This document shows, in pieces, positions 1 through 30,390 of a stretch of 30,390 nucleotides of DNA (positions within the stretch are counted from its first letter, which is position 1; every line of letters begins with the position of its first letter). The notes beneath the pieces were generated by a model. It did no database searches. It was not told the origin of the DNA and was given only the letters and a program-made list of their open reading frames with translations. The DNA is from a virus, in IMG/VR virus record IMGVR_UViG_3300019889_000030, positions 1-30,390 of that record; one strand, 5' to 3'. The translations under genes and the position numbers were made by a program.

Positions 1-108
1 CTGTTCGAGTAGATCATCGAATGGGAAAAATCCGACGATCCACGATCAGTTTTCGTTAATTTCTACGTTTATGCAGGTCAGAGGCTTATGACCTCGACCT
101 ACCTCTAG

Positions 109-366
109 CTACCACGCTGTGCGTGGTCTAGGTGCCGGATCGTGGGACCCCGGCTCACCCGTGCTCAGGTTGCACCACGCACAGCTAGACACCAGGTGCA
201 CAGGGTCATCACCGTACTTCCTGCCCAGCGTGTGATGCACGTGCGTGGCCTTGGTCGTGCAGCCAGGCAGGTTGAGTTGGCACCGGTACCCATCACGTGC
301 CAGCACCGCCGCACGCAGCTTTCGCCATGCCGTCGTGCTGCCATTGCCCCACGCTGTCCTAGCCAT
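109..366 (-). CDS. HNH endonuclease
   Basis: Small HNH nuclease of 85 residues. Seen: a Cys pair at about residues 29 and 36, the HVHH motif at 42-45, and a CxxC pair followed by Asn (62-66), together the zinc-stapled beta-beta-alpha metal fold of HNH enzymes. The frame is open to a start at 426, but the ATG at 366 overlaps the upstream stop codon as TGATG, a typical coupled start, so I chose 366. In HK97-type phages an HNH protein encoded beside the terminase genes is often needed for packaging. Here it ends at the left edge, and if the molecule is circular it would lie directly upstream of the terminase small subunit. The packaging role is inferred from that arrangement. A 7-bp hairpin (111-127) overlaps its stop codon. 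Confidence 0.82.
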   Translation of the reverse strand: MARTAWGNGSTTAWRKLRAAVLARDGYRCQLNLPGCTTKATHVHHTLGRKYGDDPVHLVSSCAWCNLSTGEPGSHDPAPRPRTAW

Positions 367-881
367 CAGGGCCGCACTGCCGTCTGGTTGCGCCTCTCCC
401 GGTACTTGGGGCCACAGCACAAACATGTACCTGCGTCCGCTGTTCGTGCCTCTACGTGGACAGGAGAGGGCATAGAGGGGGTCTCTAGTCCAGCCAGCCT
501 GATCTGGGTAGGCCCAGCGTCCAGCCCGTCCACCAACCGCACCGCGCCGAAGTCCAGCACGAACGGTGCTCGGTCCCTCGGTCCGTCACCGTGCAGGTAC
601 CACCACGTGATGACCGAGGCGGCACGCCCCTCCCGCTCCCTGCTCGCCACGATGGGTAGCGCACCTACCAGGTTGGCCAGCCGCCTCAGCTCGGTGCGCT
701 CAGCCGGCCCTGGCCACGATGCCCCGCTCTTGCACTGGACGAACAGCGCCTGCCCTTGCTTCAACGCCACAAGATCCACCTTGCTCTTGCTGCCCGCCGA
801 TCGGATCACGTCATAGCCGGCCGCCGCCAACTCGTCCCGCGTCCGCCACTCGAACTCCCGGCCTCTGCTGTAGTGACTCAT
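366..881 (-). CDS. Hjc-like PD-(D/E)XK nuclease (Holliday junction resolvase type)
   Basis: 171 residues. The first 60 resemble the archaeal/phage Hjc-type resolvase fold: an N-terminal helix with acidic residues (GREFEW, 7-12), then GYDVIRSAGSKSKVDLVAL ending in the catalytic Asp at 36, then FVQCK with Lys51. The usual E-x-K is Q-C-K here (Gln49), as in some restriction-like nucleases with a migrated or replaced acidic residue. The C-terminal 40 residues contain a CLCC motif and look like an extension. The start at 881 overlaps the upstream stop as ATGA, and the stop overlaps the HNH start. Expected role: resolving branched DNA before packaging or in recombination. The N-terminal coding segment is duplicated near 12275. 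The nuclease fold is fairly certain, the substrate is not. Confidence 0.7.
   Translation of the reverse strand: MSHYSRGREFEWRTRDELAAAGYDVIRSAGSKSKVDLVALKQGQALFVQCKSGASWPGPAERTELRRLANLVGALPIVASREREGRAASVITWWYLHGDGPRDRAPFVLDFGAVRLVDGLDAGPTQIRLAGLETPSMPSPVHVEARTADAGTCLCCGPKYRERRNQTAVRP
831..871. repeat. 41-bp segment duplicated at 12275-12315 (copy 1)
   Basis: Thirty consecutive bases (831-860) are identical to 12275-12304, and about 9 of the next 11 also match. Here the segment encodes, on the minus strand, the start of the Hjc-like nuclease (SRGREFEWRTRDEL). Confidence 0.9.
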
Positions 882-1243
882 CGAGTCGGCCAGTCACCGA
901 GGGTCAGTCGCCGCATATCCGTCACCGTGAAGCCCCGACGGCCGCGCCGATACTCGCGCTGGTACTCGCCTTCCTTGATCAGGAACCCATGCTTGATCAT
1001 CTTTCGGATCAAGTTATCCAGCGTCTTGACCGTGACCTCACTGGACCGGAGTCCGGTTGCCACGACACTCGCCCACTCCCTGCCTCCCCGCTCCCCTTCC
1101 AGCGACGCCCGGATCGCGTGCATGGCGGGTGCCAGCTTCGGTGCCACCGCTGGATCCATCGCCTTGATCAGATACGCCATCTCGTCCGCGTCAGCCCGCT
1201 GACGTACGTAGTCCATGTCCGCAGTGTCCATGCGATTCACCAT
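878..1243 (-). CDS. Hypothetical protein, possibly winged-helix
   Basis: 121 residues, not recognised. Helical, rich in charged residues, with a segment around residues 70-95 (SSEVTVKTLDNLIRKMIKHG) followed by a basic stretch (YQREYRRGRRGF). This is compatible with a winged-helix DNA-binding domain but not diagnostic. It is the first gene of the three-gene nuclease cluster, with an ATGA overlap to the next gene. The ATG at 1243 is preceded by a G-rich stretch that is also part of a 7-bp hairpin (1247-1264), so translation or transcription may be controlled there. A role in regulating or aiding the neighbouring nucleases is only inference. Confidence 0.6.
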   Translation of the reverse strand: MVNRMDTADMDYVRQRADADEMAYLIKAMDPAVAPKLAPAMHAIRASLEGERGGREWASVVATGLRSSEVTVKTLDNLIRKMIKHGFLIKEGEYQREYRRGRRGFTVTDMRRLTLGDWPTR

Positions 1244-1246
1244 ACC

Positions 1247-1264
1247 CCCTATGCCCTCATAGGG
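1247..1264. promoter_or_regulatory. Hairpin or operator over the ribosome binding site of the 878-1243 gene
   Basis: CCCTATG-CCCT-CATAGGG: a perfect 7-bp inverted repeat with a 4-base spacer, 3 bases upstream of the ATG at 1243. As RNA it would enclose the purine-rich ribosome binding stretch; as DNA it could be an operator. Confidence 0.5.
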
Positions 1265-1321
1265 CTAGCGGCTCTGCTCTGCTGTAGGGACTCATGATCC
1301 ACATTGCCTCTCGTCTGTCCT

Positions 1322-1508
1322 CTGGTCAAACCGGCTCTGGTCACCTGGTCAGGTCACTGCCCTGTAAAGGGGCAGTGACCAGTGACCAGTTTGGGCTGGT
1401 CAGTCCTGGTCAGTTCAGTAATGACCAGCCCTTTACGCAGGTCAGGCATCGTCTTCAGTGTTAAGCTGGTCAGCGCTGGTCAGCTGGTCAGTAGATCTTT
1501 TTGACCAG
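1322..1508. repeat. Cluster of twelve CTGGTCA/TGACCAG repeats (iteron-like)
   Basis: The heptamer CTGGTCA begins at 1322, 1337, 1345, 1396, 1406, 1466, 1476 and 1484, and its complement TGACCAG at 1376, 1383, 1422 and 1502: twelve exact copies in 187 bases. The first eight are in the non-coding stretch 1244-1441 and the last four are inside the 3' end of the primase gene, where they help encode TDQL/ADQL. Repeats of this kind beside a RepA-like primase-helicase gene are typical of replication origins, but a multi-site operator is also possible. Rough spacing is 7-15 bases within sub-clusters. Confidence 0.75.
1352..1380. terminator. 11-bp perfect hairpin inside the repeat cluster
   Basis: GGTCACTGCCC and GGGCAGTGACC flank a 7-base loop (TGTAAAG). 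The hairpin is about 60 bases past the stop of the primase gene on the minus strand, so it could end that transcript, but no U-run follows on either strand. Its outer arms carry GGTCA/TGACC, the core of the surrounding heptamer, so it may instead belong to the origin. Confidence 0.5.
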
Positions 1509-3787
1509 CGCTCCGAAACGATCTTGTGAGCCTCCCTCAGAAGGCGGTTACCGGCCGGTAGATTCACCTCGATCGCCGTGGTGTCCCTACCTACAATCCG
1601 ACCACGCTGAGTGAAGTACTCACTTATATGCGTAACCAACTCTGCCAAGTCACCCGCCCGCTCCGCAGCTGCCTCCACTCGCTTGACCGATCGCGGCGCG
1701 TCCATCGGGTCATAGCTCAGGTAGGCACTACTCGCGGCTGTCCTCAGCACCAACGGCACTTCTCCGAGCAGCTCGCCATCCTTCGACTTCCGGTGACTGA
1801 GCGTGCGTGGGTTGTCTGGCCCTCGGTTCTCGCCGTCCAGCGAGATGACCCATGACGCGTCCGCGTTGTCGTCAATGACCGAGGACCCGCGTGCGCGCTG
1901 GCCTTGGTGCCCGGTGTGGTGCAGCACGAGTACCGCGATACCCAGCACGTCCCGGATGATGAACAGCCGCTCCAGGACCCTGCCCACCTCCTTGGCGTCG
2001 TTCTCATCAATGCCCGGCGCGCATCGGTGCAGGGTGTCCACCACGAGGAGCTGGGCGCCGTGCTCCGTGATCGCCGCGCAGAGTTGCGACATGTCCTCGT
2101 CCTTCAGCACGTTTACCGGCCCACGCCACACGGTGAGTGCGCCACGAGGCCGGGAGCCGACATTCCGGCCCGCTTGCCACGCCGTGAAGCGCCGATCGAA
2201 GGATCCCGCTCCCTCTGCCCCGACGTAAACCACCGGGACCGCCTGAGGCACCTCATGGCCGGCCCACGATGTCCCGGTGGCCAGGGAAGCGGCCCAGTCC
2301 AGTGCCAAGAACGTCTTGTACGTACCGAACTTGCCCGCGAGCACGACCATGGTGCGCTTGTCCAACACGTCGGTGATCAGCGGTTCCGGAGCCGGAATTC
2401 TGTGCAAGTCATTCCAGTCCAGCCAACGCGACTCCGTCACGTCGAGCACGGGTGAATCCGCTGCGGTCAACGGGGTGTCGAAACCATCCACAAGCTGTGG
2501 ATTCAGTGTGGACCCGGTATCCTGAGTGCTGGCATCTGAATCCCCTTCAGCGGCCTTGCTGCCCCGGTCGGTCACCGCCTCGACTACCGGGGCAGCGCTC
2601 TGCGCGGCACGTACCATCTCAGTGAAGTCACCCAGGCCATCGAGGGGACGAGTGGCCAGACCCAACGACCTTGACGCGGCGCCTACGTTCCCATCGTGGT
2701 CCCACCACGCGACGAACTGGAGCTTGGTCAGCGTGCGAGGTGCGCTGACCAACACGGTGTCGGACCACAAGTGGATCGGCCGGTGCCCGGAGTCGTCGTC
2801 ATAGTTGGGGTGGGAGCACCCTGCCTCGTGCGCGACCGCGCTCTTGGGGCTGGCATGGGAGCCGGGAGCGGTCCAGGTGAGGCAGCCGCACGCGTCCCGC
2901 CGGCCGGTCTCCGCCCATCCTCGGGGCGCCAGGAGGTCGGCCCACGGGGTGTTCTCGTCGGACAGCGCCACGTTGGTGGCGTCGACGTCGCCGCTTGCCA
3001 TCTTGGCTCGGCGGGCCGTGTCCTGCGCGAGGGTGCGCGCGGCCCGCTCGGTGACGAACGTGGTGATGCGCGCGAGGATCCAGTCCGGCACGGGCCACGG
3101 TGTGCCGACCGCCATGTACGGTCCCTCGGCACGCACCGACGGCGGTACCAGCACCTGCCCGCCGGACCAGTACAGGGACCACTTGTCCTGGTCGGTGTAC
3201 ACCCCGTTGTCGACCAGGGGGAGTTCTACACCGACAGGCAGGGTGAACCACACGTGCCCGCCGTCCTTGTGTTCCCACACCCCGTCCTTTTGGTGACCGG
3301 GAGAGCGCACGGTGTACAGCTCATCCGGGTCCGGCACGTCCCCGGTAGGGTCCTCGGCGTGCCAGGCCGCCAAGAACGCGTCGCGTTGCTCAAGGGTGTC
3401 TAGGTCGGCGATGACGACGCGGGACAGTCCGGGCTCGACTCCGATGTTGGGCAGCCCGCCGTAGCGTCTGGTCACCAGTCCAAGGATTGTGCTGACCTTC
3501 GCGCCGGCGTCGGTGTTGGCGGCGGTGAGCGCGTGTGCCTTACCGCAGTCGTGCCGGGACCGGGGATTACGCACCCCGGCCGCCAGGTCGGCAGCATGCG
3601 CCGCACGGTCCGCGTCACGTGCGGCCTTGTCACTGAGCGTGCACACGTTGGCTTTCTTGGTGCCTGGCGCGTTCAGCACGATGGCGTAACCCGCGCGCCC
3701 GGCCTTGCGAATCAGCCCGGCGAGGCTGTCCAGGTCACCGGGTACCGCGATGCCGAACGTGTCGGCGAACGAGTCATGAGCGAGCAT
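1442..3787 (-). CDS. Bifunctional primase-polymerase fused to a RepA-like AAA ATPase/helicase
   Basis: 781 residues. The N-terminal third is an archaeo-eukaryotic-type Prim-Pol domain: the metal-binding pair D128/D130 in VVIADLD, the conserved SPGH (162-165) and the GGHVWF strand (176-181). A Cys/His-rich linker follows (C300, C302, H311, H320, C324, H326), possibly a zinc site. The C-terminal half is a RecA-fold ATPase of the RepA/AAA_25 type: Walker A GKFGTYKT (485-492), Walker B LLVVDT (580-585) and a VLVLHHTGH sensor strand (619-627). The protein should unwind origin DNA and lay primers for the polymerase encoded just upstream (3827-5740). The last codons contain four of the CTGGTCA repeats, so the gene overlaps the candidate origin. 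The domain assignment is strong, but which repeat it binds is unknown. Confidence 0.9.
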   Translation of the reverse strand: MLAHDSFADTFGIAVPGDLDSLAGLIRKAGRAGYAIVLNAPGTKKANVCTLSDKAARDADRAAHAADLAAGVRNPRSRHDCGKAHALTAANTDAGAKVSTILGLVTRRYGGLPNIGVEPGLSRVVIADLDTLEQRDAFLAAWHAEDPTGDVPDPDELYTVRSPGHQKDGVWEHKDGGHVWFTLPVGVELPLVDNGVYTDQDKWSLYWSGGQVLVPPSVRAEGPYMAVGTPWPVPDWILARITTFVTERAARTLAQDTARRAKMASGDVDATNVALSDENTPWADLLAPRGWAETGRRDACGCLTWTAPGSHASPKSAVAHEAGCSHPNYDDDSGHRPIHLWSDTVLVSAPRTLTKLQFVAWWDHDGNVGAASRSLGLATRPLDGLGDFTEMVRAAQSAAPVVEAVTDRGSKAAEGDSDASTQDTGSTLNPQLVDGFDTPLTAADSPVLDVTESRWLDWNDLHRIPAPEPLITDVLDKRTMVVLAGKFGTYKTFLALDWAASLATGTSWAGHEVPQAVPVVYVGAEGAGSFDRRFTAWQAGRNVGSRPRGALTVWRGPVNVLKDEDMSQLCAAITEHGAQLLVVDTLHRCAPGIDENDAKEVGRVLERLFIIRDVLGIAVLVLHHTGHQGQRARGSSVIDDNADASWVISLDGENRGPDNPRTLSHRKSKDGELLGEVPLVLRTAASSAYLSYDPMDAPRSVKRVEAAAERAGDLAELVTHISEYFTQRGRIVGRDTTAIEVNLPAGNRLLREAHKIVSERWSKRSTDQLTSADQLNTEDDA

Positions 3788-3826
3788 CAGGTACTTCCGC
3801 CTCTGTTGGTGGGGTGTGTGTGGGCA

Positions 3827-5740
3827 TCAGACCTTCGCCCACCTCTCGCCTAGATCGTGCCGGTCCGTGCGCAGTACGGGAACCCGCTTGGCGAGCTCGC
3901 ACAGTCGACCCGGTGGGCGCCGCATGAGCCGCTCCCATTCAGGCGCGGCGGCCGTCGACACGACGAGCTCGTCGTGCATGGACAGGTACAAGCTGTCGGC
4001 CAGTCCCGCGTTGTCGCCCTCGAGCACGGTTTCCATCAACACATCGAACGCACTGCCCTGTACGAAGTAGTTGACCCCCTTGTGGACCATGCGGGTAGGC
4101 GGACCCTGCTCCCCGGTCTCCTCGTCCACCCACCCCTTGCCCATCGGCACCGGCATGATCCGACCAGCCAGCGAGAACACCAAGCCGTGCTCGCGAGCGA
4201 TGCACCGCAAGAGACCCTCTCGCTGGCCTGGCGCGGTACACGCCGACCTGGCGCGGACAAGGTCGGCAACACCCGGCATGGAGGACAGCAGGCTGTCTCG
4301 CAGCTCCTCGGCGTGTTCAGTGCTGATCCCCAAGTCACTCGCGAGCTTGAGGATCCCCTCGCCATACAGCTGAGCGAGCAGGACGACCTTGGCGTGAGGC
4401 CGGGAGATACCCGCCTGAGCCATGATGGGCGCATAGAAATCAGCACCTGCCTCGAACGCCTCTATCAGGGCCAGATCGGGAGCCGATCCCCTCCCCGCCG
4501 CTACGTTGGTGATCACGACGGGCTCAATCTGGGCCCAGTCCAGCGAGGTGAAGGGGTCGTCTACGTCGCACAGCACGATGCCTCGTGCGTCCTTCGGGAA
4601 CTGGTGCAGGGGCACGCCGGACATGGACGCGCGGCCGGTCACGGCGGTGAGTACGTTCGTGGCGGGGTAGATTCGGCCGTCGTCTCCGGATTGGCCGATC
4701 GCCTTGCCCAGGTAGTCGTCAGCCACCTTCTTGATCTGTTTGTGGGTGACGAACGTCTTGGCTATCGGGTGCGTGAGCGTTCCTAGGTGGTCCGCCGTGG
4801 TACTGGGCCGCTTGGTCTTAGCCGTGCGTGGGTAGTCCGCCGGTAGCGCGCCTTCCCGTTCCAGGAACGTGACCAGCTCACCAGCATGGCCCGGTGTGAC
4901 ACGCGCCGCCGCAAGCTGGAGCTCGGCAGTGGACAGTCGCTCGGCGGTGCGCTCCCGGTAGCTCTGAAGGAAGTCCAGGTCCACACGCAGCCCTAGACAG
5001 GCACGGCGCAGAAGTATCCGGTTGAATCGCTGGACCTTGTCCACCAGGTCCCATGCGTCCTGGCCAGTCACCCCGTACTCAGTGAAGGGGTGGCCGGTGG
5101 TGAGCCGGTCATAGGCGGCACGGCGCACCAGGGGCAGCACCCGTGCGGTCATGATGACGTCGCTCGCCGCGCCGAGCAGGTAGAGCATCCGGTCAAGGTC
5201 AAACTGGTAGTAACCGGTCTGCCTGGTCAACCCCAAGGCGCGGAACGCGAGTGCCAGTGCGTCCTCGTTCGGCACCCCGAGATACCGGTGTCCGATCGCG
5301 CCGAGGCTGGCGCTCATCCGAACGTCCGGTTCAGCGAGACGAGCGTGCACCACTGTGTCTTCAACCCGGGCACAGTCATCGGGCACGAGGAGGCCATTGC
5401 GGGCCAGGTTCGGCACATCAAACGCGCTGTTGTGGAAGACCAACGTGGGTGCGGTAGCGATCAGCTCGCGAACGGCCTTGTGCTGAAACTCGTCACGGGG
5501 ATCGAGCACCACCGCTGCGTCCCCGTCGGAGAAGGACACGCACTTGATTCGAGTGGACAGGTCACCTAGGCCAAACCCCTCGATGTCGACGGAGACAGGC
5601 ATGCCTCGCCAGCCGTCGATCACCTTGCGGACCGCGACCTCTCCGGCGTAGCACGGGACGCGATCCCAACCCAGAGAGCCGGGAGCGCTGGACCGGAATC
5701 GCTCGGCGGCCGGCCGGACGGGTGGATCGGTGTAGAGCAT
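3827..5740 (-). CDS. DNA polymerase I (family A) with 3'-5' exonuclease domain
   Basis: 637 residues. The N-terminal exonuclease domain has D52-I-E54 (ExoI, inside VDIEGFG), HNSAFD at 103-108 (ExoII) and a later acidic ExoIII-like stretch near SDVIMTARV. The polymerase domain has TGRASMSG (368-375), motif A DWAQIEP (401-407, a variant of DYSQIEL), motif B R447...K451...YG460, the FVQGSAFDV segment (559-567) and motif C HDE (589-591). There is no 5'-3' exonuclease domain, as is usual for phage enzymes. The ATG at 5740 has GAAGGA 8 bases upstream. It replicates the phage genome with the downstream Prim-Pol/ATPase. The HTH gene lies upstream, separated by a strong hairpin that may reduce read-through. 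Confidence 0.95.
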   Translation of the reverse strand: MLYTDPPVRPAAERFRSSAPGSLGWDRVPCYAGEVAVRKVIDGWRGMPVSVDIEGFGLGDLSTRIKCVSFSDGDAAVVLDPRDEFQHKAVRELIATAPTLVFHNSAFDVPNLARNGLLVPDDCARVEDTVVHARLAEPDVRMSASLGAIGHRYLGVPNEDALALAFRALGLTRQTGYYQFDLDRMLYLLGAASDVIMTARVLPLVRRAAYDRLTTGHPFTEYGVTGQDAWDLVDKVQRFNRILLRRACLGLRVDLDFLQSYRERTAERLSTAELQLAAARVTPGHAGELVTFLEREGALPADYPRTAKTKRPSTTADHLGTLTHPIAKTFVTHKQIKKVADDYLGKAIGQSGDDGRIYPATNVLTAVTGRASMSGVPLHQFPKDARGIVLCDVDDPFTSLDWAQIEPVVITNVAAGRGSAPDLALIEAFEAGADFYAPIMAQAGISRPHAKVVLLAQLYGEGILKLASDLGISTEHAEELRDSLLSSMPGVADLVRARSACTAPGQREGLLRCIAREHGLVFSLAGRIMPVPMGKGWVDEETGEQGPPTRMVHKGVNYFVQGSAFDVLMETVLEGDNAGLADSLYLSMHDELVVSTAAAPEWERLMRRPPGRLCELAKRVPVLRTDRHDLGERWAKV

Positions 5741-5774
5741 GTGCGGTATCCTTCGGACGGGAAGTGGGAAACGG

Positions 5775-5810
5775 GAACCCCCGGTCGTGGTGGTCAGCGA
5801 CCGGGGGTTC
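5775..5810 (-). terminator. 13-bp stem hairpin between the HTH gene and DNA polymerase
   Basis: GAACCCCCGGTCG and CGACCGGGGGTTC pair perfectly around a 10-base loop. The stem begins immediately after the TAA stop of the HTH gene and ends 34 bases before the polymerase start. With no U-run after it, it may be a GC-type actinobacterial terminator or an attenuator between the two genes. Confidence 0.7.
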
Positions 5811-6014
5811 TTACTTGTCCCGGGTGTAGCGCAGGAACCGGCCCAGCTCGCGCCGCTCGACCCGGGGCGAGCTGAACGCTCGCCCTGGTCCCGTGCGAGA
5901 GCTGTAGCGGGTGAGGTGTCCTTCGGCCACCCAGTTGCGGATGGTGCGAGTCGAGACGCCGGCGAGTTCGGCCGCCTCGTCGTACGTGATGAGGTCCGTG
6001 GTCGTCATGGTCAC
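5811..6014 (-). CDS. MerR/excisionase-type helix-turn-helix DNA-binding protein
   Basis: 67 residues from the GTG at 6014. Clear HTH_17 pattern: LITYDEAAELAGVSTRTIRN, then WVAEGHLTRY, then a basic C-terminus. I chose GTG 6014 because GGAGGT lies 7 bases upstream; the in-frame ATG at 6047 would lie before the predicted transcription start (about 6043). The gene sits at the divergent promoter with its 15-bp palindrome. It is a natural candidate for the protein binding there, or for an excisionase or replication-switch regulator. No integrase gene is present to support an excisionase role. Confidence 0.8.
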   Translation of the reverse strand: MTMTTTDLITYDEAAELAGVSTRTIRNWVAEGHLTRYSSRTGPGRAFSSPRVERRELGRFLRYTRDK

Positions 6015-6049
6015 CGGGTCTACCTCCGGTCGATGGGGTGTTGGCACCG

Positions 6050-6079
6050 ACCCTACCCGATCACTTCCAGAGTTGACAA
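6050..6079 (-). promoter_or_regulatory. Leftward promoter of the HTH-polymerase-primase unit
   Basis: On the minus strand TTGTCA (6079-6074), an 18-base spacer, then TAGGGT (6055-6050). The predicted start is near 6043, about 29 bases before the GTG at 6014. Confidence 0.6.
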
Positions 6080-6083
6080 CTCT
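6069..6083. promoter_or_regulatory. 15-bp palindromic operator spanning both divergent -35 boxes
   Basis: AGAGTTGACAACTCT is symmetric about position 6076 (only the central base is unpaired). It contains TTGACA for the rightward promoter and TTGTCA for the leftward one, so one dimeric protein bound here would block both. Confidence 0.75.
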
Positions 6084-6102
6084 CTTCCACTTGCCTTAGA
6101 CT
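6073..6102 (+). promoter_or_regulatory. Rightward promoter of the helicase-RecB unit
   Basis: Consensus TTGACA (6073-6078), an 18-base spacer, then TAGACT (6097-6102). The predicted start is near 6109, with the first ATG at 6140 behind AGAGG. The spacing mirrors that of the leftward promoter. Confidence 0.7.
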
Positions 6103-6139
6103 TCCGCTCGTTACCGCAACCCCAGCGAGAGGAACGATC

Positions 6140-6172
6140 ATGAGCGAACTGGAAGAGGTGCCCCGTGGCTGA
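6140..6172 (+). CDS. 10-codon leader peptide
   Basis: MSELEEVPRG, then TGA. AGAGG lies 7 bases before the ATG. Its last codons contain the start of the next gene: GTGGCTGA holds the GTG (6165) of the next gene and the TGA of this one. It probably serves to deliver ribosomes to the next start. Whether the peptide has its own function cannot be told. Confidence 0.45.
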   Translation: MSELEEVPRG

Positions 6173-6293
6173 CGCACTTGACCAAGGGGCCTGCTCACGG
6201 TGCGGGGTATCCGAGGACGAGTGGTGTCGGGCGCGGTGCGATTGCGACTCCTGCCTGACCGAGATGGTCAACATGGAGGTGCCCCGTGGCTGA
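6165..6293 (+). CDS. Small Cys-rich (zinc-binding) protein
   Basis: 42 residues from GTG 6165. Six cysteines (10, 13, 21, 25, 27, 30), including a CxxCG knuckle, suggest a zinc-binding mini-protein. It starts inside the leader ORF and ends inside the next gene, each time through the same 8-base GTGGCTGA overlap, and its last residues (EVPRG) repeat those of the leader. No family recognised. Confidence 0.5.
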   Translation: MADALDQGACSRCGVSEDEWCRARCDCDSCLTEMVNMEVPRG

Positions 6294-6549
6294 GCTACCT
6301 CTGCGCGATTACGGAGTGCCTGACGTGAGCAGAGGCGACGTCGAGAGCCGCGCGGCCATTCAGGACTGGGTCACGCGCGAGATGGGTTCGAGTTACCGGG
6401 GCGTCCCGCGTCCGGAGCGCTACCGGGTCACGGTCGGCAAGGAGCTGACCGAGGCCCTGGCCTGGAAGGCGGGGGTGGACGCTGCACGCGGCGGGCATCC
6501 CGTCCGCCATGGTCACCGGCACGACACCGACCGAGGATCCCGTGGCTGA
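6286..6549 (+). CDS. Hypothetical protein with helicase-derived ends (chimeric)
   Basis: 87 residues from GTG 6286. The first ten residues (VAELPLRDYG) match the start of the helicase (VAELSLRDYQ), with 25 of 27 bases identical. The last 58 bases before the helicase junction (6482-6539) are identical to helicase sequence at 7349-7406 but read in another frame, giving an Arg/His-rich tail. The middle (residues 11-65) is unique and unrecognised. The gene looks like a chimera or remnant made from a helicase duplication, perhaps still translated because it couples to the helicase start. Function unknown. Confidence 0.55.
   Translation: MAELPLRDYGVPDVSRGDVESRAAIQDWVTREMGSSYRGVPRPERYRVTVGKELTEALAWKAGVDAARGGHPVRHGHRHDTDRGSRG
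6482..6539 (+). repeat. 58-bp perfect direct repeat, copy 1
   Basis: Identical to 7349-7406, 867 bases downstream. This copy lies before the helicase start and supplies the GAGG that precedes its GTG. Confidence 0.92.
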
Positions 6550-8206
6550 GCTATCTCTGCGCGACTACCAAGTCGACGCGCTCGCTGCGGTGCGGGACGC
6601 CTGGGCCTCTGGTATCCAGCGTCCCGCCGTGGTCGCACCGACCGGGTCCGGCAAGACGGTCATGTTCGCGCACCTGATCAGCGAGCACACGGCGCGTGGC
6701 GGATCGGACTACCGCGCGCTCGTGCTCGTACACCGTGACGAGTTGGCCGACCAGGCCATTGACAAGATCCGCCAGGTAGCTCCCGGACTGCACGTGGGCA
6801 AGGTCAAGGCGGATGTGAACGAGACGGAGGCGGACGTTGTTGTGGCGTCCGTGCAGACCTTGGCCCGGCCCTCCCGGCTCGCGCTCATGCTCAGCCGCCA
6901 GGAGGTGCACGGCTGGTTCGGCCTGGTCGTGGTCGACGAGGCCCACCACGCCGTGGCGCCGTCCTGGCGCGAGGTACTGACCTCCCTCGGTGCGTTCGAG
7001 AGGGCCCGGTTGGTCAACGTCGTTGGGTTCAGCGCCACGCTGGCGCGTGGTGACGGTGTCGGGCTGGGCTCGGTGTGGCAGAAGGTCGTCTACGCGGTGT
7101 CCCTGACCCGACTCATCCGGCGGGGCTACCTCGCCGACGTCCGGGGTGTCCAGGTCACCGTGGATGACCTGGACCTGTCCGACGTGCGGCAGACAGGCGG
7201 GGACTACCAAGTGGGCGCGCTCGGTACCGCGCTCACGGAGTCGATGGCGTCGCGCACCGTGGCCAAGGCGTACCGCGAGCACGCCGGCGACCGGCCCGGT
7301 GTGGTATTCGCGCCGACCGTTGCGGCGGCTGAGGAGCTGACCGAGGAACTGCACGCGGCGGGCATCCCGTCCGCCATGGTCACCGGCACGACACCGACCG
7401 AGGATCGTAAGCGGATCTACAGCGAGTACCAAGCTGGCCGCACCCAGGTGTTGGTCAACTGCATGGTGCTCACCGAGGGCTGGGACGCACCGTGGGCCAG
7501 CTGCGCGGTGATCGCCCGGCCGACCCGCTCAGCGCCGCTGTACCAGCAGATGGTGGGCCGCGTGCTCCGGCCCTACCCCGGCAAGACGGACGCGCTCGTG
7601 CTCGACGTGGTGGGCGCTAGTGGCCTCCACAAGCTCGCCACGCTCATCGACCTAGAGCCGGGAGCCGTCAGGTCCATGACGCCAGCACAGAGCTTCCTGG
7701 ACGCCGTGGAGGAGCAGGAAGCGGCTGACGGGGTCGAGCTGGACCGCAAGACGTTGGGTGGTGCGTTGCACGCTGAACAGGTGGAACTGTTCGAGCAGTC
7801 GACGTCGATGTGGTTGCAGACCGAGGCCGGCGTGTGGTTCATCCCGGTTACCGACGGTGACTGGATGCTGTGGCCGAGCACGGTGGCCGGTCACTGGGAC
7901 GCCTGCTACGCGCCCAAGGCCGAGGAGCTGTGGCGTCGGGTGCACACCGGGCTGTCCCTAGAACTGGCAATGTCCTGGACACAGGTGGAGGCCGAAGAGC
8001 AGGACGCCACGGTGGCCAGCAGGGGCTCGGCGTGGCGCAAGAGCGGTAAGGCATCGGAGCCGCAGGCAAGGTACCTCGTGTCAATCACCGAACTGTCCTA
8101 TGAGGACGCTAAGGCACTGACCAAGAATGAGGCAAGCAACCTGATTTCCATCAAGCTCGCATCTAAGAGATTTGACCGACGGTTCAGAAAAGAGATGATG
8201 AAATGA
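6542..8206 (+). CDS. SF2 DEAD/DEAH-box DNA helicase
   Basis: 554 residues from GTG 6542. Q-like motif LRDYQ at the N-terminus, Walker A APTGSGKT (32-39), DEAH (132-135), SAT (164-166), a second RecA domain with the VTGTTPTED stretch, and motif VI QMVGRVLRP (336-344): a complete SF2 helicase of the UvsW/SSL2-like group that remodels branched or forked DNA. The C-terminal 200 residues have no recognised domain. I chose GTG 6542 because it repeats the GTGGCTGA overlap of the two genes before it and has GAGG 6 bases upstream; an in-frame ATG at 6509 would add 11 residues taken from the duplicated segment. The stop overlaps the next start (ATGA). It sits with two nucleases, suggesting recombination-dependent replication or repair. 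Confidence 0.9.
   Translation: MAELSLRDYQVDALAAVRDAWASGIQRPAVVAPTGSGKTVMFAHLISEHTARGGSDYRALVLVHRDELADQAIDKIRQVAPGLHVGKVKADVNETEADVVVASVQTLARPSRLALMLSRQEVHGWFGLVVVDEAHHAVAPSWREVLTSLGAFERARLVNVVGFSATLARGDGVGLGSVWQKVVYAVSLTRLIRRGYLADVRGVQVTVDDLDLSDVRQTGGDYQVGALGTALTESMASRTVAKAYREHAGDRPGVVFAPTVAAAEELTEELHAAGIPSAMVTGTTPTEDRKRIYSEYQAGRTQVLVNCMVLTEGWDAPWASCAVIARPTRSAPLYQQMVGRVLRPYPGKTDALVLDVVGASGLHKLATLIDLEPGAVRSMTPAQSFLDAVEEQEAADGVELDRKTLGGALHAEQVELFEQSTSMWLQTEAGVWFIPVTDGDWMLWPSTVAGHWDACYAPKAEELWRRVHTGLSLELAMSWTQVEAEEQDATVASRGSAWRKSGKASEPQARYLVSITELSYEDAKALTKNEASNLISIKLASKRFDRRFRKEMMK
7349..7406 (+). repeat. 58-bp perfect direct repeat, copy 2 (native site in helicase)
   Basis: In-frame helicase sequence encoding HAAGIPSAMVTGTTPTED, the likely source of copy 1 at 6482-6539. 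Confidence 0.92.
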
Positions 8207-8517
8207 CCATACCGAACACGCGTCCAGCGCCGCCGCCGCTGGAGTACCGAGCGCCGGACTGCGCGCTGTGTGGCAACGAAGTCGTGCACGACGGCGACGG
8301 ATTCTGCTGCGAGCAGTGCTGTGCCTGGTGGGACTCCCACGGAGACGGCCAGTGGGACGACCCGGACGCCGAGCAATGCGGCGCCACCGTCCAGCCGCTC
8401 GCTGACATGGTCGACGAGGAGGCCCGGACACGCACCTATCGGTGCGCGCTCGAAGTCGGCCACGGCGGGCTACACGCCAGCGTCGACTACACGTACTGCA
8501 CGAAGGGGTGGGCATGA
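8203..8517 (+). CDS. Cys/His-rich zinc-finger-like protein
   Basis: 104 residues. N-terminal CALCG (20-24) and CCEQCC (35-40) form a probable zinc ribbon, and near the C-terminus YRCALEVGHGGLH has the C-x6-H-x3-H pattern common in small actinophage proteins. It begins and ends with ATGA overlaps in the helicase-nuclease chain, so it is co-translated with them. Possibly a DNA- or RNA-binding accessory factor; no specific function can be assigned. Confidence 0.7.
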   Translation: MTIPNTRPAPPPLEYRAPDCALCGNEVVHDGDGFCCEQCCAWWDSHGDGQWDDPDAEQCGATVQPLADMVDEEARTRTYRCALEVGHGGLHASVDYTYCTKGWA

Positions 8518-9254
8518 TCAAGGCGATTGAGACGAGGTATGGCGGGCACCGCTTCCGATCCCGGTTGGAAGCACGCTGGGCAGTGTTCCTCACCGAAGCG
8601 GGCATCCCGTGGGAGTACGAACCCGAAGGGTTCCAGTTGAAGGCAGGGTGGTACTTGCCTGATTTCAGGGTATCACTGCCCGATAACGAAACGCTGTGGC
8701 TAGAGATCAAAGGGGTCAAGCCCGGAAACGTTCAAGATCCACGCCACACAGAGTTCGCCCGAGAGTGTCCCGGTGACTTCTTCGTGGTTGCTTTTGGTGA
8801 ATTCCGAGCACACAACGTGTTCTCAGGCATGGACCACTCTCCGGAGTACATGTACCAGATGCCCGCGATGAGGTCGGGGGAAGACACACGCCCGTGGGGT
8901 GTGAAAGCCAGGTGGGGTATGTGTGACGGTGAGGACTGTGGCACGTTCACTCTGCGTACGGGAGGCAAGGGTGGGAGAGGAGGCGACGCCGCTTTCTGGG
9001 TGAGCCACTGGCCTATTCACAAGGATGGCTGGTGTCTCCGCGAGGTGTGGGTGTGCCCACACAAAGGCACGCCGTGGTCCACACGAGTGGGGTGTGGGAC
9101 AAAGGTGCTCCCCGCAGAAACATGTCCCGCTCGCGAGAAGTCCTGGCGTATGGGGGAGATCAGTAACGACTTCCCTTTCCATCCCCACTCACGCCAAGAG
9201 AGTGCACTTATCGCGGCACGGTCAGCTCGTTTTGAGTTCGGAGAAAAGGGATGA
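8514..9254 (+). CDS. PD-(D/E)XK nuclease
   Basis: 246 residues from ATG 8514 (ATGA overlap with the upstream stop; the frame stays open upstream but without a good start). The first 70 residues are a textbook nuclease core: FRSRLEARWAVFL with Glu19, WEYEPEGF, YLPDF with Asp50, and LWLEIKG with Glu64 and Lys66. A Cys-rich C-terminal half follows, including MCDGEDC and several later Cys, perhaps a zinc domain. To the eye the second half is less GC-rich than its neighbours, hinting at separate origin. Probably a structure-specific endonuclease in phage DNA processing, grouped with the helicase and the RecB-like enzyme. Confidence 0.82.
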   Translation: MIKAIETRYGGHRFRSRLEARWAVFLTEAGIPWEYEPEGFQLKAGWYLPDFRVSLPDNETLWLEIKGVKPGNVQDPRHTEFARECPGDFFVVAFGEFRAHNVFSGMDHSPEYMYQMPAMRSGEDTRPWGVKARWGMCDGEDCGTFTLRTGGKGGRGGDAAFWVSHWPIHKDGWCLREVWVCPHKGTPWSTRVGCGTKVLPAETCPAREKSWRMGEISNDFPFHPHSRQESALIAARSARFEFGEKG

Positions 9255-10315
9255 TCTCTGACCAGTTCGACACGCCGAACACGACGCACGAGGATGACAA
9301 GGTCAAGCGCGATCGGTGGGGCCGGTACCTGCTGACCCACCCGGTCACCGGCACCGTGGAGCCGTTCACTCGTGCGACCACCTTCGCCAAGTCCATTTCG
9401 GACACGTTCACGCTGTCCCAGTGGTCCCAACGGATGGTGGCCAAGGGCATGGCCATGCGGCCGGACCTAGCCGCGCTCATGCACAGCAAGGACGTGGCGG
9501 CTGACCGCGCCGAGGTGAACGACATCTGCGAGACCGCCAAGGCGGCGGCCGGCGACAAGGTGGCGGCCAACCTCGGCACCGCGCGGCACGCGTTCACCGA
9601 GCTGGTCGACTCCCGGCCCGACGAGGACCCGGAAGACCTCGTGCCCGCCGAGGCGCTGCCGGACGTCCTGGCCTACCAAGAGGCACTGAGGCAGGCAGGC
9701 TTCGTGGTGGCCGACTACGGGATCGAGCGCATCACAGCGGTGCCGGAGTGGGGCGTGGCCGGCACCTTGGACCGGCTTCTCAACCAACGACTCGGCGCGC
9801 CGCTCGTGGTCGGAGACCTGAAGACAGGCCGGGACCTGTCCTATGGGTGGAACGAGATCGCCATCCAACTGCTGATCTACGCGAAGGGCGCCGACGAGCA
9901 CGGCCTGTATGACCTGGCCACCGGCACCTGGGACACGCGCACTTGCGGGTCAGTCCTGACGAACTTCGCCGTGGTGATGCACCTGCCGGTCGGCAAGGCC
10001 AAGTGCACGCTGTACCGGGTGGACCTAAAGGCGGCCGAGCGCGCGGCGTACCTGTGCCGGGACGTGCGCGAGTGGCGCAAGCGGCGCGACCTGGCTACCC
10101 AGTGGGTGATCTCGGAGGTAGAGCACGAGCCGCCGGCAGAGAGCCGGGAGCCTACGTGGGAGGAGCGGTTCGGCTCGGCGACGACGCGGGGTGAACTGAG
10201 CGCGCTGTATCGGGAAGCGGTGAATGTGCTGTTCGGTCCTAATCCGGATCGACTGGACAAGCTGGTCGAGACCGGGCAACGGCGGCTCAGGGAGCTAGAG
10301 GAAAAGTCCGGCTAA
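9251..10315 (+). CDS. RecB/Cas4-like exonuclease
   Basis: 354 residues. RecB-family nuclease motifs in order: His113 (LGTARHAF), GVAGTLDRL with Asp174, VVGDLKTG with Asp189 and Lys191, and the QLLIY motif (206-210). Such proteins in actinophages act as recombination exonucleases beside helicases. It starts with an ATGA overlap. Residues after about 290 form a charged helical tail. The stop is followed within 4 bases by a strong promoter, so it is the last gene of its unit. Iron-sulphur cysteines typical of Cas4 are not evident, which favours the plain RecB-like exonuclease. Confidence 0.85.
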   Translation: MISDQFDTPNTTHEDDKVKRDRWGRYLLTHPVTGTVEPFTRATTFAKSISDTFTLSQWSQRMVAKGMAMRPDLAALMHSKDVAADRAEVNDICETAKAAAGDKVAANLGTARHAFTELVDSRPDEDPEDLVPAEALPDVLAYQEALRQAGFVVADYGIERITAVPEWGVAGTLDRLLNQRLGAPLVVGDLKTGRDLSYGWNEIAIQLLIYAKGADEHGLYDLATGTWDTRTCGSVLTNFAVVMHLPVGKAKCTLYRVDLKAAERAAYLCRDVREWRKRRDLATQWVISEVEHEPPAESREPTWEERFGSATTRGELSALYREAVNVLFGPNPDRLDKLVETGQRRLRELEEKSG

Positions 10316-10318
10316 GTG

Positions 10319-10347
10319 TTGACAAGGCCGGAACTAGCGCCTAGGCT
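10319..10347 (+). promoter_or_regulatory. Strong rightward promoter
   Basis: Perfect TTGACA (10319-10324), a 17-base spacer, and TAGGCT (10342-10347). The predicted start is near 10354, leaving an untranslated leader of about 217 bases before the ATG at 10571. Confidence 0.8.
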
Positions 10348-10353
10348 CAGAAA

Positions 10354-10570
10354 CATGGTCGGAGCGACGGGGTTCCTAGCCCCCCGGTAACTGGCAAGTC
10401 GGTGGCAGCCGGCGGCCCTCCAGAACTGGGATCCTGCCAGGTCACCAGGGCGGAGGGTTCTAGGACGGCGCACGGTGCACGAGCTAGTGCCACTACGTCT
10501 CCGGAGGTTCGAATCCTCCCCCGTCCACGGACACCCAGTGTCCACAGCGAACAGAACAGAGGAGAGCAGA
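10354..10570 (+). ncRNA. Untranslated leader or small RNA with tRNA-like 3' domain
   Basis: No convincing ORF. GGGG-TTCCTAG-CCCC (from about 10369) is a stem with a 7-base loop. CTGGCA (10391-10396) pairs with TGCCAG (10435-10440). At 10463-10527 GGACGG pairs with CCGTCC around a canonical T-arm. The gene behind it starts at 10571 with its own GAGGAG, so the leader is either a regulatory 5' UTR or the precursor of a separate RNA. It could also carry an attachment site. Confidence 0.4.
10463..10527 (+). tRNA. tRNA-like element (canonical T-arm and acceptor, no anticodon arm found)
   Basis: GGAGG-TTCGAAT-CCTCC (10503-10519) is a perfect T-arm. The next seven bases CCCGTCC pair with GGACGGC (10463-10469) at six of seven positions, followed by discriminator A but no encoded CCA. 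Only 33 bases separate acceptor and T-arm (about 42 is usual), and I find no 5-bp/7-base anticodon arm there. GCAC/GTGC could form a D-like stem. Possibilities: a degenerate or unusual tRNA, a tRNA mimic, or the tRNA-end identity of an attP site. Confidence 0.3.
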
Positions 10571-10996
10571 ATGTCCGATCCGTTTACCAGTGCTCGTGAG
10601 GCTTTCGTCAAAATGGAGGACATCCTTGGCCGCCTGGTACTGGTCATCCCGACCAGTGCCGGTGAGCGGGAGTCCAACGTCAAGGGCCAGGCCGGCCAGA
10701 TGTACACCTACGTCGAGACCGACACTGTCGTGCTCGACGGCGACGTGACTGACATGATCGATGAGGTCCCCACTGTGCTGGAAGGTTTCCAGTTCAGTGG
10801 CCAGACCGTTACCGGTCAACTCCTGCCCACCTTGCGTAAGCAAGGCAAGTACCTGGGCCGTGTCGCGCAGAAGCCGAGCCAATACAAGACGCAGATGTGG
10901 GTGCTCGCCGAGCCCACCGAGGGGGACAAGGCGGTAGCCCGCGAGTACCTCGCCGGGCGCGTCCCCGTCAACGACCCGTTCGCGTCGGCCGAGTAG
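10571..10996 (+). CDS. Conserved phage protein, possible single-stranded DNA-binding protein
   Basis: 141 residues; ATG 10571 behind a GAGGAG ribosome site. Beta-rich pattern with many Val/Thr strands (RLVLVIPTSA, YVETDTVVLDGD, FQFSGQTVTGQLLPTL, QMWVLAEPT) suits an OB-like fold, and both ends carry DPF motifs (SDPFTS and NDPFASAE), recalling acidic/aromatic SSB tails. It is the first gene behind the strong promoter, so it is probably abundant, which also suits an SSB. The SSB label is inference from shape and context; I do not recognise a specific family. Confidence 0.55.
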   Translation: MSDPFTSAREAFVKMEDILGRLVLVIPTSAGERESNVKGQAGQMYTYVETDTVVLDGDVTDMIDEVPTVLEGFQFSGQTVTGQLLPTLRKQGKYLGRVAQKPSQYKTQMWVLAEPTEGDKAVAREYLAGRVPVNDPFASAE

Positions 10997-11069
10997 TGCA
11001 CTTCGGTGGGGCCGGTAGCGTGTGCTGGCGGCCCCACCGTCCACTCTGTACAGAAAGGTCCCGCTTCCC

Positions 11070-11309
11070 ATGTCTATCCAGGAAGACCTAGACACGGCGG
11101 CGACATGGGTACAAGTCGTATGCGGAATCGGCATAGCCGGGTGTGCCTTGGCCGTTGGCGCGTCTATCGGAGCACTGGCCAGCAACATCACCAACCGGAA
11201 AAGGACCATTTCCCATGTCCTGCAAGCACAAGAACACCTACTGGACCAGTTGGTCCACCATCCACGGCGTCACGGGGGACATCGAGTACCGAGACAAGGA
11301 ATGCCGTGA
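11070..11309 (+). CDS. Small single-pass membrane protein
   Basis: 79 residues from ATG 11070, with AAAGG upstream. One clear hydrophobic helix at about residues 11-39 (VVCGIGIAGCALAVGASIGA), then a basic, His-rich tail. Its last 95 bases overlap the next gene (11215-11370) in another frame, so one of the two may be wrong or the tail may be non-essential. Possibly a holin accessory or superinfection-exclusion type protein; no family recognised. Confidence 0.45.
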   Translation: MSIQEDLDTAATWVQVVCGIGIAGCALAVGASIGALASNITNRKRTISHVLQAQEHLLDQLVHHPRRHGGHRVPRQGMP

Positions 11310-11370
11310 CTGTGGTAAGCGGGTCGACCGCGACACTCGCAGCGGCAGGAAGTACGACAACGAAAGGTAG
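11215..11370 (+). CDS. Small zinc-finger-like protein
   Basis: 51 residues from ATG 11215, with AAAGGA upstream. CKH near the start (residues 3-5) and CRDC at 30-33 make a likely CxH...CxxC zinc site, followed by a basic tail. It ends 3 bases before the holin start, as expected for a compact operon. Function unknown. Confidence 0.5.
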   Translation: MSCKHKNTYWTSWSTIHGVTGDIEYRDKECRDCGKRVDRDTRSGRKYDNER

Positions 11371-11373
11371 ATC

Positions 11374-11685
11374 ATGCTGAAGCTCCCGTTCTGGAAGGAC
11401 GCCGTCGAGCGCGTCCTGGCCAGCGTGCTCGGTGCCCTCGGCGCGTACCTGGCCGCAGTGGCCATCACCCCGATGGACCTCCAGTGGTGGCAGGGGCTCG
11501 CCCTGGCCGGTCTGGCCGGACTCGTGTCGGCCGTCAAGGCGGCCATCGCGCGCTACATCGGCGACCCGGACAGCGCGTCGCTGGCGACCCCCGTCGAACC
11601 GAACGAGCACCTGCGCACCCCAGTACTCCGCGTGAACAGACACAGCAACCCGGCCGACTACGACGACGAGTCGGGTCAGCTCTAA
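11374..11685 (+). CDS. Holin (r1t-like actinophage type)
   Basis: 103 residues. An N-terminal helix with FWKDAVERVLASVLGALGAY, a second hydrophobic helix (LALAGLAGLVSAVKAAIA), then the GDPDSASL motif that marks this holin group, and a hydrophilic C-terminal tail. It should form lesions in the cytoplasmic membrane that let the endolysin out. Unusually it is not next to the endolysin, which is on the opposite strand at 14331-15011. Confidence 0.85.
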   Translation: MLKLPFWKDAVERVLASVLGALGAYLAAVAITPMDLQWWQGLALAGLAGLVSAVKAAIARYIGDPDSASLATPVEPNEHLRTPVLRVNRHSNPADYDDESGQL

Positions 11686-11687
11686 CC

Positions 11688-11721
11688 CTCCCGGCCCCTG
11701 GCATCCCACCGGGGGCTGGCC
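11688..11721 (+). terminator. Weak GC-rich hairpin after holin
   Basis: CCGGCCCC can pair with GGGGCTGG (one G-U pair) downstream of the holin stop. There is no U-run, so it may be a partial terminator or nothing. Confidence 0.25.
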
Positions 11722-11747
11722 ACTTCCCCCCACCTTGGAGCAACACC

Positions 11748-11999
11748 ATGTTGCACAGCACGGACCACGCTCAGGCTGCCCTCGACGCGGCCCCTCCATT
11801 CCCCCGAGACGGCGCGTGGACGCCGCTCCGGTACACCGAGGTCGAACGCTCCGACGCGGCCTACAGCATCGCCCTGGCCATCCGTGAGCACGCCTACATG
11901 CTGACCGCCCTCGAACGTAGCCGGCTAGGTATGGAGTTGGTCAGCCGGTCGTCCACGGACCACGCGCACCGCACTGAGTTCGACGAGGTGCCGTCATGA
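11748..11999 (+). CDS. Hypothetical protein
   Basis: 83 residues from ATG 11748, with GGAG 8 bases upstream. Mostly helical (YSIALAIREHAYMLTALERS) and acidic, without a signal peptide or recognised motif. The stop overlaps the next start as ATGA, so the two are co-translated. Confidence 0.55.
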   Translation: MLHSTDHAQAALDAAPPFPRDGAWTPLRYTEVERSDAAYSIALAIREHAYMLTALERSRLGMELVSRSSTDHAHRTEFDEVPS

Positions 12000-12415
12000 G
12001 CACGACTGGCACGACGTCCGGCGGTTTCGGCAACGTGGCGACCCGGACTCCGGCAGCTGGGCGCTGGCAGTGGGTCGGTACGGCGAACGGATGCGAGGCA
12101 CGGCACCTCACCGACGACCCGGACCTGTACCTGACGGCAGAGCCGCTGTCGTCGCCTCGGCTGCGTGGCGTCGCCCTGATCGATGACAGCGGCCGGGTGT
12201 ACGCGACCCGGCTGGAGCTGACCGCACAGGTGGCCGTCCAGTCCGACGAAGCATGCGCGTCGGCCAACGCTCAGCTCGTCCCGCGTCCGCCACTCGAACT
12301 CCCGCCCCCTGCTGTCGCCCTGGGCTACCTGACCCTCGACGATACCGCCGGCATACCGATGCACTGGCACGCGCAGTACGCCGAGCCGATGCCGTGGTCC
12401 TGGGGGCAGCCGTGA
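11996..12415 (+). CDS. Hypothetical protein carrying a duplicated nuclease segment
   Basis: 139 residues, not recognised. Residues around 94-107 (QLVPRPPLELPPPA) come from the 41-bp segment shared, in opposite coding sense, with the Hjc-like nuclease gene, so this stretch is an insertion and looks like a proline-rich linker. No membrane segment. ATGA overlap upstream and GTGA overlap downstream. Confidence 0.55.
   Translation: MSTTGTTSGGFGNVATRTPAAGRWQWVGTANGCEARHLTDDPDLYLTAEPLSSPRLRGVALIDDSGRVYATRLELTAQVAVQSDEACASANAQLVPRPPLELPPPAVALGYLTLDDTAGIPMHWHAQYAEPMPWSWGQP
12275..12315. repeat. 41-bp segment duplicated from 831-871 (copy 2)
   Basis: First 30 bases identical to 831-860, then about 9 of 11. 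In this gene it is read on the plus strand and encodes a proline-rich stretch, whereas the minus strand still spells the nuclease sequence SRGREFEWRTRDEL. Confidence 0.9.
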
Positions 12416-12510
12416 ACGCGGACCGGTGGATCATCGCCTTGGGCATCGCCGCCGCGCTGTGCCTGGTGGTCGCTGTCATCGCCCAGCTCACTCTGTGGAG
12501 CCTGCGGTGA
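12412..12510 (+). CDS. 32-residue membrane mini-protein
   Basis: VNADRWIIALGIAAALCLVV followed by AVIAQLTLWSLR: one hydrophobic helix filling almost the whole protein. GTG 12412 overlaps the upstream stop as GTGA. Small single-helix proteins like this in phages can be lysis or exclusion factors; role unknown. Confidence 0.45.
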   Translation: MNADRWIIALGIAAALCLVVAVIAQLTLWSLR

Positions 12511-12538
12511 GCGCGCCGACATGCCTGGGAGGCGAGCC

Positions 12539-12784
12539 GTGAGAGCGTCGCATGCTCGGCACGCCGAGCTACGAGCACAGGGCCGCAGGGTCGGCGGGCG
12601 CCCCGTGCCAGGGCGACTCACTCCGGGCGAGCTGACCGAGCTGCGCTACCAGGTGCGCTGCATGGAGTGCGGCGCGGTGCCCGTCGAGTACATCACGAGA
12701 GGCCGGGAGACCAAGGTGGGCACGCTGCACCAAGCACGGTGTGCGGTAGCTGAGCTGGACCGTTATGGTTCCGTGACGGAATAG
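12539..12784 (+). CDS. Hypothetical protein with CxxC
   Basis: 81 residues from GTG 12539, with GGGAGG 6 bases upstream. A basic N-terminus (Arg/His-rich), then CMEC and a later Cys suggest a zinc knuckle. An in-frame ATG at 12521 would add 6 residues but lacks a good ribosome site. An 11-codon ORF (12507-12542) links the preceding gene to this start by overlaps at both ends, perhaps only for coupling. Confidence 0.5.
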   Translation: MRASHARHAELRAQGRRVGGRPVPGRLTPGELTELRYQVRCMECGAVPVEYITRGRETKVGTLHQARCAVAELDRYGSVTE

Positions 12785-12786
12785 AC

Positions 12787-12816
12787 TTGCAAAGAGTGGA
12801 AGAGTCCGGCTATGGT
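12787..12816 (+). promoter_or_regulatory. Promoter of a leaderless transcript
   Basis: TTGCAA (12787-12792), an 18-base spacer, TATGGT (12811-12816), then six bases and the ATG at 12823. Transcription would begin at or within a base or two of the start codon, the usual layout of actinobacterial leaderless genes. No ribosome binding site precedes the ATG. Confidence 0.6.
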
Positions 12817-12822
12817 CGCACC

Positions 12823-13173
12823 ATGACCAAGAACAGCCGGACCTTCCTCCTCGCCCTCGCATTCGGTGCCGGCGTGTCAATCCTCGCCACCCCGGCGGCG
12901 GCAGCCGAGCGTGCGCCGATCACCGTCAACACCTACGAGCTCCCCGCCGAGATCACCGCCGCTCGCGCGGACTGCTACGAGGCCGAGCGTGACGGCCGGG
13001 GCATTCCGGCCCTGGGCAGCGACGCGTACGTCACCTGGTGGAGCACCACCGACGCCGGCGCCCGCAACGCCTGGACACGCGCGTTCGATGGCTGCACGGC
13101 GGCGCACCCGATGCCCGGCGGCACGTGGAACTTCGCTGGCATGACGCTGGTCAAGACCGAGATCCACCCGTAA
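12823..13173 (+). CDS. Exported protein (signal peptide)
   Basis: 116 residues from ATG 12823. Signal peptide: basic TKNSR, hydrophobic TFLLALAFGAGVSILA, cleavage near ATPAAAA-ER. The mature part (about 88 residues) has two Cys (likely one disulphide) and a Trp-rich centre (YVTWWSTT, NAWTRAFDGC). It is first of three exported proteins and behind its own leaderless promoter, so it may be expressed when the rest of the phage is silent. Candidate lysogenic-conversion or host-surface factor; no family recognised. Confidence 0.65.
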   Translation: MTKNSRTFLLALAFGAGVSILATPAAAAERAPITVNTYELPAEITAARADCYEAERDGRGIPALGSDAYVTWWSTTDAGARNAWTRAFDGCTAAHPMPGGTWNFAGMTLVKTEIHP

Positions 13174-13219
13174 CGCTCGCTCTGCCGCACACTCAGATAT
13201 CCCAAGAAACGAGACCAGC

Positions 13220-13699
13220 ATGCACCAGCCCACTCCCCGCCTCCGGCGAGCCATCGGCCCCGCCGTGTTCTTCCTGCTCGCCGCCGTCGCCCTCGTCGGC
13301 ATCATCGCCGCGACCACCACCGACACCGAGACCAGCTTCCGGCCGCACAGTAGTGCCACGGCGGACGCCACGGGCGACGCTCCCATTCCTGCGGTGGGCA
13401 ACGCACCGTACGTTCCGGCACCTGGTGACTTCGCCTTGGCGACCACCGTGCTGGAAGAGCAGTGCTTCGGGTCCGCCGGCTGCAACGTGACGTTCCGCGT
13501 CACCGTCGAGTACCTGGCCGCCGAGCTCCCGGACGCGTCCCGCACGTTCACCGCCATCTATACCGTCACCGGTGGCGATGAGCCGTTGACGAACCGGTTC
13601 ACGATCACCGGGTCGGCGCTGTCGGTGCCCGCCGAGCATCACATCTCGACGTCCGGCCCAGGCTCCGTCCTGACCGCGACCGTCACCGGCACGCTGTGA
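13220..13699 (+). CDS. Exported or membrane-anchored protein
   Basis: 159 residues. Basic N-terminus, one hydrophobic segment (AIGPAVFFLLAAVALVGIIA, residues 11-30) without an obvious Ala-x-Ala site, then a Thr/Asp-rich linker and a beta-rich domain with two Cys (CFGSAGCNVTF) resembling an immunoglobulin-like sandwich. Probably anchored in the membrane with the domain outside. Same strand and close spacing to the exported proteins on both sides. Function unknown. Confidence 0.6.
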   Translation: MHQPTPRLRRAIGPAVFFLLAAVALVGIIAATTTDTETSFRPHSSATADATGDAPIPAVGNAPYVPAPGDFALATTVLEEQCFGSAGCNVTFRVTVEYLAAELPDASRTFTAIYTVTGGDEPLTNRFTITGSALSVPAEHHISTSGPGSVLTATVTGTL

Positions 13700-13728
13700 T
13701 GACGGCAAGCCCGACTAGAGGAGAACTG

Positions 13729-14121
13729 ATGCGCAAGCTGTTCACCATCATGGCCACCACTGCGGTAGGCATCGCCCTGGTCGGCGGGCCGGCCGCTGCG
13801 GACGCCGACCAGCACAACCGGCCGGAGGCACCTATCGCTATCTGGACGGCGACTTGTGTCGACTTCCGCTGTGACTTCACCGCACACGATCTGATCAGCG
13901 ACGGTGAGGACAACGTCGAGGTGCAGTGGTCGTACACCTACGACTGGACGTTCGGCAACGGCTCGGCAACGTCTGGTGACACATCCGGGTCGGTGTACGT
14001 CACCTACGCGGGTCCTGGCTACTACAGCGTCCACCTCGACGGCCGCGACCGGCTCCGCAACCGCACATCCTGGTTCTTCGAGGTGTGCCTGAACGCCGAT
14101 GGCACCGGCCCGCTCTGCTGA
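13729..14121 (+). CDS. Secreted protein with PKD-like domain
   Basis: 130 residues from ATG 13729, chosen for its strong AGAGGAGAA ribosome site; the frame opens earlier at a GTG. Signal peptide MRKLFTIMATTAVGIALVGG ending near PAAADA. The mature part matches a PKD/Ig-like sandwich: YDWTFGNGSATSGDTSGS, then YVTYAGPGYYSVHLDGRDR, with Cys pairs (TCVDFRC and the C-terminal CLNADGTGPLC). PKD domains mediate extracellular protein or carbohydrate binding. Not part of the virion module, so it is more likely released by the infected or lysogenic host. Confidence 0.7.
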   Translation: MRKLFTIMATTAVGIALVGGPAAADADQHNRPEAPIAIWTATCVDFRCDFTAHDLISDGEDNVEVQWSYTYDWTFGNGSATSGDTSGSVYVTYAGPGYYSVHLDGRDRLRNRTSWFFEVCLNADGTGPLC

Positions 14122-14140
14122 CCAGCCCGAGACATGGACC

Positions 14141-14171
14141 GAGCCCCGCCAGGATCATCCTGGCGGGGCTC
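14141..14171. terminator. Strong hairpin between converging transcription units
   Basis: Two 15-base arms starting GAGCCCCGCC pair perfectly about a single central base (14156), giving a practical loop of 3-5 bases. It lies 19 bases after the plus-strand stop and 16 before the end of the minus-strand unit, so it can serve both. No U-run. Confidence 0.85.
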
Positions 14172-14187
14172 AGCTCGCGTGAGGGTA

Positions 14188-14334
14188 CTACGTGGTCAGC
14201 TTCAGCACGAGATCGGCACCGGCCAACACAGCGCCGGCAATGAGCATCGGTTGTGTGGCTCGACTGCCCAGCAACAGGCCAGCGCCGATGAGCAACACCG
14301 CGACGGGCAGCAGGACTAACCGGACCGTGGTCAC
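14188..14334 (-). CDS. Two-helix membrane protein, second holin candidate
   Basis: 48 residues from GTG 14334, which overlaps the endolysin stop as GTGA. Two hydrophobic segments, LVLLPVAVLLIGAGLLLGS and PMLIAGAVLAGADLVL, joined by a short polar turn (RATQ), with a Lys near the end. Small two-helix proteins encoded directly after an endolysin are usually holins or their regulators. Gene order and topology are the only evidence. Confidence 0.6.
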   Translation of the reverse strand: MTTVRLVLLPVAVLLIGAGLLLGSRATQPMLIAGAVLAGADLVLKLTT

Positions 14335-15011
14335 CGCTCAGACCCCGGTCCGGCGAGACGCTCCGTGATCAACGTGGTCAGCGCCGCGAGCGACGCCTTG
14401 ACCTCATCCATCTCCCGGCTCATCTCACTAATGCGGAATCCCATGACCGTCACCCACTCGACGGCCGGGTGGGTCTCCGCTTTCTTCGTGACCGGGTCCA
14501 CTCCGGTGCACTTGGCCATCCAGACATCGTTGGGGGTAGGCAAGTCGTCCTCCTGTGCTCCAAGGTTCACGGCGGCTATCGCCACCGCGTGGTAGTCGGC
14601 GTTGATCTCGAAGTGCATCTCGTCCTTGCGGCCGAGGTAATCGCCACCCCACCGCACCGTCCCGCCGACCTCGGCGAGAATGGCGTGAATCGTGGCGACC
14701 TGACCCGAGCTGAACGTCCCGACCGACCCGAGCGGGTGCCGTGGCGCGTTCACGTCGATCGCCGTACCGCTGGCATGATTTGACAGGCCGGTGGTGCCGC
14801 GCACGTCGCGGTATGCCCAACCCCAGCACCAGCCGTCCACCAGTGCTTCGACACGGCGGTGGAATTGCTCAGCCACGTAAGCCAGCACGTCACCGGCCGG
14901 CCCGCCGACCACGCCACCGGGGAAGCTCGCGCCCATCACCGACCACGCGCCGTTCACGCCAAGCGCGCGCTTGTCAGGACCCGCCGGCCAACCGTTCTGC
15001 GATGTCGCCAT
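14331..15011 (-). CDS. Endolysin, M15-family peptidase
   Basis: 226 residues from ATG 15011, behind GAGGAGAGC. The M15/VanY-like signature is complete: SNHASGTAID with zinc ligands His79 and Asp86 and, after the KDEMHFEI segment, His133. It should cut peptide stems or crosslinks of peptidoglycan. The C-terminal 80 residues (from about QEDDLPTPNDVW) look helical with a coiled coil at the end and may bind the wall or oligomerise. No signal peptide, so release needs a holin. It is near the end of the late operon. Confidence 0.85.
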   Translation of the reverse strand: MATSQNGWPAGPDKRALGVNGAWSVMGASFPGGVVGGPAGDVLAYVAEQFHRRVEALVDGWCWGWAYRDVRGTTGLSNHASGTAIDVNAPRHPLGSVGTFSSGQVATIHAILAEVGGTVRWGGDYLGRKDEMHFEINADYHAVAIAAVNLGAQEDDLPTPNDVWMAKCTGVDPVTKKAETHPAVEWVTVMGFRISEMSREMDEVKASLAALTTLITERLAGPGSER

Positions 15012-15021
15012 GTGCTCTCCT

Positions 15022-15627
15022 CTACGTGCAAGTGTAGGTGGGGGAAGCGTCGTCCACGTTCGAGCGCGTGCAGGTGTGTTCGAGCCCCAGCGCGTCCGTG
15101 TAGGTCCAGCTCGTTGGCGGCCGGCCATCCTGCCCATCGGAGCCGGGAGCGCCATCGGCACCTGCGGCCCCGTCGGTGCCATCCTGTCCAGGCAGCCCTC
15201 GTGCGGCCGCTCCAGGCGGCCCCGCCGCGCCGTCCGCTCCGTTGGCACCATCCGCCCCTGGCGGTCCTGTTGGTCCGGTCGGTCCAATCACGCCTTGGTT
15301 CCCTGTCGCGCCGGCCGGTCCCTGCTCGCCTTGGGGACCTGTCGCACCGCGCTCACCCTGCGCTCCTGTCGCGCCGGGCAGGTCCTGGACCTTGTTGGCC
15401 TGCTGGCACGCGGAGCCGAGCGCGGTAGCTGCCTCCCCGCCTCTCGCACAGACGCGGGCCACCTGGTCAGCGAGCGTGGCTCCCTCGTCGGCGACCACAA
15501 CAGCCTGGTTGGTGTCGACCCGGTCGGTGATGGTGGTTACGGTGAAGTACCCGACGACGAGCACGAGCAGCACGGCCGCTCCTGCGATCAGCCGGCGGTA
15601 CCGAGTCCTCGTTGCGCTCTCCGTCAT
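15022..15627 (-). CDS. Membrane-anchored collagen-like protein
   Basis: 201 residues. Basic N-terminus, transmembrane segment LIAGAAVLLVLVVGYFTVTT (13-32), then a polar region and about 85 residues of Gly-X-Y triplets (GATGAQGERGATGPQGEQ and onwards) broken by short interruptions, and a Cys-containing C-terminal tail (HTCTRSNVDD...TYTCT). Gly-X-Y stretches form triple helices; in phages they usually lie in tail fibres, but here the membrane anchor points to the cell envelope. Between the tail genes and the endolysin, with an ATGA overlap upstream. Role in lysis or host surface is inferred only. Confidence 0.75.
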   Translation of the reverse strand: MTESATRTRYRRLIAGAAVLLVLVVGYFTVTTITDRVDTNQAVVVADEGATLADQVARVCARGGEAATALGSACQQANKVQDLPGATGAQGERGATGPQGEQGPAGATGNQGVIGPTGPTGPPGADGANGADGAAGPPGAAARGLPGQDGTDGAAGADGAPGSDGQDGRPPTSWTYTDALGLEHTCTRSNVDDASPTYTCT

Positions 15628-15869
15628 GGCTTGCTCCGTAGCTGGTCTATCTCTTTCTCCACGCGGCGCCGTGCGGCTCGCTCCCGATCGACATCCCGGT
15701 CCCGTTCGGCAAGCTCCATGTCATGTTGCTTGGCCATCCGGTCCAGCTCGCGTGCGTGCCGAGCCTCACTGGACGCCTCCCTTCGTAGCAGCAAGATCAG
15801 GATGTAGCCGAATCCGGACATGATGCCGAGCTGTGGCAAGGACTGGATTGCCGCTGACCAGAAGTCCAC
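15624..15869 (-). CDS. Membrane protein with coiled coil
   Basis: 81 residues from GTG 15869, with AAGGGAG 7 bases upstream. N-terminal hydrophobic helix (IMSGFGYILILLLRR), then a long charged coiled coil (ELDRMAKQHDMELAERDRDV onwards). This architecture occurs in actinophage lysis cassettes as holin-associated or spanin-like proteins. The stop overlaps the collagen-like gene start. Confidence 0.6.
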   Translation of the reverse strand: MDFWSAAIQSLPQLGIMSGFGYILILLLRREASSEARHARELDRMAKQHDMELAERDRDVDRERAARRRVEKEIDQLRSKP

Positions 15870-15923
15870 CGCCCGGCTCCCTTCAGGGTCTCAGTGTGCG
15901 CGCGGTCATGCGGATTGTGGTCA

Positions 15924-16496
15924 TCAGGCCGGCACGATCCGGACGGTGAAGCTGTTCTCGCCGCTCGGTGACGTGATGACCATGTTGTTGACCGGCTCGG
16001 AGTTACGCACGTGCAGCCGCAAGGTGTGGCTGCCGGTGAACGGGGTGATCCCGTAGCTACGCCTGGTGGGGATGACGACCGTGGACTGTGACAGGCCACC
16101 GCCGGTGACCGACGCGGCCCGGCCACGACCAACAGCGATCGAGTTGGTGCTGTAGGTGGTGGAGTCGTAGTTGATGTGCAGCTCGATCAGCCCGGACACC
16201 GCCGATGCGGACATGCCCCACGCGTAGGACGCGGAGACCTCCACCAGGTAGGCGAACCCAGGACTAGGGATCACCACTGACGCGGTGGCTACGGAGACGG
16301 TCGCGGCCAGTGTGCCGGTAGCGGAGAACGACGTGACGCTGAGCCCGGTCAGCAGGCTCTTCAGCGATGTGGTCGTCGCGTCGACGGTGAGCATCTTGGC
16401 GTCGACGTCCTCGGCGAGGAACTTCATGTCCTCCGGGATGTTCGGATCATCACCCAGCACTGGGTAGCGGAATCCGTAGTTCGGTGAACCGGCCAT
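15924..16496 (-). CDS. Minor tail protein, tip or receptor-binding type
   Basis: 190 residues, with GAGGAG 9 bases before the ATG. The N-terminus (NYGFRYPVLGDDPNIPEDMK) is typical of actinophage distal tail proteins: a short adaptor, a helical stretch around residue 40, then a beta-sandwich resembling a tip domain. Last of the tail genes before the lysis genes, as expected for a receptor-binding or tip protein. Confidence 0.7.
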   Translation of the reverse strand: MAGSPNYGFRYPVLGDDPNIPEDMKFLAEDVDAKMLTVDATTTSLKSLLTGLSVTSFSATGTLAATVSVATASVVIPSPGFAYLVEVSASYAWGMSASAVSGLIELHINYDSTTYSTNSIAVGRGRAASVTGGGLSQSTVVIPTRRSYGITPFTGSHTLRLHVRNSEPVNNMVITSPSGENSFTVRIVPA

Positions 16497-16509
16497 GGTT
16501 TTGAACTCC

Positions 16510-17181
16510 TCAGAAGGGCATAACGACTAGGGTGCGGTCCTGGAAGTAGACCGAAAAGCCAGCGGTACTCGTGGCGTAGATCATTTTGAAGATGTTCACG
16601 CCGGCGTTCAATCCGTTAGCGGCGGTGAGCACATACACCCGCGTTGCCGCAGCGGCGGCAGCGGTGTTGCCGAAGTTGTTTGAGACAAACGCACCGTTGT
16701 ATATGTTCGATGACGGATCGATAGTCGACGCGCCGCGCACATTGAAATGCGCGGAGCCACCCTCATCTACCGGGGGAAACACACCACACGACACGAACAC
16801 CAGGCACCGCCGGGACGAGCCGATGTTGGCCGTAACCGATGGCCCCACGGTCGGGAGGTCCGCCCACACCGCTGAGTTGGTGAACTCCACAGTGGGGACA
16901 ACAGCGGGTGCGATGGCCAGCGCGCGGCTGGTGCCGGCCGGCACGAAGCGGCCGAGGATGAACCATGCCGACTTGAACCGGAGCATGCCTACTTGGTCCC
17001 CCGGGACCAACAGCACGGAGTCAGCGGTGGACAGCACCGACACGTTGGTGACGACGGTGCCGGACACCGCGATGATGTTGGTACCGGCAACGGCGTCCCA
17101 CGCGACCACCTCACCTTGGTGGAACCCCAGGTCTGACTGGCCGGCCGGGGTGAGCAACGGGGACAGGTCATCAGTGATCAC
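16510..17181 (-). CDS. Minor tail protein
   Basis: 223 residues from GTG 17181 (GTGA overlap). The N-terminal 75 residues (FHQGEVVAWDAVAGTNIIAV ... FILGRFVPAG) resemble the OB-like barrel found in actinophage baseplate spike proteins; the C-terminal half is a beta-sandwich with an Ala-rich loop (GNTAAAAAATRVYV). Probably part of the tail tip complex together with its neighbours. Confidence 0.7.
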   Translation of the reverse strand: MITDDLSPLLTPAGQSDLGFHQGEVVAWDAVAGTNIIAVSGTVVTNVSVLSTADSVLLVPGDQVGMLRFKSAWFILGRFVPAGTSRALAIAPAVVPTVEFTNSAVWADLPTVGPSVTANIGSSRRCLVFVSCGVFPPVDEGGSAHFNVRGASTIDPSSNIYNGAFVSNNFGNTAAAAAATRVYVLTAANGLNAGVNIFKMIYATSTAGFSVYFQDRTLVVMPF

Positions 17182-18305
17182 GGGATTACCTCCACGTCGA
17201 TGTCAGTCAGGTCCCGTGTCTTAGCGGTCATCGCCTGGTCCGCCGTGAGTGGGATGGTCAGCTCGTCCAGTACGTGGATCGCCGATTTCATCTGGTCCGA
17301 GTAGGACACGTACACCGGGTCCAGCGGTTCGAGCGCCGGGTTGGCGATGGCCGCGAAGTTCACCGAGTGCGGCAACCCCACCGCGCGCTTGAGCAACTGC
17401 GTCGCGGCGCTGGCCGCCTGGTCGTTCGTCACGATGAGCGGGGAGCTGTAGAACCGAGGCACCTTGCCGAACGGGCCACCCCACCGTGTCGGGCTGGACG
17501 GACTCCGGTCGCGAGCCACCGCGTACGCCGCTGCGGTGGTAGCACCGGGAGCCTCGCCGCTGGCGACCACCGCGTTGTATACACCCTCACGGGTCCGCTC
17601 CCGGCCCAACGCGACGAGGACACCGTTCAGCCCGTGGGTGATGTTCCAGACCGGCACCGTGGACACAGGCGGGTCCTTGACCACCAGCACGCCCCGGTAG
17701 TCCCAGTAGAACGTCTTGCCGAGTGCCTTCACCAAGTCGGCGAGGAATCCGTACCGCTCCTCATCGGCGATGCGGTTACCGGACAGCAGAGTGGACGCGG
17801 CGGACCAGTCGTACTCGATCGTGGCCGTCGGGTAGACCTCAAGCACGAGCTGACTGAACACATCGGCGACGGTGGTGGCGGCGGTGAACTGGACGGGCGA
17901 CTCCAGTCGAGCATCGACCAGGCCGGCCATCCTGTCCTTGCCGGTGACGCGAACGTCGCCGTCCGGTGCGTCGTCCTGCTCGACGGTGTCGATGCGGTAA
18001 TAGCCCTGCGACACCCACTCCCGTGCGCCCGAGCCCTTGACCACTCCCCGCTCCACGAACACCTCGGTGCCGTACGGGTTGAGTAGGTCGGTAGGCGTGT
18101 CGGGCCACAGAGCCGGGTCCGTGTTCAGTTCCAGGGTGGCGCGCACGTCGGCGCTGGCGTCGTGCCGGACGTCGCCGCTGAAGATGGGGATCTCCGTGCC
18201 GACGGGGTTCACGCCGGTCGGGAACCCCGTGACCACGGTGGCGCGCGCGCACATGCGGTGTGGACCTCGGACGATGGCCAGGAACTCGGCGGTGACCGGC
18301 CTCAT
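17178..18305 (-). CDS. Minor tail / baseplate hub protein (DUF5047-like)
   Basis: 375 residues. The start (MRPVTAEFLAIVRGPHRMCA) and overall pattern match the DUF5047 family of actinophage tail proteins. A central segment (YYRIDTVEQDDAPDGDVRVT) and the following domain resemble the gp27/Tal-like hub fold, which caps the tail tube and holds the tip. ATGA overlap at each end with the adjacent tail genes. Confidence 0.75.
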   Translation of the reverse strand: MRPVTAEFLAIVRGPHRMCARATVVTGFPTGVNPVGTEIPIFSGDVRHDASADVRATLELNTDPALWPDTPTDLLNPYGTEVFVERGVVKGSGAREWVSQGYYRIDTVEQDDAPDGDVRVTGKDRMAGLVDARLESPVQFTAATTVADVFSQLVLEVYPTATIEYDWSAASTLLSGNRIADEERYGFLADLVKALGKTFYWDYRGVLVVKDPPVSTVPVWNITHGLNGVLVALGRERTREGVYNAVVASGEAPGATTAAAYAVARDRSPSSPTRWGGPFGKVPRFYSSPLIVTNDQAASAATQLLKRAVGLPHSVNFAAIANPALEPLDPVYVSYSDQMKSAIHVLDELTIPLTADQAMTAKTRDLTDIDVEVIP

Positions 18306-19696
18306 GGCACGATGACGTCACCGGGGTCAGCGACCCCGTCGGCGACGTCTTGGTAGGTGGCGTTCGCGGCGAGCAGCGCCGTGTACGTGGCGTAGGTGTT
18401 GAGCACCGTCTGGTACGTGTTGGTCGCGCCGACGATGGACAGGTCCGGTTGGGCTACCTCGATCAGCGGCAGGTTCAGGTACCGGCGCACTGAGCGGGGA
18501 CCGAGCTTAGACGTGGTCACATCGCCGACGACCGCGTACATGCCGGGCACCGGGCAGTTGATCGGCGTGTGCAGTAGGACCGGGTCACCGGAGGACAGGC
18601 ACAGGTCCAACTCGTCTGCCTCGCCAGCGGTGGCCGTGGTGAGGGTCAGTTCGTACCTGCGTGAGGATCGGACGTCGGTCACCGCGACCGGCATCGTGCG
18701 GCCGACCACGTCGAACACGCCGTTGCGGGAGGCTCGACGGACGTCACCCCAGTCGATGACCGTGACCTGCCGGTTGAGGAACGGCCGTGCGATGTTCTTG
18801 ATCCATATGCCACCGAGGGATGGCGTGATGTTCGCCGTGTCCGGCGTGAGACCCGGCATCCGTAGGCGGTAGTAATTCACCACGTCGGAGACGAACTCGT
18901 AATCGTCCACCGTGAACGCCGTGCCGGTGACGCCGAGGGAGGCACCGCCGCGCACCGTCGACCACCTGATCTGGTCAGTGGACCGTTCGAGCACCGCGCC
19001 GGACAGGGCCAGGTTGTCGTACTCGAACACCACGGGCAGGGTGTTCGTGTTGCTGGTGGACAGCACGGAACGCACCGCCAGGTCGCCGGCCGCCGTGACC
19101 GAGCTGTCCGAGGTCTGTACGGCCCACGCGGTCGGCTCGGTGCCGGCTGCCTGCCACACCTTCACGGCGAAGTCGGAGCCGACCGCACGGAACCGGACGG
19201 CGTACCAGGTGTTGGCCACATAGGTGAACGGTGCGGTAGCCGTGGATCCCAGGAACGTCGACACCCCGGCGACCACCTTGCGCAACCGCGCGTTGACGAC
19301 CAGCGTGGTCTGGAGCTCGATGCGAGCGGCCATGAAATCGTTAGTGCCGGCCCACCGAGCGGCGAGCTCGAAGATCTGGGACGCACCCAAGGGATTGGCC
19401 GGCGTGCGGAAGTGCATCGTCACGTCGATGTCGGCAACGGTCACGTCGAGCACCGAGATCCGGTAGGCGTTCACCGTGGCGACGGAGTGGCGGCCGACGG
19501 TGCCGGTCGTGCTGTACTCCGCTGCGGTCCCGATGACCGACCAGGCGGTGCCGGACGTCGAGGTGCCCCAACCGTTCGCGGTGACGCGGGTGAAGGTGTC
19601 CTGCGTACCGGGCACGGTGCCGGTGGCGCGCACCCTCGACAGGTCACCGTCGTAGCTGAGGCTCAGCATGTGAGCACCATCGCCTTCATCGCGCAC
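18302..19696 (-). CDS. Distal tail protein with lectin-like domain
   Basis: 464 residues from GTG 19696 (an in-frame ATG at 19669 is an alternative). Residues about 30-230 have the pattern of a concanavalin-A-like jelly roll (DTFTRVTANGWGTSTSG, FEYDNLALSG), common in tail proteins that touch cell-surface sugars. The rest is beta-rich. It follows the tape measure, where the distal tail protein is usually encoded, so Dit-like or a Dit fused to a carbohydrate-binding domain. Confidence 0.72.
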   Translation of the reverse strand: MRDEGDGAHMLSLSYDGDLSRVRATGTVPGTQDTFTRVTANGWGTSTSGTAWSVIGTAAEYSTTGTVGRHSVATVNAYRISVLDVTVADIDVTMHFRTPANPLGASQIFELAARWAGTNDFMAARIELQTTLVVNARLRKVVAGVSTFLGSTATAPFTYVANTWYAVRFRAVGSDFAVKVWQAAGTEPTAWAVQTSDSSVTAAGDLAVRSVLSTSNTNTLPVVFEYDNLALSGAVLERSTDQIRWSTVRGGASLGVTGTAFTVDDYEFVSDVVNYYRLRMPGLTPDTANITPSLGGIWIKNIARPFLNRQVTVIDWGDVRRASRNGVFDVVGRTMPVAVTDVRSSRRYELTLTTATAGEADELDLCLSSGDPVLLHTPINCPVPGMYAVVGDVTTSKLGPRSVRRYLNLPLIEVAQPDLSIVGATNTYQTVLNTYATYTALLAANATYQDVADGVADPGDVIVP

Positions 19697-21974
19697 CGCC
19701 CGTTCCGGACGTCGCTGCCCGACGGGTTGACCGGTTCTTGCTGTTGATCTCCTTGCGCACCATGCCGGTGAACTGCTGCCCGTCGATCATCACGTTCACG
19801 GTCACGTCACCGCTCCCGCCAAGCTGGTGGTTCGGAGTGATGTTCCCGCCAACACCGGCACCAGCCATGCTCAGGATCTCAGGGCCACGCTCACCAACCA
19901 GGTAGCTCCGGCCGGCAACCACCGGGCCACCGGTCGCCTTGCCGATGCCGGGCAGCGGGACACCTGCGGTCACGTTCGCGTTGTAGCCCGGGTCCAGCAC
20001 CTGGTGGATCCACTTGTCCAGCTCGGACACGGCGGCACGCGCTGGTCCGGTATCGGCGACGATGTTCGCCTGGTAATTTCCTGGGATCAGGCCGAGCTGA
20101 TCGGCAAGGGCCCCAGCTGCTATCTCATCAATGCCCATCTGTGTGGCGGCCTGGATAAACGCGTCACGCGCTGCCTGCATCTTGGCCGTGGTCTGCTCCT
20201 GTGTCGCGCCGAGCGCGGCATCCGCCGAGATCAGCTCATACGCTCGGTCCTTGATACCGAGTAGCGCCGCCATGTTGTCTCGGCCCTTCTGGGTATGCTG
20301 GTCCAGCGTTTCACCGTTCTTGACAATCGCTTCGTTAGCATCTTCCAAAGCGGCGTACCAGTTACCTTCTGCCTCAATCTGAGTGGTCTGAATACCGGCC
20401 GCTTCACTCATACGATCGATCAGCTCATCCAGCGCGGTAACCTGCTCCTGCACCGCTCCGGTCTGTTTGCGGTATTCCTCGGTGGTCAGGCCGGCAGCCT
20501 CGGCGCTGGCCTTCTCCTCTTCCAGGGTCTGTTGCTTGGCGCCGTGCATCTCGTTCAAGCCATCGAGCAAAGTTTGTCGAGCGTCCACTTCGGACTGAAT
20601 GGCGTCGCGCTCTTTGATATTGCCGCCCTCCTGCTGCGCCAACATGTCGATCCGCGCTTGCCTGGTCTTGATCTCTTTCTCTAGCTTGCCAGTCACACTG
20701 TCGTACGCCTTACCTTCGTCCAACACCGCGTTTACCAAGGTGCCACCAGAAATGCCCAGTTGCTTGCCGACCTCCAACAGCTTGGCGTCCCCCAGTTGCT
20801 TGGCCGTCGTGCTCTTGACGCTCTGGTTGATCGCACCGTTCTGCGCAGTGATCGCGTCGGCAACTGCACGCCCCGCCTCGGCAAGCTCCTGCTGTCGAGC
20901 GGCCGCCTCTTCGGACTGGCCACCGAACGCGGACAGCGCCACGCCGATGATGGTGGCGACGATACCGATCGCGCCCATGCTGATCGAGGCGACGCGAGCC
21001 GCCGTGCTCATGCCCGCGAACGCACCGCCGAGCCCCGCGACGTTGCCTTTCATGACGCCCGAGATGGCCTGGAATGCAGCACTAACCCCATTCACCGCCG
21101 CGATAGACCCGCGCACGACAAGGAGTGTGGTGGCCAACCCGCCGAATGCGATCGCCAGCGTCTTGACCAAACCCTGATTGTCCGTCAACCACTGCACTAG
21201 CCCTGCGCCGAGATCCACTAGCCCGTTGATCGCAGGCAGCACACCGACCAGAAGTTCTTCGCTCAGGTCACCGAACTGATTCTGAAGCTTGGCCACCTGG
21301 CCGGCCGTCGTCTCGCCGAACGCGGCGGCGCTGCCACCGAACTGCCTGGTCAGTTCCGCGAGGATGACCTTCTGCGCGCCCATCACGTTGCCGGACTCAA
21401 CGAACGCGGCTATCTGTTCCTTCTGCTGTGCGGTGAACTGCACACCGACCTTGGTCAGCGCGGCAACGCCCTTGATCGGATCGTTGAGTGCCTTACCCAT
21501 CAGGGTGGCGGACGCCGGCATGTCCTTGCCCGTGGCTTGTGACATGTCCGCCATGAGCGACGTCGCCTGGTCGAAGATGTCGTTCCCGGCTCCCATCCGG
21601 TTCTGAATATTGGCGTAGGTCAGCAGGAGGTTCTGTCCAGCTTGGACATTCTCCATTTCGATACCGGACAGCTTCTCGATCTTCTCGGCGTACCCCACGA
21701 CGTGATCGGTGTTCGTCCAGGCGACACCCATGGAGTTGATCACAGTGTCCGTCTGGGCCCGGAGCCTCTCCATGCCCGCAAGCACACGCGCCGTCGAGCC
21801 AATCCACACGGCGGCCATACCAGCGAACGCGGCGGCACCGATCGTGGCCGTCCGGCCGAGGCTGCCGAGCCGCTTGTCCATTCCGTCGACGTCGCCGCCA
21901 GCGCGCCGCGCCGCGTTGGCCAGGCCCGACGAGTCACCGTCGACCTTGATCCGGATAGTGCGGTCACCGGCCAT
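19686..21974 (-). CDS. Tape measure protein
   Basis: 762 residues. N-terminal IRIKVDGDSSGLANAARRAG is the usual tape measure start, followed by long helices, a phage-tail-TMP domain (AEKIEKLSGIEMENVQAGQN, then SLMADMSQATG...LMGKALNDP), hydrophobic central helices (about residues 290-350: GLATTLLVVRGSIAAV, AIGIVATIIGVALSAFGG), and coiled coils after that. At about 0.15 nm per residue this predicts a tail near 115 nm, i.e. a siphovirus. It starts as a TGATG overlap with the preceding gene. Confidence 0.95.
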   Translation of the reverse strand: MAGDRTIRIKVDGDSSGLANAARRAGGDVDGMDKRLGSLGRTATIGAAAFAGMAAVWIGSTARVLAGMERLRAQTDTVINSMGVAWTNTDHVVGYAEKIEKLSGIEMENVQAGQNLLLTYANIQNRMGAGNDIFDQATSLMADMSQATGKDMPASATLMGKALNDPIKGVAALTKVGVQFTAQQKEQIAAFVESGNVMGAQKVILAELTRQFGGSAAAFGETTAGQVAKLQNQFGDLSEELLVGVLPAINGLVDLGAGLVQWLTDNQGLVKTLAIAFGGLATTLLVVRGSIAAVNGVSAAFQAISGVMKGNVAGLGGAFAGMSTAARVASISMGAIGIVATIIGVALSAFGGQSEEAAARQQELAEAGRAVADAITAQNGAINQSVKSTTAKQLGDAKLLEVGKQLGISGGTLVNAVLDEGKAYDSVTGKLEKEIKTRQARIDMLAQQEGGNIKERDAIQSEVDARQTLLDGLNEMHGAKQQTLEEEKASAEAAGLTTEEYRKQTGAVQEQVTALDELIDRMSEAAGIQTTQIEAEGNWYAALEDANEAIVKNGETLDQHTQKGRDNMAALLGIKDRAYELISADAALGATQEQTTAKMQAARDAFIQAATQMGIDEIAAGALADQLGLIPGNYQANIVADTGPARAAVSELDKWIHQVLDPGYNANVTAGVPLPGIGKATGGPVVAGRSYLVGERGPEILSMAGAGVGGNITPNHQLGGSGDVTVNVMIDGQQFTGMVRKEINSKNRSTRRAATSGTGGAR

Positions 21975-22465
21975 CAGATGGATCCTCCCCGCTCGAACTT
22001 CCGGACGATCCGATCTACCGCGTCATTCCAGGCCTTCATGGCCGGCACGTTGGTGCGCTCCACGGACGGGAAGAACCACCGGCCCGCCGTGCCGGTATGG
22101 CCAGAGAACTGCCGGCCGGCGCTGCCGCCGTACTTGCTTGCCGCGTACCAGCCGTACCGACCCTCGGCGCCGAACTCCGACCCGAACAGCAGACGGTAGG
22201 CCGGGATGCCTTGGGAAGTAATGCGCTGGCTACCGCCAGCCTGGACCGCCGGCACCCGATCGCGCACCGGCCGGACAGTGGCCGCGACGGCTTGTGACTG
22301 GGGGTCTCCGGCGCTGGACTTCGCAACCGAGGCCACGAGCCGGGAGATCTCCTGCGCGGCGTCACGCAGTTCGGCAGACGCGTCCTTGGGCAGGGCCCGG
22401 AACGCGGCCAGGGTTTCCCGAAGGCCAACGGCGGTGATCCGGACCGTGAACGCGTTCTTGGCCAT
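21974..22465 (-). CDS. HK97 gp10-like tail completion protein
   Basis: 163 residues from ATG 22465, with GTAGGAGG 8 bases upstream (longer frames have no ribosome site). Helical N-terminus (VGLRETLAAFRALPKDASAE), then a core with YGWYAASKYGG and RWFFPSVER, as in the HK97-gp10 family at the head-tail joint. Its position after the chaperones and just before the tape measure is unusual; the family normally sits between connectors and major tail protein. Confidence 0.65.
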   Translation of the reverse strand: MAKNAFTVRITAVGLRETLAAFRALPKDASAELRDAAQEISRLVASVAKSSAGDPQSQAVAATVRPVRDRVPAVQAGGSQRITSQGIPAYRLLFGSEFGAEGRYGWYAASKYGGSAGRQFSGHTGTAGRWFFPSVERTNVPAMKAWNDAVDRIVRKFERGGSI

Positions 22466-22476
22466 CCGCTTGCCTC

Positions 22477-22659
22477 CTACCCGCTGTACTGCATATCGCC
22501 TTGTGGCACCATCGCCTGTCGCTGCGCGTCCAGCTTGTCCTTGAGCAGCGACCAGGCCGTCTCCTGCGCTCGCTCGCCAGCCCGCTCCCACTCACTCATA
22601 GGGATCCCCGTAGCGATCGCCAAAGTGATCACTGCTCGGTAGTGGGAGCCGGCCGGGTA
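22477..22659 (-). CDS. Tail assembly chaperone, -1 frameshift extension
   Basis: Open in the -1 frame from the slippery site to the TAG at 22477: 60 residues, YPAGSHYRAVITLAIATGIP and then MSEWERAGERAQETAWSLLK. The GIPMSEW stretch is typical of the downstream half of siphovirus chaperone pairs. Joined to the upstream ORF it gives a 149-residue product. The second half could also start at the GTG at 22632, which overlaps the upstream stop, so both routes are possible. Confidence 0.75.
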   Translation of the reverse strand, partial: YPAGSHYRAVITLAIATGIPMSEWERAGERAQETAWSLLKDKLDAQRQAMVPQGDMQYSG

Positions 22660-22925
22660 GGGAAAATGGAGCCTTCCTCGACACGGTCAAGGTCCAGGTC
22701 GTACTGGTCTTCCCACTCATGCAGCGTGCCGTCGAATTCACCTAGCCGCTTGGCCGCGATCCAGGAGACCCGGTAGTACTGGGCCAGATGCGGCGCGGTG
22801 ACCAGGTTGGTGAACGACTCGTTGGACCGACTGGTCTTCTCCCAGACCAGGATGTCTCGACTGGTAGCTGTGACCTTCAGGTCCTCACCAGACTCCACGT
22901 TCCTGAGCAGGAAATTCAGCATCAT
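22629..22925 (-). CDS. Tail assembly chaperone (short form)
   Basis: 98 residues, ATG 22925 overlapping the upstream stop (ATGA). The sequence (LNFLLRNVESGEDLKVTATS, VWEKTSRSNESF) is typical of the lambda gpG-type chaperone that coats the tape measure before tube assembly. Codons ATT TTC CCT near the end hold the heptamer T-TTC-CCT in the phase required for -1 slippage (22659-22665). Confidence 0.82.
   Translation of the reverse strand: MMLNFLLRNVESGEDLKVTATSRDILVWEKTSRSNESFTNLVTAPHLAQYYRVSWIAAKRLGEFDGTLHEWEDQYDLDLDRVEEGSIFPTRPAPTTEQ
22659..22665 (-). promoter_or_regulatory. Programmed -1 ribosomal frameshift site (TTTCCCT)
   Basis: Heptamer of X-XXY-YYZ form, in the reading phase of the chaperone ORF. 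The -1 frame is open on both sides and yields the conserved second half. Confidence 0.78.
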
Positions 22926-23254
22926 GGCGTGAACACCGCCCGCGTGACGCTGGCGATCGCCGAGTAGTTGACGTAGGCCCGGCCGTCTGCCTCCTGCGCG
23001 AACAGGCTGGCCGGCAACGGACCTACCAAGCTCGTGTCGCCAGCCTCGACTGGGACCGCCAGGTCCTCGACATTCAGGCCGCTAGCCACTGCGGTGGTCA
23101 GCACGGTGACGGTGACCGTCACGCCGGACAGGTTCCTGACGAGCAGATACACCCGGCCGGCGGGGACGGAGTCTCCGTCAACCGTCGGCGCGCCGAACGT
23201 CAGGTCCAGCTCGTAAGTGGTCCGGACCTCAGCCGGGACCACCACGCGCGCCAT
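22922..23254 (-). CDS. Hypothetical tail protein (Ig-like)
   Basis: 110 residues from ATG 23254, overlapping the preceding stop as TGATG. Almost entirely beta: VYLLVRNLSGVTVTVTVLTT, then GPLPASLFAQEADGRAYVNY. It fits an Ig-like or tail-tube decoration domain and may be joined functionally with the short major tail protein encoded before it. No exact family recognised. Confidence 0.6.
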   Translation of the reverse strand: MARVVVPAEVRTTYELDLTFGAPTVDGDSVPAGRVYLLVRNLSGVTVTVTVLTTAVASGLNVEDLAVPVEAGDTSLVGPLPASLFAQEADGRAYVNYSAIASVTRAVFTP

Positions 23255-23667
23255 CAGACGCCCCGCGCGTACGCGAGCGGGCCGACACAGACGAGGGTGA
23301 CCTCGGTGCGCTCGATCACGCGCGACTCGCCACCGACCGGCGGAGCCTTGAGCCGGACCAGGCCTGTCCACACCACGTGCTCCGCCGGGATGTCCGGGTG
23401 GTGGTTCAGCTCGACTTCAGCATCCTCACCCGTGTGTGCGGACAGGAAGTCCGAGATACCGTCACTCCTCCAGTCGGAGAAGAACGAGAGCTGTAGCGTC
23501 GGCTCCGGGATGCCCTCGTCCACGATGACACCGTCAGGGCACTGCGTGTAGAACCGCTCACCGTCCGGGATGCCCGGGTCATAGGTCCAGCTCGACACCT
23601 GGCACTCGAAACTGAGCACCCCAAGCGTGAGCGTGATCTGTTTGATCTGCCTGCCGTGTGCAGCCAT
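23254..23667 (-). CDS. Major tail protein
   Basis: 137 residues, AAAGGA before the ATG. Beta-rich with the tail-tube pattern: VLSFECQVSSWTYDPGIPDG, a central helix (SDFLSAHTGEDAEVELNHHP) and a final beta strand pair. Short for the family, whose members are usually 150-250 residues, but the position between the connectors and the tail chaperones fits the tube subunit. Confidence 0.72.
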   Translation of the reverse strand: MAAHGRQIKQITLTLGVLSFECQVSSWTYDPGIPDGERFYTQCPDGVIVDEGIPEPTLQLSFFSDWRSDGISDFLSAHTGEDAEVELNHHPDIPAEHVVWTGLVRLKAPPVGGESRVIERTEVTLVCVGPLAYARGV

Positions 23668-23679
23668 CGTGCTTTCCTT

Positions 23680-24030
23680 TCACCACAGGGGGTACAGGGT
23701 GCGCAGCTCGTACCCCGGAAGATCTTCGTAGACGGTCGGGTTGGCCTCGGACACGGTGCCCTTGGTCTGTTCCTCGATCGCGAGCACCACCTGAGGTACG
23801 AGCTCGAACAGGACCTCGGTGGCCCGCTCGTCCAGCCGAGTCACCAGGAACACGGAGAACTCCGCGCTCGTCGGTCCACCGTCAACGCACTGCGCTTCCC
23901 AGAGCAGACGGGGTGGCCCCACGATGACTGCCGGCGGGTCGATGGTCTGGCCGAGCTTGTACGTCCGGATCTCGCCGACCGTCTGGCACGCCGCTTCCAT
24001 GGCTGCTGCCGCAACGCTGATCGTGCTCAC
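23680..24030 (-). CDS. Tail terminator-like protein
   Basis: 116 residues from GTG 24030 (GTGA overlap). Alpha/beta pattern with strands PAVIVGPPRLL and EFSVFLVTRLDERATEVLFE, then a helix and a C-terminal strand (YEDLPGYELRTLYPLW), as in lambda gpU-like terminators. Its position between the connector and the major tail protein supports this. Confidence 0.6.
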   Translation of the reverse strand: MSTISVAAAAMEAACQTVGEIRTYKLGQTIDPPAVIVGPPRLLWEAQCVDGGPTSAEFSVFLVTRLDERATEVLFELVPQVVLAIEEQTKGTVSEANPTVYEDLPGYELRTLYPLW

Positions 24031-24383
24031 GCGAATCGCCCCGGCACAAACCGGCCAATGCGTAACAGGCGCTCAATGTCCGGATCGAACGAGGGGACAC
24101 GCGCCGCTCCCAGCTCCGCCATGCTGATCAGCCCGTCCGGCGACCGGCGGCGGGTATGCCACCGGGCCGCCAGACGGACCGTGCCTAGCTCCAAGTCGGG
24201 GGTCGGAGCAGGCAGCTCGATCAGGGGGTCGTCAGTGAAGTTGTAGCCACCCGAGTGGACGCGCTCCGTGAACGCCACCGATGCGTCAAGCACGATGGTC
24301 AGCTGCACGTCGTCGGCGTCGTCAAGCGTGACACCGCGCTGGCGCATGTCCGCCTTGAGCGCGTCCAGGTCAGGAGGCCACAT
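24027..24383 (-). CDS. Head-tail connector (gp6/Ad-like)
   Basis: 118 residues. Helical N-terminus (PDLDALKADMRQRGVTLDDA), a central helix with LTIVLDASVAFTERV and a C-terminal helix pair with DPDIERLLRIGRF, the pattern of the adaptor that joins portal to tail. It follows the capsid gene by 4 bases. Confidence 0.7.
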   Translation of the reverse strand: MWPPDLDALKADMRQRGVTLDDADDVQLTIVLDASVAFTERVHSGGYNFTDDPLIELPAPTPDLELGTVRLAARWHTRRRSPDGLISMAELGAARVPSFDPDIERLLRIGRFVPGRFA

Positions 24384-24387
24384 CGGA

Positions 24388-25734
24388 TCAGGTACCCGCC
24401 GTGATCACGAAGTGCTTGACCGACTTGCTCGCCGCGCCGACTCGCTGGCGGACCAGCACCGCGACGTAGCCCCAGATACCCAGGACAACGGACTCTGGCC
24501 CGAGCTGCTCTTCGTACCGGAACCGCAACAGGTTCGACTCAAACAGCAGGATGTCGGACGATCGCATGACGAACACCTTCTCGGGGAAGGTAGTTCCGTC
24601 GCCGATACCCTCGGTGGCGACCACGGCCAGGTCTTCGATGACACCGTCGACGTTGACTGAACCCAAACCCGAGACGTTCTGCGGACCGTAGGTACTCACC
24701 GGGATGAGCGGCCGGTTGCTGCCGTCCTTCAGCTTCTTGTACTTGCCCCAACGGTTCACGCTCATGGCCACCACGTTGGCGCCTAGCTTGCGATCGTTTC
24801 GGACCGCGATGCTCGCGTCAATGATGGCGTCGATACCGGCAGCAGCCGTACCGAACGCGGTGTCCGTGGCGATTGTCTTGACCGCCGTGCCACCCGCAGC
24901 GATGACCGCTGCGCCGACTTTCTTCTCTACCTGAAGGTTGTAGACACTCATCAGGTCACCGAAGATCAGCTGATCGATGGCCGGGCTGGACATGTCGACC
25001 ATCTGGCGGGACACGATGTCCTTGCCCGCGATGGCCTTGGGCGTCACGACGTCGACATCGCTGTCCCAGAAACCTTCAACGATCGGGTCGTTCTCGGCTG
25101 CCTGGTCCACCACGTTCGTGTCGTTGCCCGTGATTTGCTTGGGCAGGGTCATCGGTCGCGGGTCGTCACCGAGCGGGACAGAGCGCACGGCGTTGGCCAG
25201 TGCACGACCTTGCCGGGCCAGGTTCTCGAACTCCTCTGTCATCCACTTAGGAGCGACGGTGCCGACACCCTCACCGACAGTGTCCAGCGCGGCACGGTGC
25301 TCGGCGAGACGACCAGTAGCCTTCTCGTCCTGGAAGAACCGGGATCGGTACATGTCGCCGAAGAAACTGTGTGAACCACCTTCGCTCGCCGACCGGTAAT
25401 GGCCGGGATCGCGCTCCTTGGTGGTCGTCGTGCCGAGCTTGGTGGCGCGGGTCTGGGTGCCGACCGGCTCGCCTTGCTTGGCGGCAGGCTCAGCGGCCAT
25501 GCTCTCGAGCTGGACGGCGAGTGCCTGGACCTTGACGTTGCGGGTCTCGATCGCGGTCAGCGACTCGATCTCTTCGAACACGGCCTTAGCTGTGTCACTC
25601 TGCGTCTTGATCGAGTCCAGCTCGTCCTTGGTAAGCGAGCGGTTCTCATCGACGGCGCGGGTCTGGACGCCCTGAATGCTGGACTGCATGGCCTCGTACT
25701 TGGTACGGAGCGCGTCCAGGTAGGGGTTACTCAT
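24388..25734 (-). CDS. HK97-fold major capsid protein
   Basis: 448 residues from ATG 25734 (GGGAG 5 bases upstream; the GTG at 25740 is less likely). An N-terminal coiled-coil delta domain (residues 1-105, ending in the Thr/Lys-rich stretch near TTTTKERDPG) should be removed by the protease; the body begins at about YRSASEGGSHSFFGDMYRSR. Then typical HK97 segments: NDPIVEGFWDSDVDVVTPKA, VNRWGKYKKLKD and FVMRSSDILLFESNLLRFR. No separate scaffold protein; the delta domain does that job. Confidence 0.9.
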   Translation of the reverse strand: MSNPYLDALRTKYEAMQSSIQGVQTRAVDENRSLTKDELDSIKTQSDTAKAVFEEIESLTAIETRNVKVQALAVQLESMAAEPAAKQGEPVGTQTRATKLGTTTTKERDPGHYRSASEGGSHSFFGDMYRSRFFQDEKATGRLAEHRAALDTVGEGVGTVAPKWMTEEFENLARQGRALANAVRSVPLGDDPRPMTLPKQITGNDTNVVDQAAENDPIVEGFWDSDVDVVTPKAIAGKDIVSRQMVDMSSPAIDQLIFGDLMSVYNLQVEKKVGAAVIAAGGTAVKTIATDTAFGTAAAGIDAIIDASIAVRNDRKLGANVVAMSVNRWGKYKKLKDGSNRPLIPVSTYGPQNVSGLGSVNVDGVIEDLAVVATEGIGDGTTFPEKVFVMRSSDILLFESNLLRFRYEEQLGPESVVLGIWGYVAVLVRQRVGAASKSVKHFVITAGT

Positions 25735-25775
25735 GATCACTCCCGATCATCCTGAGTGGACTGATTGCCGCTCCG

Positions 25776-25819
25776 AGTGACCGGGGTGTCCGCTTCCAGT
25801 GACCGGGGTGTCCGCTTCC
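25776..25819. repeat. 22-bp perfect tandem repeat with decayed further copies
   Basis: AGTGACCGGGGTGTCCGCTTCC occurs at 25776-25797 and 25798-25819. GGGGTGTC recurs at 25830 and GGTGTC at 25861. The repeats fill a 171-base non-coding gap between the protease and capsid genes. Confidence 0.9.
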
Positions 25820-25905
25820 GTGAGGGGCGGGGGTGTCGGTATCCAAGGGGCCGAGGTGCCGGTGTCCAGCTTTCTAGGTCACGGTAACACAGCGTAGCGA
25901 CAACA

Positions 25906-26478
25906 TCATGCATGCGGCGGCAACGGCAGAGGCCGAAGGCTCGCGATGATCTGAGCTGCCTGTTCGTCGTAGCTCATCCCACTCCCGGCCTCTCGCACCT
26001 CGGCGACGCTGGCATGCGCGCCGTACGCGCCTTCCATGACCACCGCGATCTCGAACAGGCTCGCCGTGATTCGCTCGGTGACGCCACCGGCCGCACGCCG
26101 GTTACTGCCTTCCCGGAATCCGATCGAGAGCTGGTCAAGCACGCCATCGGTGACCAGCGTGAGCGTCTCGTCACCGACTGGGGTCGCGCTGACCCGCGCT
26201 TCGAAGTACAGGCCGGCCGCGTCGTCGCGCAGCATGGTGGTCTTACCGATCAGCGACCCGCCGAGCGTGATGTGGTCGCGCGCGAACATGACTCGGTGGC
26301 CAGCGCGGAGCTGCGCGTTGAACGCGCCGCGTGCGAATTGCTCAGTCAGCCGCGCGTCGATGCGCATCGGCGTGTTGTACGGCACGGCGATTCCTGCGAT
26401 GGTCCGGCCGTCGCCACCCTTGGCTCTGGTCAGCACTTCCAACGCGGGGATGACCGTGCGGTACAGGGTCTCAGCCAT
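25906..26478 (-). CDS. HK97-family prohead protease
   Basis: 190 residues from ATG 26478. Conserved features: IAGIAVPYN, FARGAFN, the catalytic His in ARDH (69) and the catalytic Ser in QLSIGF (118). It cleaves the delta domain of the capsid protein during maturation. Upstream of the capsid gene as usual, but separated from it by the repeat region. Confidence 0.9.
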   Translation of the reverse strand: MAETLYRTVIPALEVLTRAKGGDGRTIAGIAVPYNTPMRIDARLTEQFARGAFNAQLRAGHRVMFARDHITLGGSLIGKTTMLRDDAAGLYFEARVSATPVGDETLTLVTDGVLDQLSIGFREGSNRRAAGGVTERITASLFEIAVVMEGAYGAHASVAEVREAGSGMSYDEQAAQIIASLRPLPLPPHA

Positions 26479-26740
26479 CACGGCCTACCCGGCGCAGGTT
26501 CGGGCGGAGCACCCAGTGAACCTGGCACAGGCCGTCTTGGAACAGCTCACGCAGGCAGTTGTCGACCTGGCACCGCGCCGGCCGGCCAGAGTGGCGAGGT
26601 ATCGGTGTGCTCGCCTCGGCCGGCGCGTCATCGCGCGCTACCTGCGCGGCCGGCACCACAGCGGCACCGAGCTCGTCGGCGTGCTTCTCGTCTGCGGTCA
26701 GCTCGTCGGGCTGGGCCGCACTCCTACGCCTGCTGGTCAT
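26471..26740 (-). CDS. Zinc-finger-like protein between portal and protease
   Basis: 89 residues. A disordered, Ala/Asp-rich N-terminal 50 residues, then CQVDNCLRELFQDGLCQVHW: C57-x4-C62-x9-C72-x2-H75, a small zinc-finger pattern often seen in phage DNA-binding and HNH-related proteins, followed by a basic end (RPNLRRVGRDG). ATGA overlap with the portal stop, so it is made with the head genes. Function unknown; it may bind DNA at the portal or guide assembly. Confidence 0.65.
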   Translation of the reverse strand: MTSRRRSAAQPDELTADEKHADELGAAVVPAAQVARDDAPAEASTPIPRHSGRPARCQVDNCLRELFQDGLCQVHWVLRPNLRRVGRDG

Positions 26741-28077
26741 GCTGTCTCCTCCTGCGGGTTAGCGTCCGGCACTGCCTTGAGCGGCACGGGTACCGGCACT
26801 GTGATCTTGGGTGCGGGGATCTTCAGTCCGGCGCCGGCAGCGTTCAGGATTTCCCGTGCCTCGTCCTCAGTGATCACCGTGCCGACACCTAGGTACACCT
26901 TCTGCACCATCTCAGCGATGTTGCGCGCGTCGCCAAGGTTGTCACTGGCCGAGATCGGCGGCCGGCCCTCGCCGTCCCGCACCTCGTTAGTCTCCAGGAA
27001 TCCATTGGCCAGGCCGATGGCGTACGCCTGGTACCTGGTCAGCGTGTCGGCGCGCAAGATGTCGTCCAGGTCTGCCTTGACGCGCGTGCCGCGCGGGAAC
27101 ATCAGGCTCAGTGTCTGCTCGAACCGCTCCAGGTGACCGCGCAGCGAGAACTTGATCAGGTTGACCGCGTCCTGCTCGATGTTGCTGTACTGGCGCGCGC
27201 TGTTCATCCCGCCGAGCCACCCGACCGGCAACCCGAATATGTTCTCCAGGTCGGTCAGCGTGTAGCGCCGCGACTCCACCATCTGCATCTCGTCGGGCTT
27301 CCAGCTCAACGGTTGGAAGGTGATGGCCTTGTTCACCGCGGCGATGGACCGGTCACGCTGCGCCTTGACCCATGCGAGCTTGTTCGCCTCTAGCTCCTCG
27401 AGAGTCACGTCCGGGTCCTCAGAGGTGAGCATGCCGGTCGGTACGCCGTGCTCAGCGAGTTGGTTGGCCTGGTGCATCTGCTCGAGGGACAGGCCGAGCG
27501 CGCCACCGACCATGTGGTGCTCCAGCACGCCCATGCCTCGGAGCGCTCCCGGCTCGCACGGACCCTTCACGTGGATCACGTCGCGCCATGAGAACTCGCG
27601 CCCAGCGACGCTGTACACGATCTCACCGGGCGACCAGGGTGTTGGCAACCCCTCGTTCATTCCAACGCGTCTGACACCCACCTGGCCGGCCGGAAGGGGC
27701 AACGCCGCTGTCGGGTACCCGTACGCGTCGCGCGCGGCGACGATGCTGATCGCGTTCCCGTTCCACAGGTAGTCGAGCATCCACGAGCTGAGCGTGGTGA
27801 TCCGGGTGTCCGGCGGTGCCGGCTGCTCCAGCAACGGCGGCGTTGGATCGAGCTTCTCGATCGGCTTGCCGGCGCGCTGGCGGTAGGCGTCCCACGGCAC
27901 GCCGCCGACGAGATCAGCGAGCAGGTTGGCCGCGCGCCAGGCACCGGGGATCCGCATGGCGCCCTGATACCGAGCGCCGATCATGCCGGACCCATCGACC
28001 TTGACACCGTCGATGACGGCGAATTCAGTGATCCGATTGGTCAGCGCGGTGCGGCTGAACAGCTTGCCGAGACCCAT
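26737..28077 (-). CDS. Portal protein (HK97 family)
   Basis: 446 residues from ATG 28077 (TGATG overlap). Family features: PGAWRAANLLADLVGGVPWD at the N-terminus, WMLDYLWNGNAISIV, the clip/stem segment near VSAQRD-like KLAWVKAQRDRS, and FGLPVGWLGGMNSARQYSNI, the strongest portal signature. Forms the dodecameric DNA gate with TerL. Pro/Val-rich C-terminal tail (IPAPKITVPVPVPLKAVPDA). Confidence 0.93.
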   Translation of the reverse strand: MGLGKLFSRTALTNRITEFAVIDGVKVDGSGMIGARYQGAMRIPGAWRAANLLADLVGGVPWDAYRQRAGKPIEKLDPTPPLLEQPAPPDTRITTLSSWMLDYLWNGNAISIVAARDAYGYPTAALPLPAGQVGVRRVGMNEGLPTPWSPGEIVYSVAGREFSWRDVIHVKGPCEPGALRGMGVLEHHMVGGALGLSLEQMHQANQLAEHGVPTGMLTSEDPDVTLEELEANKLAWVKAQRDRSIAAVNKAITFQPLSWKPDEMQMVESRRYTLTDLENIFGLPVGWLGGMNSARQYSNIEQDAVNLIKFSLRGHLERFEQTLSLMFPRGTRVKADLDDILRADTLTRYQAYAIGLANGFLETNEVRDGEGRPPISASDNLGDARNIAEMVQKVYLGVGTVITEDEAREILNAAGAGLKIPAPKITVPVPVPLKAVPDANPQEETA

Positions 28078-28292
28078 CACCGACCCCCGTTCTCGATCGC
28101 GACGCCGATCAGAATCAGCCCTATCGCGGCCACCACGATCAGCGAGAGCAGCCCTAGCGTGGCGATCAAGGCACCGATACCTGCGGCGGCACCGAAAATC
28201 TGAACGCCCGTACCAATCTCGGTACGGTTCTTTCGGACTACGATCTTGGCTCTGTTAAGCCAAGATCTAGTCCTCTGTGGACCTACTGTCAT
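28077..28292 (-). CDS. Small membrane protein between terminase and portal
   Basis: 71 residues from ATG 28292, 4 bases after the terminase stop. Basic N-terminal half (SWLNRAKIVVRKNRTEIGTG), then one or two hydrophobic helices (FGAAAGIGALIATLGLLSLI, VVAAIGLILIGVAI). No clear ribosome site, so probably translated by coupling to terminase. A membrane protein at this spot is unusual and its role is unknown. Confidence 0.55.
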   Translation of the reverse strand: MTVGPQRTRSWLNRAKIVVRKNRTEIGTGVQIFGAAAGIGALIATLGLLSLIVVAAIGLILIGVAIENGGR

Positions 28293-28296
28293 TTGA

Positions 28297-29730
28297 TCAC
28301 ACCACCATCGGCCTTGGCTTGGCCTTGGCCTCGGCCACGGTGAGCGCGAGCTGCACCGCACCGCCAAGGGCGTACACGGCATCGACATGCCCCGCTCCGC
28401 GACGACTGACCACCCAGCCGTCGCCACGCGCGAGCTTGCCCGCGCCGGCCAAGTGCGCGTTGATCAGCGGGTCGTTCGGGTGCACAACGCGGCGCGCGAG
28501 CACCAACGAGGCCAACTCCATGCACGCCTCCTGCACGCGGACCCCGGTGATCTCGTCCACCCGATGGCCGCGCTCCGCGAGTGTGCGCATCGTGCTGGCC
28601 GCCTGGCCCATCGGCCCACCAGGAAACCACCCGGTAGCGACAGGCTTGATCTTGTCGACCAGGTCGGGCAGCTCGCGGGTCATGGTCTCGACGTCAAACC
28701 AGTGCGCCACGGCTTCGGCCCTGATCCGGCCGTCGTCCAACGGCGCGGCGGCGATCAGGGTCACGTGCTGTCCGTCCGGGGACGCGTCGACACAGAGCCG
28801 CACACGATCGCGCACGTCGTCCAGCGAGCCGGCCGGGTCCGACGAGGAACGCCACGCGCCGAGATCGATAGGCGTCTCCAGCGAGTCGACACGCTGACAC
28901 AGCGTCTCGGTGCGGAACACGCCAGGCGGGTCGGTGCCGAGCGCGCTCGCGATCGCCTGCTCGGTGATCGTGTAGCCGAGCCCCGGGTTGGCCTGCGCCC
29001 ACGCCTGCCGGTCGTCCAGTTCGCAACCCTCCGGCGCGCTCCACTCAAATAGCGCCAGCGCCGGATCGGCGCCCGACATCGCGCGGTCACGCAGCGCGTT
29101 CAACACGACGGACTCGTCGTCCCCAGCGTTGGAGATGCAGACGGTGAGCGCGTTCGGCCGCGCGGTGGTCGTCTTGCTCAGCGCTGACCAGGGCGCCCAG
29201 TCACGGTGCTCGCGTAACTCGTCCAGGATCAGCAGGTCCACCGAGAGGCCGCGCCCGGCGCTGCGCGTCGCGGCGGCGATGCGGTACCGGGCGCCGTTCT
29301 GGAGGTCCATCGTGATGAGGTTGTTGCCGCGCTTGACCGAGGAGATCTCGGCACGCAGCTCAGCGTCGGACTCGGCGATGTCCACGGCGGTCTGCCACGA
29401 CTCCCGGGCGATGTCGAGCGCCTGCGCCGCGCCGAGGACCAGCCGCACCCGGCCCATATACATCATCCACAGCGAGACGATGACGAGCAGGGTGGTCTTG
29501 CCATTCTGCCGGCCGACGCAGGTGAGCACCGTGCGAAAGCGGAACCCACCGTTGGAGTCGATCTCCAACGCGTGGATCAGCCACCACTTCTGCCACGGCA
29601 ACAGCGTCATGCCGAGCATCTCTTCGGCGAATTCGATTGCCTCATACCCGAGGGACGTGTGCTTGGTCAGCCGACCGAGGGGCTCGGAGGCGAGACGCGG
29701 TTCCTCCCGGCCTCGCAACTCAACCGGCAC
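28297..29730 (-). CDS. Terminase large subunit
   Basis: 477 residues from GTG 29730. ATPase: Walker A GRQNGKT (73-79), Walker B LILDE (167-171), coupling motif VCISNAG (197-203). Nuclease domain: LCVDASPDG with Asp315, and HVDAVYAL near residue 455 as the last acidic site. Terminase_1 type, as in HK97-like phages. Start overlaps the preceding gene by 11 bases. Confidence 0.95.
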   Translation of the reverse strand: MPVELRGREEPRLASEPLGRLTKHTSLGYEAIEFAEEMLGMTLLPWQKWWLIHALEIDSNGGFRFRTVLTCVGRQNGKTTLLVIVSLWMMYMGRVRLVLGAAQALDIARESWQTAVDIAESDAELRAEISSVKRGNNLITMDLQNGARYRIAAATRSAGRGLSVDLLILDELREHRDWAPWSALSKTTTARPNALTVCISNAGDDESVVLNALRDRAMSGADPALALFEWSAPEGCELDDRQAWAQANPGLGYTITEQAIASALGTDPPGVFRTETLCQRVDSLETPIDLGAWRSSSDPAGSLDDVRDRVRLCVDASPDGQHVTLIAAAPLDDGRIRAEAVAHWFDVETMTRELPDLVDKIKPVATGWFPGGPMGQAASTMRTLAERGHRVDEITGVRVQEACMELASLVLARRVVHPNDPLINAHLAGAGKLARGDGWVVSRRGAGHVDAVYALGGAVQLALTVAEAKAKPRPMVV

Positions 29731-30175
29731 GGCCGCCGCGCATGGCCTGGAGCTTGCCTCGGCCGGCCGGCTCCCTGACCTGACTGCGCAGTGCGGCGCG
29801 CGCCTTGGGCGTCGCGCCGAGCTCGGTCAGGGCGTCGAGCAGCTTGGGCCCTAGCGCCGCCGCGACGGCGACTTGCTCTACCTGTGCGGCCAGCACCATG
29901 AGCGACTCGTGGATCTTGGTCAGCTCGGCGGCCGGCTGCTCGCCGTAGTCCAGCCGGTCCACCGACTGGCGAGTCCGGGCCAGCTTGTCCAGCGCGCGCT
30001 GGACGTTGAGCTTGATCACCGGGGCATCATCCAGGAGCGCGGCGTAGTGGCGGGCCAGCGCCGCGGCGGCGACATCCTCGTCCACGAGCGGCAGTCTCTG
30101 GACCGTCTCGGCGACGACCGGGCTTATCAGGCCGTTAGCGGAGCGGAGTGGCGTCGACCGGTGATCATCGCTCAC
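29720..30175 (-). CDS. Probable terminase small subunit
   Basis: 151 residues from GTG 30175, 4 bases after GGAGGAGG, an excellent ribosome site. Longer frames lack one. All-helical (NVQRALDKLARTRQSVDRLD, AAQVEQVAVAAALGPKLLDA) with a basic C-terminus (SQVREPAGRGKLQAMRGGRA). No classical HTH that I recognise. The assignment rests on its position before TerL and the size. It would bind the packaging site, perhaps the repeats just upstream. Confidence 0.65.
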   Translation of the reverse strand: MSDDHRSTPLRSANGLISPVVAETVQRLPLVDEDVAAAALARHYAALLDDAPVIKLNVQRALDKLARTRQSVDRLDYGEQPAAELTKIHESLMVLAAQVEQVAVAAALGPKLLDALTELGATPKARAALRSQVREPAGRGKLQAMRGGRAG

Positions 30176-30193
30176 GTCGCCTCCTCCAGGAAT

Positions 30194-30214
30194 GGGTGGG
30201 GACTCCGCCCACCC
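30194..30214. promoter_or_regulatory. 7-bp hairpin in the TerS leader
   Basis: GGGTGGG-GACTCCG-CCCACCC, perfect, about 18 bases before the TerS ribosome site and start. It could act as an attenuator of the late operon or belong to the packaging region. Confidence 0.45.
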
Positions 30215-30220
30215 GACCGC

Positions 30221-30250
30221 AGTATGCCACGCACTGCCGACATACGTCAC
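30221..30250 (-). promoter_or_regulatory. Possible late promoter for the TerS operon
   Basis: On the minus strand GTGACG, 18 bases, CATACT, positioned about 50 bases before the TerS start, with the -35 inside repeat copy 1. Weak match; a phage-controlled promoter could look different. Confidence 0.3.
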
Positions 30251-30366
30251 GCACCGTGTTATTGATCTTCTCAAGATTGGTACGGGCGTACCGGTTTGGA
30301 CTGCCGACATACGTCACGCACCGTGTTGTTGATCTTCTCAAGATCGGTACGGGCGTGCCGGTTTGG
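30233..30366. repeat. Two tandem 67-bp repeats upstream of the terminase genes
   Basis: Copies 30233-30299 and 30300-30366 abut exactly and differ at only three bases. Each holds three short inverted repeats: CACG-cac-CGTG, GATCTT-ctc-AAGATC (last base T in copy 1) and GGTAC-gggc-GTACC (GTGCC in copy 2). Likely protein-binding array: terminase small subunit/packaging site or late-gene control. Confidence 0.9.
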
Positions 30367-30390
30367 TTACTCTAAGAGAGGGAGAAACAC

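What the first reader, a model, noticed from the sequence alone, without database searches (positions are those of the whole stretch)
12787..14121. Cassette of three exported proteins behind a leaderless promoter
Three adjacent genes have signal or anchor sequences, with disulphide-type Cys pairs and, in the third, a PKD-like domain. The first has TTGCAA-18-TATGGT ending six bases before its ATG and no ribosome site, so it can be expressed independently of the phage programme. This is the form expected for a lysogenic-conversion module altering host surface or secretion; none of the three is recognised.
Basis: partly seen in the sequence, partly recalled or inferred. Interest (0 to 1): 0.68.

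Follow-up and report, generated by a model that had tools for sequence, protein, structure and literature searches.

The report
Exported-protein cassette beside phage lysis genes
A small phage of actinobacteria carries three neighbouring genes for proteins exported to the host cell surface, one from a widespread unstudied family found near phage immunity genes and bacterial defence genes, so the cassette probably changes the infected cell's surface, perhaps to keep rival phages out.

Summary
Genes 12823-13173 (g1), 13220-13699 (g2) and 13729-14121 (g3) all have N-terminal export or anchor sequences and even Cys counts. g3 carries a Pfam PKD domain. TTGCAA-18-TATGGT ends 6 nt before g1's ATG. 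This is the only leaderless-type promoter geometry among 44 gene starts (P about 0.025 in shuffles), and g1 has almost no ribosome site. "None is recognised" is wrong for g2. It belongs to an unnamed family (PHROG 6812/30705) with an invariant C[FY]G[ST]AGC loop. At least 80 chromosomal loci, 43 IMG/VR loci and 53 phage records carry it. g2 is predicted to be a membrane-anchored extracellular beta-sandwich (pLDDT about 97). Relatives sit beside repressor and integrase genes in several temperate phages, or at the end of the non-structural arm facing lysis or tail genes. On chromosomes they recur beside type I restriction-modification genes. This fits a conversion or exclusion role. However, the window record has no tyrosine or serine recombinase and no clear repressor, so lysogenic conversion by this phage is unproven; "lytic conversion" fits equally well. 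g1 and g3 have no relatives. Best reading: a conversion-type ("moron") cassette acting at the host envelope, probably against superinfection. No function was shown.

The parts
12787..12816 (+). Promoter-like element TTGCAA-18-TATGGT; -10 ends 6 nt before the g1 ATG (leaderless geometry)
   Evidence: sequence; pattern and shuffle tests
12823..13173 (+). g1: 116-aa secreted protein (Sec signal peptide, cleavage expected about residue 28; Cys 51 and 91); orphan; weak beta-alpha-beta-alpha-beta prediction
13220..13699 (+). g2: 159-aa signal-anchored protein with extracellular 7-strand beta-sandwich (residues 66-159), Cys-clamped loop CFGSAGC 82-88; PHROG 6812/30705 family
13729..14121 (+). g3: 130-aa secreted single-PKD-domain protein, 4 Cys, strong Shine-Dalgarno (TAGAGGAGAACTG)
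14141..14171 (.). 14-bp perfect hairpin between the convergent cassette and the endolysin arm; probable bidirectional terminator (no T-run)
   Evidence: z -4.9 and -5.8
10319..10347 (+). Upstream promoter-like element TTGACA-17-TAGGCT that could drive read-through into the cassette
11374..11685 (+). Holin (Phage_r1t_holin, PF16945) upstream in the same transcriptional direction
14331..15011 (-). Endolysin (PHROG 1512) convergent with the cassette

Best explanation
The three genes are a conversion-type ('moron') cassette: accessory exported proteins at the 3' end of the rightward arm, between the holin gene and the convergent endolysin. They are probably transcribed by host RNA polymerase from a leaderless promoter at 12787-12823, as well as by read-through from 10319. 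g1 and g3 are secreted. g2 is tethered in the cytoplasmic membrane with a beta-sandwich domain outside. The most likely role is to alter the infected cell's envelope against other phages (superinfection exclusion), with the invariant Cys-clamped CFGSAGC loop of g2 as binding or structural tip. Shown by computation: signal and anchor sequences, family membership and predicted fold of g2, gene order, promoter geometry. Inferred: expression, localisation and the exclusion function. It may act during lytic infection, since no integration genes are present.
For: Export signals and Cys pairs in all three. Promoter geometry beyond chance. The g2 family has an invariant loop and is anchored in two ways, 84 TM-anchored and 21 lipoprotein-like by a rough classifier, so the domain's place outside the membrane is what is kept. 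High-confidence beta-sandwich. Phage relatives are annotated 'lipoprotein'. Relatives lie in repressor/integrase regions. 25 of 35 other g2-bearing viral records encode a recombinase. Chromosomal relatives in Micromonospora and Mycobacterium lie beside type I methylase/specificity genes and, in Micromonospora, an AAA ATPase resembling defence proteins. Precedent: Ltp of phage TP-J34, a prophage-expressed surface lipoprotein from a lysogeny module that blocks DNA injection (PMC3952083).
Against: No functional data. No recombinase or clear repressor in this record. g1 and g3 have no relatives, so the three-gene set is not conserved and may be an accidental neighbourhood: flanks of g2 relatives elsewhere are not clearly enriched for exported proteins (9-12% against 6% background). 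There was no control rate for recombinases in comparable actinophages, and isolate-derived records are biased to prophages. The fold match to solved structures is weak.
Confidence: 0.42

Rival explanations
1. True lysogenic conversion: the phage is temperate (integration genes lost, unrecognised or missing from the record), and the cassette is expressed from the prophage to change host surface or secretion.
For: g2 relatives lie in lysogeny regions of temperate phages. Promoter-like site with host-type hexamers. A small excisionase/MerR-like HTH lies by the divergent promoters near 6.07 kb. A tRNA-like 3' half at 10463-10527 could be an attP relic.
Against: No tyrosine or serine recombinase in six frames. 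Gene order with the record's ends between HNH and TerS suggests a near-complete genome. ARAGORN and Rfam call no tRNA.
Confidence: 0.22
2. Lysis accessory: the exported proteins belong to the lysis module (holin upstream, endolysin convergent) and help disrupt or time disruption of the envelope.
For: Position between holin and endolysin. Several other small membrane proteins lie nearby (12412-12510, 14188-14334, 15624-15869). Omegaviruses and L104 keep g2 at the same kind of boundary.
Against: g2 relatives also occur on chromosomes away from lysis genes and in defence islands. No lysis family is matched by g1, g2 or g3.
Confidence: 0.14
3. Virion decoration: Ig-like and PKD-like domains displayed on the particle.
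For: Ig-like and PKD-like domains are common on phage particles (own knowledge).
Against: Cleavable signal peptides and a membrane anchor; genes lie outside the structural arm; g2 relatives include lipoproteins and chromosomal genes.
Confidence: 0.04

Closest known systems
PHROG 6812 / 30705 'lipoprotein' family of mycobacteriophages (Baka gp61, LittleE gp57, Rem711 gp45, Nergal gp68, Duke13, 32HC)
   Same: g2 shares the domain, the invariant CFGSAGC loop and the anchoring outside the membrane (about 30-40% identity)
   Different: Those phages are larger and carry integrases where checked; g1 and g3 are absent; the g2 anchor is a transmembrane helix rather than a lipobox
Ltp of temperate Streptococcus phage TP-J34 (superinfection-exclusion lipoprotein)
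   Same: Small surface-tethered phage protein from a lysogeny-type region
   Different: Different bacterial group; no sequence relation was tested; exclusion has been shown for Ltp but not here
Llp lipoprotein of virulent phage T5 (lytic conversion; own knowledge)
   Same: Exported protein of a phage without lysogeny that protects the infected cell from superinfection
   Different: Gram-negative outer-membrane lipoprotein acting on a receptor; unrelated sequence expected, not tested
PKD domain proteins (PF00801)
   Same: g3 matches the second half of the PKD profile and has a short-spaced Cys pair like that of an actinobacterial PKD domain
   Different: g3 is one stand-alone secreted domain; usual PKD domains are parts of larger enzymes or surface proteins (own knowledge)

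Membership tests
PHROG 6812/30705 g2 family | Sequence similarity across the extracellular domain | tested here: met
   hmmscan E 5.8e-16 and 1.3e-15; tblastn E about 1e-12 to 53 phage records
PHROG 6812/30705 g2 family | C[FY]G[ST]AGC Cys-clamped loop | tested here: met
   C82-FGSAG-C88 present; C, G, S, A, G, C invariant in the 55-member alignment
PHROG 6812/30705 g2 family | Membrane anchor by TM helix or lipobox | tested here: met
   hydrophobic segment near residues 11-31, Kyte-Doolittle 3.03
PKD domain (PF00801), g3 | Score above curated cut-off | tested here: met
   25.7 against 23.5 bits, but only profile positions 30-71 of 80
Lysogenic conversion module | Carried by a temperate phage with integration or maintenance genes | tested here: not met
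   no PF00589 or PF00239 in the record; only a small HTH. The record may be incomplete, so the phage's own lifestyle remains open
Lysogenic conversion module | Expressed in the prophage state | not testable with these tools
   needs RNA-seq of a lysogen
Superinfection exclusion proteins | Phage-encoded, tethered outside the cytoplasmic membrane | tested here: met
   prediction only: signal-anchor plus extracellular beta-sandwich
Superinfection exclusion proteins | Blocks infection by other phages | not testable with these tools
   needs plating assays
Leaderless gene | Transcription starts at the start codon, no Shine-Dalgarno | tested here: inconclusive
   geometry and weak SD fit; the start site was not mapped

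The most novel reading that the evidence does not exclude
The CFGSAGC beta-sandwich family is an unrecognised surface-exclusion (anti-phage) factor of Actinomycetota, shared between prophage immunity regions and chromosomal defence islands, and here carried by a phage without integration genes together with two orphan secreted partners as a lytic-conversion cassette.
Probability: 0.2. Interest if true: 0.7.

Novelty: new member of a known kind. Interest (0 to 1): 0.4.

Why it matters
Phage genes that alter the host surface decide which phages can share a cell. The g2 family is common in actinobacteria and their phages (Streptomyces, Mycobacterium, Micromonospora, Amycolatopsis and others), has an invariant loop, and has no assigned function or Pfam entry. 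If it excludes phages, it would name a widespread defence factor relevant to phage work in these hosts. Even if not, the case shows a likely leaderless promoter giving accessory phage genes their own start.

Tried and rejected
g1 relatives: none in annotated phages, IMG/VR, or about 500 Pseudonocardiaceae and Micromonosporaceae genomes. The few E 1e-4 to 1e-5 hits were judged chance matches: low identity, two of three with stop codons inside. g3: only generic PKD domains. IMG/VR contigs with a related endolysin do not carry the cassette, and capsid relatives were short fragments. NCBIfam, Pfam and PADLOC matches of g2 relatives (GltJ, PD-T4-6 and others) are scattered and weak and were judged to come from proline-rich or TM tails, not the domain. 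PDB fold search: no clear relative, Foldseek best E 0.12, VIA best Z 6.4, rows mostly beta-sandwich domains of unrelated proteins. The AlphaFold model of g1 (pLDDT 56) was too poor to search. The tRNA-like piece as an attP: 4 of 296 genomes carry a one-mismatch match, no host found. A three-gene set conserved elsewhere: not found. The virion-protein reading was rejected because of the signal peptides.

Full report
**What was checked.** The window is a 30,390-base virus record with actinophage-type terminase, portal, capsid, tail, endolysin, DNA polymerase, primase/helicase, helicase and exonuclease genes. The minus strand carries the replication genes and, reading across the record's ends, HNH, TerS and the structural genes down to the endolysin at 14331-15011. 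The plus strand runs from about 6.1 kb to 14121. The cassette is the last plus-strand block and faces the endolysin across a perfect 14-bp hairpin at 14141-14171.

**The three genes.** g1 (12823-13173), g2 (13220-13699) and g3 (13729-14121) have coding-type GC periodicity. g1 and g3 begin with Sec signal peptides (MTKNSRTFLLALAFGAGVSILATPAAAA / MRKLFTIMATTAVGIALVGGPAAA). g2 begins with a very hydrophobic signal-anchor. Cys counts in the exported parts are 2, 2 and 4. g3 is a stand-alone PKD domain (25.7 bits against a cut-off of 23.5), with a short-spaced Cys pair like that of an actinobacterial PKD domain.

**The promoter.** TTGCAA-18-TATGGT ends 6 nt before the g1 ATG, so transcription would start at or next to the start codon. 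TTGN3-N16-19-TAN3T occurs 9 times on both strands of the window. Four of these lie upstream of genes, at 6073 (+), 6079 (-), 10319 (+) and 12787 (+). In dinucleotide shuffles of the 44 upstream regions the leaderless geometry is expected at 0.025 genes, and one was seen. g1 has one of the weakest ribosome-site scores, -2.7 kcal/mol, where most genes lie between -5.5 and -13. Leaderless genes are common in mycobacteria: 47.5% of analysed genes in M. smegmatis (PMC5741613). The site is therefore plausible and better than chance, but unmapped. A separate start does not make the cassette independent of the phage programme, because the 10319 site and a holin gene lie upstream in the same direction.

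**g2 is not unrecognised.** It matches PHROG 6812 and 30705 (E about 1e-16), 53 phage records, 43 IMG/VR loci and at least 80 chromosomal loci, nearly all in Actinomycetota. The motif C[FY]G[ST]AGC is invariant apart from the second and fourth positions. With a 55-member alignment, AlphaFold gives residues 66-159 as a seven-stranded beta-sandwich at pLDDT about 97; the two Cys sit at the ends of strands 1 and 2 and would close the loop between them (the disulphide is inferred). Foldseek finds only family members confidently, annotated 'lipoprotein' in mycobacteriophages 32HC and Duke13. No solved structure matches clearly. A rough classifier finds 84 TM-anchored and 21 lipoprotein-like members. 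The nearest relative by tree is in IMG/VR contig L092.

**Where relatives lie.** In Rem711 the order is immunity repressor, integrase, g2 relative. In L103, L044, L105, L109, L113 and L129 it lies within six genes of a tyrosine integrase, usually with repressor- or excisionase-type HTH genes. In L092 it is two genes from a repressor-like gene beside a divergent HTH gene. In Omegaviruses (Baka, LittleE) and L104 it lies at the end of an arm facing lysis or tail genes, as in the window. Of 35 other g2-bearing viral records, 25 have a tyrosine or serine recombinase; no control set was run. Chromosomal relatives in Micromonospora and Mycobacterium recur beside type I methylase or specificity genes and, in Micromonospora, an AAA/SMC-type ATPase similar to defence proteins.

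**What argues against lysogeny here.** The window has no PF00589 or PF00239 match in six frames. Its regulator-like protein at 5811-6047 is a small HTH of MerR/excisionase type. The record's ends fall between HNH and TerS, as expected for a near-complete genome cut at a packaging site (inference). So the phage may be virulent, with the cassette acting during infection.

**Interpretation.** The evidence fits accessory exported proteins acting on the host envelope. The association of g2's family with immunity regions and defence islands makes phage exclusion the most likely function, with Ltp of TP-J34 as the experimental precedent (PMC3952083) and T5 Llp as a virulent-phage analogue (own knowledge). 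That is inference; nothing was tested functionally. g1 and g3 are orphans, so the three-gene set as such is not a conserved module, and exported neighbours of g2 relatives are only slightly more frequent than background.

Noticed in passing
10463-10527: tRNA-like sequence (GGACGG/CCGTCC ends, GGAGGTTCGAATCCTCC T-arm) downstream of the 10319 promoter-like site; not called by ARAGORN or Rfam. Possibly a degenerate tRNA or an att relic.
   Followed up: partly
12412-12510: 32-aa hydrophobic peptide gene overlapping the preceding gene by GTGA, just upstream of the cassette; a candidate small lysis or membrane protein.
   Followed up: no
14188-15869 (-): Endolysin flanked by a 48-aa TM protein (14188-14334), a collagen-like protein with an N-terminal TM segment (15022-15627, collagen-like minor tail PHROG 1806) and an 81-aa TM protein (15624-15869).
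   Followed up: partly
30233-30366: Two 67-bp tandem repeats (96% alike) beside the small terminase gene at the record's end; possible packaging-site repeats.
   Followed up: no
828-871 and 12272-12315; 6482-6539 and 7349-7406: Two dispersed direct duplications: 44 nt at 93% identity and 58 nt at 100%. The first places a piece of the 366-881 nuclease gene's sequence inside gene 11996-12415; the second repeats part of the helicase gene at its own 5' end.
   Followed up: no
6073-6102 (+) and 6079-6050 (-): Overlapping divergent sigma70-like promoters (TTGACA-18-TAGACT and TTGTCA-18-TAGGGT) between the two arms, beside the HTH gene 5811-6047.
   Followed up: partly
L015 and L038 (chromosomal loci): g2 relatives lie divergently from type I methylase genes in Micromonospora and Mycobacterium; the Micromonospora island also has a DUF4352 lipoprotein, DUF6119 and an AAA/SMC ATPase.
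   Followed up: partly
L103:7530-7916 (-): A g2-bearing temperate phage carries another small secreted protein (128 aa, signal peptide) beside a holin-like gene of its lysis region.
   Followed up: no
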